NCBI RefSeq assembly: GCF_004962245.1 | Contig: NZ_SUHQ01000003.1 | Coordinates: 1 to 64,000, forward strand | Reading direction: 5' to 3' | DNA: 64,000 bases | Source of the DNA: Mesorhizobium sp. | Lineage (GTDB): Bacteria > Pseudomonadota > Alphaproteobacteria > Rhizobiales > Rhizobiaceae | Shown: piece by piece, positions 1-64,000 of the stretch | Layout: every line of letters starts with the position of its first letter | Numbering within the stretch: position 1 is the stretch's first letter | Notes under the pieces: model-generated | Seen by the model: the letters and a program-made list of their open reading frames with translations, nothing else | What the model was told of the DNA's origin: nothing | Databases searched by the model: none | Made by a program: the position numbers and the translations under genes

Positions 1-267
1 CTGGGCTCAGGGCTGACACGGCTGCCGGCGTCGCGCAAATGTGACGGCAAATTAAGGCGACATCCGCCCCAACCCGTGGTAACCGCCCTGCCTGTCGGCT
101 TGTCCCCCTTCGCCCCCGAGGGACCGGCAAGCAATCGCGTTAACTTCAAATCCGGACGCGTTCCATGAACCGCACCATTCCGCTTATCCTGGCGGTCGCT
201 CTCTTCATGGAAAACATGGATTCGACCGTCATCGCGACGTCGGCAGCCGTGTCAGCCCTGAGCCCAG
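1..267. repeat. Inverted repeat at the left window edge
   Basis: Bases 1-27 are the exact reverse complement of 241-267, and the match extends to about 35 bp with one mismatch. The right arm contains the last recognisable codons of the truncated transporter at 165. The left arm begins at the first base of the window, so the repeat may extend outside it. This could be an inversion boundary, a fold-back duplication or an assembly fold-back. Confidence 0.8.
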
Positions 268-338
268 CGAAGAAGGGCGCCCAAATAAAAACCCGCCTCG
301 GAGGCGGGTCGTTGGCGCAAATCAGCACTGTGAATTAA
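165..338 (+). pseudogene. N-terminal fragment of an MFS (DHA2-like) transporter
   Basis: The first 26 codons read as the start of a drug-efflux MFS protein: MNRTIPLILAVALF, then ENMDSTVIATS, the typical first membrane helix with the D-S-T-V-I-A-T-S motif of EmrB/QacA-type transporters. After that motif the sequence runs into the inverted-repeat arm at 241 and becomes unrelated, ending at a stop at 336-338 after 57 codons. A real transporter of this type has 400-500 residues and about 14 helices, so this is a remnant. Homology is judged from the motif alone. Confidence 0.6.
281..309 (-). terminator. Intrinsic terminator reading leftward
   Basis: A GC-rich stem (ACCCGCC at 291-297 paired with GGCGGGT at 303-309, extendable by two pairs) is preceded on the plus strand by an A-rich run, which gives a U-tract on minus-strand RNA. 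It would therefore end a transcript coming from the right. No minus-strand gene lies between it and guaB. Confidence 0.65.
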
Positions 339-367
339 TTCCTAGCATAGTTGCCGTCACCTGTCAA
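339..367 (-). promoter_or_regulatory. Possible minus-strand promoter upstream of guaB
   Basis: On the minus strand TTGACA (362-367) is followed after 17 nt by TAGGAA (339-344), a good -35 with a weak -10. Together with the terminator at 281-309 it would give a transcript of about 50 nt with no coding sequence. The rest of 311-510 shows nothing else recognisable before guaB. Confidence 0.3.
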
Positions 368-510
368 GTTGAAACCACCCTCGCGTGCAAGCAATCGGCT
401 TTTCATCGGCGACGGGACGTGTTACGAGCCAGCGCCAATCCTGAAAGGGAAGATACGAGTCGGCGCTGTCCATCCGGTCCAGCGCTTTTCATGCATTCCG
501 AGGGCTGGCC

Positions 511-2013
511 ATGGCAAAAATTATCGAAACGTCCACGGGCGCGTTGGCGCTGACCTTTGACGACGTGCTGCTGCAGCCGGGTCATTCCGAGGTCATGCCC
601 GGCGAAACCGACATCCGCACCCGCATCGCCGGCGATATCGACCTCAACGTGCCGATCCTCTCCGCCGCCATGGATACCGTCACCGAGGCGCGCCTTGCCA
701 TCGCCATGGCCCAGGCCGGCGGCATCGGCGTCATCCACCGCAATTTCTCGCCGGCCGAACAGGCCGAGCAGGTGCGGCAAGTGAAGAAGTTCGAATCCGG
801 CATGGTGGTCAACCCGGTCACCATCGGCCCCGATGCGACGCTCGCCGACGCCCTGGGGCTGATGCGCACCTACAGCATTTCGGGCATTCCCGTGGTCGAG
901 AATGGCGGCGCTGGCGGGCATAAGGTCGGACGGCTGGTCGGCATCCTGACCAACCGCGACGTGCGCTTCGCCTCCGATCCGGCGCAGAAAGTCTACGAGC
1001 TGATGACCCGTGAGAACCTGATCACGGTCAAGGAAAACGTCGATCAGGACGAGGCCAAGCGGCTGCTGCACCAGCACCGCATCGAAAAGCTGGTCGTGGT
1101 CGACAGCGACGGCAATTGCGTCGGGCTGATCACCGTCAAGGATATCGAGAAGTCGCAGCTCAATCCGCACGCCACCAAGGACGTGCAGGGGCGCTTGCGC
1201 GCGGCGGCCGCCACCAGCGTCGGCGATGACGGCTTCGAGCGCGCCGAGCGCCTGATCGACGCCGGCGTCGATCTTCTGGTGATCGACACCGCGCATGGCC
1301 ACTCGCAACGCGTGCTCGACGCGGTGACGCGGGCCAAGAAGCTGTCCAATTCGGTCCGCATCCTGGCCGGCAACGTCGCTACATCAGACGGCACGCTGGC
1401 GCTGATCGATGCCGGCGCCGATGCCGTCAAGGTCGGTATCGGGCCAGGGTCCATCTGCACCACCCGCATCGTCGCCGGCGTCGGCATGCCGCAGCTTTCG
1501 GCGATCATGTCGGCGGTCGAGACGGCGCAGAAATCGGGTGTCTCGGTCATTGCCGATGGCGGCATCAAATATTCCGGCGATCTCGCCAAGGCGCTCGCCG
1601 CCGGCGCCAGTGCCGCCATGATCGGCTCGCTGCTGGCCGGCACCGACGAGAGCCCGGGCGAGGTCTACCTGCACCAGGGCCGCTCGTTCAAGGCCTATCG
1701 CGGCATGGGTTCGGTGGGCGCCATGGCGCGCGGCTCCGCCGACCGCTATTTCCAGGCCGAGGTGCGCGACACGCTGAAACTGGTGCCGGAGGGCATCGAA
1801 GGGCAGGTTCCCTACAAAGGACCTGTGTCCGGTGTGCTGCACCAGCTCGCGGGCGGCCTGAAAGCCGCTATGGGTTACGTCGGCGGTCGCGACCTTGCTG
1901 ATTTCCGCGAACGCGCCACCTTTGTACGCATATCCAACGCCGGACTTCGTGAAAGCCACGCCCATGACGTCACGATTACCCGCGAAAGCCCGAATTATCC
2001 TGGAGGAATTTGA
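511..2013 (+). CDS. guaB: Inosine-5'-monophosphate dehydrogenase
   Basis: IMP dehydrogenase oxidises IMP to XMP with NAD+, the committed step of guanine nucleotide synthesis, in the cytoplasm. The 500-residue length is normal. The protein begins with the conserved region [16 protein letters not shown] pair of CBS domains occupies roughly residues 95-210 ([26 protein letters not shown]). The catalytic loop GPGSICTTR carries Cys316, and the downstream phosphate-binding segments [11 protein letters not shown] and GSLLAGTDE are intact. The ATG at 511 is preceded by a GAGGG-like ribosome site. A membrane protein gene starts 31 bp after its stop and may be cotranscribed. Confidence 0.97.
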
Positions 2014-2044
2014 TCAGCATGGCTTTGGGCGAAATCTGACGGCA

Positions 2045-2584
2045 ATGATGCTGCGGCTGTCGCGCCACGCTGCAGCGTTATGTTTTGTCTGCGTGGCGGT
2101 TTTCATCGTCATGACGGCGATGGAGTTCCTCTATTTCCGCCAGTTGAGCGGTGGCCTGCCGTCGCTCGATATGCGCTTCACCGGTTTCACCCCGGATGAG
2201 GGCATGGCCTGGCTGACGGCGCTCGGCCGGCGCGGCAGCGAGATCATTCTCGTCTGGCACTATCTGACCTTCGACCTGCTGTTCCCGGCGCTGCTCTCGC
2301 TGACCTTGGCCAGCCTGATCCTGGCCACGGGGCGGCGGCTGAAGAACTTCCGGGCTTTGCCCGCGCAGCTCCAGTTTCTGTTCGCGCTTGTCCTGGTGCT
2401 GCCTTACATGCTTGCCGATTATGCGCAGAACATCGCGGTGGCTCGCCTGCTCTCCGATTTCCAGTCGGCCAATCCGGATTCGCTGTCCTTCGCCTCGGCG
2501 CTGATCGTCACAAAATTCGCGCTTCTGGCGATACCGGCGATCATCATCGCGGTTTTCCACCTGACCGGTCAGAGACAGCGCTGA
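2045..2584 (+). CDS. Four-helix membrane protein of unknown function
   Basis: The 179-residue protein has four evident hydrophobic segments (around residues 8-30, 68-95, 108-130 and 150-175 from the chosen start) and no recognised catalytic motif. An upstream in-frame start at 1895 would overlap guaB by over 100 bp, so the ATG at 2045 is preferred, although its ribosome site is weak. A strong GGAGG lies at 2001-2005, and a six-codon ORF (ATG 2019, stop TGA 2037-2039) sits between guaB and this start, which may allow translational coupling. No family is assigned. Confidence 0.7.
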   Translation: MMLRLSRHAAALCFVCVAVFIVMTAMEFLYFRQLSGGLPSLDMRFTGFTPDEGMAWLTALGRRGSEIILVWHYLTFDLLFPALLSLTLASLILATGRRLKNFRALPAQLQFLFALVLVLPYMLADYAQNIAVARLLSDFQSANPDSLSFASALIVTKFALLAIPAIIIAVFHLTGQRQR

Positions 2585-2586
2585 CT

Positions 2587-2774
2587 CCCCTTCTCCCCTT
2601 GTGGGAGAAGGTGGATCGGCGCGTAGCGCCGAGACGGATGAGGGGTGCTGGAAGAAACGCCGCGTTAAAATATCGAAGAATTTGAATCACTTGCGTCCTC
2701 AGCGCCGCGATCCGTCCAGCACCCCTCATCCGACCGAGCTTCGCTCGGCCACCTTCTCCCACAAGGGGAGAAGG
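2587..2774. repeat. Paired palindromic intergenic element (RIME-like, type A)
   Basis: Two copies of a roughly 60-bp unit with stem CTTCTCCCC / GGGGAGAAG and the tail GATGAGGGGTGCTGG face each other in inverted orientation, separated by about 55 bp. It fills the gap between the convergent membrane-protein gene and rnd and could fold into a large cruciform or act as a transcript end. The architecture resembles rhizobial intergenic mosaic elements; the family name is an inference. Confidence 0.75.
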
Positions 2775-2791
2775 AAAGGATGTAGCAGACG

Positions 2792-3943
2792 CTACAAATC
2801 GAACACCGCGATCTTGCGCTTGTCGAACTTGATCGCGATCTCGCCGCGCACCAGTTTGAGCGCGGCCTCGCCGAACACGGCGCGTCGCCAGCCTTGCAAG
2901 GCTGGCACGTCGGCGGCTTCGGCCTCGGCGGCGATGCGGTCGATGTCGTCGCTGGAGGCCAGCACCTTCGGGGCGACGCCCTCCTTTTCGGCGACGATCC
3001 GCAACAGCACTTTCAGCAGTTCCGCTGCGGCGTTGGAGCCTTCGGGCGGCTGAAAACTCTTCGGCAGCTTCGGCATGTCTTCCCTGGGCAAGGCAAGCGC
3101 GGCGTTGACCGCGCCCAGCAGCGCCGTTGCCGTCGCCGAGCGTTCCCAGCCTTTCGGCGTGGTGCGCAGCTTGCCGAGCGCTGCCGCGTCGCGCGGCGCC
3201 TGCTGCGCCACCTCGTAGATGGCGTCGTCCTTCAGCACCCGGCCGCGCGGCACGTCGCGTTCGCGCGCCTCGCGCTCGCGCCATGCGGCCACCGCCTGCA
3301 CGATCGCCAGTTCCTGCGGCTTGCGCAGCCGCATCTTCAGCCGCTTCCAGGCGTCCTCCGGATGCGGATCGTAGGTCGCGCGGGAGGTCAGCACCTCCAT
3401 CTCCTCGTTCAGCCAGTGGGCGCGGTTTTCCCGCACCAGCTCGGCGCTGAGGTGCTGGTAGACCTCGATCAGATGGGTGACGTCGGCAAGCGCGTAGTCG
3501 AGCTGCTTGTCGGAAAGCGGCCGGTGGCGCCAGTCGGTGAAACGCGAGGACTTGTCGAGCCGGGCGCCGGTGATCTTCTGGACAAGCTGGTCATAGGAGA
3601 CGCTGTCGCCGAAGCCGCAAACCATCGCCGCCACCTGGGTGTCGAACACCGGATGCGGCACCAGATCGCCGAGATGAACGATGATTTCGATGTCCTGGCG
3701 CGCCGCATGGAAGACTTTGACGACGGCCTCGTTGGCCATCAGCCTGAAGAACGGCTTCAGGTCGATGTCGGGTGACAGCGGATCGATCAGCGCCGTCACA
3801 CCGGGCGCCGCCATCTGGATCAGGCACAGAATCGGCCAAAAGGTCGTCTCGCGAATGAATTCGGTGTCGACGGTGACGAAATCCGACTTTTCGAACGCGG
3901 CAAGAGCGGTCTCGAGTTCTTCTTGGGTGGTGATGACGTGCAT
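2792..3943 (-). CDS. rnd: Ribonuclease D
   Basis: RNase D is a DEDD-family 3'-5' exoribonuclease that trims tRNA and other small RNA precursors. Visible motifs are Exo I FVTVDTEFIRE, Exo II FHAARQDIEI and Exo III YALADVTHLIEVY, followed by HRDC-type helical domains in the C-terminal half. The chosen start gives MHVITTQEELETAL and 383 residues, the usual length for alphaproteobacterial RNase D. An upstream TTG at 3979 is possible but lacks a ribosome site at the right distance. It is separated from the neighbouring MFS gene by about 70 bp. Confidence 0.92.
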   Translation of the reverse strand: MHVITTQEELETALAAFEKSDFVTVDTEFIRETTFWPILCLIQMAAPGVTALIDPLSPDIDLKPFFRLMANEAVVKVFHAARQDIEIIVHLGDLVPHPVFDTQVAAMVCGFGDSVSYDQLVQKITGARLDKSSRFTDWRHRPLSDKQLDYALADVTHLIEVYQHLSAELVRENRAHWLNEEMEVLTSRATYDPHPEDAWKRLKMRLRKPQELAIVQAVAAWREREARERDVPRGRVLKDDAIYEVAQQAPRDAAALGKLRTTPKGWERSATATALLGAVNAALALPREDMPKLPKSFQPPEGSNAAAELLKVLLRIVAEKEGVAPKVLASSDDIDRIAAEAEAADVPALQGWRRAVFGEAALKLVRGEIAIKFDKRKIAVFDL

Positions 3944-4016
3944 CAAATCGCTTTTGGCAAAAGGTAAGGTCTCCTTCAATTTCAGCCGCGCGGGCTTTCG
4001 TCAAGCCGCAGAGCCG

Positions 4017-5264
4017 TCATCGGTGCTTGCCGGGGCCGTCGGAATCATCGTTGCGCTTGGCCAGCCGGGCGAAAACCGTCGATGTGCGCAAAAGGCCGAT
4101 GAAACGGCTGCGTTTGCCCGCCGGCACGCCGGATCGCACCTGCATCCGGTACAGGATGACGACGGCAAAGACGGCGTAGACGATGGCGCAGAATACGAAC
4201 AGCGCGCTTGGCCCGAAATACTGCATCGCCGTCGAGGCGGCGAACGGTCCGCCAATGGCGCCGAAGGAATAGAACAGCATCAGTGCCGCGTTGATCAGCA
4301 CGAACTCGCCCTTGTCGGCGCGGTCGTTGGAGTGCGCCGCCGACAGCGAGTAGAGCGGCATGGCGAAGCAGCCGAAGAAGAAGACGGTCAGGAAGTTGAG
4401 GAACGGATTGCTCCCGGCCAAGAACGCCAGCGCCAGCGCGGCAAACAGCGCGCAGCACGTCGTTATCAGCAGCACGGAACGCCGGTCCCAACGGTCGGAC
4501 AGATAGCCGAGCGGATACTGGATGATGGCGCCGCCGAAGATGCCGACGCTGACGAAGGTGACGACGTCGGTGACCGACATGCCGATCTGTTCGGCATAGA
4601 CCGGCGACAAGGTGCGGAAGGCGCTGTTGGTGACACCGACGGCGATACAGCCGAAGCAGCCGAGCGGCGAAATCCGCCAGACGCGCGCCAGGTCGAGCTT
4701 GACGTCTTCCGGCGGGGTCGGGTTGGAGCGGTCGCCGAGCGATACAGGCACCAGCGAGAGCGTGATCATGATCGACATGATGGCGAAGATGGCGAAACCG
4801 CCGGCGCCGACGATCGGGATCAGGAACTGTGCGCCTGTGACCGAACCGATGTCGACCATCCTGTAGATGGCCAGCACCCGCGCGCGATCCTTGTTGGCGA
4901 CCCCGGAATTGAGCCAGGCTTCCATGATGGTGAACAGGCCGGCGAAGCAGAACCCGCCGGCAAAGCGCACCGCGCACCACATGACCGGGTCGATGACCAG
5001 CACCAAAAGCAATGTTCCGGCGGAAGCGATCGCCGCCAGCGCGGAAAAGGCGCGCACATGGCCGACGGCCTTCATGATGCGGGTGACGGCGAGGCAGCCG
5101 AGCAGGAAGCCGGCGAAATAGAACGTGCCCATCAGGCCGACCGACGAGGCCGAAAATCCCTCCTGCGCGCCGCGCAGCGCGATCAAGGTGCTCTGCAGGC
5201 CATTGCCGCCGAGCAGGATGGCGGCGGCAATAAGAAGCGGGATCAGCGGGCGGATGGAGGACAT
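4017..5264 (-). CDS. MFS transporter (YcaD-like)
   Basis: This is a 415-residue inner-membrane protein with about 12 hydrophobic helices. It carries MFS loop signatures such as GYLSDRWDRRSVLL between helices 8 and 9 and AYR-like RARVLAIYRM in the N-terminal half. The overall pattern (start PLIPLLIAAAILLGGNGLQ; FTIMEAWLN) resembles the YcaD group of MFS permeases, whose substrates are poorly defined. The ATG at 5264 is chosen because upstream codons are poorly conserved in character; no strong ribosome site is visible. It is transcribed in the same direction as rnd and may be its upstream partner. The 5265-5547 gap shows no gene. Confidence 0.85.
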   Translation of the reverse strand: MSSIRPLIPLLIAAAILLGGNGLQSTLIALRGAQEGFSASSVGLMGTFYFAGFLLGCLAVTRIMKAVGHVRAFSALAAIASAGTLLLVLVIDPVMWCAVRFAGGFCFAGLFTIMEAWLNSGVANKDRARVLAIYRMVDIGSVTGAQFLIPIVGAGGFAIFAIMSIMITLSLVPVSLGDRSNPTPPEDVKLDLARVWRISPLGCFGCIAVGVTNSAFRTLSPVYAEQIGMSVTDVVTFVSVGIFGGAIIQYPLGYLSDRWDRRSVLLITTCCALFAALALAFLAGSNPFLNFLTVFFFGCFAMPLYSLSAAHSNDRADKGEFVLINAALMLFYSFGAIGGPFAASTAMQYFGPSALFVFCAIVYAVFAVVILYRMQVRSGVPAGKRSRFIGLLRTSTVFARLAKRNDDSDGPGKHR

Positions 5265-5547
5265 GAAGGAAGGCCTGTCGTTGATCCTTCTTGAACCATC
5301 GCCCGCGCCAATGCCAGCGGCAATTCCCGGCAATATTGGGCCAGTACCGGCAATCAGCTTTCCAGTTTGATTTTCGGCTTAGGACCGATCTTCCGCGCTC
5401 CCGATGGCGCGCTGGGTGGCGGGCGGTCATCGTTCCCCTTACGACAGGCAATCGCAAAGACCCGGATGCTTGGCCCATCGATGAGCGAACGACCGCCGCA
5501 GCTCGATTATTCTCTTTCCCGAACGGCTTTGGCGGCCGGTGCGCGCC

Positions 5548-6054
5548 CTACCGCAGAATTCTGTTTGTCATCAGCCATTTCACGGAGCGGGGCCACGCGT
5601 AGTTCGCACCCATGCGAAGATCGGTAAAGCCCTGCGAAACAGGTTTCCCGGTTTCAGCGTCAAGGATACGAATGAACATGGTGTGCTCTGTCCGGTTGAC
5701 GCGCGTTACGACGCCCAGCAGGGCAAGGGACGCGCCGTGCTCCTTGGCAATTTTACCTTCACAGCCCCCGCAGTTGCGCAATCCGTGCGGCACAGCCGCC
5801 GGCTTATCCCCGGCTGGCACATCGACGATTGTAAAGCGTCCGGACTGGGAGAGCATGTCCTTCGCAACCTGTGCTGACTCGGACAGATAGCGCCTGTCGT
5901 GTTCATCCGGGGGGATTATTCCTGCCCCAGCGCTCTTGTCCTCCAACTCGAAAGGAAACACCTCGATCGACATCGGCTTTGTCTGCTGGGCGTATGCAAA
6001 TGCACAGGTGCCGACAAGCAGCGTCATCAGGACAGTCAATGTGCGAATGCGCAT
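5548..6054 (-). CDS. Exported DUF2380-like protein
   Basis: This 168-residue protein begins with a clear Sec signal peptide (RIRTLTVLMTLLVGTCAFAYA, cleavage after AYA-Q expected). The mature part contains IEVFPFELEDKSAG and a pair of cysteines in CGGCEGK. The layout matches small predicted secreted proteins of the DUF2380/DUF3280 type, which are thought to bind or sense something in the periplasm; the function is unknown. The start at 6054 is supported by GGGAGG five to six bases upstream. It is transcribed in the same direction as the MAPEG-like gene, about 90 bp downstream of it. Confidence 0.8.
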   Translation of the reverse strand: MRIRTLTVLMTLLVGTCAFAYAQQTKPMSIEVFPFELEDKSAGAGIIPPDEHDRRYLSESAQVAKDMLSQSGRFTIVDVPAGDKPAAVPHGLRNCGGCEGKIAKEHGASLALLGVVTRVNRTEHTMFIRILDAETGKPVSQGFTDLRMGANYAWPRSVKWLMTNRILR

Positions 6055-6144
6055 GGTAGTCCTCCCATCAATGTGACGGCCATTGTACACGGCTCGACCA
6101 CCCAAATCACGATCAAAGCAGAAGATCGTGACGGCGTGCCGGCA

Positions 6145-6546
6145 CTATAACTCGGGCCAGACTGACGCCAGCAAAAGCAGGACAATTCCAACAAACGCGA
6201 CGTTCCAGACGAGAGAACGGAGCAGGGGGACGCCTCCTGCGTAGAGTGGCAGGTAAACCAGCCTGGCTGAAAGATAGAGACCAGCTCCCCATTCGCTGAG
6301 CGCGCTCTCACGGCCAAGCACATGGACAAGGAAGACTGCGGCCACAAACACCGGGAACGTCTCGAGGAAGTTTCGAAGGGCTCTTTCCAGCCGGCCCGCG
6401 ACTCCGGTGAGCGGGGGCATTTCGGCATCACGAGAGCTGGCCGTCCAGCGATAGCCTCGCTGAAGACTGGCTGCGTGGGAGGAGATAATAATTTGGATCA
6501 AACAGAGCACGCAGCTTGCTGCAAGCATCACCAGTTCGAAGCTCAT
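6145..6546 (-). CDS. MAPEG-family membrane protein
   Basis: The 133-residue protein has four membrane helices. It shows the MAPEG-family pattern: an N-terminal helix followed by a polar loop ([17 protein letters not shown]), with later helices containing [10 protein letters not shown]. Family members include glutathione-dependent enzymes and many bacterial proteins of unknown role. The ATG at 6546 has an AGGAG site upstream; a longer reading to 6702 has no membrane or signal character. It is transcribed away from aspS, so the 245-bp gap to 6792 holds both promoters. Confidence 0.82.
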
Positions 6547-6791
6547 TAACCGCACTCCTGTCCGTTCTCCAGACGTTGCCCGAGCCGCGCGCCGCGTACC
6601 GGCCAGAGCATCGGCTATATCGCCCAACGCATTTTCACACAGCCTGGCTCGAAGGCCGAAATTCGAACCGAGTTGCTGCGCGAGCGCCGCCTGCCTTGAC
6701 AAAGGCGGCCTCTCATGTGCTTTTCGCGCAAATTTTCAGGCTGGGCCATCATGCCTTGGCCGCAATCCAACATCCGGACTTACCAATGACA

Positions 6792-8582
<1,791 letters not shown>

Positions 8583-8611
8583 AAACCTCCTGTAACCGAT
8601 TCTGTTGATTC

Positions 8612-8644
8612 ACAAAAAGCCCGGCATCGCTGCCGGGCTTTTTT
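8612..8644. terminator. Bidirectional terminator between aspS and the convergent gene
   Basis: The stem AGCCCGGCA / TGCCGGGCT with TCGC loop is flanked by A5 on the left and T6 on the right. It can therefore end aspS transcription on the plus strand and the 8666-9856 gene on the minus strand. Confidence 0.9.
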
Positions 8645-8665
8645 GCTTTCCAGCGACTGCTCCGC

Positions 8666-9856
8666 TCAGTCCTCGTTCGCCTTGACCGTCACGCCAAGCG
8701 TCTTCGGCAGGTCGAGCGGGTTGGACATGGCGCCTGCCATGATCAGTGCGAACGGCACCGCTGCCGGCGGCTCGGCCAAGATCTCGATGCTCTGCGGATC
8801 ATCGAGAAATTTGCCGACCGCAGCCGACACCTCGGCCGTCAGTTCGGGATTGTTGAGCTGCGCCATGCCGAAAGGCACGATCGCCTTGGCCTGGTTGGCG
8901 ATGTCCTTGCCGGACATGCCTTGCTGCTTGCCGACATAGTCCAGCACCTTGTTGGTCAGCGAATCGTCGTCGAAGCGGATCGAAGCGCTGTTGAACGAAA
9001 GCTGCTGCAAAACGCCGAGCATGGCCATGCCCTCAGCCGATTTGTCGGCGCCTTCGGGCTGAGCCGCCATCTTCTTCTGCATCTCCTGCAGCGACTTGAT
9101 GACGTCAAGCGTGTAGCCGCCGAGACCGAAGGTCATGCCGAGCGTTCCGGCATTGTCGACGGAAATGTCGTATTTCGACAGCTCCATCTTGCCGTCCGAA
9201 GGCTGCCAGGTGCCCTCCATTGCAAGGTTCCCGGTGATGTTCTGGTAGCCGAGCGCGTTGATCGCGTCCTTGGACTTCGGGTCCTCGATCAGCGTCAGGT
9301 CGGCATTGAATTTTTCCGTGGTGCCGGAAAACTCCATCGCCTTGCCGTCGGCCGGCGGGGTGACTTTGATGGCGAGCCCGTCCATCGAGAAGGCGGTCTT
9401 GTCGGCGACCTTGATCGTCATGTTCTCGAGTTCGGCCGACTTGTACATCATCAGCGAGCCCAGCGGACCGGTGGCGCCGTCGGCGGGAACCGTCATGTCG
9501 CGGATAATGAAGGGGCTGAGGTCGACCGTGACGCCGTCCTCGCTGCGTTGGAACGCCGAAGTCGAGACGGTTTCGATTTCATAACCGCCATTGGCTTCGG
9601 TCACGCCTTCGAGTTTGACGTCGCCGATCTTGAGCGCCTCGTTCTCGGCCGCCGGTTTGACGGCCACGCCTTGCAGCACCATGCTGGAGGCATCGCCCGT
9701 CACCCCGGTCCAGGAGATGTCGACGCCCTGGGCGGCGAGAGCCGTCTTGAGACGGTCGGCGACCGCCGCATCCTGCGCGAAGGCCGCGTTCAGCGGCAGC
9801 GTCAGCAAAAAGGTCGAAAAAGCGAGTTTGTTGAGTGTCGAGCGTTTGATCGTCAT
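8666..9856 (-). CDS. Exported protein of unknown function
   Basis: The 396-residue protein has a typical signal peptide (hydrophobic LAFSTFLLTLPLNAAFA, cleavage before QDAA). The mature part is rich in short beta-type repeats such as KIGDVKLEGV and NMTIKVADKTAF, and it lacks cysteines and membrane helices. It is probably periplasmic or surface-associated with a beta-rich fold like AsmA-type proteins, but no family is firmly recognised. The ATG at 9856 is clear. It converges on aspS and shares its terminator. Confidence 0.85.
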   Translation of the reverse strand: MTIKRSTLNKLAFSTFLLTLPLNAAFAQDAAVADRLKTALAAQGVDISWTGVTGDASSMVLQGVAVKPAAENEALKIGDVKLEGVTEANGGYEIETVSTSAFQRSEDGVTVDLSPFIIRDMTVPADGATGPLGSLMMYKSAELENMTIKVADKTAFSMDGLAIKVTPPADGKAMEFSGTTEKFNADLTLIEDPKSKDAINALGYQNITGNLAMEGTWQPSDGKMELSKYDISVDNAGTLGMTFGLGGYTLDVIKSLQEMQKKMAAQPEGADKSAEGMAMLGVLQQLSFNSASIRFDDDSLTNKVLDYVGKQQGMSGKDIANQAKAIVPFGMAQLNNPELTAEVSAAVGKFLDDPQSIEILAEPPAAVPFALIMAGAMSNPLDLPKTLGVTVKANED

Positions 9857-10002
9857 CGCGAGTTCCCTGAGTGTTTCCTGAAGTGTTTTGAGTATGTCCT
9901 AGATTATTCTCGAATTCCTTGCGCCGTCACCCTTCCGTGACGAACTGGACGGGAAAAAGGCGTTCATCCGCACAATGGTCGGAAATAGCGACGAAACGCA
10001 AA

Positions 10003-10044
10003 CCCGGTCCATCGCGCCCAGTCCATCGCGCCCGGTCCATCGCG
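10003..10044. repeat. Three tandem 14-bp repeats upstream of parC
   Basis: Three contiguous copies of CCCRGTCCATCGCG lie at 10003-10016, 10017-10030 and 10031-10044. The middle copy differs by one base. They sit in the 308-bp gap between the exported-protein gene and parC, about 120 bp before the parC start. No other element was recognised in 9857-10164. Confidence 0.85.
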
Positions 10045-10164
10045 CTTGCCATAGAAGCGGGATGTAACCGGTTGATGTTGGTCGGCGCTGCCGCACGTCC
10101 AGTTCGTGTTGCAGAAGGGGCCTTGCCTCTTGCCGCGAATCACCCGCTCGGCTAGTCCCAGCCC

Positions 10165-12417
<2,253 letters not shown>

Positions 12418-12462
12418 AGGTAGTGTCAAGCTTGAATGCCTCAAGCGCTGGCATTCCTTCAC

Positions 12463-12626
12463 ACCCCCCTCTGTCCTGCCGGACATCTCCCCCGCAAGGG
12501 GGGAGATCGGAAGCTTCGCCCTTTCCGCCCGCTTTCTGACGTTGGCGATTTGCGAAGGCCGACATGACAGCCAATCTCCCCCCTTGCGGGGGAGATGGCC
12601 GGCAGGCCAGAGGGGGTGCTGTCCCG
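12463..12626. repeat. Paired palindromic intergenic element (type B)
   Basis: Two inverted copies of a unit with stem ATCTCCCCC / GGGGGAGAT and a second arm GGCCGGCAGG..CAGAGGGGG face each other, separated by about 70 bp. The same unit occurs at 53433-53621 in the opposite arrangement. It lies in the 333-bp gap after parC. The remaining 12627-12750 should hold the promoter of the next gene. Confidence 0.75.
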
Positions 12627-12750
12627 CGACGTCGCCAATTGCACCGGCAATTCCATCGCCATTTGGACTATCGTCACGATTGCTGCACTATGATCCTGCA
12701 TAAGCATCGCTACATGAGGCGGGGCAGATGCGTTTGGGAGAGATGGGCAT

Positions 12751-13959
12751 TTGAAAGAAGCTAAGATCCCGAAACCGGAACGCCAGCAGCGCCTGTTCGG
12801 CCTGTCGACGCCGGTCAGATCCGCCGTCATTCCGCCGCTGTCGGCGGCGCGCTGGCTCCTGGTGCTGATCGTCGCCGCCGGGGTCTATTTCTTTCATGGT
12901 TTCCTGGTCCCCGTGCTGGCCGCGCTGGTCATCGCCTTTGCCAGCTGGCCGCTTTATCGGCGGTTGCTGGCTGCTGTCGGCGGCAACCGCACGGTCGCCG
13001 CGACATTGGCAATCCTGTTCATCCTCACCTTCCTGGTGGTGCCGATCGCGCTCGCCGGCGCCTACGCCACCAACGAAGTTCGCGAATGGGTCGGCTGGGC
13101 GATCGTGACCAACCGCGAAGGCGCGGTGACGCCGCAATGGATCGCCACGCTGCCTGTGGTGGGCGACTGGCTCAACGAGCAGTGGACGCGCAATGTCGGC
13201 CATCCCGGCGGCATCGGCGAACTGATCCAGCTGATCAGCGGCGCCAACATCGGCAGCATCTATCGCGGCGTTCTGGCCGCCGGCGGCAGCGCCTTCGGGC
13301 TTCTGCTGGCGCTGCTGTTCATGATGATCGCGCTGTTCTTTGCCTATCGCGACGGCGAGCATTTCGCAGGGCAGGTCGACCGTCTCGGCGAACGCATCCT
13401 GCCGGCCAGGTGGGAGCGGATTTCACGCGTCGTGCCGGCGACGATTTCCTCGACGGTGACCGGCATGACCGTGATCGCCATCGGCGAGGGCGTGGTGCTG
13501 GGCGTGGCCTACTGGCTGGCCGGCGTGCCGTCGCCGGTGACGCTCGGCGCCCTGACCGGCATCATGGCGCTGATCCCCGGCGGCGCCCCGCTGTCCTTCA
13601 CGCTTGTCTCGATCTATCTCGCCGCCAGCGGCTCGCTGATGGCCGGGTTGGCGCTGTTCATCTGGGGGACCGTCGAACTGTTCATCGTCGACAAGACATT
13701 GCGCCCGAAACTGGTCGGCGGCCCGATAAAACTACCGTTCCTGCCGACCTTTTTCGGCCTGATCGGCGGCGTCAAGACGATGGGCTTTCTCGGCCTGTTC
13801 ATTGGTCCGGTGCTGATGGCATTGCTGGTCGCGATCTGGCGCGAATGGCTGCGCGAGGTGGAATTGGCCGACGAACTCGCCCCCGCGGCACCGGCGGAGC
13901 CGGAAGGTGCTCCGCCGCAAATCGAAATCGTTGCCGAGAAGACGTCTCAGGCCGGGTGA
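12751..13959 (+). CDS. AI-2E family transporter (PerM/YdiK-type permease)
   Basis: The 402-residue inner-membrane protein has about eight hydrophobic segments and the family-typical C-terminal signature region GIMALIPGGAPLSF and PTFFGLIGGVKTMGFLGLFIGPVL. Members export autoinducer-2, ions or unknown substrates; the annotation stays at family level. Translation probably starts at TTG 12751, 8 nt after GGAGAG. A nine-codon ORF (ATG 12728) ends at TGA 12752-12754 and overlaps this start codon, which suggests coupling. Its 3' end overlaps the convergent EamA gene by 13 bp. Confidence 0.88.
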   Translation: MKEAKIPKPERQQRLFGLSTPVRSAVIPPLSAARWLLVLIVAAGVYFFHGFLVPVLAALVIAFASWPLYRRLLAAVGGNRTVAATLAILFILTFLVVPIALAGAYATNEVREWVGWAIVTNREGAVTPQWIATLPVVGDWLNEQWTRNVGHPGGIGELIQLISGANIGSIYRGVLAAGGSAFGLLLALLFMMIALFFAYRDGEHFAGQVDRLGERILPARWERISRVVPATISSTVTGMTVIAIGEGVVLGVAYWLAGVPSPVTLGALTGIMALIPGGAPLSFTLVSIYLAASGSLMAGLALFIWGTVELFIVDKTLRPKLVGGPIKLPFLPTFFGLIGGVKTMGFLGLFIGPVLMALLVAIWREWLREVELADELAPAAPAEPEGAPPQIEIVAEKTSQAG

Positions 13960-14843
13960 CTGACCGCAAGGGCTGCGCGGCGTTTGCGCCCTTCATGCAG
14001 TTGCCACAGCGAATGGGCGACCAGCGCGACGATGAGGATCGCGCCGCCGATCATGCTGTTGCGCGACGGCGTTTCGGCAAAGACCATCCATACCCAGACC
14101 GGCGCCAGCACAGTTTCGAGCAGATAGAACATCGCCACCTCAGGCCCGGAAATGTATTTCGGTCCGTTGGCGAGGCAGAAGAACGAGATCGGCATGATGA
14201 CGGCGCCGTTGAAGATGATCCACCACGGCGCGTTCACCTGAAGGCCTTCGCTCGAGACCATGAACGCCGCGACGCCCAGGGGCAGGATCACGCCGATCAG
14301 CGAAGCGAATCCCATATCCTTGCCGCTGGCGCGCGAGAGGGTGATGGCCAGTGCGATGAAGAAAGCCGAGCACAGCGCCATGAAATCGCCGAACAGGTGC
14401 CCGGTACCGATCGAATCGCCGACGATGATCGCGACGCCGACGATCATGACCAGCATCGCGACCACCGTGGCCGGTCGCGGCCGCTCCTTCAGGAGCACCC
14501 AGGACAGCAGCGCCGCGAACACGGTGTTGAAGGCGAGGATGAAGACCAGGTTGGCGGTCGTGGTGTGGTAGACGCTGGTGACGAAGGTGACCGAGGTTAG
14601 CCCGTAGCATATGGCGACAACGAGGCCCGACCAGCCGGGGATGAGCTGCGGCGCGTTCCTGCTCAGCGAGCGCCAGACAGCCCAGATGATCAGCGCCGCG
14701 ACCAAGGTGGTGCCGGTGCGCAGCAGCAGGATTGTCCACGCCTCGCCGTCGGCGAGCCGGATCAGTGGAATGTCGACGGTCAGCGTCAGCCCGCCGATGG
14801 CGGTGATAAGAAGACCCTTCTGGTGGTCGATATGAGACGACAT
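13947..14843 (-). CDS. EamA/DMT-family transporter
   Basis: The 298-residue protein consists of ten hydrophobic helices arranged as two EamA repeats (about 10-145 and 155-285), the fold of drug/metabolite exporters. Conserved features include the helix-end NLVFILAFNTVFAALLSWVLLKERP and the second-repeat counterpart FYLLETVLAPVWVWMVFAETP. Substrate is unknown; amino-acid or metabolite efflux is typical. It is convergent with and slightly overlaps the AI-2E transporter gene. The gap 14844-14974 shows no further gene. Confidence 0.9.
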   Translation of the reverse strand: MSSHIDHQKGLLITAIGGLTLTVDIPLIRLADGEAWTILLLRTGTTLVAALIIWAVWRSLSRNAPQLIPGWSGLVVAICYGLTSVTFVTSVYHTTTANLVFILAFNTVFAALLSWVLLKERPRPATVVAMLVMIVGVAIIVGDSIGTGHLFGDFMALCSAFFIALAITLSRASGKDMGFASLIGVILPLGVAAFMVSSEGLQVNAPWWIIFNGAVIMPISFFCLANGPKYISGPEVAMFYLLETVLAPVWVWMVFAETPSRNSMIGGAILIVALVAHSLWQLHEGRKRRAALAVSHPA

Positions 14844-14974
14844 GCGGCAGTTCTCGCAACGAGTTTGGAGGCCGGGCGCAAAATTGGCCAGCGTCTGTCC
14901 CTCCAGCCAAACGGCCGAAAAGCCAGCAGCATCCTCCTTGGAACGGTTTTAAGGATGATTGGCGAGAGAGCGGA

Positions 14975-15739
14975 TCAGCGCGAAACCGCTTCGTGGTCGT
15001 AGCGTTCCCAGCCTTTCGGGCCGAGATGCTCCTGCGGCATGAAGCGCATCTTATAGTTCATCTTGCGCGAGCCGTTGACCCAGTAGCCGAGATAGACATG
15101 GGGCAGGCCCATCGCCCGGGCGCGGGCGATGTGATCGAGGATCATGAAGGTGCCGAGCGAACGATCCTCGAAGTCCGGATTGAAGTAGGAATAAACCATC
15201 GACAGGCCGTCGGCCATCTTGTCGGTGAGCGCCACCGCGATCAGCTCGCCTTGGCCCTTGCCGGTGATGAAGGTGTCGGGGCCGCGGCGCCGGTATTCGA
15301 TGACCTTGGTGTCGACATGCGTGTCCTCGACCATCATGGCGTAGTCGAGCACCGTCATGTCGGACATGCCGCCGCGACGATGGCGGGCATCGAGATAGCT
15401 GCGGAACAGCGAATACTGCTCGGTGGAGGGTTGTGCGTCGTGCATGGCGCCGACGAGGTCCGAATTGCGGTGTATCACCCGCTTCATGTTGCGGCTGGTG
15501 GTGAATTCCTGGGCCAGGATGCGTACCGAAACGCAGGCGCGGCAGGTTTCGCAGGCCGGCCTGTAGGCGATGTTCTGCGACCGGCGGAAGCCGCCTTGCG
15601 TCAACAGGTCGTTCATCTCCGGCGCCTTGTCTCCGACCAGATGCGTGAACACCTTGCGCTCGAACTGGCCCTCAAGATACGGGCATGGCGACGGCGCGGT
15701 CAGGAAGAACTGCGGCGACTGGGTAGGATGGTGAGTCAT
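14975..15739 (-). CDS. bpt: Aspartate/glutamate leucyltransferase
   Basis: Bpt attaches leucine from Leu-tRNA to proteins with N-terminal Asp or Glu, marking them for ClpS/ClpAP degradation. The protein has 254 residues. Its N-terminal ATE1-type domain carries the cysteine cluster in [15 protein letters not shown], and the C-terminal acyltransferase fold contains [20 protein letters not shown] and [15 protein letters not shown], the highly conserved signature. The ATG at 15739 gives the usual start (short polar segment then [12 protein letters not shown]). It is transcribed in the same direction as the RDD gene, 138 bp downstream of it. Confidence 0.95.
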
Positions 15740-15877
15740 CGAACCTTGGAAACACTCCTGCGAATCTCTCTACCTTTGGCGCGCACGGCGAAAAATTCAA
15801 CAGGATTGTGAAGGCGAAGCCGACTGGATGCCTCACATTTGTGCACAAACGCTCGCGGGGACTCGTAAAAAACTGTC

Positions 15878-16348
15878 TCAGCGGTCACTGCGGCTGACCA
15901 CCGTGCCGAGCAGCAGGTCGTGCAGGGTGCGCTTGCGGTCGGCAAACAGCGTCACCAGAAGGATCAGCGGCGTCAGGATCACGTTGCCGGCCCAGAACAG
16001 AACCGAATGCACCACGGCCGTCAGCCCGTCGATGTGGGTGCCGTCCAGACGGTCGAGCCGGATCCCCATCATCTTCATGCCTGTCGTGGCCTGGTCGGCG
16101 CTGCCAAGCGTGTTCCAGATGTAGAGGATGGCGACGGCCGGTACGAGGACGGAAAACAGCATCCAGCCGAGGCCTAGCGTCAAAAGGCCGAGGAAGAACA
16201 CCAGGATCGCGAACGGGATGGTGAGCAACGCGACGATGCAATAGTCGATGATGAAGGCGAGGACACGCCGCGTGCGCACGCCCTCATAGGCCCTGATGTC
16301 ATCGAGCCTGGTGGTGATGATTTCGCCGTCGAGAACGCGCGCGCTCAT
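15878..16348 (-). CDS. RDD-family membrane protein
   Basis: This 156-residue protein carries the RDD signature RRVLAFIIDYCIV near residue 28, in which Arg and Asp lie at the start of the first helix. Three to four hydrophobic segments and the closing motif RKRTLHDLLLGTVVV-like end follow. RDD proteins are of mostly unknown role, some linked to ion exchange. The ATG at 16348 is preceded by GAGGAA. It lies just upstream of bpt and may share a transcript. Confidence 0.88.
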   Translation of the reverse strand: MSARVLDGEIITTRLDDIRAYEGVRTRRVLAFIIDYCIVALLTIPFAILVFFLGLLTLGLGWMLFSVLVPAVAILYIWNTLGSADQATTGMKMMGIRLDRLDGTHIDGLTAVVHSVLFWAGNVILTPLILLVTLFADRKRTLHDLLLGTVVSRSDR

Positions 16349-16654
16349 GTCATTTCCTCGTAATCAGGCCCGGGATAGAGTGCGGGCCGCCTGGCGTTGA
16401 AATGGTGAAGTCTTGCGGCGGAATCAAGATCGAGCCTTTCCACGGTACATGATGGGAAGCAGCGCCGGGCGCAGCCTGAACCGGTTGAATTCGCAGCGCG
16501 GATGGCGTTAGTTTGCTGCAGCGCAGCAATGCACTGAGAGCGCCGCGGGTCGTTATGGCTACAGGGACGCTCTGGCATTTTTTGAATCGGCGCATGATCC
16601 TCCGGCGAAAACCGAACCGGTTTTCGGGGTCGGGTGGCAGGGCGAGGGGACGAC
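16349..16654. other. 306-bp gap with a small palindrome
   Basis: No convincing gene is seen here. The right end holds a perfect 9-bp inverted repeat, CGAAAACCG at 16606-16614 and CGGTTTTCG at 16618-16626, preceded by GCATGATCC. This resembles the palindromic elements at 49083 and 52214. The divergent genes on both sides (RDD on the minus strand, sthA on the plus) imply that promoters for both lie in this gap. Confidence 0.5.
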
Positions 16655-18043
16655 ATGGACTATGACATGCTGGTCATCGGCAGCGGGCCTTCCGGGCGCC
16701 GTGCCGCGGTGCAGTCGGCCAAGCTCGGCAAATCCGTGCTGGTGGTCGACAGGGGCCGGCGTCTTGGCGGTGTTTCCGTGCACACCGGCACCATCCCGTC
16801 GAAGACGCTGCGGGAAACTGTGCTCAACCTCTCCGGCTGGCGCGAACGTGGCTTCTACGGGCGCGGCTACCGGGTCAAGCAGGACATTTCGGTCGGCGAT
16901 CTGATCGAGCGCCTGCACAAGACGCTCGATCACGAGGTCGAGGTGCTGCAGCACCAGTTCATGCGCAACACGGTCAGGAGCGCGCGCGCTGCGGTCAAGT
17001 TTCTCGGTCCCAACAGAGCGAGCCTGACGACGGACACCGGCGACTACAGCGAGGTCGGTTTTGCCAACGCGCTGATCGCGGTCGGCACCCGCCCGCATCG
17101 GCCGCGCGACGTCCCCTTCGACAAGACCCGTATCTTCGACAGCGACGAGATGCTGGAACTCGAGCGCCTGCCGCGGACACTGACGGTAATCGGCGGCGGC
17201 GTCATCGGCGTCGAGTACGCGACGATCTTTTCCGCGCTCGACGTGCCGGTCACTCTGGTCGAGCCGCGCAACACCATCCTCGATTTCGTCGATCGCGAGA
17301 TTGTCGACGATTTCATCCATCAGATGCGCGACCGCGGCATGACGATCCGGCTGGGCAGCGCCATCAAGGAGATCGCCTCGAAACCCGACTATGCCGAGGT
17401 GACGCTTGCCGACGGCCGCACCATACGCTCGGAGATGGTGCTCTATGCCGCGGGGCGCACCGGCAATGTCGGCGCGCTCGGCCTGGACGTGGTCGGCATC
17501 GAGGCCGATTCCCGCGGCCGCATCAAGGTCGATCCGCAGACCTTCCGGACCAGCGCGCCGAACATCTATGCCGCCGGAGACGTCATCGGTTTTCCGAGCC
17601 TCGCCTCCACCTCGATGGAACAGGGCAGGGTGGCCGCCTGCCACGCCTTCGGCGAGCCCTTGCCGCCGCCGCCGCAAACCTTTCCCTACGGCATCTACGC
17701 CGTGCCTGAGATCTCGACCGTCGGCCAGTCCGAGGAGCAGGTGCGCGAGAGCGGCGGCGCATATGAGGTCGGCGTGGCGCGCTTCCGCGAGACCTCGCGC
17801 GGCCACATCATGGGCGTCAATACCGGCTTCCTGAAGCTTCTGTTCTCGATCGAAACGCGCCGGCTGCTCGGCGCGCATATCGTCGGCGAGGGCGCGACCG
17901 AACTGATCCATATCGGCCAGGCGGTGATCAATCTCGGCGGCACCGTCGATTTCTTCGTCAACAACACCTTCAACTATCCGACGCTGGCCGAAGCCTACAA
18001 GATCGCCGGGCTGGATGCGTGGAACCGGATGGGGCGAGGGTAA
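16655..18043 (+). CDS. sthA: Soluble pyridine nucleotide transhydrogenase
   Basis: SthA transfers hydride between NADPH and NAD+ and balances reducing power in the cytoplasm. It belongs to the flavin disulfide reductase fold: FAD-binding VIGSGPSGRRAAVQSAK at the N-terminus, the NAD(P) site TVIGGGVIGVEYATIF in the middle, and the dimerisation domain ending in NYPTLAEAYKIAGLDA. The usual redox cysteines are absent (HTGTIPSKTLRE), as is characteristic of this enzyme and unlike lipoamide or mercuric reductases. The start at 16655 has a GAGGGG site; it gives 462 residues, the usual length. Confidence 0.94.
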   Translation: MDYDMLVIGSGPSGRRAAVQSAKLGKSVLVVDRGRRLGGVSVHTGTIPSKTLRETVLNLSGWRERGFYGRGYRVKQDISVGDLIERLHKTLDHEVEVLQHQFMRNTVRSARAAVKFLGPNRASLTTDTGDYSEVGFANALIAVGTRPHRPRDVPFDKTRIFDSDEMLELERLPRTLTVIGGGVIGVEYATIFSALDVPVTLVEPRNTILDFVDREIVDDFIHQMRDRGMTIRLGSAIKEIASKPDYAEVTLADGRTIRSEMVLYAAGRTGNVGALGLDVVGIEADSRGRIKVDPQTFRTSAPNIYAAGDVIGFPSLASTSMEQGRVAACHAFGEPLPPPPQTFPYGIYAVPEISTVGQSEEQVRESGGAYEVGVARFRETSRGHIMGVNTGFLKLLFSIETRRLLGAHIVGEGATELIHIGQAVINLGGTVDFFVNNTFNYPTLAEAYKIAGLDAWNRMGRG

Positions 18044-18056
18044 AACCTCGGGCTCA

Positions 18057-18728
18057 TCAATTCGCCTGCGCGACGGCGATTGCCGGGCCGGCCAGCCACT
18101 GCCTGACGATGTCGGCATCCCGATCGCCGATTTCGTGGCCGGAGGCAATGGTGCGGGCATCGACCTCGGCGCCATGTGATTCGAGCAATGCGATTAACGC
18201 CGGTGCGAAGGGCGCGTAGGTCAGGTCGGCTGCGCCGGCAATGATCAGCACGCGCGCCTTGCCGAGGTCGGCCGGGGGCACGTCGTCCAGCACCGGCATC
18301 GGGCGCAGCAATGCTGCCCGTCCGATGAGGCCGGAATGCAGCAGCATCACGGTCGAGACCAGATTGGCGCCGTTCGAATAGCCGAGAAAAACCGTTCGGG
18401 AGAGATCGAGACCGTGGCGCTTCGCGGCCTCGGCGATGAAGCCCGCGAAAGCGTCCGCCTCCGCGCGGATGCTCTCCTGTTCGAAACGCGTCGGCGTGAT
18501 CCGCGCGAACCAGCGGAAACCGTCCTCCTGGACGATGCGGCCACGGACCGCCACCAGCACGGCGCGCGGTGCGATCTGCCGCGCCAGCGCCACCAGTGTC
18601 GTCTCGTCGACGCCCGATCCATGCAGCAGGAAAAGGCTTTCGCCACTTGGTTCTGCGGGTCGGTAAAGGCGGTAGGAAAACGCCAGGTCGTGCCGCAAAA
18701 AGCCATCTTCCGGAGGTTTTTCCACCAT
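18057..18728 (-). CDS. Alpha/beta hydrolase (phospholipase/carboxylesterase-like)
   Basis: The 223-residue cytoplasmic protein has the alpha/beta-hydrolase layout: the oxyanion segment LFLLHGSGVDE, the nucleophile elbow GYSNGAN with Ser118, an acid probably in AGAADLTYAPF, and the catalytic His in ASGHEIGDRD. It matches the small carboxylesterase/phospholipase group (YpfH-like) acting on short-chain or lysophospholipid esters. No signal peptide is present. It converges on sthA with only 13 bp between the stops. Confidence 0.88.
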   Translation of the reverse strand: MVEKPPEDGFLRHDLAFSYRLYRPAEPSGESLFLLHGSGVDETTLVALARQIAPRAVLVAVRGRIVQEDGFRWFARITPTRFEQESIRAEADAFAGFIAEAAKRHGLDLSRTVFLGYSNGANLVSTVMLLHSGLIGRAALLRPMPVLDDVPPADLGKARVLIIAGAADLTYAPFAPALIALLESHGAEVDARTIASGHEIGDRDADIVRQWLAGPAIAVAQAN

Positions 18729-18929
18729 AGTTGCATCCTTTTGATTTCATGCGATTTTTCTTAATTTGCCGGCTTCAAAACGGAATATTTTCGAGCCTCT
18801 ACAAAGTTGATTGAACCGGGCGCATTTCAACCCGTTTTCCGCTGATATTTCTCCTGCGGGAGGAATCGAAGCGGTGCGCCGGGCGGTCGCATTGCCGGCA
18901 TGAACAACCAGCTTTGAGGCCTTTTATCG

Positions 18930-20117
18930 ATGACCATGCCAATTTCGCCGGATCGCGATACACGTCGCGATACACGTATTGACGTGTTCCGCGCTCTCGC
19001 TCTGCTGATCATATTTGTCGATCACGTGCCGGGCACCGTTTTCGAAACCTTGACCTACAAGAATTTCGGCTTTTCGGATGCCGCGGAGGCCTTCGTGCTG
19101 ATCTCGGGCATGTCCGTCGCGCTCGCCTACGGCTCAAAGTTCCAGCCCGGAAACCGGCTCATGGCGACACTGAAATTATGGCGCCGCGCCGGCGTGCTCT
19201 ATTTCGCCCACATCGTCACGACGATGGTGGTGGTGGCCATCTTCTGCGCGGCGGCGGTGTTCGCGAAGCGGCCGGAGATGCTGACGATGATCAACATCGG
19301 GCCGTTGATCAGCAACCCGCCGCAAGCGTTGATCGGCATCGTCACGCTTGGCCATCAGCTCGGCTACAACAACATTCTGCCGGTCTATTCAGTGCTGCTG
19401 CTGATGGCGCCGGCCCTCCTGCTCCTCGTCAGCTACAGGCCCATGGCGGCGCTCGCACTCTCCGGAGTCCTGTGGCTGGTTGCCGGGATCTACCAGATCG
19501 CCCCGCCCAATTATCCGGAGCCCGGTTTCTGGTTCCTCAATCCGCTGTCGTGGCAGTTCCTCTTCACCATCGGCATGGCGGGCATGCTGCATATCAGGCG
19601 CGGCGGCACCATTCCGGTCAATCGCTGGCTGGTCGGCGCGGCGGCAACCTATGTCGTTGTGGCGTTGGTCTGGGTGCACAGCCCGCTGTGGGGGCGGGTG
19701 TCGTGGCTGGATCTGCCCGTGGTGCTGGCCGGTTTCGACAAGACATTCCTGTCGCTGTCGAGGCTGCTGCACATCCTGGCGGTGAGTTATCTGATCGTGG
19801 CCTTTCCTTCGGTCTCGAACCTGTTCCGCACAGGCCGCGATCATCCGCTCGCCATATTGGGCAAACGATCGCTGCCGGTTTTCATCGCCGGCACGGTGAT
19901 CGCCATGGCGGCGCAGGTGATGAAGCTGATCAACCCGGGCGGATTTGCCTACGACAGTTTGCTGATCGCCGCCGGCATCGCCATGCAGTTCGCGCTCGCC
20001 TATTATCTCGAGTGGCTGTCGGGTATCGGCGGCAAGAGCAAGCCGGTCCGCGGCGAGGCGCCGCCTGTCCATGCGTCCTTCGGTGTGGGGGCCATGGCGA
20101 CAGGTGCCAACCCGTAA
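18930..20117 (+). CDS. opgC: OpgC-family acyltransferase
   Basis: This 395-residue integral membrane protein has about ten helices. It starts with the OpgC signature RDTRIDVFRALALLIIFVDHVPG, containing the conserved His of the acyltransferase-3-like fold, followed by FVLISGMSVALAYG. OpgC adds succinyl or other acyl groups to periplasmic glucans; in rhizobia such proteins modify cyclic glucans and affect osmoadaptation and host interaction. A 12-bp tandem duplication (CGCGATACACGT twice, near 18955) encodes the repeated residues RDTRRDTR. It ends 12 bp before the convergent LacI gene. Confidence 0.88.
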   Translation: MTMPISPDRDTRRDTRIDVFRALALLIIFVDHVPGTVFETLTYKNFGFSDAAEAFVLISGMSVALAYGSKFQPGNRLMATLKLWRRAGVLYFAHIVTTMVVVAIFCAAAVFAKRPEMLTMINIGPLISNPPQALIGIVTLGHQLGYNNILPVYSVLLLMAPALLLLVSYRPMAALALSGVLWLVAGIYQIAPPNYPEPGFWFLNPLSWQFLFTIGMAGMLHIRRGGTIPVNRWLVGAAATYVVVALVWVHSPLWGRVSWLDLPVVLAGFDKTFLSLSRLLHILAVSYLIVAFPSVSNLFRTGRDHPLAILGKRSLPVFIAGTVIAMAAQVMKLINPGGFAYDSLLIAAGIAMQFALAYYLEWLSGIGGKSKPVRGEAPPVHASFGVGAMATGANP

Positions 20118-20128
20118 GCATTCCGGGC

Positions 20129-21211
20129 TCAAGCTGTTTCGGGCGGCGGCCCGGAAGATGCCCTGACGACAAGCTCGACGCCGAGCGTCTCGCGCCGCAC
20201 CGTGCCGTCGAAATCGAGGATCGTTCGCGCCGCCCGGCGGCCGATCTCGGCGATCGGCTGGGCGACCGTGGTGAGCGGAGGATCGCAAAGCGCGGCGTCG
20301 GGCACGCCGTCGAAGCCGACGATGGAGACGTCGTCGGGGACCGCCATGCCCCGCGCGGCCAACCACTCGATTGCGATCATGGCCATCCGGTCCGACATTG
20401 CCAGGATGGCTGTCGGCGATTCTGCAGCGGCGAAGATCGTTTCGAGGCCGGCCTTTGTGCTGGCTTCGTCGTTTTCGGTCTCGTAGACCGGCACCTTGGT
20501 GGTATCGACGCCGAACCGGGAAAGCGCCTCGAAATAGCCGACGAGGCGATCGCGCGTGCCGGTGTAAACCGCGGTGCGGATCCGCTCCGGCGAGACAAGG
20601 CCGGTGCTGTCGTCGGCGAAAGGCAACGCCAGAACGGCGAAGCGCCGATGGCCAAGCTCGGCCAGATGGTGCGCCGCCAGACGGGCGCCGGCGACATTGT
20701 CGACGCCGATTGCCGAAACAGTGTCGTCGTCGAAGCCGAGTTCGAGCGCGACAAAGGGGAGTTTGCGTTCGCGCGTCAGCTCGACGAGGCGTGAGCCGCC
20801 CTCGATGCAGAACAGAATGAAGCCGTCGACCAGCGCGCTCTGGATGTTCCAAGCGAGCTTCTCCTCATTGCCGGCGGATACCAGCGCTATTCCGGCGCCG
20901 GTGGCGTCACATGCCTCGGAAATCCCGGCCATCATCGTGCGGGCAAAGGGATCGTCGAAGAAATAGGACAGCGGCTCGGTGGTGGCGACGCCGATCGCGT
21001 TGACCTTGCCGGCGCGCAGCAGCCGTCCCTTGGGATCCGGACCCGCATAGCCCATCGCCTCGGCCGCCGCCTTGACCCGCTCGCGGACTTCCTCGCGCAC
21101 GATCTCGGGACGGCTGAACACGTTGGAGGCGGTGCCGTGCGAAACCCCCGCAGCCCTGGCGATGTCGGCCAGCCGGACCGGTCTTCTGTTGCCTTCGGTG
21201 GATGACGCCAT
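20129..21211 (-). CDS. LacI-family transcriptional regulator
   Basis: The N-terminal helix-turn-helix VRLADIARAAGVSHGTASNV and hinge helix (RERVKAAAEAMGY) are followed by a periplasmic-binding-like sensor domain (residues 65-345) with GLETIFAAAESPTAILAMSD and DVSIVGFDGV. The ligand is probably a sugar or related metabolite. No transporter or catabolic operon adjoins it. Instead, its upstream region carries repeated near-palindromes TTGGATCGATTCAA, with the CpG centre typical of LacI operators, in front of two tiny genes on the opposite strand. It probably regulates those and itself. Confidence 0.92.
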   Translation of the reverse strand: MASSTEGNRRPVRLADIARAAGVSHGTASNVFSRPEIVREEVRERVKAAAEAMGYAGPDPKGRLLRAGKVNAIGVATTEPLSYFFDDPFARTMMAGISEACDATGAGIALVSAGNEEKLAWNIQSALVDGFILFCIEGGSRLVELTRERKLPFVALELGFDDDTVSAIGVDNVAGARLAAHHLAELGHRRFAVLALPFADDSTGLVSPERIRTAVYTGTRDRLVGYFEALSRFGVDTTKVPVYETENDEASTKAGLETIFAAAESPTAILAMSDRMAMIAIEWLAARGMAVPDDVSIVGFDGVPDAALCDPPLTTVAQPIAEIGRRAARTILDFDGTVRRETLGVELVVRASSGPPPETA

Positions 21212-21247
21212 TCTTTTCTGCCTCCGGATTCCTATCTAGCATCTTCG

Positions 21248-21343
21248 TTGGATCGATTCAAATTTTTACTTGACATTTGTGGGGTGAGGTCTATTTTTGA
21301 ATCGATCCAAGTTCAGCGCCAGCGGCTGATTGGATCGATTCAG
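21248..21343 (+). promoter_or_regulatory. Promoter with three LacI-type operators
   Basis: Near-palindromes of the form TTGRATCGATYCAA lie at 21248-21261, 21297-21310 (reverse orientation) and 21330-21343 (last base differs). Between the first two is a strong promoter: TTGACA at 21270-21275, a 16-nt spacer, and TATTTT at 21292-21297. The second operator overlaps the expected transcription start, and the third lies just upstream of the ribosome site AGGAAGGAGAG. This layout fits repression by looping or multiple occupancy. Confidence 0.8.
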
Positions 21344-21356
21344 GAAGGAGAGAGCC

Positions 21357-21500
21357 ATGCACCCCGTCAATTATCTGTTCGAAGACGTCTATCGCAACGA
21401 CTGGAGCATCACCTCGAACGCAGTGACCCGGAGACGTCGCGGCGGCGCCGGTCCGTGGATTCGCGATCTGCGTTTTCTCGTGGAGCGCAAGCGGAGCTGA
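21357..21500 (+). CDS. Operator-controlled 47-residue protein, copy 1
   Basis: The ATG at 21357 follows AGGAAGGAGAG at ideal distance. The protein starts MHPVNYLFEDVYRNDW, then continues with an arginine-rich segment TRRRRGGAG and ends RFLVERKRS. It has no signal peptide or membrane helix. Its first 17 residues are nearly the same as those of a second small protein at 21563. Shared N-terminus, strong ribosome sites and operator-controlled promoter argue that it is real. No known family is recognised; a role as a regulatory or adaptor peptide is speculation. Confidence 0.65.
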   Translation: MHPVNYLFEDVYRNDWSITSNAVTRRRRGGAGPWIRDLRFLVERKRS

Positions 21501-21527
21501 TCGGCAGCGCTTTTTCAGGCCTGTCGA

Positions 21528-21541
21528 TTGGATCGATTCAA
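21528..21541 (+). promoter_or_regulatory. Fourth LacI-type operator
   Basis: TTGGATCGATTCAA, identical to the operator at 21248-21261, lies between the two small genes, 21 bp before the second start codon. No separate promoter is obvious, so it may act as an internal road-block or auxiliary operator. Confidence 0.75.
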
Positions 21542-21562
21542 ATTGAAGAAGGGAACCAAGTC

Positions 21563-21712
21563 ATGCATCCGATCAATCATCTGTTCGAAGACATCTACCG
21601 CAATTATTGGGGCATCTCGCCGGCCACCGACAGGCCGGAGCGGCGGCGCCTGACCAAGCCGGCCGCACATGATCGCGGCCTGCCGGTCCAGCCCGAACGC
21701 CGGCAAGATTGA
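21563..21712 (+). CDS. Operator-controlled 49-residue protein, copy 2
   Basis: This is a paralogue of the protein at 21357, starting MHPINHLFEDIYRNYWG. After residue 17 the two diverge; this one continues with a basic, proline-rich tail ending QPERRQD. The start has GAAGAAGGGA upstream. Conservative substitutions (V/I, Y/H, V/I, D/Y) at otherwise fixed positions suggest selection on the N-terminal module. It is probably cotranscribed with copy 1. Function unknown. The 128-bp region up to 21840 holds only weak hairpins. Confidence 0.62.
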   Translation: MHPINHLFEDIYRNYWGISPATDRPERRRLTKPAAHDRGLPVQPERRQD

Positions 21713-21840
21713 TATCGTCGGACTGACCGTCAACTGAACTGGCGGTCGGTTGGCGGAAACGGGCGCGACCGTCTGCCCGCAAGCGCCGCACCTTGAGGCG
21801 GGAAGGCTAAGCTCCCCTCGATGGGTGCGGGAGTGACGCC

Positions 21841-22215
21841 TCAGGAGCGCGGGCGCACCAGTGCGGAGGCTGCAACCGCCAGCCAACCGGCGATGAGCAA
21901 GGTGCCGCCGATCGGCGCCGACATCGGGAAAAGCCGCGAGCCGAGGAAGTCCCGGGCGAGGAGATCACCACAGAACAAGACAAGCCCGACAAGAAGGATG
22001 AAGCTTGCGGTTCGCAGGATCCGGTTTGCGCCGACGAGGCCGACGGCAACAAGGACCGGCGCATGCATGAGCAGGAAGGACGCTGCCGTGCTGACGAAAG
22101 CGCCGCCCAGATGCGCCGCCGCGGCGGAGAGCGCCACGCCGGCCGCGCCGCACAGGCCGCCGGCGAAAACGAGGATGCGGCCGCTGCCGCCTGCTGGTTG
22201 CTCGACCGTGCTCAT
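21841..22215 (-). CDS. DUF423 membrane protein
   Basis: This 124-residue protein has four hydrophobic helices and the DUF423 pattern: GGLCGAAGVALSAAAAHLG in the first helix, the loop around LLMHAPVLVAVGLV, and FLGSRLFPMSAPIGGTLLIAGW near the end. The family is widespread and uncharacterised. The ATG at 22215 follows GGAGGT at 8 nt, which is better than the upstream ATG at 22239. It is transcribed in the same direction as the MFS gene and begins 25 bp after that gene's stop. Confidence 0.88.
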   Translation of the reverse strand: MSTVEQPAGGSGRILVFAGGLCGAAGVALSAAAAHLGGAFVSTAASFLLMHAPVLVAVGLVGANRILRTASFILLVGLVLFCGDLLARDFLGSRLFPMSAPIGGTLLIAGWLAVAASALVRPRS

Positions 22216-22240
22216 ATTTGGGCTACCTCCGTAAACCATG

Positions 22241-23500
22241 TCAGGATTTGCCGGCTTGCACCAGCATGTCGCGCGAGCGGCGCGACTGGACCAGCCAGTT
22301 ATACACTGCTCCGCCGGCCATCAGCACCGATGTGCCGAGAAACACCGCGCGCATGCCGAAATGACCGCCGACGAAGCCGCCGAGCAGCGGCCCGGCGACC
22401 TGTCCGACATATTGCGCCGAGATCGACAGGCCGAGCACATTGCCGCCAACGCCATCCGGAACATTGTGGCGGATGACGCTGGTGATGCAGGGCAAGAGAC
22501 CGCCCAGCGCCAGCCCCATCAGGAAGCGCAGGCCGACGAGTTGCCAGCCTTGCGTGACGAAGGCTTGCGGGATCAAGAGCAGCGCCGAGACGGCAAGCGC
22601 GCCAATGATGACGTTCCAGTGGCCGATGCGGTCGGCGAGCTTGCCGAGACGCGAGGCCGACAGGATGGCGCCAAGTGCCGCCGCCGACATGACGACGCCG
22701 GAGATCAGCGTGACGCGGCTTTGGTCTTCGATGAGCTGCTGGACGTAGACCGTGATGATCGGCTCGATCGACATGGTGGCGAAGCTCAGCAGCATGCCGG
22801 TCGCCAGCATGGCGACGATGGGGCGCTTGTCGGGAATTTGAGACCAGCCGCTTTTCGGCTTCTCGGTCGGTGCTGCCTTGTCGGCTGCTGGCCGAGGGTT
22901 CTCCTTGATGAGAAATGTGGTTGCCAGGAACGCCAGGAAAATGACGCCGCCGGCGAGCAGGAAGGTGGCACGAATGCCGATCAAGGGCGGCAGCGCGCCG
23001 CCGAGCAGGGGACCGACGAGGGCGCCGGCGGTGATGCCGGCCGACAGCACGCCGAGCGCCCAGCCGGACCGGTCCTTCGGCGTCTGCATGGCGACGAGAA
23101 TGGTCGAGCCTGAGGAATAGCCACCGGCGAAACCGATCAGCAGGCGCAGCAGCACCAATTGCCAGACAGTCTCCACAAGACCGGTCAGCGACATACAGAT
23201 GGCCATGCCGAAACTGGCGCGCACCAGCATCAGCTTGCGGCCGTAGCGGTCGCCCAGCCGTCCCCACAGCGGCGCCACCAGCGCGGCGGCGAAGAACGTC
23301 GCGCCATAGGCGATGCCGGACCACTGCACGATCGCCGCGTGCCCCTCGGCACCCAGCTGCTCGACATAAAGCGGCAGGAAGGGCAACAGCAGGGTCATGG
23401 CGACAAGCGTGCTGAACGAGCCGGCAAAGCACACCGCGAGATTGCGCCGCCAATGGATATTGTGCGTGCCTTGCGTGGCAGGGGTACTGTGTTGCGGCAT
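22241..23500 (-). CDS. MFS multidrug-type transporter
   Basis: The 419-residue protein has 12 helices. The MFS motif A appears as PLWGRLGDRYGRKLMLVR after helix 2 and motif C-like glycines in GVLSAGITAGALVGPLLGG, a signature of drug/proton antiporters of the DHA1 group. The central cytoplasmic loop (about 185-215) is proline- and lysine-rich. It is divergent from a GntR/FCD regulator, with palindromic half-sites between, so it is a likely target of that regulator. The ATG at 23500 is chosen (MPQHSTPATQ). Confidence 0.88.
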   Translation of the reverse strand: MPQHSTPATQGTHNIHWRRNLAVCFAGSFSTLVAMTLLLPFLPLYVEQLGAEGHAAIVQWSGIAYGATFFAAALVAPLWGRLGDRYGRKLMLVRASFGMAICMSLTGLVETVWQLVLLRLLIGFAGGYSSGSTILVAMQTPKDRSGWALGVLSAGITAGALVGPLLGGALPPLIGIRATFLLAGGVIFLAFLATTFLIKENPRPAADKAAPTEKPKSGWSQIPDKRPIVAMLATGMLLSFATMSIEPIITVYVQQLIEDQSRVTLISGVVMSAAALGAILSASRLGKLADRIGHWNVIIGALAVSALLLIPQAFVTQGWQLVGLRFLMGLALGGLLPCITSVIRHNVPDGVGGNVLGLSISAQYVGQVAGPLLGGFVGGHFGMRAVFLGTSVLMAGGAVYNWLVQSRRSRDMLVQAGKS

Positions 23501-23643
23501 GTTTCGCCCTGCCCGGCTAGACCATTCTGCAGCCAAGCGGAATCACTTGGTGCCGCAGAAATGCTGCTAAAACAAATAGATAGGGCGGGTGCCCAGGTCA
23601 ATTTCAACGCATCCCGCTCCAGGCGGCATCGATGGCTTGCTGC

Positions 23644-23675
23644 GGATACCATTTTGGGATACCAAGCCGGTATCC
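23644..23675. promoter_or_regulatory. Candidate GntR operator between divergent genes
   Basis: GGATACC at 23657-23663 and GGTATCC at 23669-23675 form a perfect 7-bp inverted repeat with a 5-bp spacer. A further direct half-site GGATACC lies at 23644-23650. It sits in the 281-bp gap between the MFS gene and the GntR gene and has the size of an FCD-type operator. Confidence 0.5.
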
Positions 23676-23781
23676 GTCATGGACGCAAGCTCGGCCGCTG
23701 TCAATGCGGCCTTCTCAAACATGATCGGTAGACGCTGGCCAACCGCCGATCGCCAGAAGAAATGGCCGGAACGGAACCACT

Positions 23782-24447
23782 ATGTCGCAGATGCAGAATG
23801 TCGAAAAACAGCTTCGCGAGATGATCCTCGGCCTAGAGGTCGGTCCCGGCGAGCGGCTGACGGAACGCTGGATCGAGAGCCGCTTCGGCGCCTCGCGTAC
23901 CCCGGTCAGGGCCGCATTGCTGCGCCTCGAGACGGAAGGTCTGGTCTGCCGCGACGGGCGCGGCTGGACGGTGTCGCCCATCAATCTGGCCGAACTCGAG
24001 CAGATCGCCGTCTATCGCGAGGCGGTCGAGGTCGCGGCACTCCGGCTGACCTGCGCCCTGGAGGACAGGAGCGCCGTCGACATCATCGAGGCGATGCTGG
24101 ACTCCTGTGACGCCGGCACTCCGCGCGAGGAATGGCACCGCGTCGGCATGGATTTTCACATCGAGCTGGCACGCGCGTCCGGCAACGAGTTCCTGTTCAG
24201 GGCGGTTCGCGATGCCATGACGCGCCTGTCGCGCGCTCGCTGGCTGGAGGTGCGCGACGAGGCGGCACTCGGCCGTGCCTGGGCCGAACACCATGCCATT
24301 CTGGAAGCGGTGCGGGCTGGCGATGCCGCTGAAGCAGCACGCCGGCTTTCGGCCCATATCGTCGGCAGCCGCGATCGGCTGGTGACATCATTGCACAATG
24401 ACCGGCGCGGCCTGCGCGCCAGGGGATTTGCCGTCGTCGCGGCCTGA
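23782..24447 (+). CDS. GntR-family (FCD) transcriptional regulator
   Basis: This 221-residue protein has an N-terminal winged helix (LREMILGLEVGPGERLTERWIESRFGASRTPVRAALLRLE split around the recognition helix) and a C-terminal all-helical FCD ligand domain. Metal-binding positions of that domain are visible in DFHIELARASGN and EHHAILEAV. FCD regulators usually respond to organic acids or sugar acids. The adjoining divergent MFS gene and dyad suggest local control of efflux or uptake. Confidence 0.9.
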   Translation: MSQMQNVEKQLREMILGLEVGPGERLTERWIESRFGASRTPVRAALLRLETEGLVCRDGRGWTVSPINLAELEQIAVYREAVEVAALRLTCALEDRSAVDIIEAMLDSCDAGTPREEWHRVGMDFHIELARASGNEFLFRAVRDAMTRLSRARWLEVRDEAALGRAWAEHHAILEAVRAGDAAEAARRLSAHIVGSRDRLVTSLHNDRRGLRARGFAVVAA

Positions 24448-24504
24448 TTGCGCGGGCAGCCACTTTGGCCTCGCTTCGCGAGCGCCGATGGCGTAAGAGC
24501 GGCG

Positions 24505-24765
24505 ATGGAAAACAACCGATTTGAAACCCCCGTGACCGTCAAGTCAGGCACGGCGGGAACCACGCAGCTCCTGCGGACCGCCCGGGAGGCTTCCGACTAC
24601 CTCCTCAACAATTGGCCCGGCAAGCGCAGCCCCAAGCATCGCGAAGCGCTGCAGGCCTGCCATGATGCGCTGGCCGGCGACAAACCGGCCATGACCGCAA
24701 GGCGCGCCTTCATAGCCGCCGCGCGCGAAGTGAACGTTTTCGTCAGCGACAAGGCGCCGGCCTGA
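24505..24765 (+). CDS. DUF982 protein
   Basis: This small cytoplasmic protein of 86 residues matches DUF982, a family almost restricted to rhizobia and relatives. Characteristic stretches are TAREASDYLLNNWPGKRSP, HREALQACHDALAGDKPAMTARRAF and AAREVNVFV. The ATG at 24505 is chosen over the upstream start at 24448, which would begin almost at the GntR stop; the ribosome site is weak. Function unknown. Confidence 0.85.
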   Translation: MENNRFETPVTVKSGTAGTTQLLRTAREASDYLLNNWPGKRSPKHREALQACHDALAGDKPAMTARRAFIAAAREVNVFVSDKAPA

Positions 24766-24842
24766 AGACACGGCAAGCTTCCGGGCGATCCGATCAGTCT
24801 CGCGGGCCGGATGCCGTTTTACTCTGGCAATCGCTCAGGTTT

Positions 24843-25023
24843 GCGCTGCCCCTCATTGCCCTGCCGGGCATTTCTCCCCGTATAGTGACGGGGAGAAAGA
24901 CGCCTTCGCAAAGGATTTCACCTATGTCCAGCGTTGCAGAAAGGGTGCCGAGGTTGCGGCCAGCCCCCTTCGCCCCGTCGCTATACGGGGACAAGTGCCG
25001 GCAGGCGGATGAGGGGCGGCGCC
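24843..25023. repeat. Paired palindromic intergenic element (type C)
   Basis: Inverted copies of a unit containing CTCCCCGT-ATA-ACGGGGAG and the tail GCCGGCAGGCGGATGAGGGGCG, with about 65 bp between. The same type occurs at 36863-37084. It fills the space between the DUF982 gene and a small minus-strand gene. Confidence 0.75.
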
Positions 25024-25092
25024 GACTTCGACAGTGGATCATTCCAACATGAGTCGGAGCTATCTTTTGTCTGAAGCGATTGTCCCGCAGTT

Positions 25093-25257
25093 CTACTCCG
25101 CCGTTTGCGTTTCCGTTTCGGTTTCGGACGTGGTCTCGTCTTCGGGCCTCGAACGTTCCTTGGCTGCGTTCTTGGCCGCCAGCTTTTCCGCCTTCTTGGC
25201 GGCCTTCTGCCGGTCACGTTCCTTGCGTTCCTGGCCGTAATTTGGTGCTCGCGCCAT
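25093..25257 (-). CDS. Small, highly charged 54-residue protein
   Basis: The gene reads MARAPNYGQERKERDRQK, then an alternating Lys/Ala-rich helix (AAKKAEKLAAKNAAKERS) and an acidic, threonine-rich tail ETTSETETETQTAE-like. The start is preceded by AGGAAGAG at good distance. Proteins beginning with M-A-R-x-x-N-Y-G-Q-E-R-K-E-R-D-R are recurrent in rhizobial genomes and of unknown function. The charge pattern suggests a soluble helix that may bind nucleic acid; that is inference. Confidence 0.75.
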   Translation of the reverse strand: MARAPNYGQERKERDRQKAAKKAEKLAAKNAAKERSRPEDETTSETETETQTAE

Positions 25258-25410
25258 ATCTCTTCCTTTCACAGACCTGAAGGCTCTTAGCCCCTGCCTA
25301 GGAGCATTGGGCTACAAACACAACACCGCAAAGGCCGATCGGCTCCATGGATAGCCGGCAAGCCGTCTGCACGCGGTTCCGCAACGCCATGCGCGATATC
25401 GCACCGCAGG

Positions 25411-25430
25411 CGCTGTTCCGCCGCAGGCTC
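25411..25430. repeat. 20-bp direct repeat, left copy
   Basis: The 20 bases at 25411-25430 (CGCTGTTCCGCC..AGGCTC) recur exactly at 29525-29544 in the same orientation, and the following bases are partly alike. The pair brackets four glycan-related genes. The rest of the 25258-25549 gap shows no convincing gene. Confidence 0.75.
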
Positions 25431-25549
25431 GCCGGGCTGCATCGGTCCGCGCGTCTTAACTCCGAGCGTGGCAATTGATGTTGATCTCTGCATTCATCAG
25501 GCGTAACGGACCTCGGGATTCATTATGCCGCGGGGCCTGAGAACAGAGA

Positions 25550-26383
25550 ATGAATATCGCACTGCTGAACTACCCTAACACCACCAACATCGGAGACAAT
25601 ATACAAACGCTCGCTGTCGCGCAGCACATCGATCAGGAATATAGTCTGGTCGACCGTGACTTCTTGCATCGATACGATGGTGAGCCGTGCGTCGTCCTCA
25701 TGAACGGCTGGTTCACGCACGAGCCGCAGAACTGGCCACCTGCACCGGCGATCACGCCGATCTTCTTCGGCTTTCATCTGACCCCGAAGGTCGCGTCCGT
25801 GTTCGAAAAGCATAAGGCATATTTCGAGCGCTTTGCGCCGATCGGATGCCGTGATCAAGCGACGGCCGACATCATCAAGTCATGGGGTGTCGATGCCTAT
25901 GTAAGCGGTTGCGCGACGATGACTTTCCCGGCCCGAAAAAAGGAACCTGCCGAGCCGAAGGTGATCCTTGTGGATCAGAAACGGCGCCACTTCGCGCGGT
26001 CGGAGCGCAAGCGGGCTTGCCAGATCGGGCACATTTTGCCGTTTCCGATAGCGAGCGAAGTCAAATTTGAGGCGGCAAAGAACCTGCTCGACTTCTATCG
26101 ACTCAATGCGGGCTTGGTCGTCACCAGCCGCATTCACAGCGCCATGCCTTGCGCGGCGATGGGCATCCCGGTCGTTTACACCGGTCGTAGCGACGGCCGG
26201 ACTGCGGTCATCGACCTGATCGGTATCCCGTCAGTTCGAACAAAGTGGTTCCCGCGCACGCGCATCGAAAGCTTACCCGTACGCCAACCGGCATTCGATG
26301 ACGTGAAAAAGCGCATCGCCAGTGACCTTCGCGCACGTTTGGAAGCCCATGGCGTGAAAGTGAAAGTTCCGACGTCGCTTTAG
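25550..26383 (+). CDS. Polysaccharide pyruvyl transferase family protein
   Basis: The 277-residue protein shows the PS_pyruv_trans layout: an N-terminal segment NIALLNYPNTTNIGDNIQTLA (cf. the G-D-x-I motif), the middle stretch FFGFHLTPKVAS and IGCRDQATADIIKSWGV (equivalent to the R-D-x-x-S/T motif) and the C-terminal VVTSRIHSAMPCAAMGIPVV, a very typical signature. Such enzymes add ketal-linked pyruvate to exopolysaccharide or cell-wall glycans. It opens a run of glycan-related genes that looks acquired. The start at 25550 is the only reasonable one. Confidence 0.85.
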   Translation: MNIALLNYPNTTNIGDNIQTLAVAQHIDQEYSLVDRDFLHRYDGEPCVVLMNGWFTHEPQNWPPAPAITPIFFGFHLTPKVASVFEKHKAYFERFAPIGCRDQATADIIKSWGVDAYVSGCATMTFPARKKEPAEPKVILVDQKRRHFARSERKRACQIGHILPFPIASEVKFEAAKNLLDFYRLNAGLVVTSRIHSAMPCAAMGIPVVYTGRSDGRTAVIDLIGIPSVRTKWFPRTRIESLPVRQPAFDDVKKRIASDLRARLEAHGVKVKVPTSL

Positions 26384-26798
26384 CTGCCAGCGGAGCTTTA
26401 TGGCGAGTTTGGCGTCTGAACGGCTTTGTTGCGAAGGCGGGCGGCCCCGGTCCTGTCGAGCACCATCTTCTTGTTCACCTCGGCGCGGCTCGTAATCGGC
26501 CGGCTTTGTGCCAAATATTTCGCTCAGGCATTTACTATTTGTGATCTGCGCGCGCTCGCCCGCCATCTGGCCGCGAGGATTGGCACGCCCGCGCTTCTTG
26601 GTCTCAAAAACCACAAACCACTCAATCCCATTCAGCTTAGCGGGCACTTTATAGTAAGCTAAATTACAGATAGCTGATGACCAGAGTGTTGTTGCCGCGC
26701 TCGTTCATGTCGATCGTTTGTTGTATATTTCGTAACCAGCTTGTCTCTGACGCGAACTAGGGCATATGTATCAAGCGATACTGTCTAGGGGGCGAAAG
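26384..26798. other. 415-bp gap inside the glycan island
   Basis: No gene could be supported. Several open frames exist on both strands, but none has a ribosome site, recognisable motif or plausible start. The stretch 26640-26760 is AT-rich compared with its surroundings and probably contains the promoter of the following methyltransferase gene. Confidence 0.5.
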
Positions 26799-27452
26799 AT
26801 GCAAACAGATATTGACGAATGGCGCAGCGTAGCAGCCGGGGCACAGCCCGATTGGGAATTCAGGGCAGGTATCATTGCAAAGCTAATCCGAGCGACAGAC
26901 ACCGTTCTCGACATTGGCGCGGGCGATCAGAAGCTGAAGAGGTTCATTCCCCCCGCCTGTACATATGTGCCAGTCGATTGCGTCGATGATCTTCCTGGAA
27001 CCTTTGTCGTAGACTTCAACAAGGAGTTCAGGCTACCAAACGTGCCTTTCAATGTTGTCGTTTGTGCGGGATCACTCGAATATATCAATGATCTAGCCGG
27101 ATTTTTTCGGGCACTTGCTGCGCATGCGTCGGGCCGCCAAGTGATCTTCACATACTTTCTTAACCCGAAGAAGTGGCGCCGCGCCTGCATGAAAGTACAT
27201 AACAACTTCACGACCGGCGACGCCCTCCTATCACACATCAATTTTGCTCTCTCACACGTCGACATCGTGGCGACGCGCGGAGACATGATCTTCGTCAATG
27301 CCACGCTGTCGGCTGGTGGCGGTATTCAATGGACCAATGACCGACCGATTGCCGATTTCCTTTTTGCCGAGCGCGGAATCAAGAAACTTATGGCAAAGAC
27401 CGCCCGATCCGTGCGCAAAAGGCGTAATGCCATCGGCAGGATGCTGAAATAG
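26799..27452 (+). CDS. Class I SAM-dependent methyltransferase-like protein
   Basis: From the chosen start the protein has 217 residues. Motif I of the Rossmann fold is TVLDIGAGDQKLKRFIP, followed by TYVPVDCVDDLPGTFVVDFN and the motif IV/post region FNVVVCAGSLEYINDL. The C-terminal third is basic. The substrate is unknown; the setting suggests a glycan or glycolipid. An upstream ATG at 26766 adds 11 residues; the ATG at 26799 is preferred because AGGGGG lies at the right distance. Confidence 0.78.
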   Translation: MQTDIDEWRSVAAGAQPDWEFRAGIIAKLIRATDTVLDIGAGDQKLKRFIPPACTYVPVDCVDDLPGTFVVDFNKEFRLPNVPFNVVVCAGSLEYINDLAGFFRALAAHASGRQVIFTYFLNPKKWRRACMKVHNNFTTGDALLSHINFALSHVDIVATRGDMIFVNATLSAGGGIQWTNDRPIADFLFAERGIKKLMAKTARSVRKRRNAIGRMLK

Positions 27453-27518
27453 CGGCCGGTATTTGAGGCAGTCTTCACTGCGCTTGCAAATCTCTAGGCT
27501 GCTGCCTAGCCTCACACG

Positions 27519-28229
27519 ATGCTGTCAGGATTGACTCGACGCTTACTGAAGAATGCGAACGGGCTTAGAGTGCCGGCCGTCGCCCGTTCGGTGCAGCGCG
27601 CTCGGCTGACGTATCTTTCGGACGCAAAGTTTATCAGCCTTCGCGATGCGATCAGGCAGATAAGGCGCGAAAAGGTCCCCGGCGACTTCATCGAATTCGG
27701 TATCGCACTCGGTGGCTCGGCAATCTACATCGCGTCCGAGCTCGACGGCGACCGTCATTTTCACGGCTACGATGTGTTTGGCATGATTCCGAGCCCGACC
27801 GAACAGGACGATGAAAAATCCAAGGCTCGTTACGAGACCATCCGATCGGGACGGTCCAAGGGCATTGGCGGTGACACGTATTACGGGTATCAAGGCGATC
27901 TGTTCGACAAGGTGAGTGCCAGCTTCACGGACTTTGGCGTCCCGGTCGATGGCGAGAGAATCGTCTTTCACAAGGGCCTGTTCGAAGACACTGTGCGCTT
28001 TCATCCGAAAAGCAGAATAGCGTTGGCCCATCTCGATTGCGATTGGCACGATCCGGTCAAGTTCTGCCTTGAGCGGACCCTGGAGGTGCTGAGCCCAGGC
28101 GGGCTCATGATCCTTGACGACTACAACGACTACGGCGGATGCCGGACGGCGACCGATCAATTCCTTGCAGGCCGTGCTGACTGCCGTCTGATACGAACGC
28201 TCCCTCATGCCGTGGTCCAGCGATTATAG
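27519..28229 (+). CDS. TylF/MycF-family O-methyltransferase
   Basis: The 236-residue protein has the TylF (macrocin O-methyltransferase) signatures: GDFIEFGIALGGSAIYIASEL (cofactor loop), FHGYDVFGMIPSPTEQDD, and the metal/catalytic region IALAHLDCDWHDPVKFCLE plus GGLMILDDYNDYGGCRTATD. Family members methylate sugar hydroxyls on antibiotics and surface glycans in a Mg2+-dependent way. It follows the methyltransferase-like gene by 66 bp and probably shares its transcript. Confidence 0.87.
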   Translation: MLSGLTRRLLKNANGLRVPAVARSVQRARLTYLSDAKFISLRDAIRQIRREKVPGDFIEFGIALGGSAIYIASELDGDRHFHGYDVFGMIPSPTEQDDEKSKARYETIRSGRSKGIGGDTYYGYQGDLFDKVSASFTDFGVPVDGERIVFHKGLFEDTVRFHPKSRIALAHLDCDWHDPVKFCLERTLEVLSPGGLMILDDYNDYGGCRTATDQFLAGRADCRLIRTLPHAVVQRL

Positions 28230-28339
28230 GCCAGCACCGTCACTTCCGTGCTCGGCCTTGCGCGACCCGCTGAAGCGCCCGTGTTCATTGACGGTGTTTG
28301 ACGGCTAACGGGAGAGGGTGCCGAGGCCGGCGTGCGTTT

Positions 28340-29308
28340 TTACCTTTCAATTCCCGAAACGCGCTCGGGATATCGCACGGCCATCATCAACCGATCCGCG
28401 TGATCTGCAAAAATCCTGCTGGTCTGTTCAGCGTCGAACAGGGATCTTCGTCGGCGTTTCTCGTCGTTGGCGAGGAAACCCATTATGCCATCAAGCTTTC
28501 TGGTAAACTGTTTGAAAGCGAACCGCGCGTGCCGGGCGAAATGACCTGCCCAAGGCGTGTCCTTTGCAAGCTGACGATAGATAGCCAACGCCTCCAACTC
28601 GACACCGATCGGACGGTTCGACCAGGGCTTCCCACGCGAGAAATGACGCGCAAATGCCTTGTCGAACCGTACCTGGCTGTTGAAATTCGTCATGACGTTC
28701 CAGTAGGGGTGCATCGTCTGCCATCTGTCTTCAAACGCGACATTGAGTGCACCCTGGTCCATTTCATCGATGCGCTGCGAGGCGAGTTCTCGAGTCCTCT
28801 GCAATAGCCCCTCTCGCCGCACCATGGGCATGTTGAACACCAGCACGCCCGCATTGAATTTCGGCGCGCCGGGCTTCATCGGCAGGCGTCGGCGATACTT
28901 CGTGTCGAAATAGCATTGCTCATCATGAGCGGCCAACAATGGCGCCTGCAGTTGTGTGTGGGCGAGGTCGGCTATCGATCGATTGAAGAGCACGTCGCTG
29001 TCGGCATAGACGATATGATCGTAGGGCTCGAATTCAGGCAATTGATCTGCGAACAGCCTGATATAGGTCGCCAAGGTCAGATGGCCCGGATTAAAATTCG
29101 TCGCTTCCATGAAGTTCGACACGTCAAGGATACTGACCGCTGACCCTAGTAAGCGGTCACCGACCTCTAGGTCTTCTGCGCCGACACCGGTCTGAAGGAC
29201 AAAGCCCTTGATAGGGCCGGATACGTCCAACACACGGCGCGCGGCCAAGCAGGCGTACGGGAAATAGTTTTGATCGGCAGCGAAAAAGAAACACGGATTT
29301 TGCGACAT
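28340..29308 (-). CDS. Glycosyltransferase family 8 protein
   Basis: This 322-residue cytoplasmic or membrane-associated enzyme has the GT8/GT-A arrangement: an N-terminal FFFAADQNYFPYACLAARRV, the metal-binding D-x-D in IVYADSDVLFNRS, and the downstream FNAGVLVFNMP and DQGALNVAF. GT8 enzymes transfer glucose or galactose to lipopolysaccharide or other acceptors. It is transcribed opposite to the three preceding genes and in the same direction as the GT90 gene. The start at 29308 is the first ATG. Confidence 0.88.
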   Translation of the reverse strand: MSQNPCFFFAADQNYFPYACLAARRVLDVSGPIKGFVLQTGVGAEDLEVGDRLLGSAVSILDVSNFMEATNFNPGHLTLATYIRLFADQLPEFEPYDHIVYADSDVLFNRSIADLAHTQLQAPLLAAHDEQCYFDTKYRRRLPMKPGAPKFNAGVLVFNMPMVRREGLLQRTRELASQRIDEMDQGALNVAFEDRWQTMHPYWNVMTNFNSQVRFDKAFARHFSRGKPWSNRPIGVELEALAIYRQLAKDTPWAGHFARHARFAFKQFTRKLDGIMGFLANDEKRRRRSLFDAEQTSRIFADHADRLMMAVRYPERVSGIER

Positions 29309-29424
29309 GTATTGTGAGCGCCCCCGGCAGCTATCAGACCTCTATCCGGCCAGCACGTGCAGACGCAATAGCCTTGGGCATAACACGTGCGAAATCCCTG
29401 ATGGATGGGCCGTTGATGCGGGTT

Positions 29425-29679
29425 TCACGCGGCTCCGGGTTGCAAGATCGCTGGCACAATGATGTAGGAGAGACCGGGGTACGAATAACAAGCCGACTTT
29501 TCTTCCAAGTGATCGATGGCCACTCGCTGTTCCGCCGCAGGCTCAGAGGGCTCCATTACAACAGGGGGCGTGTTGAGCTTCTCGGCCAGGAAGTCGCGCG
29601 CCTCGGCCGAGATCACGTCATTGGCCTTGGTCCTATCGACCCAGCGCCGAGGACATTTGCGCGGCCGGGCGCGTAACAA
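29425..29679 (-). other. Uncertain ORF in the gap between GT90 and GT8 genes
   Basis: A frame on the minus strand contains DVISAEARDFLAEKLNTP and a C-terminus YPGLSYIIVPAILQPGAA with plausible protein character. Its beginning overlaps the end of the GT90 gene and no ribosome site is visible. It includes the segment EPAAEQR encoded by the 20-bp repeat shared with 25411-25430. It may be the C-terminal remnant of a lost gene. The rest of 29309-29632 shows nothing recognisable. Confidence 0.3.
29525..29544. repeat. 20-bp direct repeat, right copy
   Basis: Identical to 25411-25430 and in the same orientation, about 4.1 kb away. It falls inside the uncertain minus-strand ORF described at 29425. 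Confidence 0.75.
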
Positions 29680-30670
29680 GCGCCCCCTCGGCTCGAGACG
29701 TGATCAGATCCGCCCAGGCGGGATCGGCCGCGATCTGTCCGGTCAGAACGAAATATTTGCAGAGGACGAGCAGCGACAGGAGCTGCTCGCGCTCTCTGTC
29801 GAGGAACTGGGCGACATGGGCGTGCGCGTTCCGGATAATCTCCATCGCCTCGTCGGGATGGCGCTCGTAGTAGAGGATCTTGTCCTCGAGATCGGCGAAG
29901 TCGTCGCGTAGCTCGACATAGTGTCTCCCGGCTTCAAGCCGCCCCTCCATGAACCAGGTCTCGATCTCGGGCTTCGGCTGCAGGCAGAGGGAGTTCGACG
30001 CAAGAATCCATTTGAGGTTCGTGGCCATGTCGTTCCCCTCGATGGAGATGATGTATTTGAATTCCGTCTGCTCGGCAGGCAGCAGGAACTGGCGATGTGA
30101 AAGGTCATTCTTTGGACCATGGGTATGACCGACGTCGCAGAGCGGATGCGAGTGATAGAGTCGAACAAGTTCGAGGCGTTTCGGATTGTTCTGGCCGCCA
30201 CGCCAAACCGCGATCGGCTTCTTGTCAGTGAAAGGTCTTGGGTCTGTCGGAAAATAGAAATTCCGAAACTTCACAAGTTTCATGATGACAGAATTTCGGT
30301 TGTCTCCTGCGATCGGACGACTCTTGACGATGCTCGGCTTGTCGGGAACGTTCCGCAGGTCACCGAAGAGATGATTTAGCTTCAGGTGCCTCGGGAAATA
30401 ACGAGCATGCTCCTTCAGATCGTAGTAGTACATGCTCTTGCTCATCGGAATGCTGCTGACAGTAGAGGAGTACGGCCCGCCCTGCACGCTTTCCGAGAGC
30501 TTGTTGTAGTAGTTTAATCGCCATGACAGATAATCGGCATCGTACTGGCGCGTTCTGCCAACGATCGCATTCTGTCGGCTCCTGAAAATGATCTGCGGCG
30601 CACTGTCTCGCGCGATGTTGCGGAGATAATAGGCGAAACGGCCGACTTTTCGACTGAAAGGCGACTTCAT
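29633..30670 (-). CDS. GT90/CAP10-like glycosyltransferase
   Basis: The 345-residue protein matches CAP10-type (GT90) transferases: the central IAVWRGGQNNPKRLELV with the W-R-G motif, the following DLSHRQFLLPAEQTEFKYIISIEGN and the acceptor/donor region TNLKWILASNSLCLQPKPE and YVELRDDFADLEDKI. Fungal members xylosylate capsule glycans; bacterial ones modify lipopolysaccharide. No membrane helix is obvious. The ATG at 30670 has AGAAGG upstream. Just beyond its start lies the transposon remnant, so the promoter may have been rearranged. Confidence 0.85.
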   Translation of the reverse strand: MKSPFSRKVGRFAYYLRNIARDSAPQIIFRSRQNAIVGRTRQYDADYLSWRLNYYNKLSESVQGGPYSSTVSSIPMSKSMYYYDLKEHARYFPRHLKLNHLFGDLRNVPDKPSIVKSRPIAGDNRNSVIMKLVKFRNFYFPTDPRPFTDKKPIAVWRGGQNNPKRLELVRLYHSHPLCDVGHTHGPKNDLSHRQFLLPAEQTEFKYIISIEGNDMATNLKWILASNSLCLQPKPEIETWFMEGRLEAGRHYVELRDDFADLEDKILYYERHPDEAMEIIRNAHAHVAQFLDREREQLLSLLVLCKYFVLTGQIAADPAWADLITSRAEGALVTRPAAQMSSALGR

Positions 30671-30682
30671 CAGCTTACCTTC

Positions 30683-30928
30683 TCATGCGGCGAGATCGGC
30701 GACGACCGCGTCGAGCCAGCTGGATGTTGGCCATCCGGGCACCAGAGAACATATCTGCCTAGCGCGTGCTGCCGCCAAACTTGCCTTGGTGCGCTCGGAG
30801 ATCAACTCGCGTTCGGCGTCCCCATGGATCTGGTCGGGAAGAACACCCGCTTTGATCAACGCATCGCGCTGCAAGTCGTGGCTGCCGTCGGCTTTGGATA
30901 CCCGCGCATATCCGATCAGGGCTGTCAT
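30683..30928 (-). pseudogene. tnpR: Tn3-type resolvase (serine recombinase), internally deleted
   Basis: The N-terminus MTALIGYARVSKADGSHDLQ carries the catalytic serine region of resolvases. After the residues PDQIHGDA it jumps directly to ERELISERTKASLAAARAR, a motif normally some 70 residues further on. The missing piece contains the conserved D-R-L-G-R segment and much of the catalytic core. The end is an unrelated tail without the helix-turn-helix. It is therefore inactive. It is divergent from a transposase remnant, as in Tn3. Confidence 0.8.
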
Positions 30929-31041
30929 CTATACGTCCGTTTGCGTGACGCCCACAAATCGGTGCGCCAGAATCTTCCAGGTCACATACCCTGTCTTGTA
31001 GTGTAAGTCATGTGAAGGGTGCAGAGTTTTGATTTTGTGCT
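30929..31041. other. Presumed res region of the Tn3-type remnant
   Basis: The 113 bp between the divergent tnpR and tnpA remnants sit where Tn3-family elements place the resolution site and both promoters. No 38-bp terminal inverted repeat could be identified by eye here or nearby. Confidence 0.4.
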
Positions 31042-31480
31042 ATGCCGCGTCGCTTAATTCTGATGGATGCCGAACGGCACGAACTCCTGGCCCTTCCGGT
31101 CGATGACGGACCCTGATCCGCTACTGGACCCTCGATGAAGCCGATCATCGCTTGCTCGATGAGCGCAGGCAGACGGAGACACAGCTCGGCCTGGCGCTCC
31201 AGCACTGCGCGCTTCTTTATCCGGGGCGTTTGGTCCAACGCGGCGAAATGATCCCGGAGGTCGCACTGGCCTTCCTCGCCGACCAGCTTGGCCTCGAGCC
31301 GGATGTGCTCACGAATTTGCCCGGCGCTCTCCGACCCGCGGTGAACAATTGGCCGTCCTTCGCCGGACATACAGCTTCAAGGATCTGACGCATCCTGACC
31401 GGGAGGACCTCCTGGGCTGGGCTCGCGGGGTTGGCCGGTGGGATCCCGAGGTTTGGCGTTTTATCTCGGGCTCGGCCTAG
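31042..31480 (+). pseudogene. tnpA: Tn3-family transposase, N-terminal remnant with two frameshifts
   Basis: The frame starting at ATG 31042 gives MPRRLILMDAERHELLALP, the typical start of a Tn3 TnpA (DUF4158 domain). It hits a stop at 31114. The homology continues in another frame as LIRYWTLDEADHRLLDERR and PGRLVQRGEMIPEVALAF up to about 31310. It then shifts again into EFARRSPTRGEQLAVLRRTY, HPDREDLLGWARGVGRW, and ends at 31478-31480. That covers about 145 of nearly 1000 residues. The DDE catalytic domain is absent. Confidence 0.82.
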
Positions 31481-31503
31481 TAGGCGCCTTGGCGAAAGGT
31501 ACT

Positions 31504-32397
31504 TCAGTTCGCCGCAAGCGACTTGGGCTTCTTGTCGGTCCATTCCGGCGGCGCACCGTATTTGGAGGCCACGACCCCCATTAATCCCGGCATTCGACCG
31601 AATGTGTCACACGCGGCGTATTTCGGTTTTCCGCCAAACCAGGATTGGATCCGCTGTTTCGAAGGAATGGAGATGTCGAATGCTTTCGGCTCCTTGCCAG
31701 TGATGAGCGTTCGGGAAAAGTCACTTCCGAACCTCGCGGCGAGACTGTAGGCATCCCCGACCTCCGAAAAGCGGGGGTTGTCCTGGATCGAGTTCGCCCC
31801 GCGAGCCCAGACCATTGCCGCGCGCTGGACGCCACCGCTATCAATGGCCTCCGCCTCGACGGCAAGCCCTCCGAGGCCGAAGGGCAGGCGCGGCACGCTG
31901 ACGGGCACGCTGGAGGGCAAGACAAAACCGCTGCCTACGGTTACGACCGTTGAGACCCCCGCCATCATCTTGTTTGTCGGAACAATATCGGTGACGACGG
32001 ATCGGATCGTCACATCGGCCGGCTGGCCGGCTGAGACCATTTGATACCTGTCGCTAAGCGCGACACAGAGCGCCCGGTCCAGTGCGTTCGACACCAGTGA
32101 GCGGTCGGCTGCCGATTTCACCCGGGATGCAGCGCTGAAGACGAAAGTCGTTGGAACGATCCTCGCTGTCTTCGCAACCGCCAGAGCTTGCCCGTCAACA
32201 AACATACGCTTCTTGGACAACTTTCCCTTGGGGGCGCCAAGATTGCTGTAAGAGGTAAGCGTCCCGCCTTCCGTCAGAGGCACCGCGGTACATCCGGCTA
32301 CCGCCAGGATCAGGGACAAAGCCAGACATCTTAACGGAAATGTCGGCGGGGATCCGACAAGTCGGGGAAATGGTTCAATTGATGGATTGTTGCGCAC
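31504..32397 (-). CDS. DUF3313 lipoprotein
   Basis: The 297-residue protein starts at GTG and has a lipoprotein signal peptide: a hydrophobic stretch CLALSLILAVAG followed by Cys36 in the lipobox AVAGC. The mature part matches DUF3313 (LTSYSNLGAPKGKLSKKRMF near its start; DVTIRSVVTDIVPTNK). Such proteins are predicted outer-membrane or periplasmic lipoproteins of unknown role. It lies 89 bp downstream of the sensor kinase gene on the same strand and may be part of that operon. Confidence 0.83.
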   Translation of the reverse strand: MRNNPSIEPFPRLVGSPPTFPLRCLALSLILAVAGCTAVPLTEGGTLTSYSNLGAPKGKLSKKRMFVDGQALAVAKTARIVPTTFVFSAASRVKSAADRSLVSNALDRALCVALSDRYQMVSAGQPADVTIRSVVTDIVPTNKMMAGVSTVVTVGSGFVLPSSVPVSVPRLPFGLGGLAVEAEAIDSGGVQRAAMVWARGANSIQDNPRFSEVGDAYSLAARFGSDFSRTLITGKEPKAFDISIPSKQRIQSWFGGKPKYAACDTFGRMPGLMGVVASKYGAPPEWTDKKPKSLAAN

Positions 32398-32486
32398 GCT
32401 TTCTGATCTCCGTCGCGGATGTTTCCGGGACGACCGTGCGCGGCTAGGATTGCCGCAGCATTACGGGGCTGCCTCGAAGGCGTCGA

Positions 32487-33827
32487 TCAGAGCCGGATCG
32501 CAACCTGCGTCCCGGTCGTGCTGCTTGTCATGCTGACCTGACCCCGGTGGTTTGCCACGATCTGCTTCACCAGGCTCAAACCAAGACCTGCGCCCGTGCT
32601 TCGTGGGGTGACACGGTAAAAAGGCTCAAAAACCAGTTCCCGATGCTCTGCCGGTATGCCTGGTCCTTCATCGGCCACGTTGATCTCTCCGTCGGCTGAG
32701 ACCGAGATCGTGATCATTCCGGTATTGCCGCCGTGGTCGATTGCATTGCGAACCAGATTGCTGATCGCTCTCGGCAAGGCGGAAGGACTGCCGCGCCGTT
32801 CGAGGCTTTCCACTTCACTTTGAAAAGAAATCTGGTAGCCGGCAGCGATCGCCAGGGGCGCAAGGTCGGCAACGGCCATTCGCGCGATTTCGACGAGATC
32901 GACCGTTTCGTGGAGATCGGTCGCCTGGTCGTTGCGCTCGAAATCGAGGAGCTGCTCGGCCGTCTCGGCCAAACGCGCCACGTCGGCCAACAATCGCCGG
33001 CGATGCTGGTCCTCGGGCATCCCATCGATCCGCGTCTGCATGATCGCGATAGGCGTTCTGAGCTCATGCGCCGCATCGATCAGGAAGCGCTGGCGTTTCC
33101 GGAACTCATTCTCGAGCCGCTCAAGTGTTCCATTGAACGCAATGACCAGCGGAGCGACTTCTTTGGGAATACCGTCCACCGGAAGGCGTATTCCATGCCG
33201 GCGCGGTTCGATCTGCGATGCTTTGTGAGCGACGTCGCTCACACCGGCCAAAGCACGCCTCACAATTCGCGGAACGGCAAGGAAGATCGCAGGCAAGGCG
33301 ACAAGGAGTAATGGAACATAGATCGGGTAAGTGCTGCCCAGAAGGGTGAGAACGGGCCAGCCCTTGTCAGCAAAGCCGCCAGACAGAATTCGGACCTCAC
33401 CCACCGGAGTCTCTACGCTTTCGACCGAGGCAATTTCATCTGTACCGACCGATCCCCTGATATCTGCGTCCTGGAACAGCTGCACCAGATGGGTGAGCTC
33501 AGCATAGGCCGCGGGAACAGTGCCGTAGGATACCGAAGCACCGTCCGTTGTGGCCGCGACATACCAAAGTCCGCTGTTCTGCGTTTTGAGCGACCGCAGC
33601 TTCGGTGTATCGCGCAGTTGAAATTTTCCTTGCGGATCGCGTTCCGCCGCCTCCGCCAACACGGCGCTGATTTTGTCCTCCACGGCGACGTTCGGTGACA
33701 TGACCGTAGTTGCCCACATGCAAAGCCCGATGATCACCGCGGCAACCACGGCGACAATGACGAGACTGAGCTGCCAGCTCAGCTTCCACCAAAGTGATGG
33801 ATTCAGCCTGTTGGCCACGCGCATCAT
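32487..33827 (-). CDS. Two-component sensor histidine kinase
   Basis: The 446-residue inner-membrane kinase has a first helix at 16-40, a periplasmic sensor region at about 43-160, a second helix at about 165-186, then a HAMP-like linker. The dimerisation domain carries His254 in FLIDAAHELRTPIAIM. The ATP-binding domain shows the N box RAISNLVRNAIDHGG, the G1 box VADEGPGIPAE and the G2 box STGAGLGLSLVKQIV. Its start overlaps the response-regulator stop (ATGA), so the pair is translationally coupled. The stimulus is unknown. Confidence 0.93.
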   Translation of the reverse strand: MMRVANRLNPSLWWKLSWQLSLVIVAVVAAVIIGLCMWATTVMSPNVAVEDKISAVLAEAAERDPQGKFQLRDTPKLRSLKTQNSGLWYVAATTDGASVSYGTVPAAYAELTHLVQLFQDADIRGSVGTDEIASVESVETPVGEVRILSGGFADKGWPVLTLLGSTYPIYVPLLLVALPAIFLAVPRIVRRALAGVSDVAHKASQIEPRRHGIRLPVDGIPKEVAPLVIAFNGTLERLENEFRKRQRFLIDAAHELRTPIAIMQTRIDGMPEDQHRRRLLADVARLAETAEQLLDFERNDQATDLHETVDLVEIARMAVADLAPLAIAAGYQISFQSEVESLERRGSPSALPRAISNLVRNAIDHGGNTGMITISVSADGEINVADEGPGIPAEHRELVFEPFYRVTPRSTGAGLGLSLVKQIVANHRGQVSMTSSTTGTQVAIRL

Positions 33828-34495
33828 TCTTCCTTCAGGAGATATCCGACGCCCCGGATGTTGTGGACCGCGACGCCGGCGCCGGCATCCAGCAGTCGCT
33901 TGCGCAGCCTGGAAATATGCGCATCGAGCGCGTTCGACTGGATCTCTTCTTCGTAATTGTAGACCGCCGCTTCAAGTGTCGACCGAAGAACGGTTTTGTC
34001 TTTCCGTTTGGCCAGCGCTGCCAGAACCAGAAGTTCGCGTCTGGGCAGATCGAGCGGGATCGCGTCGACGGTCACGCTCAAATGCAGGGGATCGATCACC
34101 ATTCGACCCACGGTGATATGCAGTTCCGCCAGACTCGCCGGTCGTCGCAGAACAGCGCGCAGGCGGGCCATCAGCTCTTCGACAAGAAACGGCTTGCCCA
34201 GATAATCGTCGGCGCCGACGTCGAGGCCTTCGACACGCTCCATCGGCTCGTTGCGCGCCGTCAGCACGATGATCGGCGTGTCGGTTCCTGTCCGCCGCAA
34301 TTCGGGGATAAAGGTCAATCCCTCGCCGTCGGGCAGGCGGCGGTCCAGGAGGATCGCATCGTAAACATTCTGGCGCGTCAATTCGATTGCGTCAGCGAGA
34401 TGCATCGTGTGGTCGGTGACGACGCCATGCTTGCCGAGTGCCACCGACAGCGCATCCGCCAGTTCCCTCTCGTCCTCTATCAGTAGAATTCTCAT
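33824..34495 (-). CDS. OmpR/PhoB-family response regulator
   Basis: The 223-residue DNA-binding regulator has a receiver domain (acidic pocket IEDE, phosphoacceptor Asp51 in AILLDRRLPDG, conserved Lys in GADDYLGKPF). Its winged-helix effector domain (about 128-220) contains LPRRELLVLAALAKRKDK and ALDAHISRLRKRL..IRGVGYLL. It is the first gene of the operon with the kinase and probably the DUF3313 lipoprotein. The 122-bp gap upstream separates it from the aldo/keto reductase gene on the same strand. Confidence 0.94.
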   Translation of the reverse strand: MRILLIEDERELADALSVALGKHGVVTDHTMHLADAIELTRQNVYDAILLDRRLPDGEGLTFIPELRRTGTDTPIIVLTARNEPMERVEGLDVGADDYLGKPFLVEELMARLRAVLRRPASLAELHITVGRMVIDPLHLSVTVDAIPLDLPRRELLVLAALAKRKDKTVLRSTLEAAVYNYEEEIQSNALDAHISRLRKRLLDAGAGVAVHNIRGVGYLLKEE

Positions 34496-34617
34496 CGCCT
34501 TCCCGCCTTTTCCGCACTCGGTGTTTCCACCAGCAAGATTGCAGCAGCATTGCGGAAGGGCAGTCAGCTAATGCTGCTGCAGATGCAGAATCCCGGAACG
34601 AGAACCGTGGCGATCCT

Positions 34618-35661
34618 TCAGATACCATCCCGGTCGAGAACCAGATCGGCCGGACCGAACCGGTCTTTTGCCGTGAACTGCTGGTGCCAATAGGGGTAGA
34701 GCACCGGCGGCCTGCTCACCGTGTCGAGCCGCTTGCGGTCGTCGTCGGTAAGCACCAGGCTTGCAGCGGCGATGTTGTCCTTGAACTGCGCTTCGGTCCG
34801 CCCGCCGATCACCAGCGAACTGACGGCTGGCCGGCCGAGCAACCAGGCAAGCGCCACTTGCGCCGCCGACACGCCATGGCTCCTGCCGATCTCGACAAGG
34901 ACATCGACGATCCGCCACAGCCGGTCCTCGTCGCGGATCGGCGGTTCCGACCAGCCGCTGAGCTGGCGCGAGGTCGCCTGGTCGCGGCGGTATTTGCCGG
35001 ACAGCAATCCGCCGGCAAGCGGGCTCCACACCAGCACGCCAAGCCCTTGGTCGACGGAGATCGGCAGCAGTTCGTATTCGGCTTCGCGCGCTTCCAGCGT
35101 GTAGTGGATCTGCTGGGTGACGAAGCGCGGCTGGTGCTGGCGGTCGCTGATCCCCAGCGCCTTCATCACCTGCCAGCCGGAATAATTCGAACAGCCGATG
35201 TAGCGGACCTTGCCCTGGCTGACGAGCGTGTCGAGCGCGGCGATGGTCTCCTCGAGCGGCGTCGTGCCATCCCATTCGTGCAGGAAATAGATGTCGATGA
35301 CATCGGTCTTGAGGCGCTTCAGGCTCTTCTCGCACTCGCGGATCAGATGATAGCGCGACAGGCCTTCGTCATTGGGGCCGGTGCCGATCCGCATGCGCGC
35401 TTTCGAGGCGATCAGCACGTCGCCTTTGCGTTTGCCGCCGAGCGCTTCGCCGATGATCTCTTCCGAAAGCCCGTTCGAATAGACATTGGCCGTGTCGATG
35501 ACATTGATGCCGGCATCGATGCAGAGGTCGATCATCCGGCGCGCCTCGTCGAGATCGGTCTTGCCGACCGCTGAAAATGCACCGGCGCCGCCGAAGGTCA
35601 TGGTGCCCATGGTCAGCGTCGAAACCTTCAGCCCGGAACGGCCGAGTGTGCGGTATTCCAT
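34618..35661 (-). CDS. Aldo/keto reductase
   Basis: The 347-residue NADPH-dependent oxidoreductase of the AKR superfamily has a TIM barrel with the tetrad Asp56 and Tyr61 (INVIDTANVYSNG), Lys87 (VLIASKAR) and His128 (IYFLHEWDG). The C-terminal cofactor segment SSLVIGGRTEAQFKDN is intact. The sequence style matches the YajO/Tas-like group acting on small aldehydes. Exact substrate unknown. The neighbouring gene ppk2 is divergent. Confidence 0.92.
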   Translation of the reverse strand: MEYRTLGRSGLKVSTLTMGTMTFGGAGAFSAVGKTDLDEARRMIDLCIDAGINVIDTANVYSNGLSEEIIGEALGGKRKGDVLIASKARMRIGTGPNDEGLSRYHLIRECEKSLKRLKTDVIDIYFLHEWDGTTPLEETIAALDTLVSQGKVRYIGCSNYSGWQVMKALGISDRQHQPRFVTQQIHYTLEAREAEYELLPISVDQGLGVLVWSPLAGGLLSGKYRRDQATSRQLSGWSEPPIRDEDRLWRIVDVLVEIGRSHGVSAAQVALAWLLGRPAVSSLVIGGRTEAQFKDNIAAASLVLTDDDRKRLDTVSRPPVLYPYWHQQFTAKDRFGPADLVLDRDGI

Positions 35662-35932
35662 GTCAGGTCCTCACGGTTGTGTTGAGAGAGGGGTTCCTCG
35701 AAGGCAACCCGAACTGAGCCTGCTATTTGTAGGACAATTCGCGCCGCTTGTCGCCCGTGACGCAGGGACGGAGCGATCACATTTCGCGGATTGGAAGTGG
35801 TGAACGGCACGCGGACCAGCTGCAATAAAACCGTCATTGCCGGCCTGTATTCAAGTCGGCTCAGGGGTCCATCTCGGCCGGCAGGCCGGGCGGCGGGCGC
35901 TTGGCTGGAGCTTGCACGCGGGAGCAGCGCAA

Positions 35933-36853
35933 ATGACCGAATCAAAACAGAATTCTCCAGCCAGGGATTGGCTGGAAGCGGAGCTCGCCGACACGCTCGA
36001 CGAAGACTACGAGCTGGAAATGTCGGAACCGGCGCTGTCGCTGGAAATCGCCAAGATCTACAAGAACGCGCATCCGCCTTCGATCGATCGCCAGCAATAT
36101 TTTCGCGACCTGATCGCGCTGCAATCCGAACTGATCAAGCTACAGTCCTGGGTGGCCTATCACAAGAAGAAACTGGTGGTGGTTTTCGAGGGCCGCGACT
36201 CGGCAGGCAAGGGCGGTGTCATCAAGCGTATCACCCAGCGGCTCAATCCGCGCATCTGCCGCGTCGTAGCACTTCCGGCACCGACCGAGCGCGAGAAGTC
36301 GCAATGGTATTTCCAGCGCTACGTCCCGCATCTGCCGGCAGGCGGCGAGATCGTGCTGTTCGACCGGTCCTGGTACAATCGCTCCGGTGTCGAGCGCGTG
36401 ATGGGCTTTGCCGAGCCCGATCAGGTCGAGGAGTTCTTCCGCGACGTTCCGGAGTTCGAGCGCATGCTCGTGCGTTCCGGCATCACGCTGGTCAAATACT
36501 GGTTCTCCATCACCGACGAGGAGCAGCAGATGCGCTTCCTGATGCGCATCCACGACCCGATGAAGCAGTGGAAGCTGTCGCCGATGGACCTGCAGTCGCG
36601 CGTGCGCTGGGAGCAGTACACCAAGGCCAAGGAAGAGACGTTCGCCCGCACCAACATTCCCGAAGCCCCCTGGTTCATCGTCGAAGGCAACGACAAGAAG
36701 CGGGCGCGGCTGAACTGCATCGACCATCTCCTGCAGCAAATGCCCTATGAGGAGGTCCCGCACGAGGAGATCACGCTGCCCGAGCGCGTCTTCAATCCCG
36801 AATACGAGCGCCAGGTGCTGCCGCGCGAGCTGTACGTGCCTGAGAAGTATTGA
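35933..36853 (+). CDS. ppk2: Polyphosphate kinase 2
   Basis: PPK2 transfers phosphate between polyphosphate and nucleoside mono- or diphosphates. The 306-residue protein has the Walker A loop FEGRDSAGKGGVIKRI (residues 85-100), the lid REKSQWYFQRYVPHLP and Walker B EIVLFDRSWYNRSGVE, followed by the conserved GITLVKYWFSITDEEQ. One PPK2 domain makes it a class I type protein. The ATG at 35933 with GGGAG upstream is chosen; the reading can be extended upstream to 35837 but those residues look non-native. Confidence 0.92.
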   Translation: MTESKQNSPARDWLEAELADTLDEDYELEMSEPALSLEIAKIYKNAHPPSIDRQQYFRDLIALQSELIKLQSWVAYHKKKLVVVFEGRDSAGKGGVIKRITQRLNPRICRVVALPAPTEREKSQWYFQRYVPHLPAGGEIVLFDRSWYNRSGVERVMGFAEPDQVEEFFRDVPEFERMLVRSGITLVKYWFSITDEEQQMRFLMRIHDPMKQWKLSPMDLQSRVRWEQYTKAKEETFARTNIPEAPWFIVEGNDKKRARLNCIDHLLQQMPYEEVPHEEITLPERVFNPEYERQVLPRELYVPEKY

Positions 36854-36862
36854 GGCAGGGTT

Positions 36863-37084
36863 CCCTTCTCCCCGTCACTATACGGGGAGAAGGTGCCGGC
36901 AGGCGGATGAGGGGCGGCGCCAACCTCGACAATTGAATCCGCCAAAATCACTGCGTCGACCAAACTTATTCTGACGTCATATTGTCCTCGGTGGTATTGT
37001 CGGGCGGCATAATCTTCGATCGCTTGCGCCGCCCCTCATTGCCCTCCCAGGCATTTCTCCCCGTATATTGACGGGGAGAAAGGG
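36863..37084. repeat. Paired palindromic intergenic element (type C)
   Basis: Two inverted copies of the type C unit (CTCCCCGT-ATA-ACGGGGAG with GCGGATGAGGGGCG tail) are separated by about 100 bp of unrelated sequence. Same family as at 24843-25023. The right-hand copy overlaps the reading frame of a dihydrofolate-reductase-like fragment. Confidence 0.75.
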
Positions 37085-37385
37085 GCCTCCACCGGGGGCT
37101 TCGCCAAAAACGCAGACAAAACGCCCACGCTACTTCCCAATCGCGCTTGATGATAACGTGCGTGGCATTCGGCGTCGCGACCTGCTCACTGCATCGGTAG
37201 CCGAGCTTGGACATGTCGATGCCGGCAAAGAGGTTTTCGCCTGAACCGAGCAGCATCGGCGATATCGCCAGATGCATGTCGTCGATGAGCTTTTCCCTGA
37301 GATATTGCCGGATCGTGGCGACGCCGCCGCCAAGCCGCACGTCCTTGCCATCAGCATCGGAAGTGTTGTTGTATTCGTGGCGCAA
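36966..37385 (-). pseudogene. C-terminal fragment of a dihydrofolate reductase-like protein
   Basis: The frame contains GKDVRLGGGVATIRQYLREK, LIDDMHLAISPMLLGSGE and ATPNATHVIIKRDW, the C-terminal half of the YyaP/RibD-C type dihydrofolate reductase family. The first half of the domain, including the N-terminal strand and cofactor loop, is missing: the fragment begins directly after the hemB stop. Downstream it runs into the palindromic repeat and gains a foreign basic tail. No valid start or ribosome site is present, so it is a remnant. Confidence 0.75.
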
Positions 37386-37399
37386 AATGCCGCGGCTAC

Positions 37400-38431
37400 C
37401 TAGCCCTTCAGCATCGCCGCCACCTCGGGCGCGAAGTAGGTGAGGATGCCGTCGCAGCCGGCACGCTTAAAGGCCAGCAGCGATTCCAGCATCGCCTTGT
37501 CGCCGTCGATCCAGCCATTGGCGGCGGCCGCCTTGATCATCGAATATTCGCCCGACACCTGATAGGCGAAGGTCGGCATCCGGAATTCGTCCTTCAACCG
37601 GCGGATGATGTCGAGATAGGGCAGGCCGGGCTTGACCATCAGCATGTCGGCGCCCTCGGCGAGATCCTGCTCGGCCTCGCGCACGGCCTCGTCGGAATTG
37701 GCGTGGTCGAGATAGTAGGTCTTCTTGTCGCCCTTGAGCAGGCCGGCGGTGCCGACCGCCTCTCGATACGGACCGTAGAAGGCGGAGGCGAACTTCGTCG
37801 CGTAGGACATGATCGCCACGTCCTGAAAACCATTGGCGTCGAGCGCATCGCGGATGGCGCCGATGCGGCCATCCATCATGTCGGACGGGGCAATGATATC
37901 GGCGCCCGCCGCAGCCTGGGTGACGGCGGCCGCCGTGACCTGCTCCACCGTCTGGTCGTTGACGATGATGCCGTCCCGCAAGATGCCGTCGTGGCCATGC
38001 GAGGTGAAAGGATCGAGCGCCGCGTCGGTGATGATGCCGATCTCGGGCACCGCGTGCTTGATGGCGCGCGTAGCGCGGTTGATGACGTTTTCCGGATCGA
38101 GGATGTGCGATCCGGTCTGGTCGCGCAGGCCAAGCTCGACATTGGGGAAGGTGGCGATCGCTGGAATGCCGAGTTTTGCCGCGCGCTCGGCCTCCTTGAC
38201 GGCAAGGTCGAGCGACAGCCGGAAGACGCCGGGCATGGCAGCGATCGGTTCGCGGATATTTTTCCCATCGACGACGAAGATCGGCCAGATCAGGTCGTCG
38301 ACGCTCAGCCGATTCTCCTGGACGAGGCGGCGCGACCAGTCGGCCTTGCGCATGCGGCGTAAACGGCGGCTGCCGGTGATCTCGTCGACGCTGCGCGCGC
38401 CGGCAGCTTTTGCAGGGGTGAATTTGTTCAT
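37400..38431 (-). CDS. hemB: Delta-aminolevulinic acid dehydratase (porphobilinogen synthase)
   Basis: HemB condenses two 5-aminolevulinates to porphobilinogen in haem and cobalamin synthesis. The 343-residue protein has the active-site lysines in IMSYATKFASAFYGP and LMVKPGLPYLDIIRR. The metal region reads DAALDPFTSHGHDG, without the cysteine triad of zinc enzymes, which points to a magnesium-dependent form as known from Bradyrhizobium and Pseudomonas. The start at 38431 has GGAG nine bases upstream. A palindromic element lies just upstream. Confidence 0.96.
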   Translation of the reverse strand: MNKFTPAKAAGARSVDEITGSRRLRRMRKADWSRRLVQENRLSVDDLIWPIFVVDGKNIREPIAAMPGVFRLSLDLAVKEAERAAKLGIPAIATFPNVELGLRDQTGSHILDPENVINRATRAIKHAVPEIGIITDAALDPFTSHGHDGILRDGIIVNDQTVEQVTAAAVTQAAAGADIIAPSDMMDGRIGAIRDALDANGFQDVAIMSYATKFASAFYGPYREAVGTAGLLKGDKKTYYLDHANSDEAVREAEQDLAEGADMLMVKPGLPYLDIIRRLKDEFRMPTFAYQVSGEYSMIKAAAANGWIDGDKAMLESLLAFKRAGCDGILTYFAPEVAAMLKG

Positions 38432-38512
38432 CGCCAAAACTCCGGATCGGGCAGCTTTACCACGCGCCTTCGCCGCTGACCAATGCGACACGATTGTGCC
38501 AGCTTTCCAGCT

Positions 38513-38654
38513 GGGGTTCCTCGCCCCCACGAGAGTGGGGGAGAGGTGGCTCGGCGAAGCCGAGACGGAGAGGGGGAACTGCGCCCTGCGAAAAGGCCCC
38601 CTCTCCGACCGCTTCGCGGCCACCTCTCCCCCGCTTTGCGGGGGCGAGGAACCC
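38513..38654. repeat. Paired palindromic intergenic element (type D)
   Basis: Outer arms GGGTTCCTCGCCCCC and GGGGGCGAGGAACCC pair, with inner inverted stretches GTGGGGGAGAGGTGGC..GAAGC and GGCCACCTCTCCCCC. The whole can fold as one long hairpin. It lies between hemB and the DUF2066 gene, both on the minus strand, and could end or stabilise the upstream message. Confidence 0.78.
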
Positions 38655-38713
38655 AAGTCTTGCAAGGCATCTCCTTGTCTCTTCTCTGTGGGAGCCACAG
38701 GGGGAGTTGCGTT

Positions 38714-39535
38714 TCAAGGTTGCCCATTGCCAGAAAGAATCTGCGCGGCGCCACGCATGGCGACGCGGAAAGCCTCGTCAAAGGAAACCCCGCGCACCTG
38801 CCAGTGATAGGTCTCGCCGCCCTTGGCCAACTGCCAGTCGGCGATCCAGCCCAGTTCCTTATCGCTCCACACGATACTGCCGGCCAAGACCTGGCGGCTG
38901 CCGACACTTGTTGCAACGCTGCCCAGCAGTTCAGGTGAGATAGCACGCACTTCTTCGAAAATGAGTCCGGCTTTGGCGAGCGTGGCCTTGTTCGGAACGA
39001 CAATCGAAATCGCCATGGGGCCGGCCGCCGATTGAAGGGACTCCACCATGTACGGGTTCTCGTCTCCATCGCTGGCAAGGACGAAGTACCGGCGTGAATC
39101 GTCCACAGCCAGGACGACCGATAGCGTTGGCCGCTCGCTAAGCCAGGGCTTGCTGCCGAGTCCCGCAAGCACCTTGTCGATCACATCAGGCCTGTAGAGG
39201 CAAGTTAGATCGTGCGGCCGGTCGTGTGTGCCCTGTTCGTCGTGGATCGGAATGCCTTCCATCCGGTCGCGGTAGCGGAAGTCGGCGACGAAACTGCCAG
39301 CCTTGTCGCGCAGCGCCGCCATGGCACGCCTTTTCGGCAACCGCTGATCGCCGGAGACCCTGACCAGAACCGCATCCAGGCAGGCCTTGAAGCCGATCCG
39401 CCGGTTTTCCTCGCCCTGTCCAGTGACGATGGTTTTCGCGCGATAGAGATCGTCACCGGCCAATGCGGGACGAGCGGTCGCGCATGCCGCCATCAGGCCG
39501 ATCGCCACAAGGGTAGGACGCAAAAATCCAGGCAT
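38714..39535 (-). CDS. Exported DUF2066 protein
   Basis: The 273-residue protein carries a signal peptide (LRPTLVAIGLMAACATARPALA) and the DUF2066 features: DLYRAKTIVTGQGEENRRIG, FKACLDAVLVRVSGD and a later segment VRAISPELLGSVATSVGSRQ. Members are predicted periplasmic proteins of unknown role. It is transcribed toward hemB and is divergent from the enoyl-CoA hydratase-family gene. Confidence 0.85.
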   Translation of the reverse strand: MPGFLRPTLVAIGLMAACATARPALAGDDLYRAKTIVTGQGEENRRIGFKACLDAVLVRVSGDQRLPKRRAMAALRDKAGSFVADFRYRDRMEGIPIHDEQGTHDRPHDLTCLYRPDVIDKVLAGLGSKPWLSERPTLSVVLAVDDSRRYFVLASDGDENPYMVESLQSAAGPMAISIVVPNKATLAKAGLIFEEVRAISPELLGSVATSVGSRQVLAGSIVWSDKELGWIADWQLAKGGETYHWQVRGVSFDEAFRVAMRGAAQILSGNGQP

Positions 39536-39692
39536 GGCTCAACGTCCGGTTCGAAAGCCCGTCATCAAGATGGTTCTAGCATCGGGCGCCGGCGGCGGCC
39601 AAGGCGGCAGGATTGCGCCGCCGGCATTGACGCACCCATAGGCCACGTTTTAGCACTTCAGTCCCGCAAGCGCGGGGGAGGATTCTCTTACG

Positions 39693-40736
39693 ATGGATTT
39701 TGGCGGCGGCGACGAGATCCGCTTCGAACGATTGGGCAGGGCTGGCATCGTCACGCTGACGCGGCCGCGGGCGCTCAATGCCGTCACGCATCGCATGGTC
39801 AAGGCGCTCGACAGAGCCTTGCGCGCCTGGGAGCGGGATCACGAGATCGACGTTGTCGTCGTCAAGGCCGAGGGCAGGGCGTTTTCTGCGGGCGGCGATA
39901 TTCTCCACATCTACGAGGCCGGCCGGGCGGGAAAGCCGCCGGTCGATTTCTTCGCCGACGAATACCGGCTGAACGCGCGCATCGCGCGGTTCGGCAAACC
40001 CTATGTCGCGCTGATCGACGGCATCGTCATGGGCGGCGGCGTCGGCATCTCGTTCCACGGCTCGCATCGGGTGATGACCGAGAACGCCCAGTTCGCCATG
40101 CCGGAAGTCGGCATCGGTTTTTTCCCGGATGTCGGCGCCAGTCATCTCCTGCCGGGCCTTGGCGGCAGTTTCGGCATGTATCTGGCCCTGACCGGAAACC
40201 GCATCCGCTATGGCGACGCTTTGTGGTCGGGCCTGGCGACGCATACGATCAAGGCGCAGGACCAGGCCGGCATTCTCGACCGGCTGGTTGCGACCGGCAA
40301 CCCCGACCTGGTGCTGCGCGGTTTTTCCGTCCCGGCCCGGCGCGAGACGGACAGTCCGACGCTGGAAGCGATCGCCCGACATTTCGCGCAACCGTCGCTG
40401 CGAGACGTCATCGGCAGCCTGGAGCGCGCCGCACCTGCCGAGGAATTCGCGGCAAAGACGCTGGCGACGATCCGCACCCGCTCACCGACCAGCCTGCATG
40501 TCGCCTGGCGCCAGATCAACGCCGGGCTGACGCTGTCGATGGACGCGTGCATGCGGATGGAATTCCGCATCCTCAACCGCATGCTTGCGGGCCACGATTT
40601 CTACGAAGGCATCCATGCCACCATCATCGACAAGGGTTCGACGCCGCAATGGCGGCCGGCAGGCATCGAGAAGGTCAGCGCTGCCGACGTCGATGCCTAT
40701 TTCGCGCCGCTCGGCGAACGGGAACTCGAGCTGTGA
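39693..40736 (+). CDS. Enoyl-CoA hydratase/isomerase family protein (3-hydroxyisobutyryl-CoA hydrolase-like)
   Basis: The 347-residue length and layout fit the ECH_2 group, which includes 3-hydroxyisobutyryl-CoA hydrolase of valine breakdown. The CoA-binding oxyanion segments are AFSAGGDILHIYEAG and DGIVMGGGVGISFHGSHRV, and the family signature AMPEVGIGFFPDVGASHLLPGL is clear. The C-terminal extension (FYEGIHATIIDKGSTPQWRP) is typical of this group. It overlaps the next gene by four bases (GTGA), so the two are coupled. Confidence 0.9.
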   Translation: MDFGGGDEIRFERLGRAGIVTLTRPRALNAVTHRMVKALDRALRAWERDHEIDVVVVKAEGRAFSAGGDILHIYEAGRAGKPPVDFFADEYRLNARIARFGKPYVALIDGIVMGGGVGISFHGSHRVMTENAQFAMPEVGIGFFPDVGASHLLPGLGGSFGMYLALTGNRIRYGDALWSGLATHTIKAQDQAGILDRLVATGNPDLVLRGFSVPARRETDSPTLEAIARHFAQPSLRDVIGSLERAAPAEEFAAKTLATIRTRSPTSLHVAWRQINAGLTLSMDACMRMEFRILNRMLAGHDFYEGIHATIIDKGSTPQWRPAGIEKVSAADVDAYFAPLGERELEL

Positions 40737-41152
40737 GCGAGGTCACGTCGAGACGCGTCGTGCTCCAGCCCACAATGGTCGAGGTCATCTTCGCCTGGTT
40801 CCAGCGCGCCATATCGGGCTACTGCCTCTTGTTCGGGATCTTGTACTGGATCCGGCTGATCGGCTTCTACCCCGGCCCGTTGTGGCGCTTCGACCTGATG
40901 CCGGTGCATTGGCAGGTGGCAGCGGTGATGCTCGCCGTCTTCTTTCCCTTCGCCGCCGCCGGCCTGTGGATGCTGGCCTCCTGGGGGCCGGTAATCTGGT
41001 TCATCTGCGCGGTGACCGAAACCATCATGTATGCCGGCTTTCCCGAGCTCTTCGGCCGCCGCCCGCTGATCGTCGCCTCGCATGCGGCGGTGGCGCTGCT
41101 CTACATCGTGTTTCGCGTTGTGATCTGGATGCAGAAGCGTCGGACCCGGTGA
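40733..41152 (+). CDS. Small membrane protein (DUF6163-like)
   Basis: The start GTG overlaps the preceding stop, giving a 139-residue protein with four hydrophobic helices: AWFQRAISGYCLLFGILYW, HWQVAAVMLAVFFPFAAAGLWML, WGPVIWFICAVTETIMYAG and HAAVALLYIVFRVVIW. It resembles uncharacterised membrane proteins of Hyphomicrobiales often found near this enoyl-CoA hydratase gene; the family name is tentative. The following 214-bp gap should contain the ldtR promoter. Confidence 0.78.
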   Translation: MSEVTSRRVVLQPTMVEVIFAWFQRAISGYCLLFGILYWIRLIGFYPGPLWRFDLMPVHWQVAAVMLAVFFPFAAAGLWMLASWGPVIWFICAVTETIMYAGFPELFGRRPLIVASHAAVALLYIVFRVVIWMQKRRTR

Positions 41153-41366
41153 CAGGGGCTGGTGACCACCGCCCGAAATCATTGGCTAAATCTTTAGGTT
41201 AATCATCCTTGTTCGGGTGACCCTTCATTAAGCCTCTTTCGAAAGCTATTACCGGTAAGCTCTTGTTAGCCCTAGCGTTTAAGTCGAATTTTATGAGTAT
41301 TCGATAGTGTCGCGATCAAGGTGAAAAACAAAAAATCACCAGGGCGACAAACGAGAGGCAAAGACA

Positions 41367-41882
41367 ATGATCAATTCGCGTCCGGCGGCGAAGACCGCCA
41401 ACGTATCCGACGACCGCCGCGAGGCAATCCGTTCGCTGTACATGGAATCGCTGCAGCTGGTGGAGCGGCTGCACCGCCGTCTGCTTGACGTGATCAAGGA
41501 CGAATTCGACCGCAACGGCCGTTCCGACATCAACGCCATCCAGGCGCTGCTGCTCTTCAACATCGGCAATTCGGAGCTGACCGCCGGCGAACTGCGCTCG
41601 CGCGGCTACTATCTCGGCTCGAACGTCTCCTACAATCTGAAGAAGCTGGTCGATCTCGGCTTCATCAACCACCAGCGCTCGCGCATCGACCGCCGTTCGG
41701 TGCGGGTCTCGCTGACGCCGAAGGGTGCCGACGTGGCGGAAGTCGTCGCCGGCCTCTACGAGCGCCATGTCGGCTCGATCGAGCAGGTTGGCGGCATCAA
41801 CACGGAAGAATTCAAGCAGATGAACCGCGCCCTGCAGCGGCTGGACCGCTTCTGGAACGACACCATCGCCTACCGCATGTAA
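41367..41882 (+). CDS. ldtR: MarR-family regulator LdtR
   Basis: The 171-residue winged-helix protein has its recognition region in ELTAGELRSRGYYLGSNVSYNLKKLVDLGFI and a wing SRIDRRSVRVSLTPKG. It matches LdtR, described in Liberibacter asiaticus and Sinorhizobium meliloti as a regulator that activates an adjacent L,D-transpeptidase gene and affects osmotic tolerance. Exactly such a gene follows at 42222, supporting the identity. The 214-bp upstream region is AT-rich with several TTAAG/CTTAA-like stretches. Confidence 0.9.
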   Translation: MINSRPAAKTANVSDDRREAIRSLYMESLQLVERLHRRLLDVIKDEFDRNGRSDINAIQALLLFNIGNSELTAGELRSRGYYLGSNVSYNLKKLVDLGFINHQRSRIDRRSVRVSLTPKGADVAEVVAGLYERHVGSIEQVGGINTEEFKQMNRALQRLDRFWNDTIAYRM

Positions 41883-41944
41883 GGCAGATCCCCTACAGGG
41901 AACCGCGCCGAAGAAGCGCAGCCGCAGAGCAAGTCCACGACCTG

Positions 41945-41980
41945 AAGACCGGTGCCGAAAAGCATCGGTCTTTCCGTTTC
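41945..41980 (+). terminator. Possible terminator after ldtR
   Basis: The imperfect stem AAGACCGGTGC / GCATCGGTCTT is followed by TTCCGTTTC. The U-tract is poor, so this may be a weak terminator or a regulatory hairpin in the 340-bp ldtR-transpeptidase gap. The remainder of that gap probably contains the transpeptidase promoter and LdtR sites. Confidence 0.45.
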
Positions 41981-42221
41981 GTATGAGCCAGCCGATCCAA
42001 ATCGCGGTCGGGGCCACGTTGCCGCCATATTCCCGGTGAAAGCGAGAATGCGAGTGATGTTGCGGCAAGAGCCCAAGCGTCCCCTGAACGCGCGTCGCGC
42101 CCGGCGCGTTCTTACACCGAATTGGTAGGGCCATGGTTGGCTAATTGTTAAGGATGCCAACACTAGAGTGCGGGCGGGATCGCCCGCTGAAAGAATTGTT
42201 ACAGGAATGTCTGGAGCGTAC

Positions 42222-43475
42222 ATGAGAACCAGTCGCCGTTTCTTCCTTTCCGGAGCCTCCGCGTTGGCAGCGACGATGGTCGCCGGTGGCGCCAGCGCGC
42301 AGGACGTGATCGCGGATATCCTGAAATCCTCGGGCCGCAGCAACTGGGACGACCAGTTCGACGCTCGCGCCAGCCAGGGCGGCAAGGTGGCCTCGACGCT
42401 GCCGATCGTCAGCCTGCAGACCGTTGCGTATACCGAGCAGGCGATCGCGCAATATCAGAACATTGTCGCGCAGGGCGGTTGGGGGCCGGTTCCGGACACC
42501 AAGAAATTGCAGCTCGGCGTCATCGACCCCGACGTGGTGCCATTGCGCAGGCGTTTGATGGTTTCGGGTGACCTGGCGGAGGGCGCCGGCATTTCAGAGG
42601 CCTTCGATTCGTATGTCGACTCGGCGGTCAAGCGCTTCCAGGCGCGTCACGGCCTGCCCGCGGACGGGACCCTTGGCCAATATACGTATGCGGCGATGAA
42701 CGTTTCGGCGCAGGTCCGGCTTGGCCAGCTGCAGACCAATCTGCAGCGGCTGAACGAGCGCGCCGGCACGCTGGGCAACCGGTATGTGTTGGTCGATATC
42801 CCGGGCGCCCAGATCGAGGCGGTCGAGAACGACCGTGTCGTGCTGCGCCACACTGCCGTTGTCGGCAAGATCGACCGCCAGACGCCGATCGTCGATTCCA
42901 AGATCAACGAGATCATCGTCAATCCCTACTGGAACGCGCCCGTCTCGATCGTGCGCAAGGACATCATTCCGCTGATGCGGAAGGACCCCAACTACCTCAA
43001 GGACAGCAACATCCGTCTGTTTGCACCCGATGGCAGCGAGGTCGATCCGCTGACCGTGGACTGGTCGACCGACGACGCGGCGAAATACCGCTTCCGCCAG
43101 GATCCGGGCGCGGGCAATGCAATGGCCTCGGTCAAGATCAATTTCCCGAGCCCGGACGGCGTCTACATGCACGACACGCCGCAGCAGAGCCTGTTCGGCA
43201 AGATGATGCGTTTCGATTCCTCGGGCTGCGTGCGCGTCCAGAACGTGCGCGACCTCGTCACCTGGATTCTGCGCGACACGCCGGGCTGGACCCGCCAGCA
43301 TTTCGAGGCTTCGATCAAGAGCGGCGAGAACATCCCGGTGCAGGTCACCAATCCGGTTCCGGTCTATTTCCTCTACATCTCGGCCTGGTCGACTGGGCCT
43401 GGCGTCGTGCAGTTCCGCGACGACATCTACGGGCTCGACGGAGCCAACGAGCTGCAGATCACCTCTGCGCTCTAA
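42222..43475 (+). CDS. ldtP: L,D-transpeptidase (YkuD domain) with peptidoglycan-binding domain
   Basis: The 417-residue protein has a Tat-like signal (TSRRFFLSGASALAATMVAG). A peptidoglycan-binding domain sits at about 125-165 (VKRFQARHGLPADGTLGQYT). The YkuD catalytic domain carries YMHDTPQQSLFGKMMRFDSSGCV, where Cys336 is the nucleophile. L,D-transpeptidases cross-link meso-diaminopimelate residues or attach proteins to peptidoglycan. Position next to ldtR and the family match suggest it is LdtP. The start at 42222 follows GGAG; an ATG at 42207 is an alternative. Confidence 0.88.
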   Translation: MRTSRRFFLSGASALAATMVAGGASAQDVIADILKSSGRSNWDDQFDARASQGGKVASTLPIVSLQTVAYTEQAIAQYQNIVAQGGWGPVPDTKKLQLGVIDPDVVPLRRRLMVSGDLAEGAGISEAFDSYVDSAVKRFQARHGLPADGTLGQYTYAAMNVSAQVRLGQLQTNLQRLNERAGTLGNRYVLVDIPGAQIEAVENDRVVLRHTAVVGKIDRQTPIVDSKINEIIVNPYWNAPVSIVRKDIIPLMRKDPNYLKDSNIRLFAPDGSEVDPLTVDWSTDDAAKYRFRQDPGAGNAMASVKINFPSPDGVYMHDTPQQSLFGKMMRFDSSGCVRVQNVRDLVTWILRDTPGWTRQHFEASIKSGENIPVQVTNPVPVYFLYISAWSTGPGVVQFRDDIYGLDGANELQITSAL

Positions 43476-43494
43476 GCGACTGATCTTTTTGCTG

Positions 43495-43523
43495 AAAAGG
43501 CCGCCGGTGAGGGCGGCCTTTTT
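43495..43523 (+). terminator. Intrinsic terminator after the L,D-transpeptidase gene
   Basis: Stem AAAAGGCCGCC / GGCGGCCTTTTT with a six-base loop and a T-run, 20 bp after the stop codon. Confidence 0.9.
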
Positions 43524-43583
43524 GTATCCGGCTGGAGGGCGCGCTTTGCGCAGGATCCGGAAAGCGCCGTTCGGTACAGAGCC

Positions 43584-45224
43584 ATGCAAGTCGCCATCTT
43601 CATCCTGATTGTGCTCGCCTTCGTCGCGGTTTCCGGTGCGCTGGTCCGGCTGGTGCGGGTGCCGCTGCCGGTGCTGCAGATTGCCATAGGTGCCGCACTC
43701 GCCTGGCCGGTGCGCGGCATCCATGTCGAGATCGATCCCGAGCTCTTCCTGCTGGTGTTCATCCCGCCGCTGCTGTTCAGCGACGCGGTAGCAGCACCCA
43801 AGCGCGAGTTGCTGGCGATGCGCGGGCCGATCCTCGACCTTGCCATCGGGCTGGTCTTCTTCACCATCGTCGGCTTCGGCTACGCCTTGCACTGGCTGGT
43901 GCCGAGCATCCCGCTGGTCGTCGCTTTCGCGCTCGCAGCGGTGCTGTCGCCCACCGACGCCGTGGCCGTGTCCTCGATCGTCGACAGGAATGTGGTTCCG
44001 GCCCGGCTGATGCACATTCTGGAAGGCGAGTCGCTGCTCAACGACGCGTCCGGCCTGGTCATGTTCCGCTTCGCCGTGGCGGCAGCGCTGACCGGCAGCT
44101 TCTCCTTCGCCGCAGCATCGCTGAGTTTCCTCTATGCCGTGGCGGCCGGCATCCTGGCCGGCGTGATGGCGTTGATCGTCGCCGCCAAGACGCTGCAGCT
44201 TTTGAACCGCATCGGCGGCGTGCCGGCCGAGGCGCAGGTGCTGGTCATGATCCTGATACCCTTCATCGCCTATCTCGGCGCCGAACATGCCGGTGCCTCC
44301 GGCATCCTGGCGGCGGTTACAGCCGGCCTCTTGACCGGAGGTTCCAGGATTTTCCGGTATCTGAGCGTCTCGGCCCGCATGCAGACGATGTCGCTGTGGA
44401 CGACGCTGTCCTTCGTCTTCAACGGCGCGCTCTTCATCCTGCTCGGCCTGCAGCTTCCCGACATCATCCGCAAGGTGCCACCCGAACTCACAAGCCGGCA
44501 TTGGCTCATCGAGCCGGTTGCCACGGTGCTGGTCTTGACGCTGTGCCTGATCGGCCTGCGCTTCCTGTGGATTTGGGTCGGCGACATCGCGGCGCGCCTT
44601 GCCGCGCGGCTCGGCAAGCGCAAGGCCGAGCCGTTCGGCCTGCGCGTGCGGCTCGCCGGTTCGGTGGCCGGCGTGCGTGGCGCCATCACGCTGGCCGGTA
44701 TCCTGTCGCTGCCGCTCGCCATGCCCGACGGTTCACCCTTTCCGGCGCGCGACGTCGTCATCTTCCTCGCCGCCGGCGTCATCATCTGCTCGCTGGTTAT
44801 CGCCAGCCTTGCCTTGCCGAAGATCGCGCGCGGGCTGGTCGAGCCGGGCGAGGATCCAGGGGCGGCCGAGGAGCGCCTGGCGCGTGTCGGCGCGGCCAAC
44901 GCGGCCATTGCCCGCATCGAGAGCATTGCCAATGACGGCAGCGAGGGGGAGGAGGCCGGCGCCCGGCTGGCGATAGCCGACAGCATCGTCGCCGGTTACC
45001 GGCGCCGCATCGCAGCTTCCGACGAGGCCGATGAAGCGCGCGCCGAGGCCCGCGAAGCCGGGCGGCTTGAGCTTGAATTGAGGCTCGCTGGCATCGAGGC
45101 AGAGCGTGCAGCCGTGCGCGCCATGTTTCGCAGCCGCGAAATCAACGATCATACGATGCAGGCGCTGTTTACCGAGATCACCCTCACCGAGGCCCTGCTA
45201 AAGGGCCGACAGACAAGAAAATAG
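43584..45224 (+). CDS. Na+/H+ antiporter (CPA1 family)
   Basis: The 546-residue protein has about twelve membrane helices in the first 410 residues and a hydrophilic, helical C-terminal domain of about 130 residues. CPA1 hallmarks are LSPTDAVAVSSIVDRNVVPARL and the ion-site region LEGESLLNDASGLVMFRFA. It exchanges protons for sodium or potassium and supports pH and salt homeostasis. The charged tail with repeated Glu/Ala/Arg may regulate activity. It starts 60 bp after the terminator and stands alone. Confidence 0.9.
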   Translation: MQVAIFILIVLAFVAVSGALVRLVRVPLPVLQIAIGAALAWPVRGIHVEIDPELFLLVFIPPLLFSDAVAAPKRELLAMRGPILDLAIGLVFFTIVGFGYALHWLVPSIPLVVAFALAAVLSPTDAVAVSSIVDRNVVPARLMHILEGESLLNDASGLVMFRFAVAAALTGSFSFAAASLSFLYAVAAGILAGVMALIVAAKTLQLLNRIGGVPAEAQVLVMILIPFIAYLGAEHAGASGILAAVTAGLLTGGSRIFRYLSVSARMQTMSLWTTLSFVFNGALFILLGLQLPDIIRKVPPELTSRHWLIEPVATVLVLTLCLIGLRFLWIWVGDIAARLAARLGKRKAEPFGLRVRLAGSVAGVRGAITLAGILSLPLAMPDGSPFPARDVVIFLAAGVIICSLVIASLALPKIARGLVEPGEDPGAAEERLARVGAANAAIARIESIANDGSEGEEAGARLAIADSIVAGYRRRIAASDEADEARAEAREAGRLELELRLAGIEAERAAVRAMFRSREINDHTMQALFTEITLTEALLKGRQTRK

Positions 45225-45343
45225 GAGCCGCAGACCCGCTCTGCCGCAATCCGGCCAGCAAATTTCGCGCTGCAAACGTGGCGGGGCGGGAGCAACTGTG
45301 TTAATGGCGCGGCAGACCCCCCGGACCTCAAGGATATCAAGCC

Positions 45344-46657
45344 ATGGCAACAGCAACGGCAGTGTCGAACAAATTCGAATCCTTCTTCGAAACCACGCTG
45401 GCCGATGCCGATCCTGAGATCTTCGGCGCAATCCGTAACGAGCTCGGCCGCCAGCGCCACGAGATCGAGCTGATTGCGTCGGAAAACATCGTGTCCCGCG
45501 CCGTGCTGGAGGCGCAAGGGTCGATCATGACCAACAAATATGCCGAGGGCTATCCGGGCAAGCGCTACTATGGCGGCTGCCAGTTCGTCGACGTGGCCGA
45601 GGAACTGGCCATCGAGCGCGCCAAGAAACTCTTCGGCTGCAACTTCGCCAACGTCCAGCCGAATTCCGGCAGCCAGATGAACCAGGCGGTGTTCCTGGCG
45701 CTGCTGCAGCCCGGCGACACCTTCATGGGGCTTGACCTGAACTCGGGCGGGCATCTGACCCATGGCTCGCCGGTCAACATGAGCGGCAAATGGTTCAAGG
45801 TTGTCTCCTACGGCGTGCGCAGGGACGACCATCTGCTCGACATGGATGCGATCGAGAAGACCGCCCACGAGACCAAGCCGAAGCTGATCCTGGCCGGCGG
45901 CACCGCCTATTCGCGTGTCTGGGACTGGAAGCGCTTTCGCGAGATCGCTGACTCGATCGGCGCCTATTTGATGGTCGACATGGCCCACATCGCCGGTCTC
46001 GTCGCTGGCGGCGTGCATCCGTCGCCCCTGCCATATGCCCATGTGGTGACCACCACAACGCACAAATCGCTGCGCGGCCCGCGCGGCGGCATGATCCTGT
46101 GCAACGACGAGGACATCGCCAAGAAGATGAATTCGGCCGTGTTTCCGGGTCTGCAGGGCGGGCCGCTGATGCATGTCATCGCCGGCAAGGCGGTGGCGCT
46201 CGGCGAAGCACTGAAGCCAAGCTTCAAGATCTATGCCGAGAGCGTCGCCGCCAACGCCAAGGCGCTGGCCTCCAGTCTGCAGGAGACAGGTCTCGACATC
46301 GTCTCCGGCGGCACCGACAATCATCTGATGCTGGTCGACCTGCGCCCGAAGAACGCCACCGGCAAGCGTGCCGAGGCAGCGCTTGGCCGCGCCAACATCA
46401 CCTGCAACAAGAACGGCATTCCCTTCGACCCCGAAAAGCCGTTCGTCACCTCGGGCGTGCGGCTCGGCACGCCGGCCGGCACCACGCGTGGCTTCGGCCA
46501 GGCCGAGTTCCGCGAGATCGGCAAACTGATCGCCGAGGTGCTGGACGGGCTCAAGGCCGCGAATTCCGACGAAGGCAATGCAGCCGTCGAGGCAGCGGTG
46601 AAGGCGAAGGTGGCGGCGTTGACGGATCGTTTTCCGCTCTATCCCTATCTCGGTTGA
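45344..46657 (+). CDS. glyA: Serine hydroxymethyltransferase
   Basis: GlyA interconverts serine and glycine with tetrahydrofolate, feeding one-carbon units. The 437-residue PLP enzyme has the conserved [35 protein letters not shown], and the PLP lysine Lys241 in [16 protein letters not shown]. Length and motifs are standard. The ATG at 45344 follows CAAGGAT. It heads a run of plus-strand genes with nrdR and the riboflavin genes, although gaps of 67 and 150 bp may contain separate promoters. Confidence 0.97.
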
Positions 46658-46724
46658 CCTGACGCAGGCAGTCATCCCTTATCGGCCGGACACAAGTGCG
46701 CGGTCCGGACAAGGAGCCTTGACG

Positions 46725-47333
46725 ATGATGCGAATTTTCCGTCTTGCCGGCTTCGGCGCTCTTGCTGCGCTCGCCACAGTGAGCCTCTTGCCGCTATCCG
46801 GGTTCGCCTTGGCGCAGGCCGCGTCCACCCAGGCCGCGCCTGCCCAGGCGGCGCCCAAGATGGAGACCTTCGGCGCGTGGTCCACCATCGTCGACGAGGT
46901 CGACACCGGCGAGGATGTGCGCAAGACCTGCGCCGCCTCGACCGCCTTTCTCGACCCGAGCGGTACCAGCGGCACCCTGACGCTCGCCATCTCGAACGGT
47001 GATGCACTGCCGCCCGACGGCTATCCGACCCTTGTCATCGCCATGAAAAACAAGGAACTGCCGACTGGCGAGAACATTCCAGCGGTGTTCGGTGACGCCA
47101 ACGGCAAGGTCAAGGCGACCGTCAATGCCATTTCGGATGGCGGCGGACAGTGGATGATGAACAACAAGACCGAGACCAGCCTGGCGCTGCTGCGGGCCAT
47201 GCGCCGTGCCAGCGCACTCGATGTCACATTCGCCGACAAGCCGGTCGCGACGGTATCGATGGACGGCTTCACCAAGGCCTATCGCAGCCTCGGCGTATCA
47301 TGCGGCTTCCCGACCGGTGACGTCGCGCCGTAA
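46725..47333 (+). CDS. Exported protein of unknown function
   Basis: The 202-residue protein starts at ATG 46725, eight bases after AAGGAG. A signal peptide (RLAGFGALAALATVSLLPLSGFALA) is followed by an Ala/Gln-rich linker and a mature domain with two cysteines (RKTCAAS, GVSCGFP). The layout is similar to IalB-like periplasmic proteins, but similarity is too weak for a firm call. It lies between glyA and nrdR on the same strand. Confidence 0.78.
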   Translation: MMRIFRLAGFGALAALATVSLLPLSGFALAQAASTQAAPAQAAPKMETFGAWSTIVDEVDTGEDVRKTCAASTAFLDPSGTSGTLTLAISNGDALPPDGYPTLVIAMKNKELPTGENIPAVFGDANGKVKATVNAISDGGGQWMMNNKTETSLALLRAMRRASALDVTFADKPVATVSMDGFTKAYRSLGVSCGFPTGDVAP

Positions 47334-47483
47334 TCGCCGGTATTGCCGTCTGGGATGATGCTGGCAATTTTCCGCGCGCCTCGCTATCTCTGGGGCGCGA
47401 GAGGCTTGTCCCCAATACTTTGCCATCGCGGCAAAAACCTCTAAGCCTTTCGCTCCACGAGAATCGCGAACCGAAGGCCTTCC

Positions 47484-47960
47484 ATGCGCTGTCCCTACTG
47501 CCAGTCCGAAGATACGCAGGTGAAGGATTCGCGCCCCGCCGAAGACGGCGCGGCGATCCGCCGGCGGCGCGTCTGCCCCGATTGCGGCGGTCGCTTCACC
47601 ACCTTCGAGCGCGTGCAGTTGCGCGATCTCGTCGTCGTTAAAAAATCCGGCCGCAAGGTGCCGTTCGATCGTGACAAGCTGCTGCGCTCGGTGGAGATCG
47701 CGGTGCGCAAGCGCAATGTCGATCCCGAGCGCATCGACCGCGCGGTGACCGGCATCGTGCGCCAGCTCGAAAGCTCGGGTGAGACCGAAGTCGCCTCGGG
47801 CGAAGTCGGTCGCCTGGTGATGGAGGCGCTGAAGTCGCTCGACGATGTCGCCTATGTGCGCTTCGCCTCGGTCTATCGCAATTTCCGCGAGGCCAAGGAT
47901 TTCCACGACGTGCTGGGTGAACTGAAGGGTGACGAGCTCAAGGAAGAGGACGGCGGCTGA
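47484..47960 (+). CDS. nrdR: Transcriptional repressor NrdR
   Basis: NrdR represses ribonucleotide reductase genes by binding NrdR boxes in response to ATP/dATP. The 158-residue protein has the zinc ribbon with Cys3, Cys6, Cys31 and Cys34 ([18 protein letters not shown]) and an ATP-cone domain ([20 protein letters not shown]..). It is located directly upstream of ribD, two bases apart, and is therefore almost certainly cotranscribed with the riboflavin genes, an arrangement common in alphaproteobacteria. Confidence 0.96.
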
Positions 47961-47962
47961 GC

Positions 47963-49090
47963 ATGGCGGGGTCCGGGCGCAGCCAAGCCGAACAAGAGGT
48001 TCTTGATCGCCGCTTCATGGCGGCGGCCCTCAGGCTGTCGCGGAAGAACGCCGGGCGGACCTCGACCAATCCCTCGGTCGGCACGCTGATCGTACGCGAC
48101 GACGCCACCGGACCGATGATCGTCGGCACCGGCGTCACCGCTGTCGGCGGCCGGCCGCATGCCGAAACCGAGGCGTTGGCCGAGGCCGGCGAGCTCGCAC
48201 GCGGCGCCACCGCCTATGTCACGCTGGAGCCCTGCGCTCATCACGGCCGCACACCGCCTTGCGCCAACGCACTGGTCAATGCCGGCGTCGCGCGGGTGGT
48301 CGGGGCTGCGAGCGACCCCGATCCACGCGTGTCCGGCAAGGGCTACGCCATCCTGCGCGCCGCAGGTGTCGAGGTGGTCGAAAAGGTGCTCGCGGCGGAA
48401 GCCGCCGAGCAGATGGCCGGCTATATGATTCGATCTCTTAAAAAGCGCCCGGAAGTGATTCTGAAACTTGCACTTTCCAGCGACGGCAAGATCGGCGTGG
48501 AAGGCGAGGGGCAGGTTTCAATCACCGGCGACATCGCCCGGCGCGAAGTCTATCTGATGCGGGCCGAGGCCGACGGCATATTGATCGGCATCGGCACGGC
48601 GCTGGAGGATGATCCGGCGCTGACGGTGCGATTGCCGGGGCTGGAGAACCGTTCGCCGGCGCGCATCGTGCTCGACCGCCAGATCAGGCTGCCGGAGACG
48701 TCGAAACTGGTCGCCGGCGTCGACCGGGTTCCGCTCTATGTCGCCGCTTGTGCCGAAGCCGATCCGCACCGGCGGGCCGCGCTCGAACGCGTCGGCGTGC
48801 GCTTCATTGGCACCGAGACGTATGAAGGCGATATTGCGCTGCCGGAATTGCTTGAGGATCTGGCAGCGCTCGGCATGGCAAGCGTGCTGGTCGAGGGTGG
48901 CGCCAAGGTGGCCAAGGCTTTCCTCGCCGAAGGGCTGGTCGATCGCATTGTGCTGTTCCAGGGGCAGGAGCCGATCGGCAAGGGCGGCATTGCATCGCCC
49001 ATCGACGCCAATCATATCCCGGCAGGATTTCGCAAATTGCGCGACATGCGTTTCGGCGAAGACAGCTATGCCGAGTGGATAAGACCATGA
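47963..49090 (+). CDS. ribD: Bifunctional riboflavin biosynthesis protein RibD
   Basis: RibD deaminates and then reduces the pyrimidine intermediate of riboflavin synthesis. The N-terminal deaminase domain (about 15-150) has the zinc motifs GGRPHAETEALAEAG and LEPCAHHGRTPPCANAL. The C-terminal reductase domain (about 155-370) contains KLALSSDGKIG and VLVEGGAKVAKAFL. The length of 375 is normal. The last codons and the TGA stop lie inside a palindromic repeat that begins at 49083. Confidence 0.96.
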   Translation: MAGSGRSQAEQEVLDRRFMAAALRLSRKNAGRTSTNPSVGTLIVRDDATGPMIVGTGVTAVGGRPHAETEALAEAGELARGATAYVTLEPCAHHGRTPPCANALVNAGVARVVGAASDPDPRVSGKGYAILRAAGVEVVEKVLAAEAAEQMAGYMIRSLKKRPEVILKLALSSDGKIGVEGEGQVSITGDIARREVYLMRAEADGILIGIGTALEDDPALTVRLPGLENRSPARIVLDRQIRLPETSKLVAGVDRVPLYVAACAEADPHRRAALERVGVRFIGTETYEGDIALPELLEDLAALGMASVLVEGGAKVAKAFLAEGLVDRIVLFQGQEPIGKGGIASPIDANHIPAGFRKLRDMRFGEDSYAEWIRP

Positions 49091-49130
49091 TCCCAAAAAG
49101 TGGGAACCGGTTTTGGACAGGATCATGGTC
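49083..49130. repeat. Small palindromic element at the ribD stop codon
   Basis: GACCATGATC at 49083-49092 pairs with GATCATGGTC at 49121-49130; the centre contains AAAAAGTGGGAACCGGTTTTGG. The stop codon of ribD is part of the left arm (C-A-TGA). A related element at 52214 does the same for another gene. Confidence 0.8.
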
Positions 49131-49150
49131 AAACTGAAAGATAGGGTCTG

Positions 49151-49768
49151 ATGTTTACCGGAATTGTCACCGATGTTGGCACCGTCGCTGCCGTGAAGCC
49201 GCTCAGAGAAGGCGTCGGCTTGCGCATCGACACCGCCTATGACCCGCAGACGATCACTATCGGTGCCTCGATTTCCTGCGGCGGCGTCTGCCTAACGGTG
49301 ACGGCGCTGCCGGAACGCGGCGCCAATGCGAGGTGGTTCGAGGTCGAGGCCTGGGAAGAGGCACTCAGGCTGACGACAGCCATGGGCTGGAAGTCCGGCA
49401 CGAGGATCAATCTGGAGCGGGCGCTGAAGATCGGCGACGAGCTCGGTGGCCACATCGTTTCAGGCCATGTCGACGGCATGGCCGAAATCGTGGCGCGCAA
49501 GGAGGAGGGTGACGCCGTGCGCTTCACGCTGGAAGCGCCGCGCGAACTGGCCAAATTCATCGCGCCCAAGGGCTCCGTCGCGCTCGACGGCACATCGCTC
49601 ACCGTCAACAAGGTCGAAGGCACCCGCTTCGACGTGCTGCTGATCCATCACTCGCTGACGGTGACCACCTGGGGCGAACGCCAGGTCGGCGACCGCGTCA
49701 ACCTGGAAATCGACACCATGGCCCGCTACGCGGCGCGCTTGGCGGAGGCGGCGAAAGAGGGGCTTTGA
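49151..49768 (+). CDS. ribE: Riboflavin synthase, alpha subunit
   Basis: This enzyme dismutates two lumazine molecules to riboflavin. The 205-residue protein consists of two homologous lumazine-binding repeats, about 1-97 and 98-195. Each has the G-x-S-I/V-A/S-C/D-G motif: TIGASISCGGVCLTV and APKGSVALDGTSLTVN. The N-terminus MFTGIVTDVG and the GGHIVSGHVDG segment are diagnostic. It is followed by a small ORF whose start overlaps its stop, then ribH. Confidence 0.96.
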   Translation: MFTGIVTDVGTVAAVKPLREGVGLRIDTAYDPQTITIGASISCGGVCLTVTALPERGANARWFEVEAWEEALRLTTAMGWKSGTRINLERALKIGDELGGHIVSGHVDGMAEIVARKEEGDAVRFTLEAPRELAKFIAPKGSVALDGTSLTVNKVEGTRFDVLLIHHSLTVTTWGERQVGDRVNLEIDTMARYAARLAEAAKEGL

Positions 49769-49923
49769 TAGAGCAGAAGGACTTCCACAGAGAGCAACTG
49801 ACGCGCGAAGCTCTGGCCGATGTTGATGCCGGTCATGTGATTGACCACCGTGTCGTGCAGGCATGGGCTTTGAGCCTCGACACCGGTGATCCGCTTCAGA
49901 CATCGCGCCGGAAAATGAGATAG
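49765..49923 (+). CDS. Small 52-residue protein coupled to ribE (antitoxin-tail-like)
   Basis: A TTG start at 49765 overlaps the ribE stop (TTGA) and has AGAGGGG just upstream. The peptide contains FHREQLTREALADVDAGHVI and HRVVQAWALSLDTGDPL. The core D-V-D-A-G-x-V-I-D-H-x-x-V-Q-A-W-A-x-S-L is the C-terminal signature of rhizobial ribbon-helix-helix antitoxin-like proteins. The DNA-binding half is missing and no toxin gene adjoins it. It may be a remnant exploited as a coupled spacer, or a short functional protein. Confidence 0.5.
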   Translation: MIEQKDFHREQLTREALADVDAGHVIDHRVVQAWALSLDTGDPLQTSRRKMR

Positions 49924-50010
49924 TTGGGCAGACCTCCCGCGCCTCCAACAATCTTCTGCTTGCGATCAAACCGGCTTCGGCCTAAGTCACCGGCGTTCCC
50001 GGAGACATCA

Positions 50011-50505
50011 ATGGCTGGCACATCCCAACACGGCAAAGCGTTCATCCGCCCGAAGAAGAAGGCCCACCTTCTTGTCATCGAGGCGCGCTTCCACGACGAT
50101 CTTGCCGACGCGCTGCTGGAAGGCGCGACAAGCGCGCTCGAGGAAGCGGGCGCGACATACGATGTCGTCACCGTTCCGGGCTCGCTCGAAATTCCCGCGG
50201 TGATTTCCTTCGCACTCGACGGCGCCGCCGAAGGCGGGACGAACTACGACGGTTTTGTCGCCCTCGGCACCGTCGTGCGCGGTGACACCTATCATTTCGA
50301 CATCGTTGCCAATGAATCCAGCCGTGCCCTGATGGACCTTTCCGTGCAGGACTCGGTCTGCATCGGCAACGGCATCCTGACCACCGAAAATGACGAGCAG
50401 GCCTGGACGCGGGCCAGGCGTTCGGAGGGCGACAAGGGTGGCTTTGCCGCGCGTGCGGCGCTGACTATGATAGCCCTGAAGCAACAGCTGGGAGAGCGAT
50501 CGTGA
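50011..50505 (+). CDS. ribH: 6,7-dimethyl-8-ribityllumazine synthase
   Basis: RibH condenses the pyrimidine with dihydroxybutanone phosphate to lumazine. The 164-residue protein shows [18 protein letters not shown], the substrate loop [12 protein letters not shown] and the active site [20 protein letters not shown] with its histidine. The ATG at 50011 with GGAG upstream is used; an upstream extension is not native in character. Its stop overlaps the nusB start (GTGA), typical of the ribH-nusB pair. Confidence 0.96.
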
Positions 50506-51002
50506 GCGAACCCGCATCACCCGGCCAACCCGCGGTACGCCACGCCAACAAGCGCGGTGCTGCCCGTCTGGCCGCCGTGCAGGCGCTCTACCAGATGGAT
50601 GTGGCCGGCAGCGGCATCTTCGAGATCACCGCCGAGTACGAGGCCTTCAGGCTTGGCAAGGAAGTCGACGGCGCGCTTTATCGTGAGGCGGACGCGCAAT
50701 GGTTTCGCGCCATCCTCGCCGGCGTGGTCGAGAACCAGAAGACCATCGATCCGATCATCCGCCAGGCGCTGACCGAGGACTGGCCGTTGTCCAGGCTCGA
50801 TTCGACGCTGCGCGCCATCCTGCGCGCCGGCGTCTACGAACTGATGAAGCGAGAGGACGTGCCGGTGGCCGTCATCGTTTCGGAATATGTCGACATCGCC
50901 AAGGCGTTTTACGAAGAAGACGAGCCGAAGCTGGTCAATGCGGTGCTCGATCGCGTGTCGCGCCGGGTGCGCGGCGAGGGGCGTGGCAAGGACGCTTCAT
51001 GA
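50502..51002 (+). CDS. nusB: Transcription antitermination factor NusB
   Basis: NusB acts with NusE in antitermination of rRNA operons. The 166-residue all-helical protein begins at GTG with [22 protein letters not shown], and has the conserved [21 protein letters not shown] and [31 protein letters not shown]. It overlaps ribH upstream and an MFS gene downstream (ATGA), so three genes are translationally linked. Confidence 0.96.
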
Positions 51003-52219
51003 CAGCCATCGTTATCATCGAGGCTGGCAGGGAAGCCCGCCGCACGGCGCTCATCCTTGCCGCTTCGCAGGCAATCATCGGTTCGGCCGCACCCATCGCC
51101 ATTTCCATGGGTGGGTTGGCCGGGCACTATCTGCTCGGCTCCGACAAGTCGCTGGCGACGGCGCCAATCACCGGCTTCAACGTCGGCGTGGCGCTCGGCG
51201 CACTGCCGGCCGCCGCCATCATCCGCTGGCTCGGCCAGCGCGACGGCTTCATGACCGGCACGATTGTCACCGCGCTCGGTGGTCTGGTCGCCACGCTGGC
51301 GCTGTTTCAAGCCAGCTTTTGGCTGTTCGCCTTCGGCCTGACCGTGATTGGCATCGGCGGTGCCTTCGTCCAGCAATTCCGCTTCGCCGCCGCCGACAAC
51401 GCGCCGTCTGAATTCAAGGCGCGCGCGATCTCCTTCGTGCTGGCCGGCGGCATCGTCACCGCCATCCTTGGGCCGCAGATCGTCATCTTCACCCGCGAAT
51501 TGTTTGCACCGGTGATGTTTGCCGGTTCGTTCGCATCCATCCTGGTTTTGGCGGCGGTCGGCGCCGCCATCCTGTCGTTCCTGCGCATCCCGGCCAAGGC
51601 AGCCGGTAAAGTGGAAATCGCCGATAGCGACGCGCGGCCGCTCTCCGAGATCGTGACCAGGCCGCGTTTCGTTGCGGCGCTGTTTTGTGCCGTCGGCAGC
51701 TACGCGCTGATGAGCTTCGTCATGACCGGCGCACCGCTGGCCATGGTCGGCTGTGGCCTGTCGACGGATGATGCCACGCTCGGCATTTCCTGGCATGTCA
51801 TGGCGATGTTCGCCCCGAGCTTTTTCACCGGTTCGCTGATCCATCGCTTCGGTGCCGAACGGATCGTCGCGACCGGACTTGTGTTGCTGATCGGCTGCGC
51901 CGTGATAGCGCTCTCGGGCTTGGCGTTGTGGCAATTCTGGACGGCGCTGATCTTACTCGGCCTCGGCTGGAATTTCGGCTTCATCGGCGCCACCGCCATG
52001 GTGGCCGACAGCTACCGGCCATCCGAGAAGGGCAAGGTCCAGGGTTTTCACGACTTCGTCCTGTTCGGCTCCGTCGCCTTCGCCTCTTTGATGTCGGGTG
52101 CCGTCTACAATGCCTGGGGCTGGGACATGCTGAACTGGATCATCTTCCCGGTGACGGTGCTGTGCTTCGTGGCGCTGGGAGTGTTGAAGATGACGAGCGC
52201 GCGGCCGACCAACGCATGA
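50999..52219 (+). CDS. MFS transporter
   Basis: The 406-residue protein has 12 helices in two halves. The cytoplasmic loops contain [12 protein letters not shown] and HRFGAERIV, motif-A-like, and a central loop with [11 protein letters not shown]. It is a member of a rhizobial MFS group common beside nusB; the substrate is unknown. Translation is coupled to nusB through a four-base overlap. Its stop codon lies within a palindromic element starting at 52214. Confidence 0.85.
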
Positions 52220-52310
52220 CCCCGAACCGAAGGTCGGAAAGGATCATGCGCAAAAATCAAAAGTGCTACAGCGTCCTTTGCGCGTCCAAACGGACGCGCG
52301 GCGCTGTAGT
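52214..52310. repeat. Composite palindromic element after the MFS gene
   Basis: The left part (GCATGACC.. to ..GGATCATGC, 52214-52249) matches the element at 49083. The right part forms a second stem, CTACAGCG (52266-52273) with CGCTGTAG (52302-52309), containing CGCGTCC / GGACGCG. The MFS stop codon lies in the left arm. It ends before the promoter region of the ABC transporter operon. Confidence 0.78.
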
Positions 52311-52471
52311 GACATGACGCTGTCGGGACGAGGCGGCAGCGGCCTCACCCGCGTTCGAACAAAATTATTGCGCCTATCCCTCTTCTTATGAAACCGTGTG
52401 CCCCGACGGGGCATTGAAGCCATGCTCATATGCGGCAGCCGTAGTCCGGTTCTCAGCAAGGGATTTGTGAA

Positions 52472-53383
52472 ATGTTTTCAGTCAAGGTTTTGACCGGCGC
52501 GGCACTGGCGCTCGGCATCACCGCGGCCTCGGCGAGCGCCCAGGTGGTGGTCTCGTCGAAGATCGATACCGAAGGCGGCGTGCTCGGCAACATCATCCAA
52601 CTGGTGCTGAACGCCAACAACATCCAGACCACCGACCGCATCCAGCTCGGCGGCACCCCGGTGGTGCGCAAGGCGATCACCGCCGGCGAGATCGACATCT
52701 ATCCGGAATACACCGGCAATGCCGCCTTCTTCTTCGAAAAGGCCGACGACCCCGTGTGGAAGGACGCCGCGAAGGCCTATGAGGCGGCCAAGAAGCTCGA
52801 CTATGACGCCAACAAGATCGTCTGGCTGTCGCCGTCGCCAGCCAATAACACCTGGGCGATCGCGCTGCGCAAGGAGGTCGCCGAGACCAACAAGCTGGCG
52901 ACGCTGTCCGACTTCGGTAAATACGTCTCGGGCGGCGGCCAGGTGGTGCTGGCGGCCTCGGCCGAGTTCGTCAATTCAGCTGCTGCCTTGCCGGCCTTCC
53001 AGACCACCTATGGCTTCACGCTGAAGCCGGACCAGCTGATCACGCTGTCCGGCGGCGATACCGCGGCGACCATCGCCGCCGCCGCGAACCAGACCAATGG
53101 CGCCAACGCCGCCATGGTCTACGGCACCGACGGCGGCATCGCGCCGTCCGGCCTGGTCGTGCTCGACGACGACAAGGGTGTGCAGCCGGTCTATCAGCCG
53201 GCGCCGATCATCCGCGAGGCGGTGCTGAAGGAGCATCCCGAGATCGAGACGTTGCTGAAGCCGGTCTTCGCCAAGCTTGATCTCGTCACCCTGCAGGAAC
53301 TGAACGGCCGCGTGCAGGTCGGCGGCGAGCCGGCCAAGGGCGTCGCCGAGGACTTTTTGAAGAAGAATGGGTTCTTGAAATAG
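52472..53383 (+). CDS. ABC transporter substrate-binding protein (OsmF/ProX-like)
   Basis: The 303-residue protein is periplasmic with a signal peptide (KVLTGAALALGITAASASA). It has the OpuBC/OsmF fold: VVVSSKIDTEGGVLGNII, TTDRIQLGGTPVVRKAITAGEIDIYPEYTGN (the classical Y-P-E-Y-T-G signature) and a C-terminal FAKLDLVTLQELNGRV. Substrates of such proteins are glycine betaine, choline or related compatible solutes. It is followed, after a repeat, by the permease and ATPase genes of the same system. Confidence 0.9.
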   Translation: MFSVKVLTGAALALGITAASASAQVVVSSKIDTEGGVLGNIIQLVLNANNIQTTDRIQLGGTPVVRKAITAGEIDIYPEYTGNAAFFFEKADDPVWKDAAKAYEAAKKLDYDANKIVWLSPSPANNTWAIALRKEVAETNKLATLSDFGKYVSGGGQVVLAASAEFVNSAAALPAFQTTYGFTLKPDQLITLSGGDTAATIAAAANQTNGANAAMVYGTDGGIAPSGLVVLDDDKGVQPVYQPAPIIREAVLKEHPEIETLLKPVFAKLDLVTLQELNGRVQVGGEPAKGVAEDFLKKNGFLK

Positions 53384-53432
53384 TCACCCAGCTTTGAAAA
53401 TGACGCTGGTGAGAGGCGCCCCGTTGCAACTG

Positions 53433-53702
53433 CCGATCTCCCCCCTTGCGGGGGAGATGTCCGGCAGGACAGAGGGGGGTGCTGTCCCGCTGGCCTATCG
53501 GCCCGTCACAGCCACGTCCCTCGGCAGATGTCTTTATGGACGAGCTGACGCTCGAAAGTTGGCGATCCTTCCCACCCCCCTCTGGCCTGCCGGCCATCTC
53601 CCCCGCAAGGGGGGAGATCGGATGTCGTTTTGGCTTTCGCCAATCTCCAACGCCGCCGGACGGGCGCTCTTCACGAAGCTACCAATCTCCCCGCTCGGGG
53701 GG
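53433..53702. repeat. Paired palindromic element (type B) inside the ABC operon
   Basis: Two type B units at 53433-53470 and about 53570-53621 face each other, the reverse arrangement to 12463-12626. A third partial unit (AATCTCCCCGCTCGGGGGG, 53684-53702) sits right before the permease start and may provide its ribosome site. The 324-bp gap 53384-53707 contains nothing else. The hairpins could stop or stabilise transcripts after the binding-protein gene. Confidence 0.75.
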
Positions 53703-53707
53703 CTTCG

Positions 53708-54874
53708 ATGACCAGCCGCTTCGACAAGCTCGGCGTGGTCATCGCCGCGATCGTTGCCTATGCGGCTTTCGCGGCGCCTTTCGCCACCTTCCGTGCCAAC
53801 CGCATCGTGCCCGGCGAAGCGCGGTCGATTCTGGAGGCGTTGCCACCAGAGATCGGTCCGCTGCTGCTGGCGATCGTCGTCGCCGCGGCGCTCATCGCGC
53901 TGTTGAAGACGCCGCTGATCCTGCGCCTTGCCGCCAGTGTGGTTGCGCTTGCAGCACTGACGCTGCTGATCGGTGTCGCCGGCAGCTTTCTGACGCCTGA
54001 GGGCAATACCTTTGCCCGCGTCTCGCCGGCCTCGGGTTTCTGGCTGCTCATCTTCGCCTTTACGCTTTTGCTCGCCGATGTGCTGACAAGGCTGAACCTG
54101 TCGCCATCGGCGCGGATCGGCGTGCTTGTCGTCGCGGCAGCGGCGGTCGGCCTGCTGCTGGTCTCGGGAAGCTGGGACAATCTGTCGATCCTCAAGGAAT
54201 ACGCCAACCGTGCCGACAGCTTCTGGAGGGAAGGCTCCAAGCATGTGACGCTGGCGCTGGGTTCGCTGGCGGCAGCTGTGGTCGTCGGCCTGCCGCTCGG
54301 CATCCTCTGCCACCGTGTCGAAAAATTGCGGGCCGGCGTGCTCAACGTCCTGAACATCATCCAGACCATTCCCTCGATCGCGCTGTTCGGCCTGTTGATC
54401 GCGCCGCTCGGCTGGGTCGCAACGCATGTGCCCGGCGCAGCCTCCCTCGGCATTCGCGGCATCGGCACCGCACCCGCCTTCGTCGCCCTGTTCCTCTATT
54501 CGCTGCTGCCGGTGGTGGCCAACACCGTGGTCGGCCTTGCCGGCGTGCCGCGCGCTGCCAACGACGCAGCGCGCGGCATGGGCATGACCGACAGCCAGCG
54601 CCTGTTCGGCGTCGAGTTTCCACTGGCCTTTCCGGTGATCCTCACCGGTATCCGTATCGTGCTGGTCCAGAACATCGGCCTTGCCACCATTGCCGCGCTG
54701 ATCGGCGGCGGCGGCTTCGGCGTGTTCGTGTTCCAGGGCGTCGGCCAGACGGCGATGGACCTGGTGCTGCTCGGCGCCGTGCCGACGGTGGCGCTGGCCT
54801 TTGCCGCTGCCATCATCCTCGACGCGGTCATCGAAATGACCTCCACCAAGAGACGCGAGGCACAACCCGCATGA
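53708..54874 (+). CDS. ABC transporter permease (OpuB/YehY-like)
   Basis: The 388-residue permease has an unusual N-terminal extension with four to five helices before the binding-protein-dependent transport domain (about 195-385). The EAA loop appears as NDAARGMGMTDSQRLFGVEFPLAFPVILTG. This extended type is typical of the YehWXYZ osmoprotectant systems. The start ATG 53708 has GGGGGG of the repeat upstream. It overlaps the ATPase gene by four bases. Confidence 0.88.
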   Translation: MTSRFDKLGVVIAAIVAYAAFAAPFATFRANRIVPGEARSILEALPPEIGPLLLAIVVAAALIALLKTPLILRLAASVVALAALTLLIGVAGSFLTPEGNTFARVSPASGFWLLIFAFTLLLADVLTRLNLSPSARIGVLVVAAAAVGLLLVSGSWDNLSILKEYANRADSFWREGSKHVTLALGSLAAAVVVGLPLGILCHRVEKLRAGVLNVLNIIQTIPSIALFGLLIAPLGWVATHVPGAASLGIRGIGTAPAFVALFLYSLLPVVANTVVGLAGVPRAANDAARGMGMTDSQRLFGVEFPLAFPVILTGIRIVLVQNIGLATIAALIGGGGFGVFVFQGVGQTAMDLVLLGAVPTVALAFAAAIILDAVIEMTSTKRREAQPA

Positions 54875-55809
54875 TCGAGATCGAAGGCATTACCAAGCGC
54901 TACGACGCGACAGCGGTGGTTGACGATGTATCGATGGTGATCGAGCCGCGCACCATCACCGTCATCGTCGGCACCTCCGGCTCCGGCAAGACGACGCTGC
55001 TTCGCATGATCAACCGGCTGGTCGAGCCGACCGCGGGCGTGATCAAGCTTGACGGCGCCGACAACCGCTCGCTGCCCGGTTACGAACTGCGCCGCAGCAT
55101 CGGCTACGCCATCCAGGGCCATGGGCTGTTTCCGCATCGCACGGTGGCGCAGAACATCGCCACCGTGCCGGTGCTGCTCGGCTGGGATGCGGTCCGCATC
55201 AAGCGCCGTGTCGACGAGTTGATGACGCTCTACCAGCTCGATCCGGAGGCGTTCGGGCCACGCTATCCGCACGAGCTCTCCGGCGGCCAGCAGCAGCGCG
55301 TCGGTGTCGCCCGCGCGCTCGCCGCGGAACCCAACGTGCTGTTGATGGACGAGCCGTTCGGCGCGCTCGATCCGATCATCCGCAACAAGGCGCAGGAGGA
55401 TCTTTTGGCGATCCAGAAGCGCTTCGGCACCACCATCATCCTCGTCACCCATGACATGGAGGAGGCGGTGCATATGGGCGACAAGATCGCGGTGATGGAT
55501 GCCGGCAAGCTGGTGCAATATGCCAAGCCCGCCGAGATCCTGGCGAAGCCGGCCAGCGCCTTCGTCGAGACCTTGGTCGGCGCCAGCGAAAAACCGTTCA
55601 GGCTGCTGTCGCTTGGCCGGGTGAGCGACGCAGTCGAGAAGGGCGCCGCCGAAGGCGAGGCGATCCCCGGCGACGCCAGCCAGCGCGATGCGCTGGCCGA
55701 ACTGCTGTGGTCGGGCCGACCGGCGCTGCCGGTGAAAGGCGCCGACGGCAAGCCGCTCGGCCGCGTGACGGTGAACGGGCTGGTGAAACGCGCGGCGAGG
55801 CCGGCATGA
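54871..55809 (+). CDS. ABC transporter ATP-binding protein (osmoprotectant type)
   Basis: The 312-residue ATPase has Walker A VGTSGSGKTTLLR, the signature LSGGQQQRVGVARAL, Walker B VLLMDEPFGALD and the H-loop VTHDMEEAVHMG. After residue 225 a C-terminal part follows with a reduced CBS-like region (LSLGRVSDAV..ALPVKGADGKPLGRVTVNGLV), as in OpuCA-type ATPases that sense ionic strength. Four-base overlaps on both sides couple it to the two permease genes. Confidence 0.93.
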   Translation: MIEIEGITKRYDATAVVDDVSMVIEPRTITVIVGTSGSGKTTLLRMINRLVEPTAGVIKLDGADNRSLPGYELRRSIGYAIQGHGLFPHRTVAQNIATVPVLLGWDAVRIKRRVDELMTLYQLDPEAFGPRYPHELSGGQQQRVGVARALAAEPNVLLMDEPFGALDPIIRNKAQEDLLAIQKRFGTTIILVTHDMEEAVHMGDKIAVMDAGKLVQYAKPAEILAKPASAFVETLVGASEKPFRLLSLGRVSDAVEKGAAEGEAIPGDASQRDALAELLWSGRPALPVKGADGKPLGRVTVNGLVKRAARPA

Positions 55810-56555
55810 AAGCCTGGCTTCCGTCGCTGCTCAGGCTTGTTCTGGTGGGGCTGCTGGTTGCCTTCGTGACCAATCCCGGCTGGTTCGAACCGCTGCTAAA
55901 GCCGCTGACCGAGAACAACGCGCCGGCGATCTACAACCAGGGCAGCCTGCTGACGCTGACGCTGCTGCATCTGAGGACCGTGCTGATCGCCACCGTGGCC
56001 GCCACCATCGTTGCCGTGGCGCTCGCCATCCTGGTCACCAGGCCGGCCGGCGTCGAATTCCTGCCGCTGTCGCGCAGCCTGGTCAATATCGGCCAGACCT
56101 TTCCGCCGGTGGCGGTGCTGGCTGTGGCCGTGCCGGCCGTCGGCTTCGGCGAGAAGCCGACTCTGATCGCGCTGTTTCTCTATGGCCTGCTGCCGATCTT
56201 CGAGAACGCGCTGACCGGCCTGACGACGCTGCCGGTCAATGTGGTCGAGGCGGCGCGCGGCGCCGGCATGACCGGCTGGCAAAGGCTGGTCAAGGTCGAG
56301 CTGCCGCTCAGTATGCCGATCATTCTCGCCGGCATCCGGCTGTCGGTGGTCATCGGCCTCGCCACCGCCACGATCGGCTCGACCGTGGCGGCCAAAACGC
56401 TGGGCGAAGTGATCATCGCCGGTCTGCTGTCGAACAACCTCGCCTTCGTCCTGCAGGGCGGCCTGATCGTCGCGGCCCTTGCCGTGCTGATCTATGACGG
56501 GCTGTCGGCGATCGAGCGCTACACGGCGCGCCGCATGGGGCGGGAGACGCGATAG
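55806..56555 (+). CDS. ABC transporter permease, second subunit (YehW-like)
   Basis: The 249-residue permease has six helices and an EAA loop reading VEAARGAGMTGWQRLVKVELPLSMPIILAG. It lacks the long N-terminal part of the other permease, as is usual for the YehW-type partner. It is the last gene of the operon. The region downstream contains degraded fragments rather than further transporter genes. Confidence 0.9.
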   Translation: MKAWLPSLLRLVLVGLLVAFVTNPGWFEPLLKPLTENNAPAIYNQGSLLTLTLLHLRTVLIATVAATIVAVALAILVTRPAGVEFLPLSRSLVNIGQTFPPVAVLAVAVPAVGFGEKPTLIALFLYGLLPIFENALTGLTTLPVNVVEAARGAGMTGWQRLVKVELPLSMPIILAGIRLSVVIGLATATIGSTVAAKTLGEVIIAGLLSNNLAFVLQGGLIVAALAVLIYDGLSAIERYTARRMGRETR

Positions 56556-56755
56556 CGTCTCGGGCGAAGTTCTCTGGTTTTCAGTGTCCGCCCGAACGGG
56601 CCGGGTGGTCGAGCGTCAGTTCGAGCTTGGTGCCCGTCTCGCCCGCGATCCAGCGGCGGCGGATCACTGCAAAATCATACTGTCTTCCAGCTTTCACAAA
56701 AGAAACCAGATCACCCACGGCGCAACCACTGTCGAGATCGAGGGCTTCGACAGTC

Positions 56756-57009
56756 TCCGCAATGCCTTGTGGCAGGCGCGCAATGCCAGCGGACAGGCTT
56801 TCAACGACGCCAAGAAGTTCGCGGTGATCGCCACCACCTTGGGTTTCCTGATCTGGTACTTTGGTTTCATGGTGGTGGGCGGCGAATGGTTCGCTATGTG
56901 GCAGTCCAGCGTCTGGAATGGTCAGCAAAAGGCATTCATGTTCTACATGACCATGCTGGCGGTGCTGATCTTCGTTGTCCAGCCTGACGGCGACCTGCGC
57001 AAAAGCTGA
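56756..57009 (+). pseudogene. DUF2165 protein, C-terminal remnant
   Basis: The frame ending at 57009 contains FNDAKKFAVIATTLGFLIWYF, GFMVVGGEWFAMWQSSVWNG and FMFYMTMLAVLIFVVQPD, the last two helices of DUF2165 membrane proteins, which normally have about 160-170 residues and four helices. Upstream of about 56756 the reading is unrelated and no ribosome site is present. On the other strand, 56583-56745 reads DLVSFVKAGRQYDFAVIRRRW and TGTKLELTLDHPAR, another protein-like remnant. The interval looks like a scar of rearrangement. Confidence 0.65.
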
Positions 57010-57101
57010 CGACCGCCAGCCGATTTCAATCGATCTAATTAGGCGGCGGCGCTGGCGCACATAGCTTTTAGGCGAAAGCCGGGCAAAAACCGAACAATAT
57101 C

Positions 57102-57173
57102 TTGACGTTCGCAACCCTGTTTCGCATAAGCCGGTGCGAAGGAAGCGGATTCCGCTTGGCGGAATCCGCTTCC
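57102..57173 (+). promoter_or_regulatory. hppA promoter and 5' hairpin
   Basis: TTGACG (57102-57107) and CATAAG (57125-57130) with a 17-nt spacer form a plausible promoter with start near 57137. Directly after that lies a perfect 15-bp inverted repeat, 57141-57155 and 57159-57173, with a 3-base loop TTG (arm GGAAGCGGATTCCGC). The RNA would start with a very stable hairpin, 57 nt before the hppA start codon. No T-run follows, so it is not a terminator. Confidence 0.6.
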
Positions 57174-57230
57174 CGTCTCAACGGCCCAGGGAGGGGTTCT
57201 TTTGGGCCATCAAGCGAGGAAAATTCGGCA

Positions 57231-59372
57231 ATGACCATAATTTCCGCTGTCATCGCCTGCGGCCTGCTTTCAGTCCTTTACGCCATCTGGGCAACACGTT
57301 CGGTCCTTGCGGCCGATCAGGGCAATCAGCGTATGCAGGAAATCTCCGCGGCCATCCGCGAAGGCGCGCAGGCCTATCTGGCGCGCCAGTACACCACCAT
57401 CGCCATCGTCGGCGTCGTGGTGCTGCTGCTCGCCTGGTGGCTGCTTTCGATCACCGCCGCCATCGGCTTCCTGATCGGCGCCGTTTTGTCGGGCGCCGCC
57501 GGCTTCATCGGCATGCACGTCTCGGTGCGCGCCAATGTCCGCACCGCGCAGGCGGCTTCCAACAGCCTCGCGGCCGGCCTCGAGATCGCCTTCAAGTCGG
57601 GCGCCATCACCGGCATGCTGGTCGCTGGCCTGGCCCTGCTCGGCGTCTCGATCTACTACATGATCCTGACCCAGTTCATGGGCCTTCAGCCCAACGACCG
57701 TGTCGTCATCGACGCGCTGGTTTCGCTCGGCTTCGGCGCCTCGCTGATCTCGATCTTCGCCCGTCTCGGCGGCGGTATCTTCACCAAGGGCGCCGACGTC
57801 GGCGGTGATCTCGTCGGCAAGGTCGAAGCCGGCATTCCCGAAGACGATCCACGCAATCCGGCCACGATCGCCGACAATGTCGGCGACAATGTCGGCGACT
57901 GCGCCGGCATGGCCGCCGACCTGTTCGAGACCTATGCGGTGACCGTCGTCGCCACCATGGTCCTTGCTGCCATCTTCTTCGGCGGCACCGCCGTTCTCGA
58001 TGCCACGATGCTCTATCCGCTGGCCATCTGCGGCGCCTGCATCCTGACGTCCATCGTCGGCACCTTCTTCGTCAAGCTCGGCTCCAACGGCTCGATCATG
58101 GGCGCACTCTACAAGGGCCTGATCGTCACCGGCCTGCTGTCGATCGTCGGGCTCGGCGCCGCCACCTCGTTAACGCTGGGCTGGGGCGAGATCGGCACGG
58201 TCGCCGGCATGGCCATCAACGGCACGAACCTGTTCATCTGCGGCCTGATCGGTCTCGCGGTAACCGGCTTCATCGTGGTGATCACCGAATACTATACCGG
58301 CACCGACAAGCGCCCGGTGAACTCCATCGCCCAGGCTTCGGTCACCGGTCACGGCACCAACGTCATCCAGGGCCTTGCGGTCTCGCTGGAATCGACGGCG
58401 CTTCCGGCGATCGTCATCGTCGGCGGTATCATATCGACCTACCAACTCGCCGGCCTCTACGGCACGGCGATCGCAGTCACCACGATGCTCGGCCTCGCCG
58501 GCATGATCGTCGCGCTCGACGCCTTCGGCCCTGTCACCGATAATGCCGGCGGCATTGCCGAAATGGCTGGCTTGCCCAAGGAAGTGCGCCAGTCCACCGA
58601 CGCTCTCGACGCCGTCGGTAATACCACCAAGGCGGTGACCAAGGGGTACGCCATCGGTTCAGCCGGTCTCGGCGCGCTGGTGCTGTTCGCGGCCTACTCC
58701 AACGACCTGAAGTTCTTTGCTGCCAATGGCGACAAATATCCTTACTTCCAGGGTATGGGCGAAGTCTCTTTCGACCTCTCCAACCCTTACGTCGTCGCCG
58801 GTCTTATCTTCGGCGGCCTGATCCCGTATCTGTTCGGCGGCATCGCCATGACGGCCGTCGGCCGCGCGGCGGGCGCGATCGTCGAGGAGGTGCGCAAGCA
58901 GTTCCGCGAGGATCCGGGCATCATGGCCGGCACCTCAAAGCCGAACTACGCGCGTGCGGTCGACCTTCTGACTAAGGCGGCGATCCGGGAAATGATCATT
59001 CCGTCGCTGCTGCCGGTGCTGGCGCCGCTGGTCGTCTATTTCGGCGTGCTGCTGATCTCGGGCTCGAAGGCGTCCGCCTTTGCAGCACTTGGCGCCTCGC
59101 TGCTCGGCGTCATCGTCAACGGCCTGTTCGTCGCCATCTCGATGACCTCTGGCGGCGGCGCCTGGGACAACGCGAAAAAATCGTTCGAGGACGGTTTCAC
59201 GGACAAGGACGGCGTCAAGCACCTCAAGGGCTCCGAGGCGCACAAGGCCTCGGTGACCGGTGACACGGTCGGCGATCCCTACAAGGACACCGCTGGTCCA
59301 GCAGTCAACCCGGCGATCAAGATCACCAACATCGTCGCCCTGCTGCTGCTGGCCGTGCTCGCGCACGGCTGA
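57231..59372 (+). CDS. hppA: K+-insensitive membrane H+-pyrophosphatase
   Basis: HppA hydrolyses pyrophosphate and pumps protons across the inner membrane. The 713-residue protein has about 16 helices. Substrate and Mg sites are visible in [32 protein letters not shown], split by the conserved D residues, and in [22 protein letters not shown]. The segment [18 protein letters not shown] has Lys where potassium-dependent enzymes have Ala, marking the K+-independent class. The ATG at 57231 is chosen; upstream codons overlap the hairpin. Two terminators follow. Confidence 0.96.
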
Positions 59373-59410
59373 GGCCGCTCGGCCTTTCCGGGGCCGAAAT
59401 CCACAAACCA

Positions 59411-59443
59411 AACCCGCGGGAGAGATCCCGCGGGTTTTGTTTT
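59411..59443 (+). terminator. Terminator 1 after hppA
   Basis: Perfect stem AACCCGCGGGA / TCCCGCGGGTT with a GAGA loop and a T-rich tail, 38 bp after the hppA stop. Confidence 0.92.
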
Positions 59444-59518
59444 TGATGCCTGTGATGGGTCCGGGCTGCATTCAAGCGTGCGAGGTCGAAACCTGCGGTG
59501 CTGCTGCTGTCTCAAAAC

Positions 59519-59550
59519 AAAAACCCGCAGGATCGCTCCTGCGGGTTTTC
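59519..59550. terminator. Terminator 2, bidirectional
   Basis: Stem AAACCCGCAGGA / TCCTGCGGGTTT with a TCGC loop, flanked by A- and T-rich runs. It can serve hppA read-through on the plus strand and the bamE-like gene on the minus strand. Confidence 0.88.
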
Positions 59551-59626
59551 GGTCGCCTGAGATGGGCACTGCTTCCAGCGAAGCAGGAAAGGAGAAGGGA
59601 AGAGGAGCCGATTCTGCCCGGATGGA

Positions 59627-60157
59627 TCAGGTGCCGCCGGGCGTGCTGCCGCCGCCACCGGGGAGGCCGGGGGCCAGCTTGCTGGCGCCGTTGATGATCT
59701 GGCTGAGGAAGTTCTGGTCCTTGCCGCCGGTCGGCGTGGTCCGTGAGATGAAGTCGAACACCTTGCCGTCCTTCAAGCCGTAATTGGCGATCTGGCTGAC
59801 GCGCCCATCCTCGCCGAAATAGACGGCGAGCACCTTCTGGTCGACCAGCCTCGGCTTGTCGAAGGCGACGTAGCGCTTGCGCGTCTGCGATATGTAATAG
59901 AAAGCCTCATTGTCGAACGTCGCCTTCGTCGACGGGGTGCCGAGCGCCAGAAGCACCTGTTCGCGGCTCGAGCCGACCGGCACCAGGTCGATCGCCTGCT
60001 GGTCGATGACATAGCCCTGCGTCAGCGTCTCGCTCGGATTGAGATCGCCGATCATCTTGGATGAGTTGCAGGCGGAAAGCGCCGAAGCGACCACCAGCAG
60101 CGAGACGACGCCGGCGGACCCGGGCAGAAAAGTCGATTTGAATTTCAGCGCGCGCAA
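59627..60157 (-). CDS. bamE: BamE/SmpA/OmlA-family outer-membrane lipoprotein
   Basis: The 176-residue protein has a lipoprotein signal with lipobox ALSAC (Cys30) and the SmpA/OmlA domain: GYVIDQQAIDLVPVGSSREQVLLALGTPS and FYYISQTRKRYVAFDKPRLVDQKVLAVYF. BamE is a subunit of the outer-membrane beta-barrel assembly machine. The C-terminus is rich in Gly and Pro. Start TTG at 60157 is supported by GGAG six bases upstream. Transcription is divergent from the bc1-chaperone gene. Confidence 0.88.
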   Translation of the reverse strand: MRALKFKSTFLPGSAGVVSLLVVASALSACNSSKMIGDLNPSETLTQGYVIDQQAIDLVPVGSSREQVLLALGTPSTKATFDNEAFYYISQTRKRYVAFDKPRLVDQKVLAVYFGEDGRVSQIANYGLKDGKVFDFISRTTPTGGKDQNFLSQIINGASKLAPGLPGGGGSTPGGT

Positions 60158-60271
60158 CTACAACTCCATTAGCTGGCCGCAACTTGCGCTGGGCCGCAAA
60201 ACCGGTAAACCAGCTTGCTCGCCGATGCAACAAGGCCAATTCAACAAACGGTCCCCAGGAGACCACCCTCA

Positions 60272-60814
60272 ATGTTCCAGCGCCTTTTCGGCCGCGAACG
60301 TCACGCCAACCGCGCTATCACCGAGGCGCTTTACGCACAAATCGTGGCAGCGGCGCGGCAAACTTTGTTTTATTCCGAGTGGAATGTACCGGACACCCCG
60401 CTTGGCCGCTTCGAGATGCTGTCGCTGCACATGTTCCTGTTCCAGCACCGGCTGCGTGGGGAGGGCGGTGTTGCCGGGGAGGTCGCGCAGGTGCTGATCG
60501 ACGAGTTCTTCACGGATGTCGAGCATTCGCTGCGGGAACTGGGCATCGGCGACGTCGGCGTGCCGAAGCGCATGAAGAAACTGGCGAAGATGTTCTATGG
60601 CCGCACCGCCGCCTATGACGATGCGCTGGAACGACATGACCACGATGCACTCGCCGCTGCTCTTGCCCGCAATGTCAGGCCCGATGCCGGCGCCTGGCCG
60701 CAGGCCAAGCATCTGGCAGGCTACGTCGCCGACGCCTCCAGGCAACTCGCGGAACAGCCGACCGAATCGATTGTTTCCGGCACAGTGGCATTCCCCGTCG
60801 CCAAGACTATTTAG
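60272..60814 (+). CDS. Ubiquinol-cytochrome c chaperone family protein
   Basis: The 180-residue protein matches the CBP3/UQCC1-like family involved in assembly of cytochrome bc1: ALYAQIVAAARQTLFYSEW, PDTPLGRFEMLSLHMFLFQHRL and DVGVPKRMKKLAKMFYGR. The ATG at 60272 follows AGGAG. It opens a conserved alphaproteobacterial block continuing with DUF177, plsX, fabH and ihfA. The next gene starts 26 bp downstream. Confidence 0.9.
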   Translation: MFQRLFGRERHANRAITEALYAQIVAAARQTLFYSEWNVPDTPLGRFEMLSLHMFLFQHRLRGEGGVAGEVAQVLIDEFFTDVEHSLRELGIGDVGVPKRMKKLAKMFYGRTAAYDDALERHDHDALAAALARNVRPDAGAWPQAKHLAGYVADASRQLAEQPTESIVSGTVAFPVAKTI

Positions 60815-60840
60815 GGAAAACAAGACTATTTAAGGAAAAG

Positions 60841-61389
60841 ATGAAACACGCCGATCTCAAAAGCCCCGTGTCCTTCGCGGCCAATGTCGCCCGGCTTCCG
60901 CAAAATGGGCTGCCGGTGGTGATCGAGGCCGACGCCGCGCAGCGTGCCGCGCTGGCAAGCGAGCACGAGTTGCTTTCGGTCGAGAGCTACCGCGCCGAAC
61001 TGCTGGTGGCGCCATGGAAGCGCAACGGCGTCAAGGTCAGCGGCCGTGTCGAAGCCGACATCACCCAGGCCTGCATCGTCACCCTCGACCCGGTCGAGGC
61101 ACATATCGACGAAGCGGTCGACGGGCTGTTCCTGCCGGAGCAGTCCAAGCTTGGGCGGCAGGGTTTCGAGGGCGGCGGCGAGATTCTGCTCGATGCCGAA
61201 GGGCCGGACAGCCCGGAGACATTTTCCGGCAATACGATCGATGTCGGGGCGCTCGCCGAACAGTTCTTTGGACTGGCGATCGATCCCTATCCGCGCAAGC
61301 AAGGCGTTTCGATGGAGGCTGCCGACGATGCCGGGACTGCGGAAAGCGAATTCCAGCAAAAGCTGCGTTCCCTGCTGGGAAAATCCTGA
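60841..61389 (+). CDS. DUF177 (YceD-like) protein
   Basis: The 182-residue cytoplasmic protein shows the family features SVESYRAELLVAPWKRNGVKVSGRVEADITQACIVTLDPV, split over a conserved strand region, and DVGALAEQFFGLAIDPYPRK. In other bacteria YceD sits next to rpmF and is linked to 23S rRNA processing or ribosome assembly. Here rpmF is absent and plsX follows after 130 bp. The ATG at 60841 is preceded by AAGGAAAAG. Confidence 0.9.
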   Translation: MKHADLKSPVSFAANVARLPQNGLPVVIEADAAQRAALASEHELLSVESYRAELLVAPWKRNGVKVSGRVEADITQACIVTLDPVEAHIDEAVDGLFLPEQSKLGRQGFEGGGEILLDAEGPDSPETFSGNTIDVGALAEQFFGLAIDPYPRKQGVSMEAADDAGTAESEFQQKLRSLLGKS

Positions 61390-61519
61390 AACCCGACCCA
61401 ATCGGAGAAAAGCCGGTTGTGCGGCAGCCCAAAACCGCTATTTTCGCCGAACCTTCGCGAGCCCCGAACCGTCGCAAGCGCCAAGCGCTCGCTCAAGCAA
61501 ACTGTGAGATGATTACCGC

Positions 61520-62590
61520 GTGATCAGGATTTCCATCGATGCCATGGGCGGCGATCACGGACCAAGCGTGGTCATCCCGGCGCTCATGACGGTCGCGACC
61601 CGGCGTCCCGACATCCGCTTCGTCATATATGGTCGCGAGGAGGCGGTGCGCCCCGAGCTCGCAAAACTCCCCAAGCTGGCGGCAGTGAGCGAGTTCATCC
61701 ACTGCGAGATAGCGGTCAGTATGGACGACAAGCCGAGCCAGGCGCTGCGCCATGGCCGCTGGAAGTCGTCCATGTGGAAAGCGGTCGAGGCAGTCAAGGC
61801 AGGCACTGCCGATGCCTGCGTCTCGGCCGGCAACACCGGTGCTTTGATGGCGATGTCGAAATTCTGCCTTCGCACCATGGCGACCATCGATCGCCCGGCG
61901 ATCGCAGCACTCTGGCCGACATTGCGCGGCGAGAGCGTGGTGCTGGACGTCGGCGCCACCATCGGTGCGGATGCGCATCAGCTGATTGATTTCGCCATTC
62001 TGGGCACCGGCATGGCGCGCTCGGTTTTCGGCATCGAACGGCCGAGTGTCGGCCTGCTCAATGTCGGCGTCGAGGAGATCAAGGGCCAGGAAGAGGTCAA
62101 GGAGGCGGGCCGCATGTTGCGCGAGGCCAACATGGCCTCGATGAACTACCACGGTTTCGTCGAGGGCGACGATATCGGCAAGGGCGCTGTCGACGTGGTC
62201 GTCACCGAAGGATTTGCCGGCAATATCGCGCTGAAGACGGCGGAAGGCACGGTAAGACAGATCGCCAGTTACTTGCGCGCCGCGATGAACCGGACGCTGA
62301 TGGCCAGGATCGGCTATATATTCGCCAAGGGCGCCTTCGATCGCCTGCGCGAAAAGATGGATGTCGGCCGCTCCAACGGCGGTGTTTTCCTGGGTCTGAA
62401 CGGCATCGTGGTGAAAAGCCATGGCGGGGCTGATTCGGATGGCTTCGCGGCGGCGATCGAGCTTGGCTACGACATGGTGCGTAACAATCTGCTCGATCGC
62501 ATCGAAGCCGATCTCGACCTGTTCCATGCGCGCAATCCGCATGCCCAGACATCCAGGAAATCCGACGTCGTTGCCGACGCAAAGGAATAG
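61520..62590 (+). CDS. plsX: Phosphate acyltransferase PlsX
   Basis: PlsX makes acyl phosphate from acyl-ACP for phospholipid synthesis. The 356-residue protein begins at GTG with [21 protein letters not shown], the diagnostic N-terminus. It contains [21 protein letters not shown] and [14 protein letters not shown]. It is followed by fabH nine bases later, the usual plsX-fabH pair at the entry to fatty-acid and phospholipid synthesis. Confidence 0.97.
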
Positions 62591-62599
62591 GAAAGAGCC

Positions 62600-63571
62600 T
62601 TGATCAGATCAGTCGTGCGCGGCACAGGCGCCGCGCTGCCCCGCCGCATCATGAAGAATGCCGATTTCGAAGGCATGGTCGAGACCTCCGACGAGTGGAT
62701 CGCCCAGCGCACCGGAATCCGCCAGCGTCATATCGCTGCCGACGACGAGACGACGGCTTCGCTCGGCGAGGCGGCGGCGCGCGCAGCCCTAGACAATGCC
62801 GGCCTGACGCCTGATGACATCGATCTGATCGTGCTGGCGACCTCGACGCCCAACAACACGTTTCCGGCCACCGCCGTCGACATCCAGAACCGGCTCGGCA
62901 TGCATCACGGCTTCGCCTTCGACCTGCAGGCGGTGTGCTCGGGCTTTGTCTACGCGGTGACGACCGCCGACCTCTATATCCGTGGCGGCCTGGCCAAACG
63001 CGTGCTGGTGATCGGCTCGGAAACCTTCTCGCGCATCCTCGACTGGAGCGATCGTTCGACCTGCGTCCTGTTTGGCGACGGCGCCGGCGCGATGGTGCTG
63101 GAAGCAGGAGAGGGGACGGGCAGCATTGCCGACCGCGGCGTGCTGGCGGCCAGCCTGCGCTCCGACGGGACCCACAAGGACAAGCTGTTCGTCGATGGCG
63201 GACCATCGACCACCGGAACGGTGGGCTATCTCAGGATGGAAGGCCGCGAAGTGTTCAAGCACGCGGTCGGCATGATCACCGACGTCATCGAGGCGACGTT
63301 CTCGGCTGCCGGCATCACCGCTGAGGATCTCGACTGGTTCGTGCCGCATCAGGCCAACAAACGAATTATCGACGCTTCCGCCAAGAAGCTCGGAATAGCA
63401 GAGCAAAAAGTGGTGGTTACGGTCGATTTGCACGGCAACACCTCGGCTGCTTCCGTGCCGCTGGCTCTGTCGGTGGCCGTCGCCGATGGCCGCATCAAGA
63501 AGGGTGACTTGGTGCTGCTCGAGGCGATGGGCGGGGGCTTCACCTGGGGTGCGGTTTTGGTTCGCTGGTAA
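62600..63571 (+). CDS. fabH: Beta-ketoacyl-ACP synthase III
   Basis: FabH starts fatty-acid synthesis by condensing acetyl-CoA with malonyl-ACP. The 323-residue thiolase-fold enzyme has the catalytic triad Cys113 ([12 protein letters not shown]), His250 ([12 protein letters not shown]) and Asn280 ([15 protein letters not shown]). Translation starts at TTG 62600, with AGGAAAGAG just upstream. The ihfA gene follows after about 100 bp. Confidence 0.97.
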
Positions 63572-63674
63572 GTGCCGAACTGACAGGTTCGGTCCTTGAC
63601 CTTGCCGGATCAATTACTTAGGTTCTGCCTTTGCTTGTATCGATTTATGTTTTTGAGCTGATGGGACGGTTCGC

Positions 63675-63998
63675 ATGGGGGGAAAGACACTTACGCGCGC
63701 CGACCTTGCAGAAGCCGTTTACCGCAAGGTTGGCCTGTCGCGTACTGAATCGGCGGAACTCGTCGAAGCGGTTCTGGACGAGATTTGCGAAGCGATCGTT
63801 CGCGGCGAGACGGTGAAACTGTCGTCGTTCGCGACGTTCCATGTCCGTTCCAAGAACGAGCGCATCGGGCGCAACCCCAAAACCGGTGAGGAAGTGCCGA
63901 TCCTGCCCCGCCGCGTGATGACCTTCAAGTCGTCGAATGTGCTGAAGAACCGCATCCTGCGCGCCCATCAGAACAGCAAGGCCAAGGGCGGTAAGTAG
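63675..63998 (+). CDS. ihfA: Integration host factor subunit alpha
   Basis: IHF alpha with IHF beta bends DNA and organises promoters and recombination sites. The 107-residue protein has the HU/IHF fold with the beta-arm and signature region [42 protein letters not shown]. The P in RNPKT is the intercalating proline. The start at 63675 is an ATG followed by GGGAAAGACACT; the gene ends two bases before the window edge. Confidence 0.96.
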
Positions 63999-64000
63999 CG

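Follow-up and report, generated by a model that had tools for sequence, protein, structure and literature searches.

LacI-family regulators are the textbook switches of sugar genes. In the available sections of PMC4052901, carbohydrates are the effectors for 103 of 107 (96%) LacI orthologous groups. AglR and ThuR, two local LacI regulators of the Rhizobiales covered there, combine a LacI helix-turn-helix (HTH) domain with a sugar-binding-type core, bind an even palindrome with a central CG, and have a divergent target with the operator near its promoter; they control operons of kinases, ABC transporters and hydrolases (PMC4052901). PckR (SMc02975), likewise a LacI-family protein of the Rhizobiales, is in the same sections a global regulator whose regulons in central metabolism comprise four genes at the minimum and reach 14–28 (PMC4052901). 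A second point of comparison is the DUF1127 family of small, arginine-rich proteins. As far as the available parts of the sources go, the sensor kinase PhoR is a binding partner of small DUF1127 proteins in Agrobacterium (PMC12501420), CcaF1 of Rhodobacter is an RNA-binding DUF1127 small protein, and the roles cited for the family include RNA turnover and the metabolism of phosphate and carbon (PMC10117765).

The locus described here lies in a window of 64,000 nucleotides of Mesorhizobium DNA, which is the whole stretch that was analysed (Table 1). Its regulator resembles AglR and ThuR in domain composition, in the divergent arrangement, and in a predicted operator that is an even palindrome with a central CG near the target promoter. 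Unlike theirs, it has no pathway gene as an adjacent target, just one or two micro-genes, and it is set apart from PckR by the size of the predicted regulon, no further exact operator site being present in the genome. The micro-proteins in turn differ from DUF1127 proteins in matching no DUF1127 model and in having no profile similarity to the DUF1127-like proteins that take their place in other genera. The regulator and the operator type are those of an ordinary LacI family member. Three features have no precedent in the literature searched, namely the dedicated micro-protein output, the protein family that no model describes and the swapping of outputs. Among the matches listed, judged by titles and the beginnings of abstracts, there was no publication on LacI with DUF1127 or on LacI with Mesorhizobium small proteins, and the operator spelled out as letters, TTGAATCGATTCAA, was not found in the literature searched. 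We consider it likely, from comparison of the sequences, that the locus is a conserved switch pairing one regulator with one cassette: bound to palindromes at the promoter, the LacI-family protein would keep two micro-genes repressed, and a predicted small-molecule inducer would release it.

Table 1. Features of the regulator and micro-gene locus, in window coordinates.
Feature	Position	Strand	Description
OpgC-type membrane acyltransferase gene	18930-20117		convergent with lacI; 12 bases between its end and the lacI stop
LacI-family regulator gene (lacI)	20129..21211	-	360 aa; divergent from the micro-genes; Pfam LacI HTH and Peripla_BP_3 above cut-offs
Predicted operator O1, TTGGATCGATTCAA	21248..21261	.	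8 bases before the -35 box; starts 37 bases from the lacI start
Predicted promoter, TTGACA-N16-TATTTT	21270..21297	+	between O1 and O2
Predicted operator O2, TTGAATCGATCCAA	21297..21310	.	starts in the last -10 base; spans the expected transcription start
Operator-like O3, TTGGATCGATTCAG	21330..21343	.	one mismatch; runs into the gene 1 ribosome site
Ribosome-binding site of gene 1, AGGAAGGAG	21342..21350	+	sequence
Micro-gene 1	21357..21500	+	47 aa
Predicted operator O4, TTGGATCGATTCAA	21528..21541	.	21 bases ahead of gene 2
Ribosome-binding site of gene 2, AAGAAGGG	21546..21553	+	sequence
Micro-gene 2	21563..21712	+	49 aa

A preliminary description of this DNA had proposed a LacI-type gene divergent from two open reading frames (ORFs) of 47 and 49 codons, which share the start MHP[VI]N[YH]LFED[VI]YRN and then diverge, each behind a ribosome site, together with a TTGACA-N16-TATTTT promoter flanked by operators. 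All of these elements are borne out in the sequence. Of the four operators said to be of identical type, O1, O2 and O4 are exact palindromes of the pattern TTGRATCGATYCAA, but O3 carries one mismatch. The statement that no sugar transporter or enzyme gene is nearby calls for caution, as OpgC-type, DUF423 and MFS genes adjoin the locus (the latter two downstream of the micro-genes and both on the minus strand), although all three belong to other strands or transcription units than the micro-genes. Many relatives of both micro-genes, which that description held to be absent from the usual length cut-offs, are already annotated as 'hypothetical protein'. Most of the 40 longer Mesorhizobium loci have an OpgC-type gene close to lacI; none was seen in the short flanks of other genera.

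Both domains of the regulator score above their Pfam cut-offs (PF00356, 42.9 bits against 27; PF13377, 110.1 bits against 26.5), placing it in the LacI family. None of the named LacI equivalogs (RbsR, CytR, PurR, CcpA and others) was reached, the best being RbsR at 140.3 bits against a cut-off of 382, and for each of the 19 NCBIfam families listed the score was far under the cut-off. Within its own genome, the second-best match is merely 35% identical. The nearest solved chains are 3h5t and 5ysz, both of the LacI family with no named function, and PurR of Escherichia coli, a member of the same family by sequence, ranks next and is the best solved relative with a named function (E about 1e-42). 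The effector domain is highly conserved among the orthologues across families, and one arginine and one aspartate, which we take to be effector contacts of PurR, align with residues that are invariant in these LacI proteins. The ligand of the window LacI is probably a sugar or a sugar-like metabolite, because carbohydrates are the effectors of all but four of the orthologous groups counted in the available part of the survey cited above (PMC4052901).

The preliminary description had suggested looking for the shared N-terminal module in relatives. Gene 2 was matched at E<=0.1 in 136 of 146 Mesorhizobium genomes, one match being doubtful (G063, E 0.096) and discarded because it is weak and that genome is without this lacI. 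Nearly every large Mesorhizobium genome in the sample carries the micro-protein family. All relatives with an organism label among the matches listed (in one search, the best 120 of 357) are Mesorhizobium. We examined 70 loci in the genus, consisting of the 30 best matches and 40 chosen ones (mainly weak matches or long contigs), which after removal of duplicates left 64 distinct loci, 57 with two micro-genes and seven with one. lacI is divergent beside the micro-genes in 70 of 70 (64 distinct), and the neighbouring genes are largely fixed across Mesorhizobium. The module also follows the predicted operator, a point that the preliminary description had wanted checked: O4 travels with the second micro-gene and lies, at no more than one mismatch, within 60 nt of it in 56 of the 57 distinct two-gene loci. 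The O3 position is looser, with 18 of the 57 at one mismatch or fewer, 19 when two are allowed, and more than two mismatches in the other 38. Of the 11 Mesorhizobium genomes with no micro-gene or a doubtful one, 10 are likewise without such a lacI (E<=1e-60). The other genome (G011, locus L269) has kept a lacI orthologue (71%) and lost the operators and the micro-genes, with the DUF423 gene now adjoining lacI; the absence of both operators and micro-gene there fits their joint loss.

Across the family, 394 genomes were sampled, and 37 of them, from 16 of 109 genera, have a LacI orthologue (E<=1e-110). All 37 have at least two predicted operators beside lacI, matching TTGRAYCGRTYCAA with at most one mismatch; in two (G081, G363), lacI contains an in-frame stop. 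Among the matches listed in a scan of named genomes, lacI of at least 53% identity to the lead sequence occurs in seven loci (two Mesorhizobium, two Devosia, two Rhizobium and one Rhizobiales, at least three of them from genomes also present in the other samples), and operators accompany all seven. The reverse search, which began from the operators, covered 394 genomes of the family and 397 of the order, samples that overlap, and found a pair in 22 and 21 of them respectively, in one place per genome; a reversed control pattern of the pair had no match in either set. A LacI gene adjoins in each of the 36 operator-pair loci inspected and is the orthologue in 35. The remaining one, L133 (order genome G752, family f23, about 440-2480), has a different LacI, 41% identical, and two TTGGATCGATCCAA sites around a promoter ahead of two ORFs read as cupin-like; it is a more distant LacI regulator with a near-identical predicted operator. 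The geometry is steady, the O1 and O2 starts being 46–51 bases apart in 111 of 115 cassettes (most commonly 49, in 60 of 115), with TTGA[CT] 5–8 bases after O1 in 110 of 115. A pattern search for the cassette beyond the order, in 230 genomes of the class (three of them of the order), returned the window's own genome only.

A closer link between protein and site came from comparing the recognition-helix residue with the sixth base of the operator half-site in 118 distinct loci. Where the residue is H (81 loci), the base is T in 431 half-sites, C in 22 and A in one; where it is Q (25 loci), it is T in 94, C in 42 and G in two; and where it is K (10 loci), it is C in 56 of 56. The remaining loci are one with R (three T, three C) and the L133 paralogue. 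An exception is L262, in which an H-type LacI faces ACCGGT sites. The K loci form one supported clade on the lacI tree, so the association of K with ACCGGT may represent a single event. Judged from these alignments, the recognition-helix residue and the central bases of the predicted operators change together across genera. Co-occurrence and covariation together make it very likely that the predicted operators belong to the window-type LacI, an assignment that had previously been a conjecture.

All 37 family genomes with the LacI orthologue carry a small gene beside lacI, and its identity varies. By our reading, the slot holds the micro-protein family in 25 genomes (10 genera), an arginine-rich DUF1127-like protein of about 87–92 aa in 10 (4 of the 16 genera that have the LacI), and other small proteins in two (g60 and g41). 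These last, of 74 aa (L127, g60) and 82 aa (L262, g41), belong to no recognised family and stand beside the same LacI with its operators. Outside the family, an orthologous cassette was seen in three more families of the order (f6, f16, f50); of the 12 genomes concerned, 10 have MIP.SY[LF]F...Y starts and two have DUF1127-like proteins. Seven of eight chosen DUF1127-like slot proteins match PF06568 at E<=1 (best 9.9e-6), and of two scored singly against its cut-off of 23.3, one lies above (25.1) and one below (17.0). The preliminary description missed these unrelated-looking small proteins behind the same LacI in other genera.

Membership of the distant micro-proteins was assessed with two models built from the Mesorhizobium alignment, one limited to its first 19 columns and one of full length. 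Of 13 chosen sequences, 10 scored above the top one of 1000 shuffles (5.4 bits) with the former and 12 (6.0 bits) with the latter. None of five DUF1127-like and two other slot proteins beat the best of 1000 shuffles with these models, and the window micro-proteins had no match to PF06568 at E<=0.1. The idea that micro-proteins and DUF1127-like slot proteins share a common descent was considered and dropped, as hhalign gave a probability of 0.1% and the shuffle-scored models lent it no support. Since there is no sign of homology, function cannot be transferred by descent from the DUF1127-like proteins. Net charges range from 0 to +9 in chosen micro-proteins and from 0 to +5 in the DUF1127-like slot proteins. 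When the slot classes are placed on a lacI tree built from 59 chosen rows, two changes are needed for the DUF1127 class, of which well-supported branches force only one; L136 sits on a long branch and its place is doubtful. The gene beside the conserved LacI is best read as an exchangeable effector gene.

This exchange bears on a different reading of the same cassette, in which the micro-proteins act back on LacI as anti-repressors or co-repressors and the whole is a self-tuning circuit instead of a sensor with an output. Micro-protein and LacI do co-occur nearly without exception, and exact operators are found in the window's genome only at this locus, which speaks for such a loop. However, the regulator stays when a DUF1127-like protein or either of two other unrelated-looking proteins replaces the micro-protein, and the genome with L269 retains lacI with neither operators nor micro-gene, so that we regard a closed loop as unlikely.

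We also asked whether the micro-genes might be one minor target of a LacI that runs a scattered sugar regulon, the usual business of its family (LacI regulators mostly control sugar genes in the available sections of PMC4052901). In the window, five palindromes at two or fewer mismatches (one of them distant, at 57025) compare with 0.65 in shuffles, and none of 100 shuffles reached five; promoter-like sites in the region number two, against a mean of 0.1. A pattern search allowing up to one mismatch across the 6.9-Mb genome found three exact sites, all at the micro-gene locus, where base composition predicts about 0.02. One-mismatch sites are O3 and two others, and these two need no explanation because about 1.1 are expected from base composition alone. 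One is intragenic, inside an ORF read as an aldehyde dehydrogenase. The other (G000:C81:150806; L110:1501-1514) is 38 bases upstream of an ORF with the look of an MFS transporter and is the one site that speaks for a wider regulon. Against it, the operator pair is single in all 22 family genomes that have one, and we judge the scattered regulon to be quite improbable.

Micro-genes 1 and 2 are paralogous, their products each built from a conserved start of 16–18 residues and a variable, mostly basic tail. Over codons 2–18, dN/dS is 0.065 for gene 1 (49 distinct sequences) and 0.084 for gene 2 (50 distinct), like that of lacI (0.076 over 80 codons), whereas the tails are looser (0.42 and 0.37). 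This comparison, which the preliminary description had recommended, thus revealed purifying selection on the common module, and with low dN/dS in the module and loose tails, selection maintains a protein module of about 17 residues, as that description had guessed. Differences fall at third codon positions in 63% and 75% of cases. Gene 1 has 45–47 codons in all copies but two, and gene 2 has 43–55, with exceptions. Frameshifts in homologous loci, named beforehand as a sign against the genes, are confined to single broken or frame-changed copies, lengths being otherwise steady and the module under purifying selection. By these sequence measures, both micro-genes are protein-coding and under selection. 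Among individual copies, gene 1 is frame-changed in L050 and a 15-codon remnant in L063, L046 has an ATA start, L042, L044 and L056 have long read-on ORFs, and at least three gene 2 matches among those listed (G083, G057, G042) contain an in-frame stop. Neither Pfam (E<=0.1) nor NCBIfam held a model that matched the micro-proteins. An AlphaFold2 model contained a short helix at residues 5–13 only, with a mean pLDDT of 54, and a structural reading from this one low-confidence model was dropped.

The same data make it very improbable that the small ORFs are instead a regulated RNA, either an sRNA or a leader, in which the palindromes would fold into RNA hairpins. Each of the two ORFs in the window is indeed preceded by palindromes within the transcribed region. 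However, the share of third-position differences, a module dN/dS below 0.1 and the near-constant length of gene 1 are those of a protein, the operator variants track the LacI recognition helix, and the window has no co-directional gene closely 3' of the micro-genes for a leader peptide or attenuator to control. That two adjacent small ORFs with a regulator are a toxin-antitoxin-like or mobile pair is scarcely credible, given largely fixed neighbours across Mesorhizobium, two micro-genes that are paralogous to each other, and a lacI and one DUF1127-like slot protein without plasmid matches. In that search for a plasmid origin, neither lacI (E<=1e-80) nor the slot protein had a match in 72,556 PLSDB records.

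For the preferred reading, a dedicated LacI switch, the arrangement of sites suggests how it may work. LacI on O1 and O2 would cover both promoter flanks and the likely start point; because these two sites flank the -35 and -10 boxes, the bound repressor would shut the promoter between lacI and the micro-genes. O3 and O4 would add repressor occupancy inside the transcribed region, and we infer that the four sites may cooperate. The predicted inducer, probably a sugar or sugar-like metabolite, would free LacI and turn the micro-genes on. The released micro-proteins may then serve as small adaptors for some partner, protein or RNA, as DUF1127 proteins do; this role as small basic adaptors is proposed, with low confidence, because a DUF1127-like protein takes the same slot. 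The earlier notion of a metabolite-responsive LacI switch dedicated to tiny proteins thus gains from gene co-occurrence, operators and selection as regards the dedication, while the response to a metabolite is our prediction. More broadly, the cassette could be a sensor module of the Hyphomicrobiales, in which the sole output of a LacI metabolite sensor is a tiny basic protein able to reprogram an RNA or kinase pathway. Sensor and two-operator promoter would be retained across families of the order, and the output (micro-protein family, DUF1127-like protein or others) would be swapped; we put this forward tentatively and lean against it.

The locus adds a protein family to those without a Pfam or NCBIfam model. 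If the proposed switch is true, the sole visible output of a conserved LacI regulator would be a protein of about 50 residues, and micro-proteins could end metabolite-sensing pathways. The DUF1127-like cases suggest testable partners for the micro-proteins, and the exchange of the predicted outputs beside an unchanged LacI is a natural experiment on the roles of small proteins.
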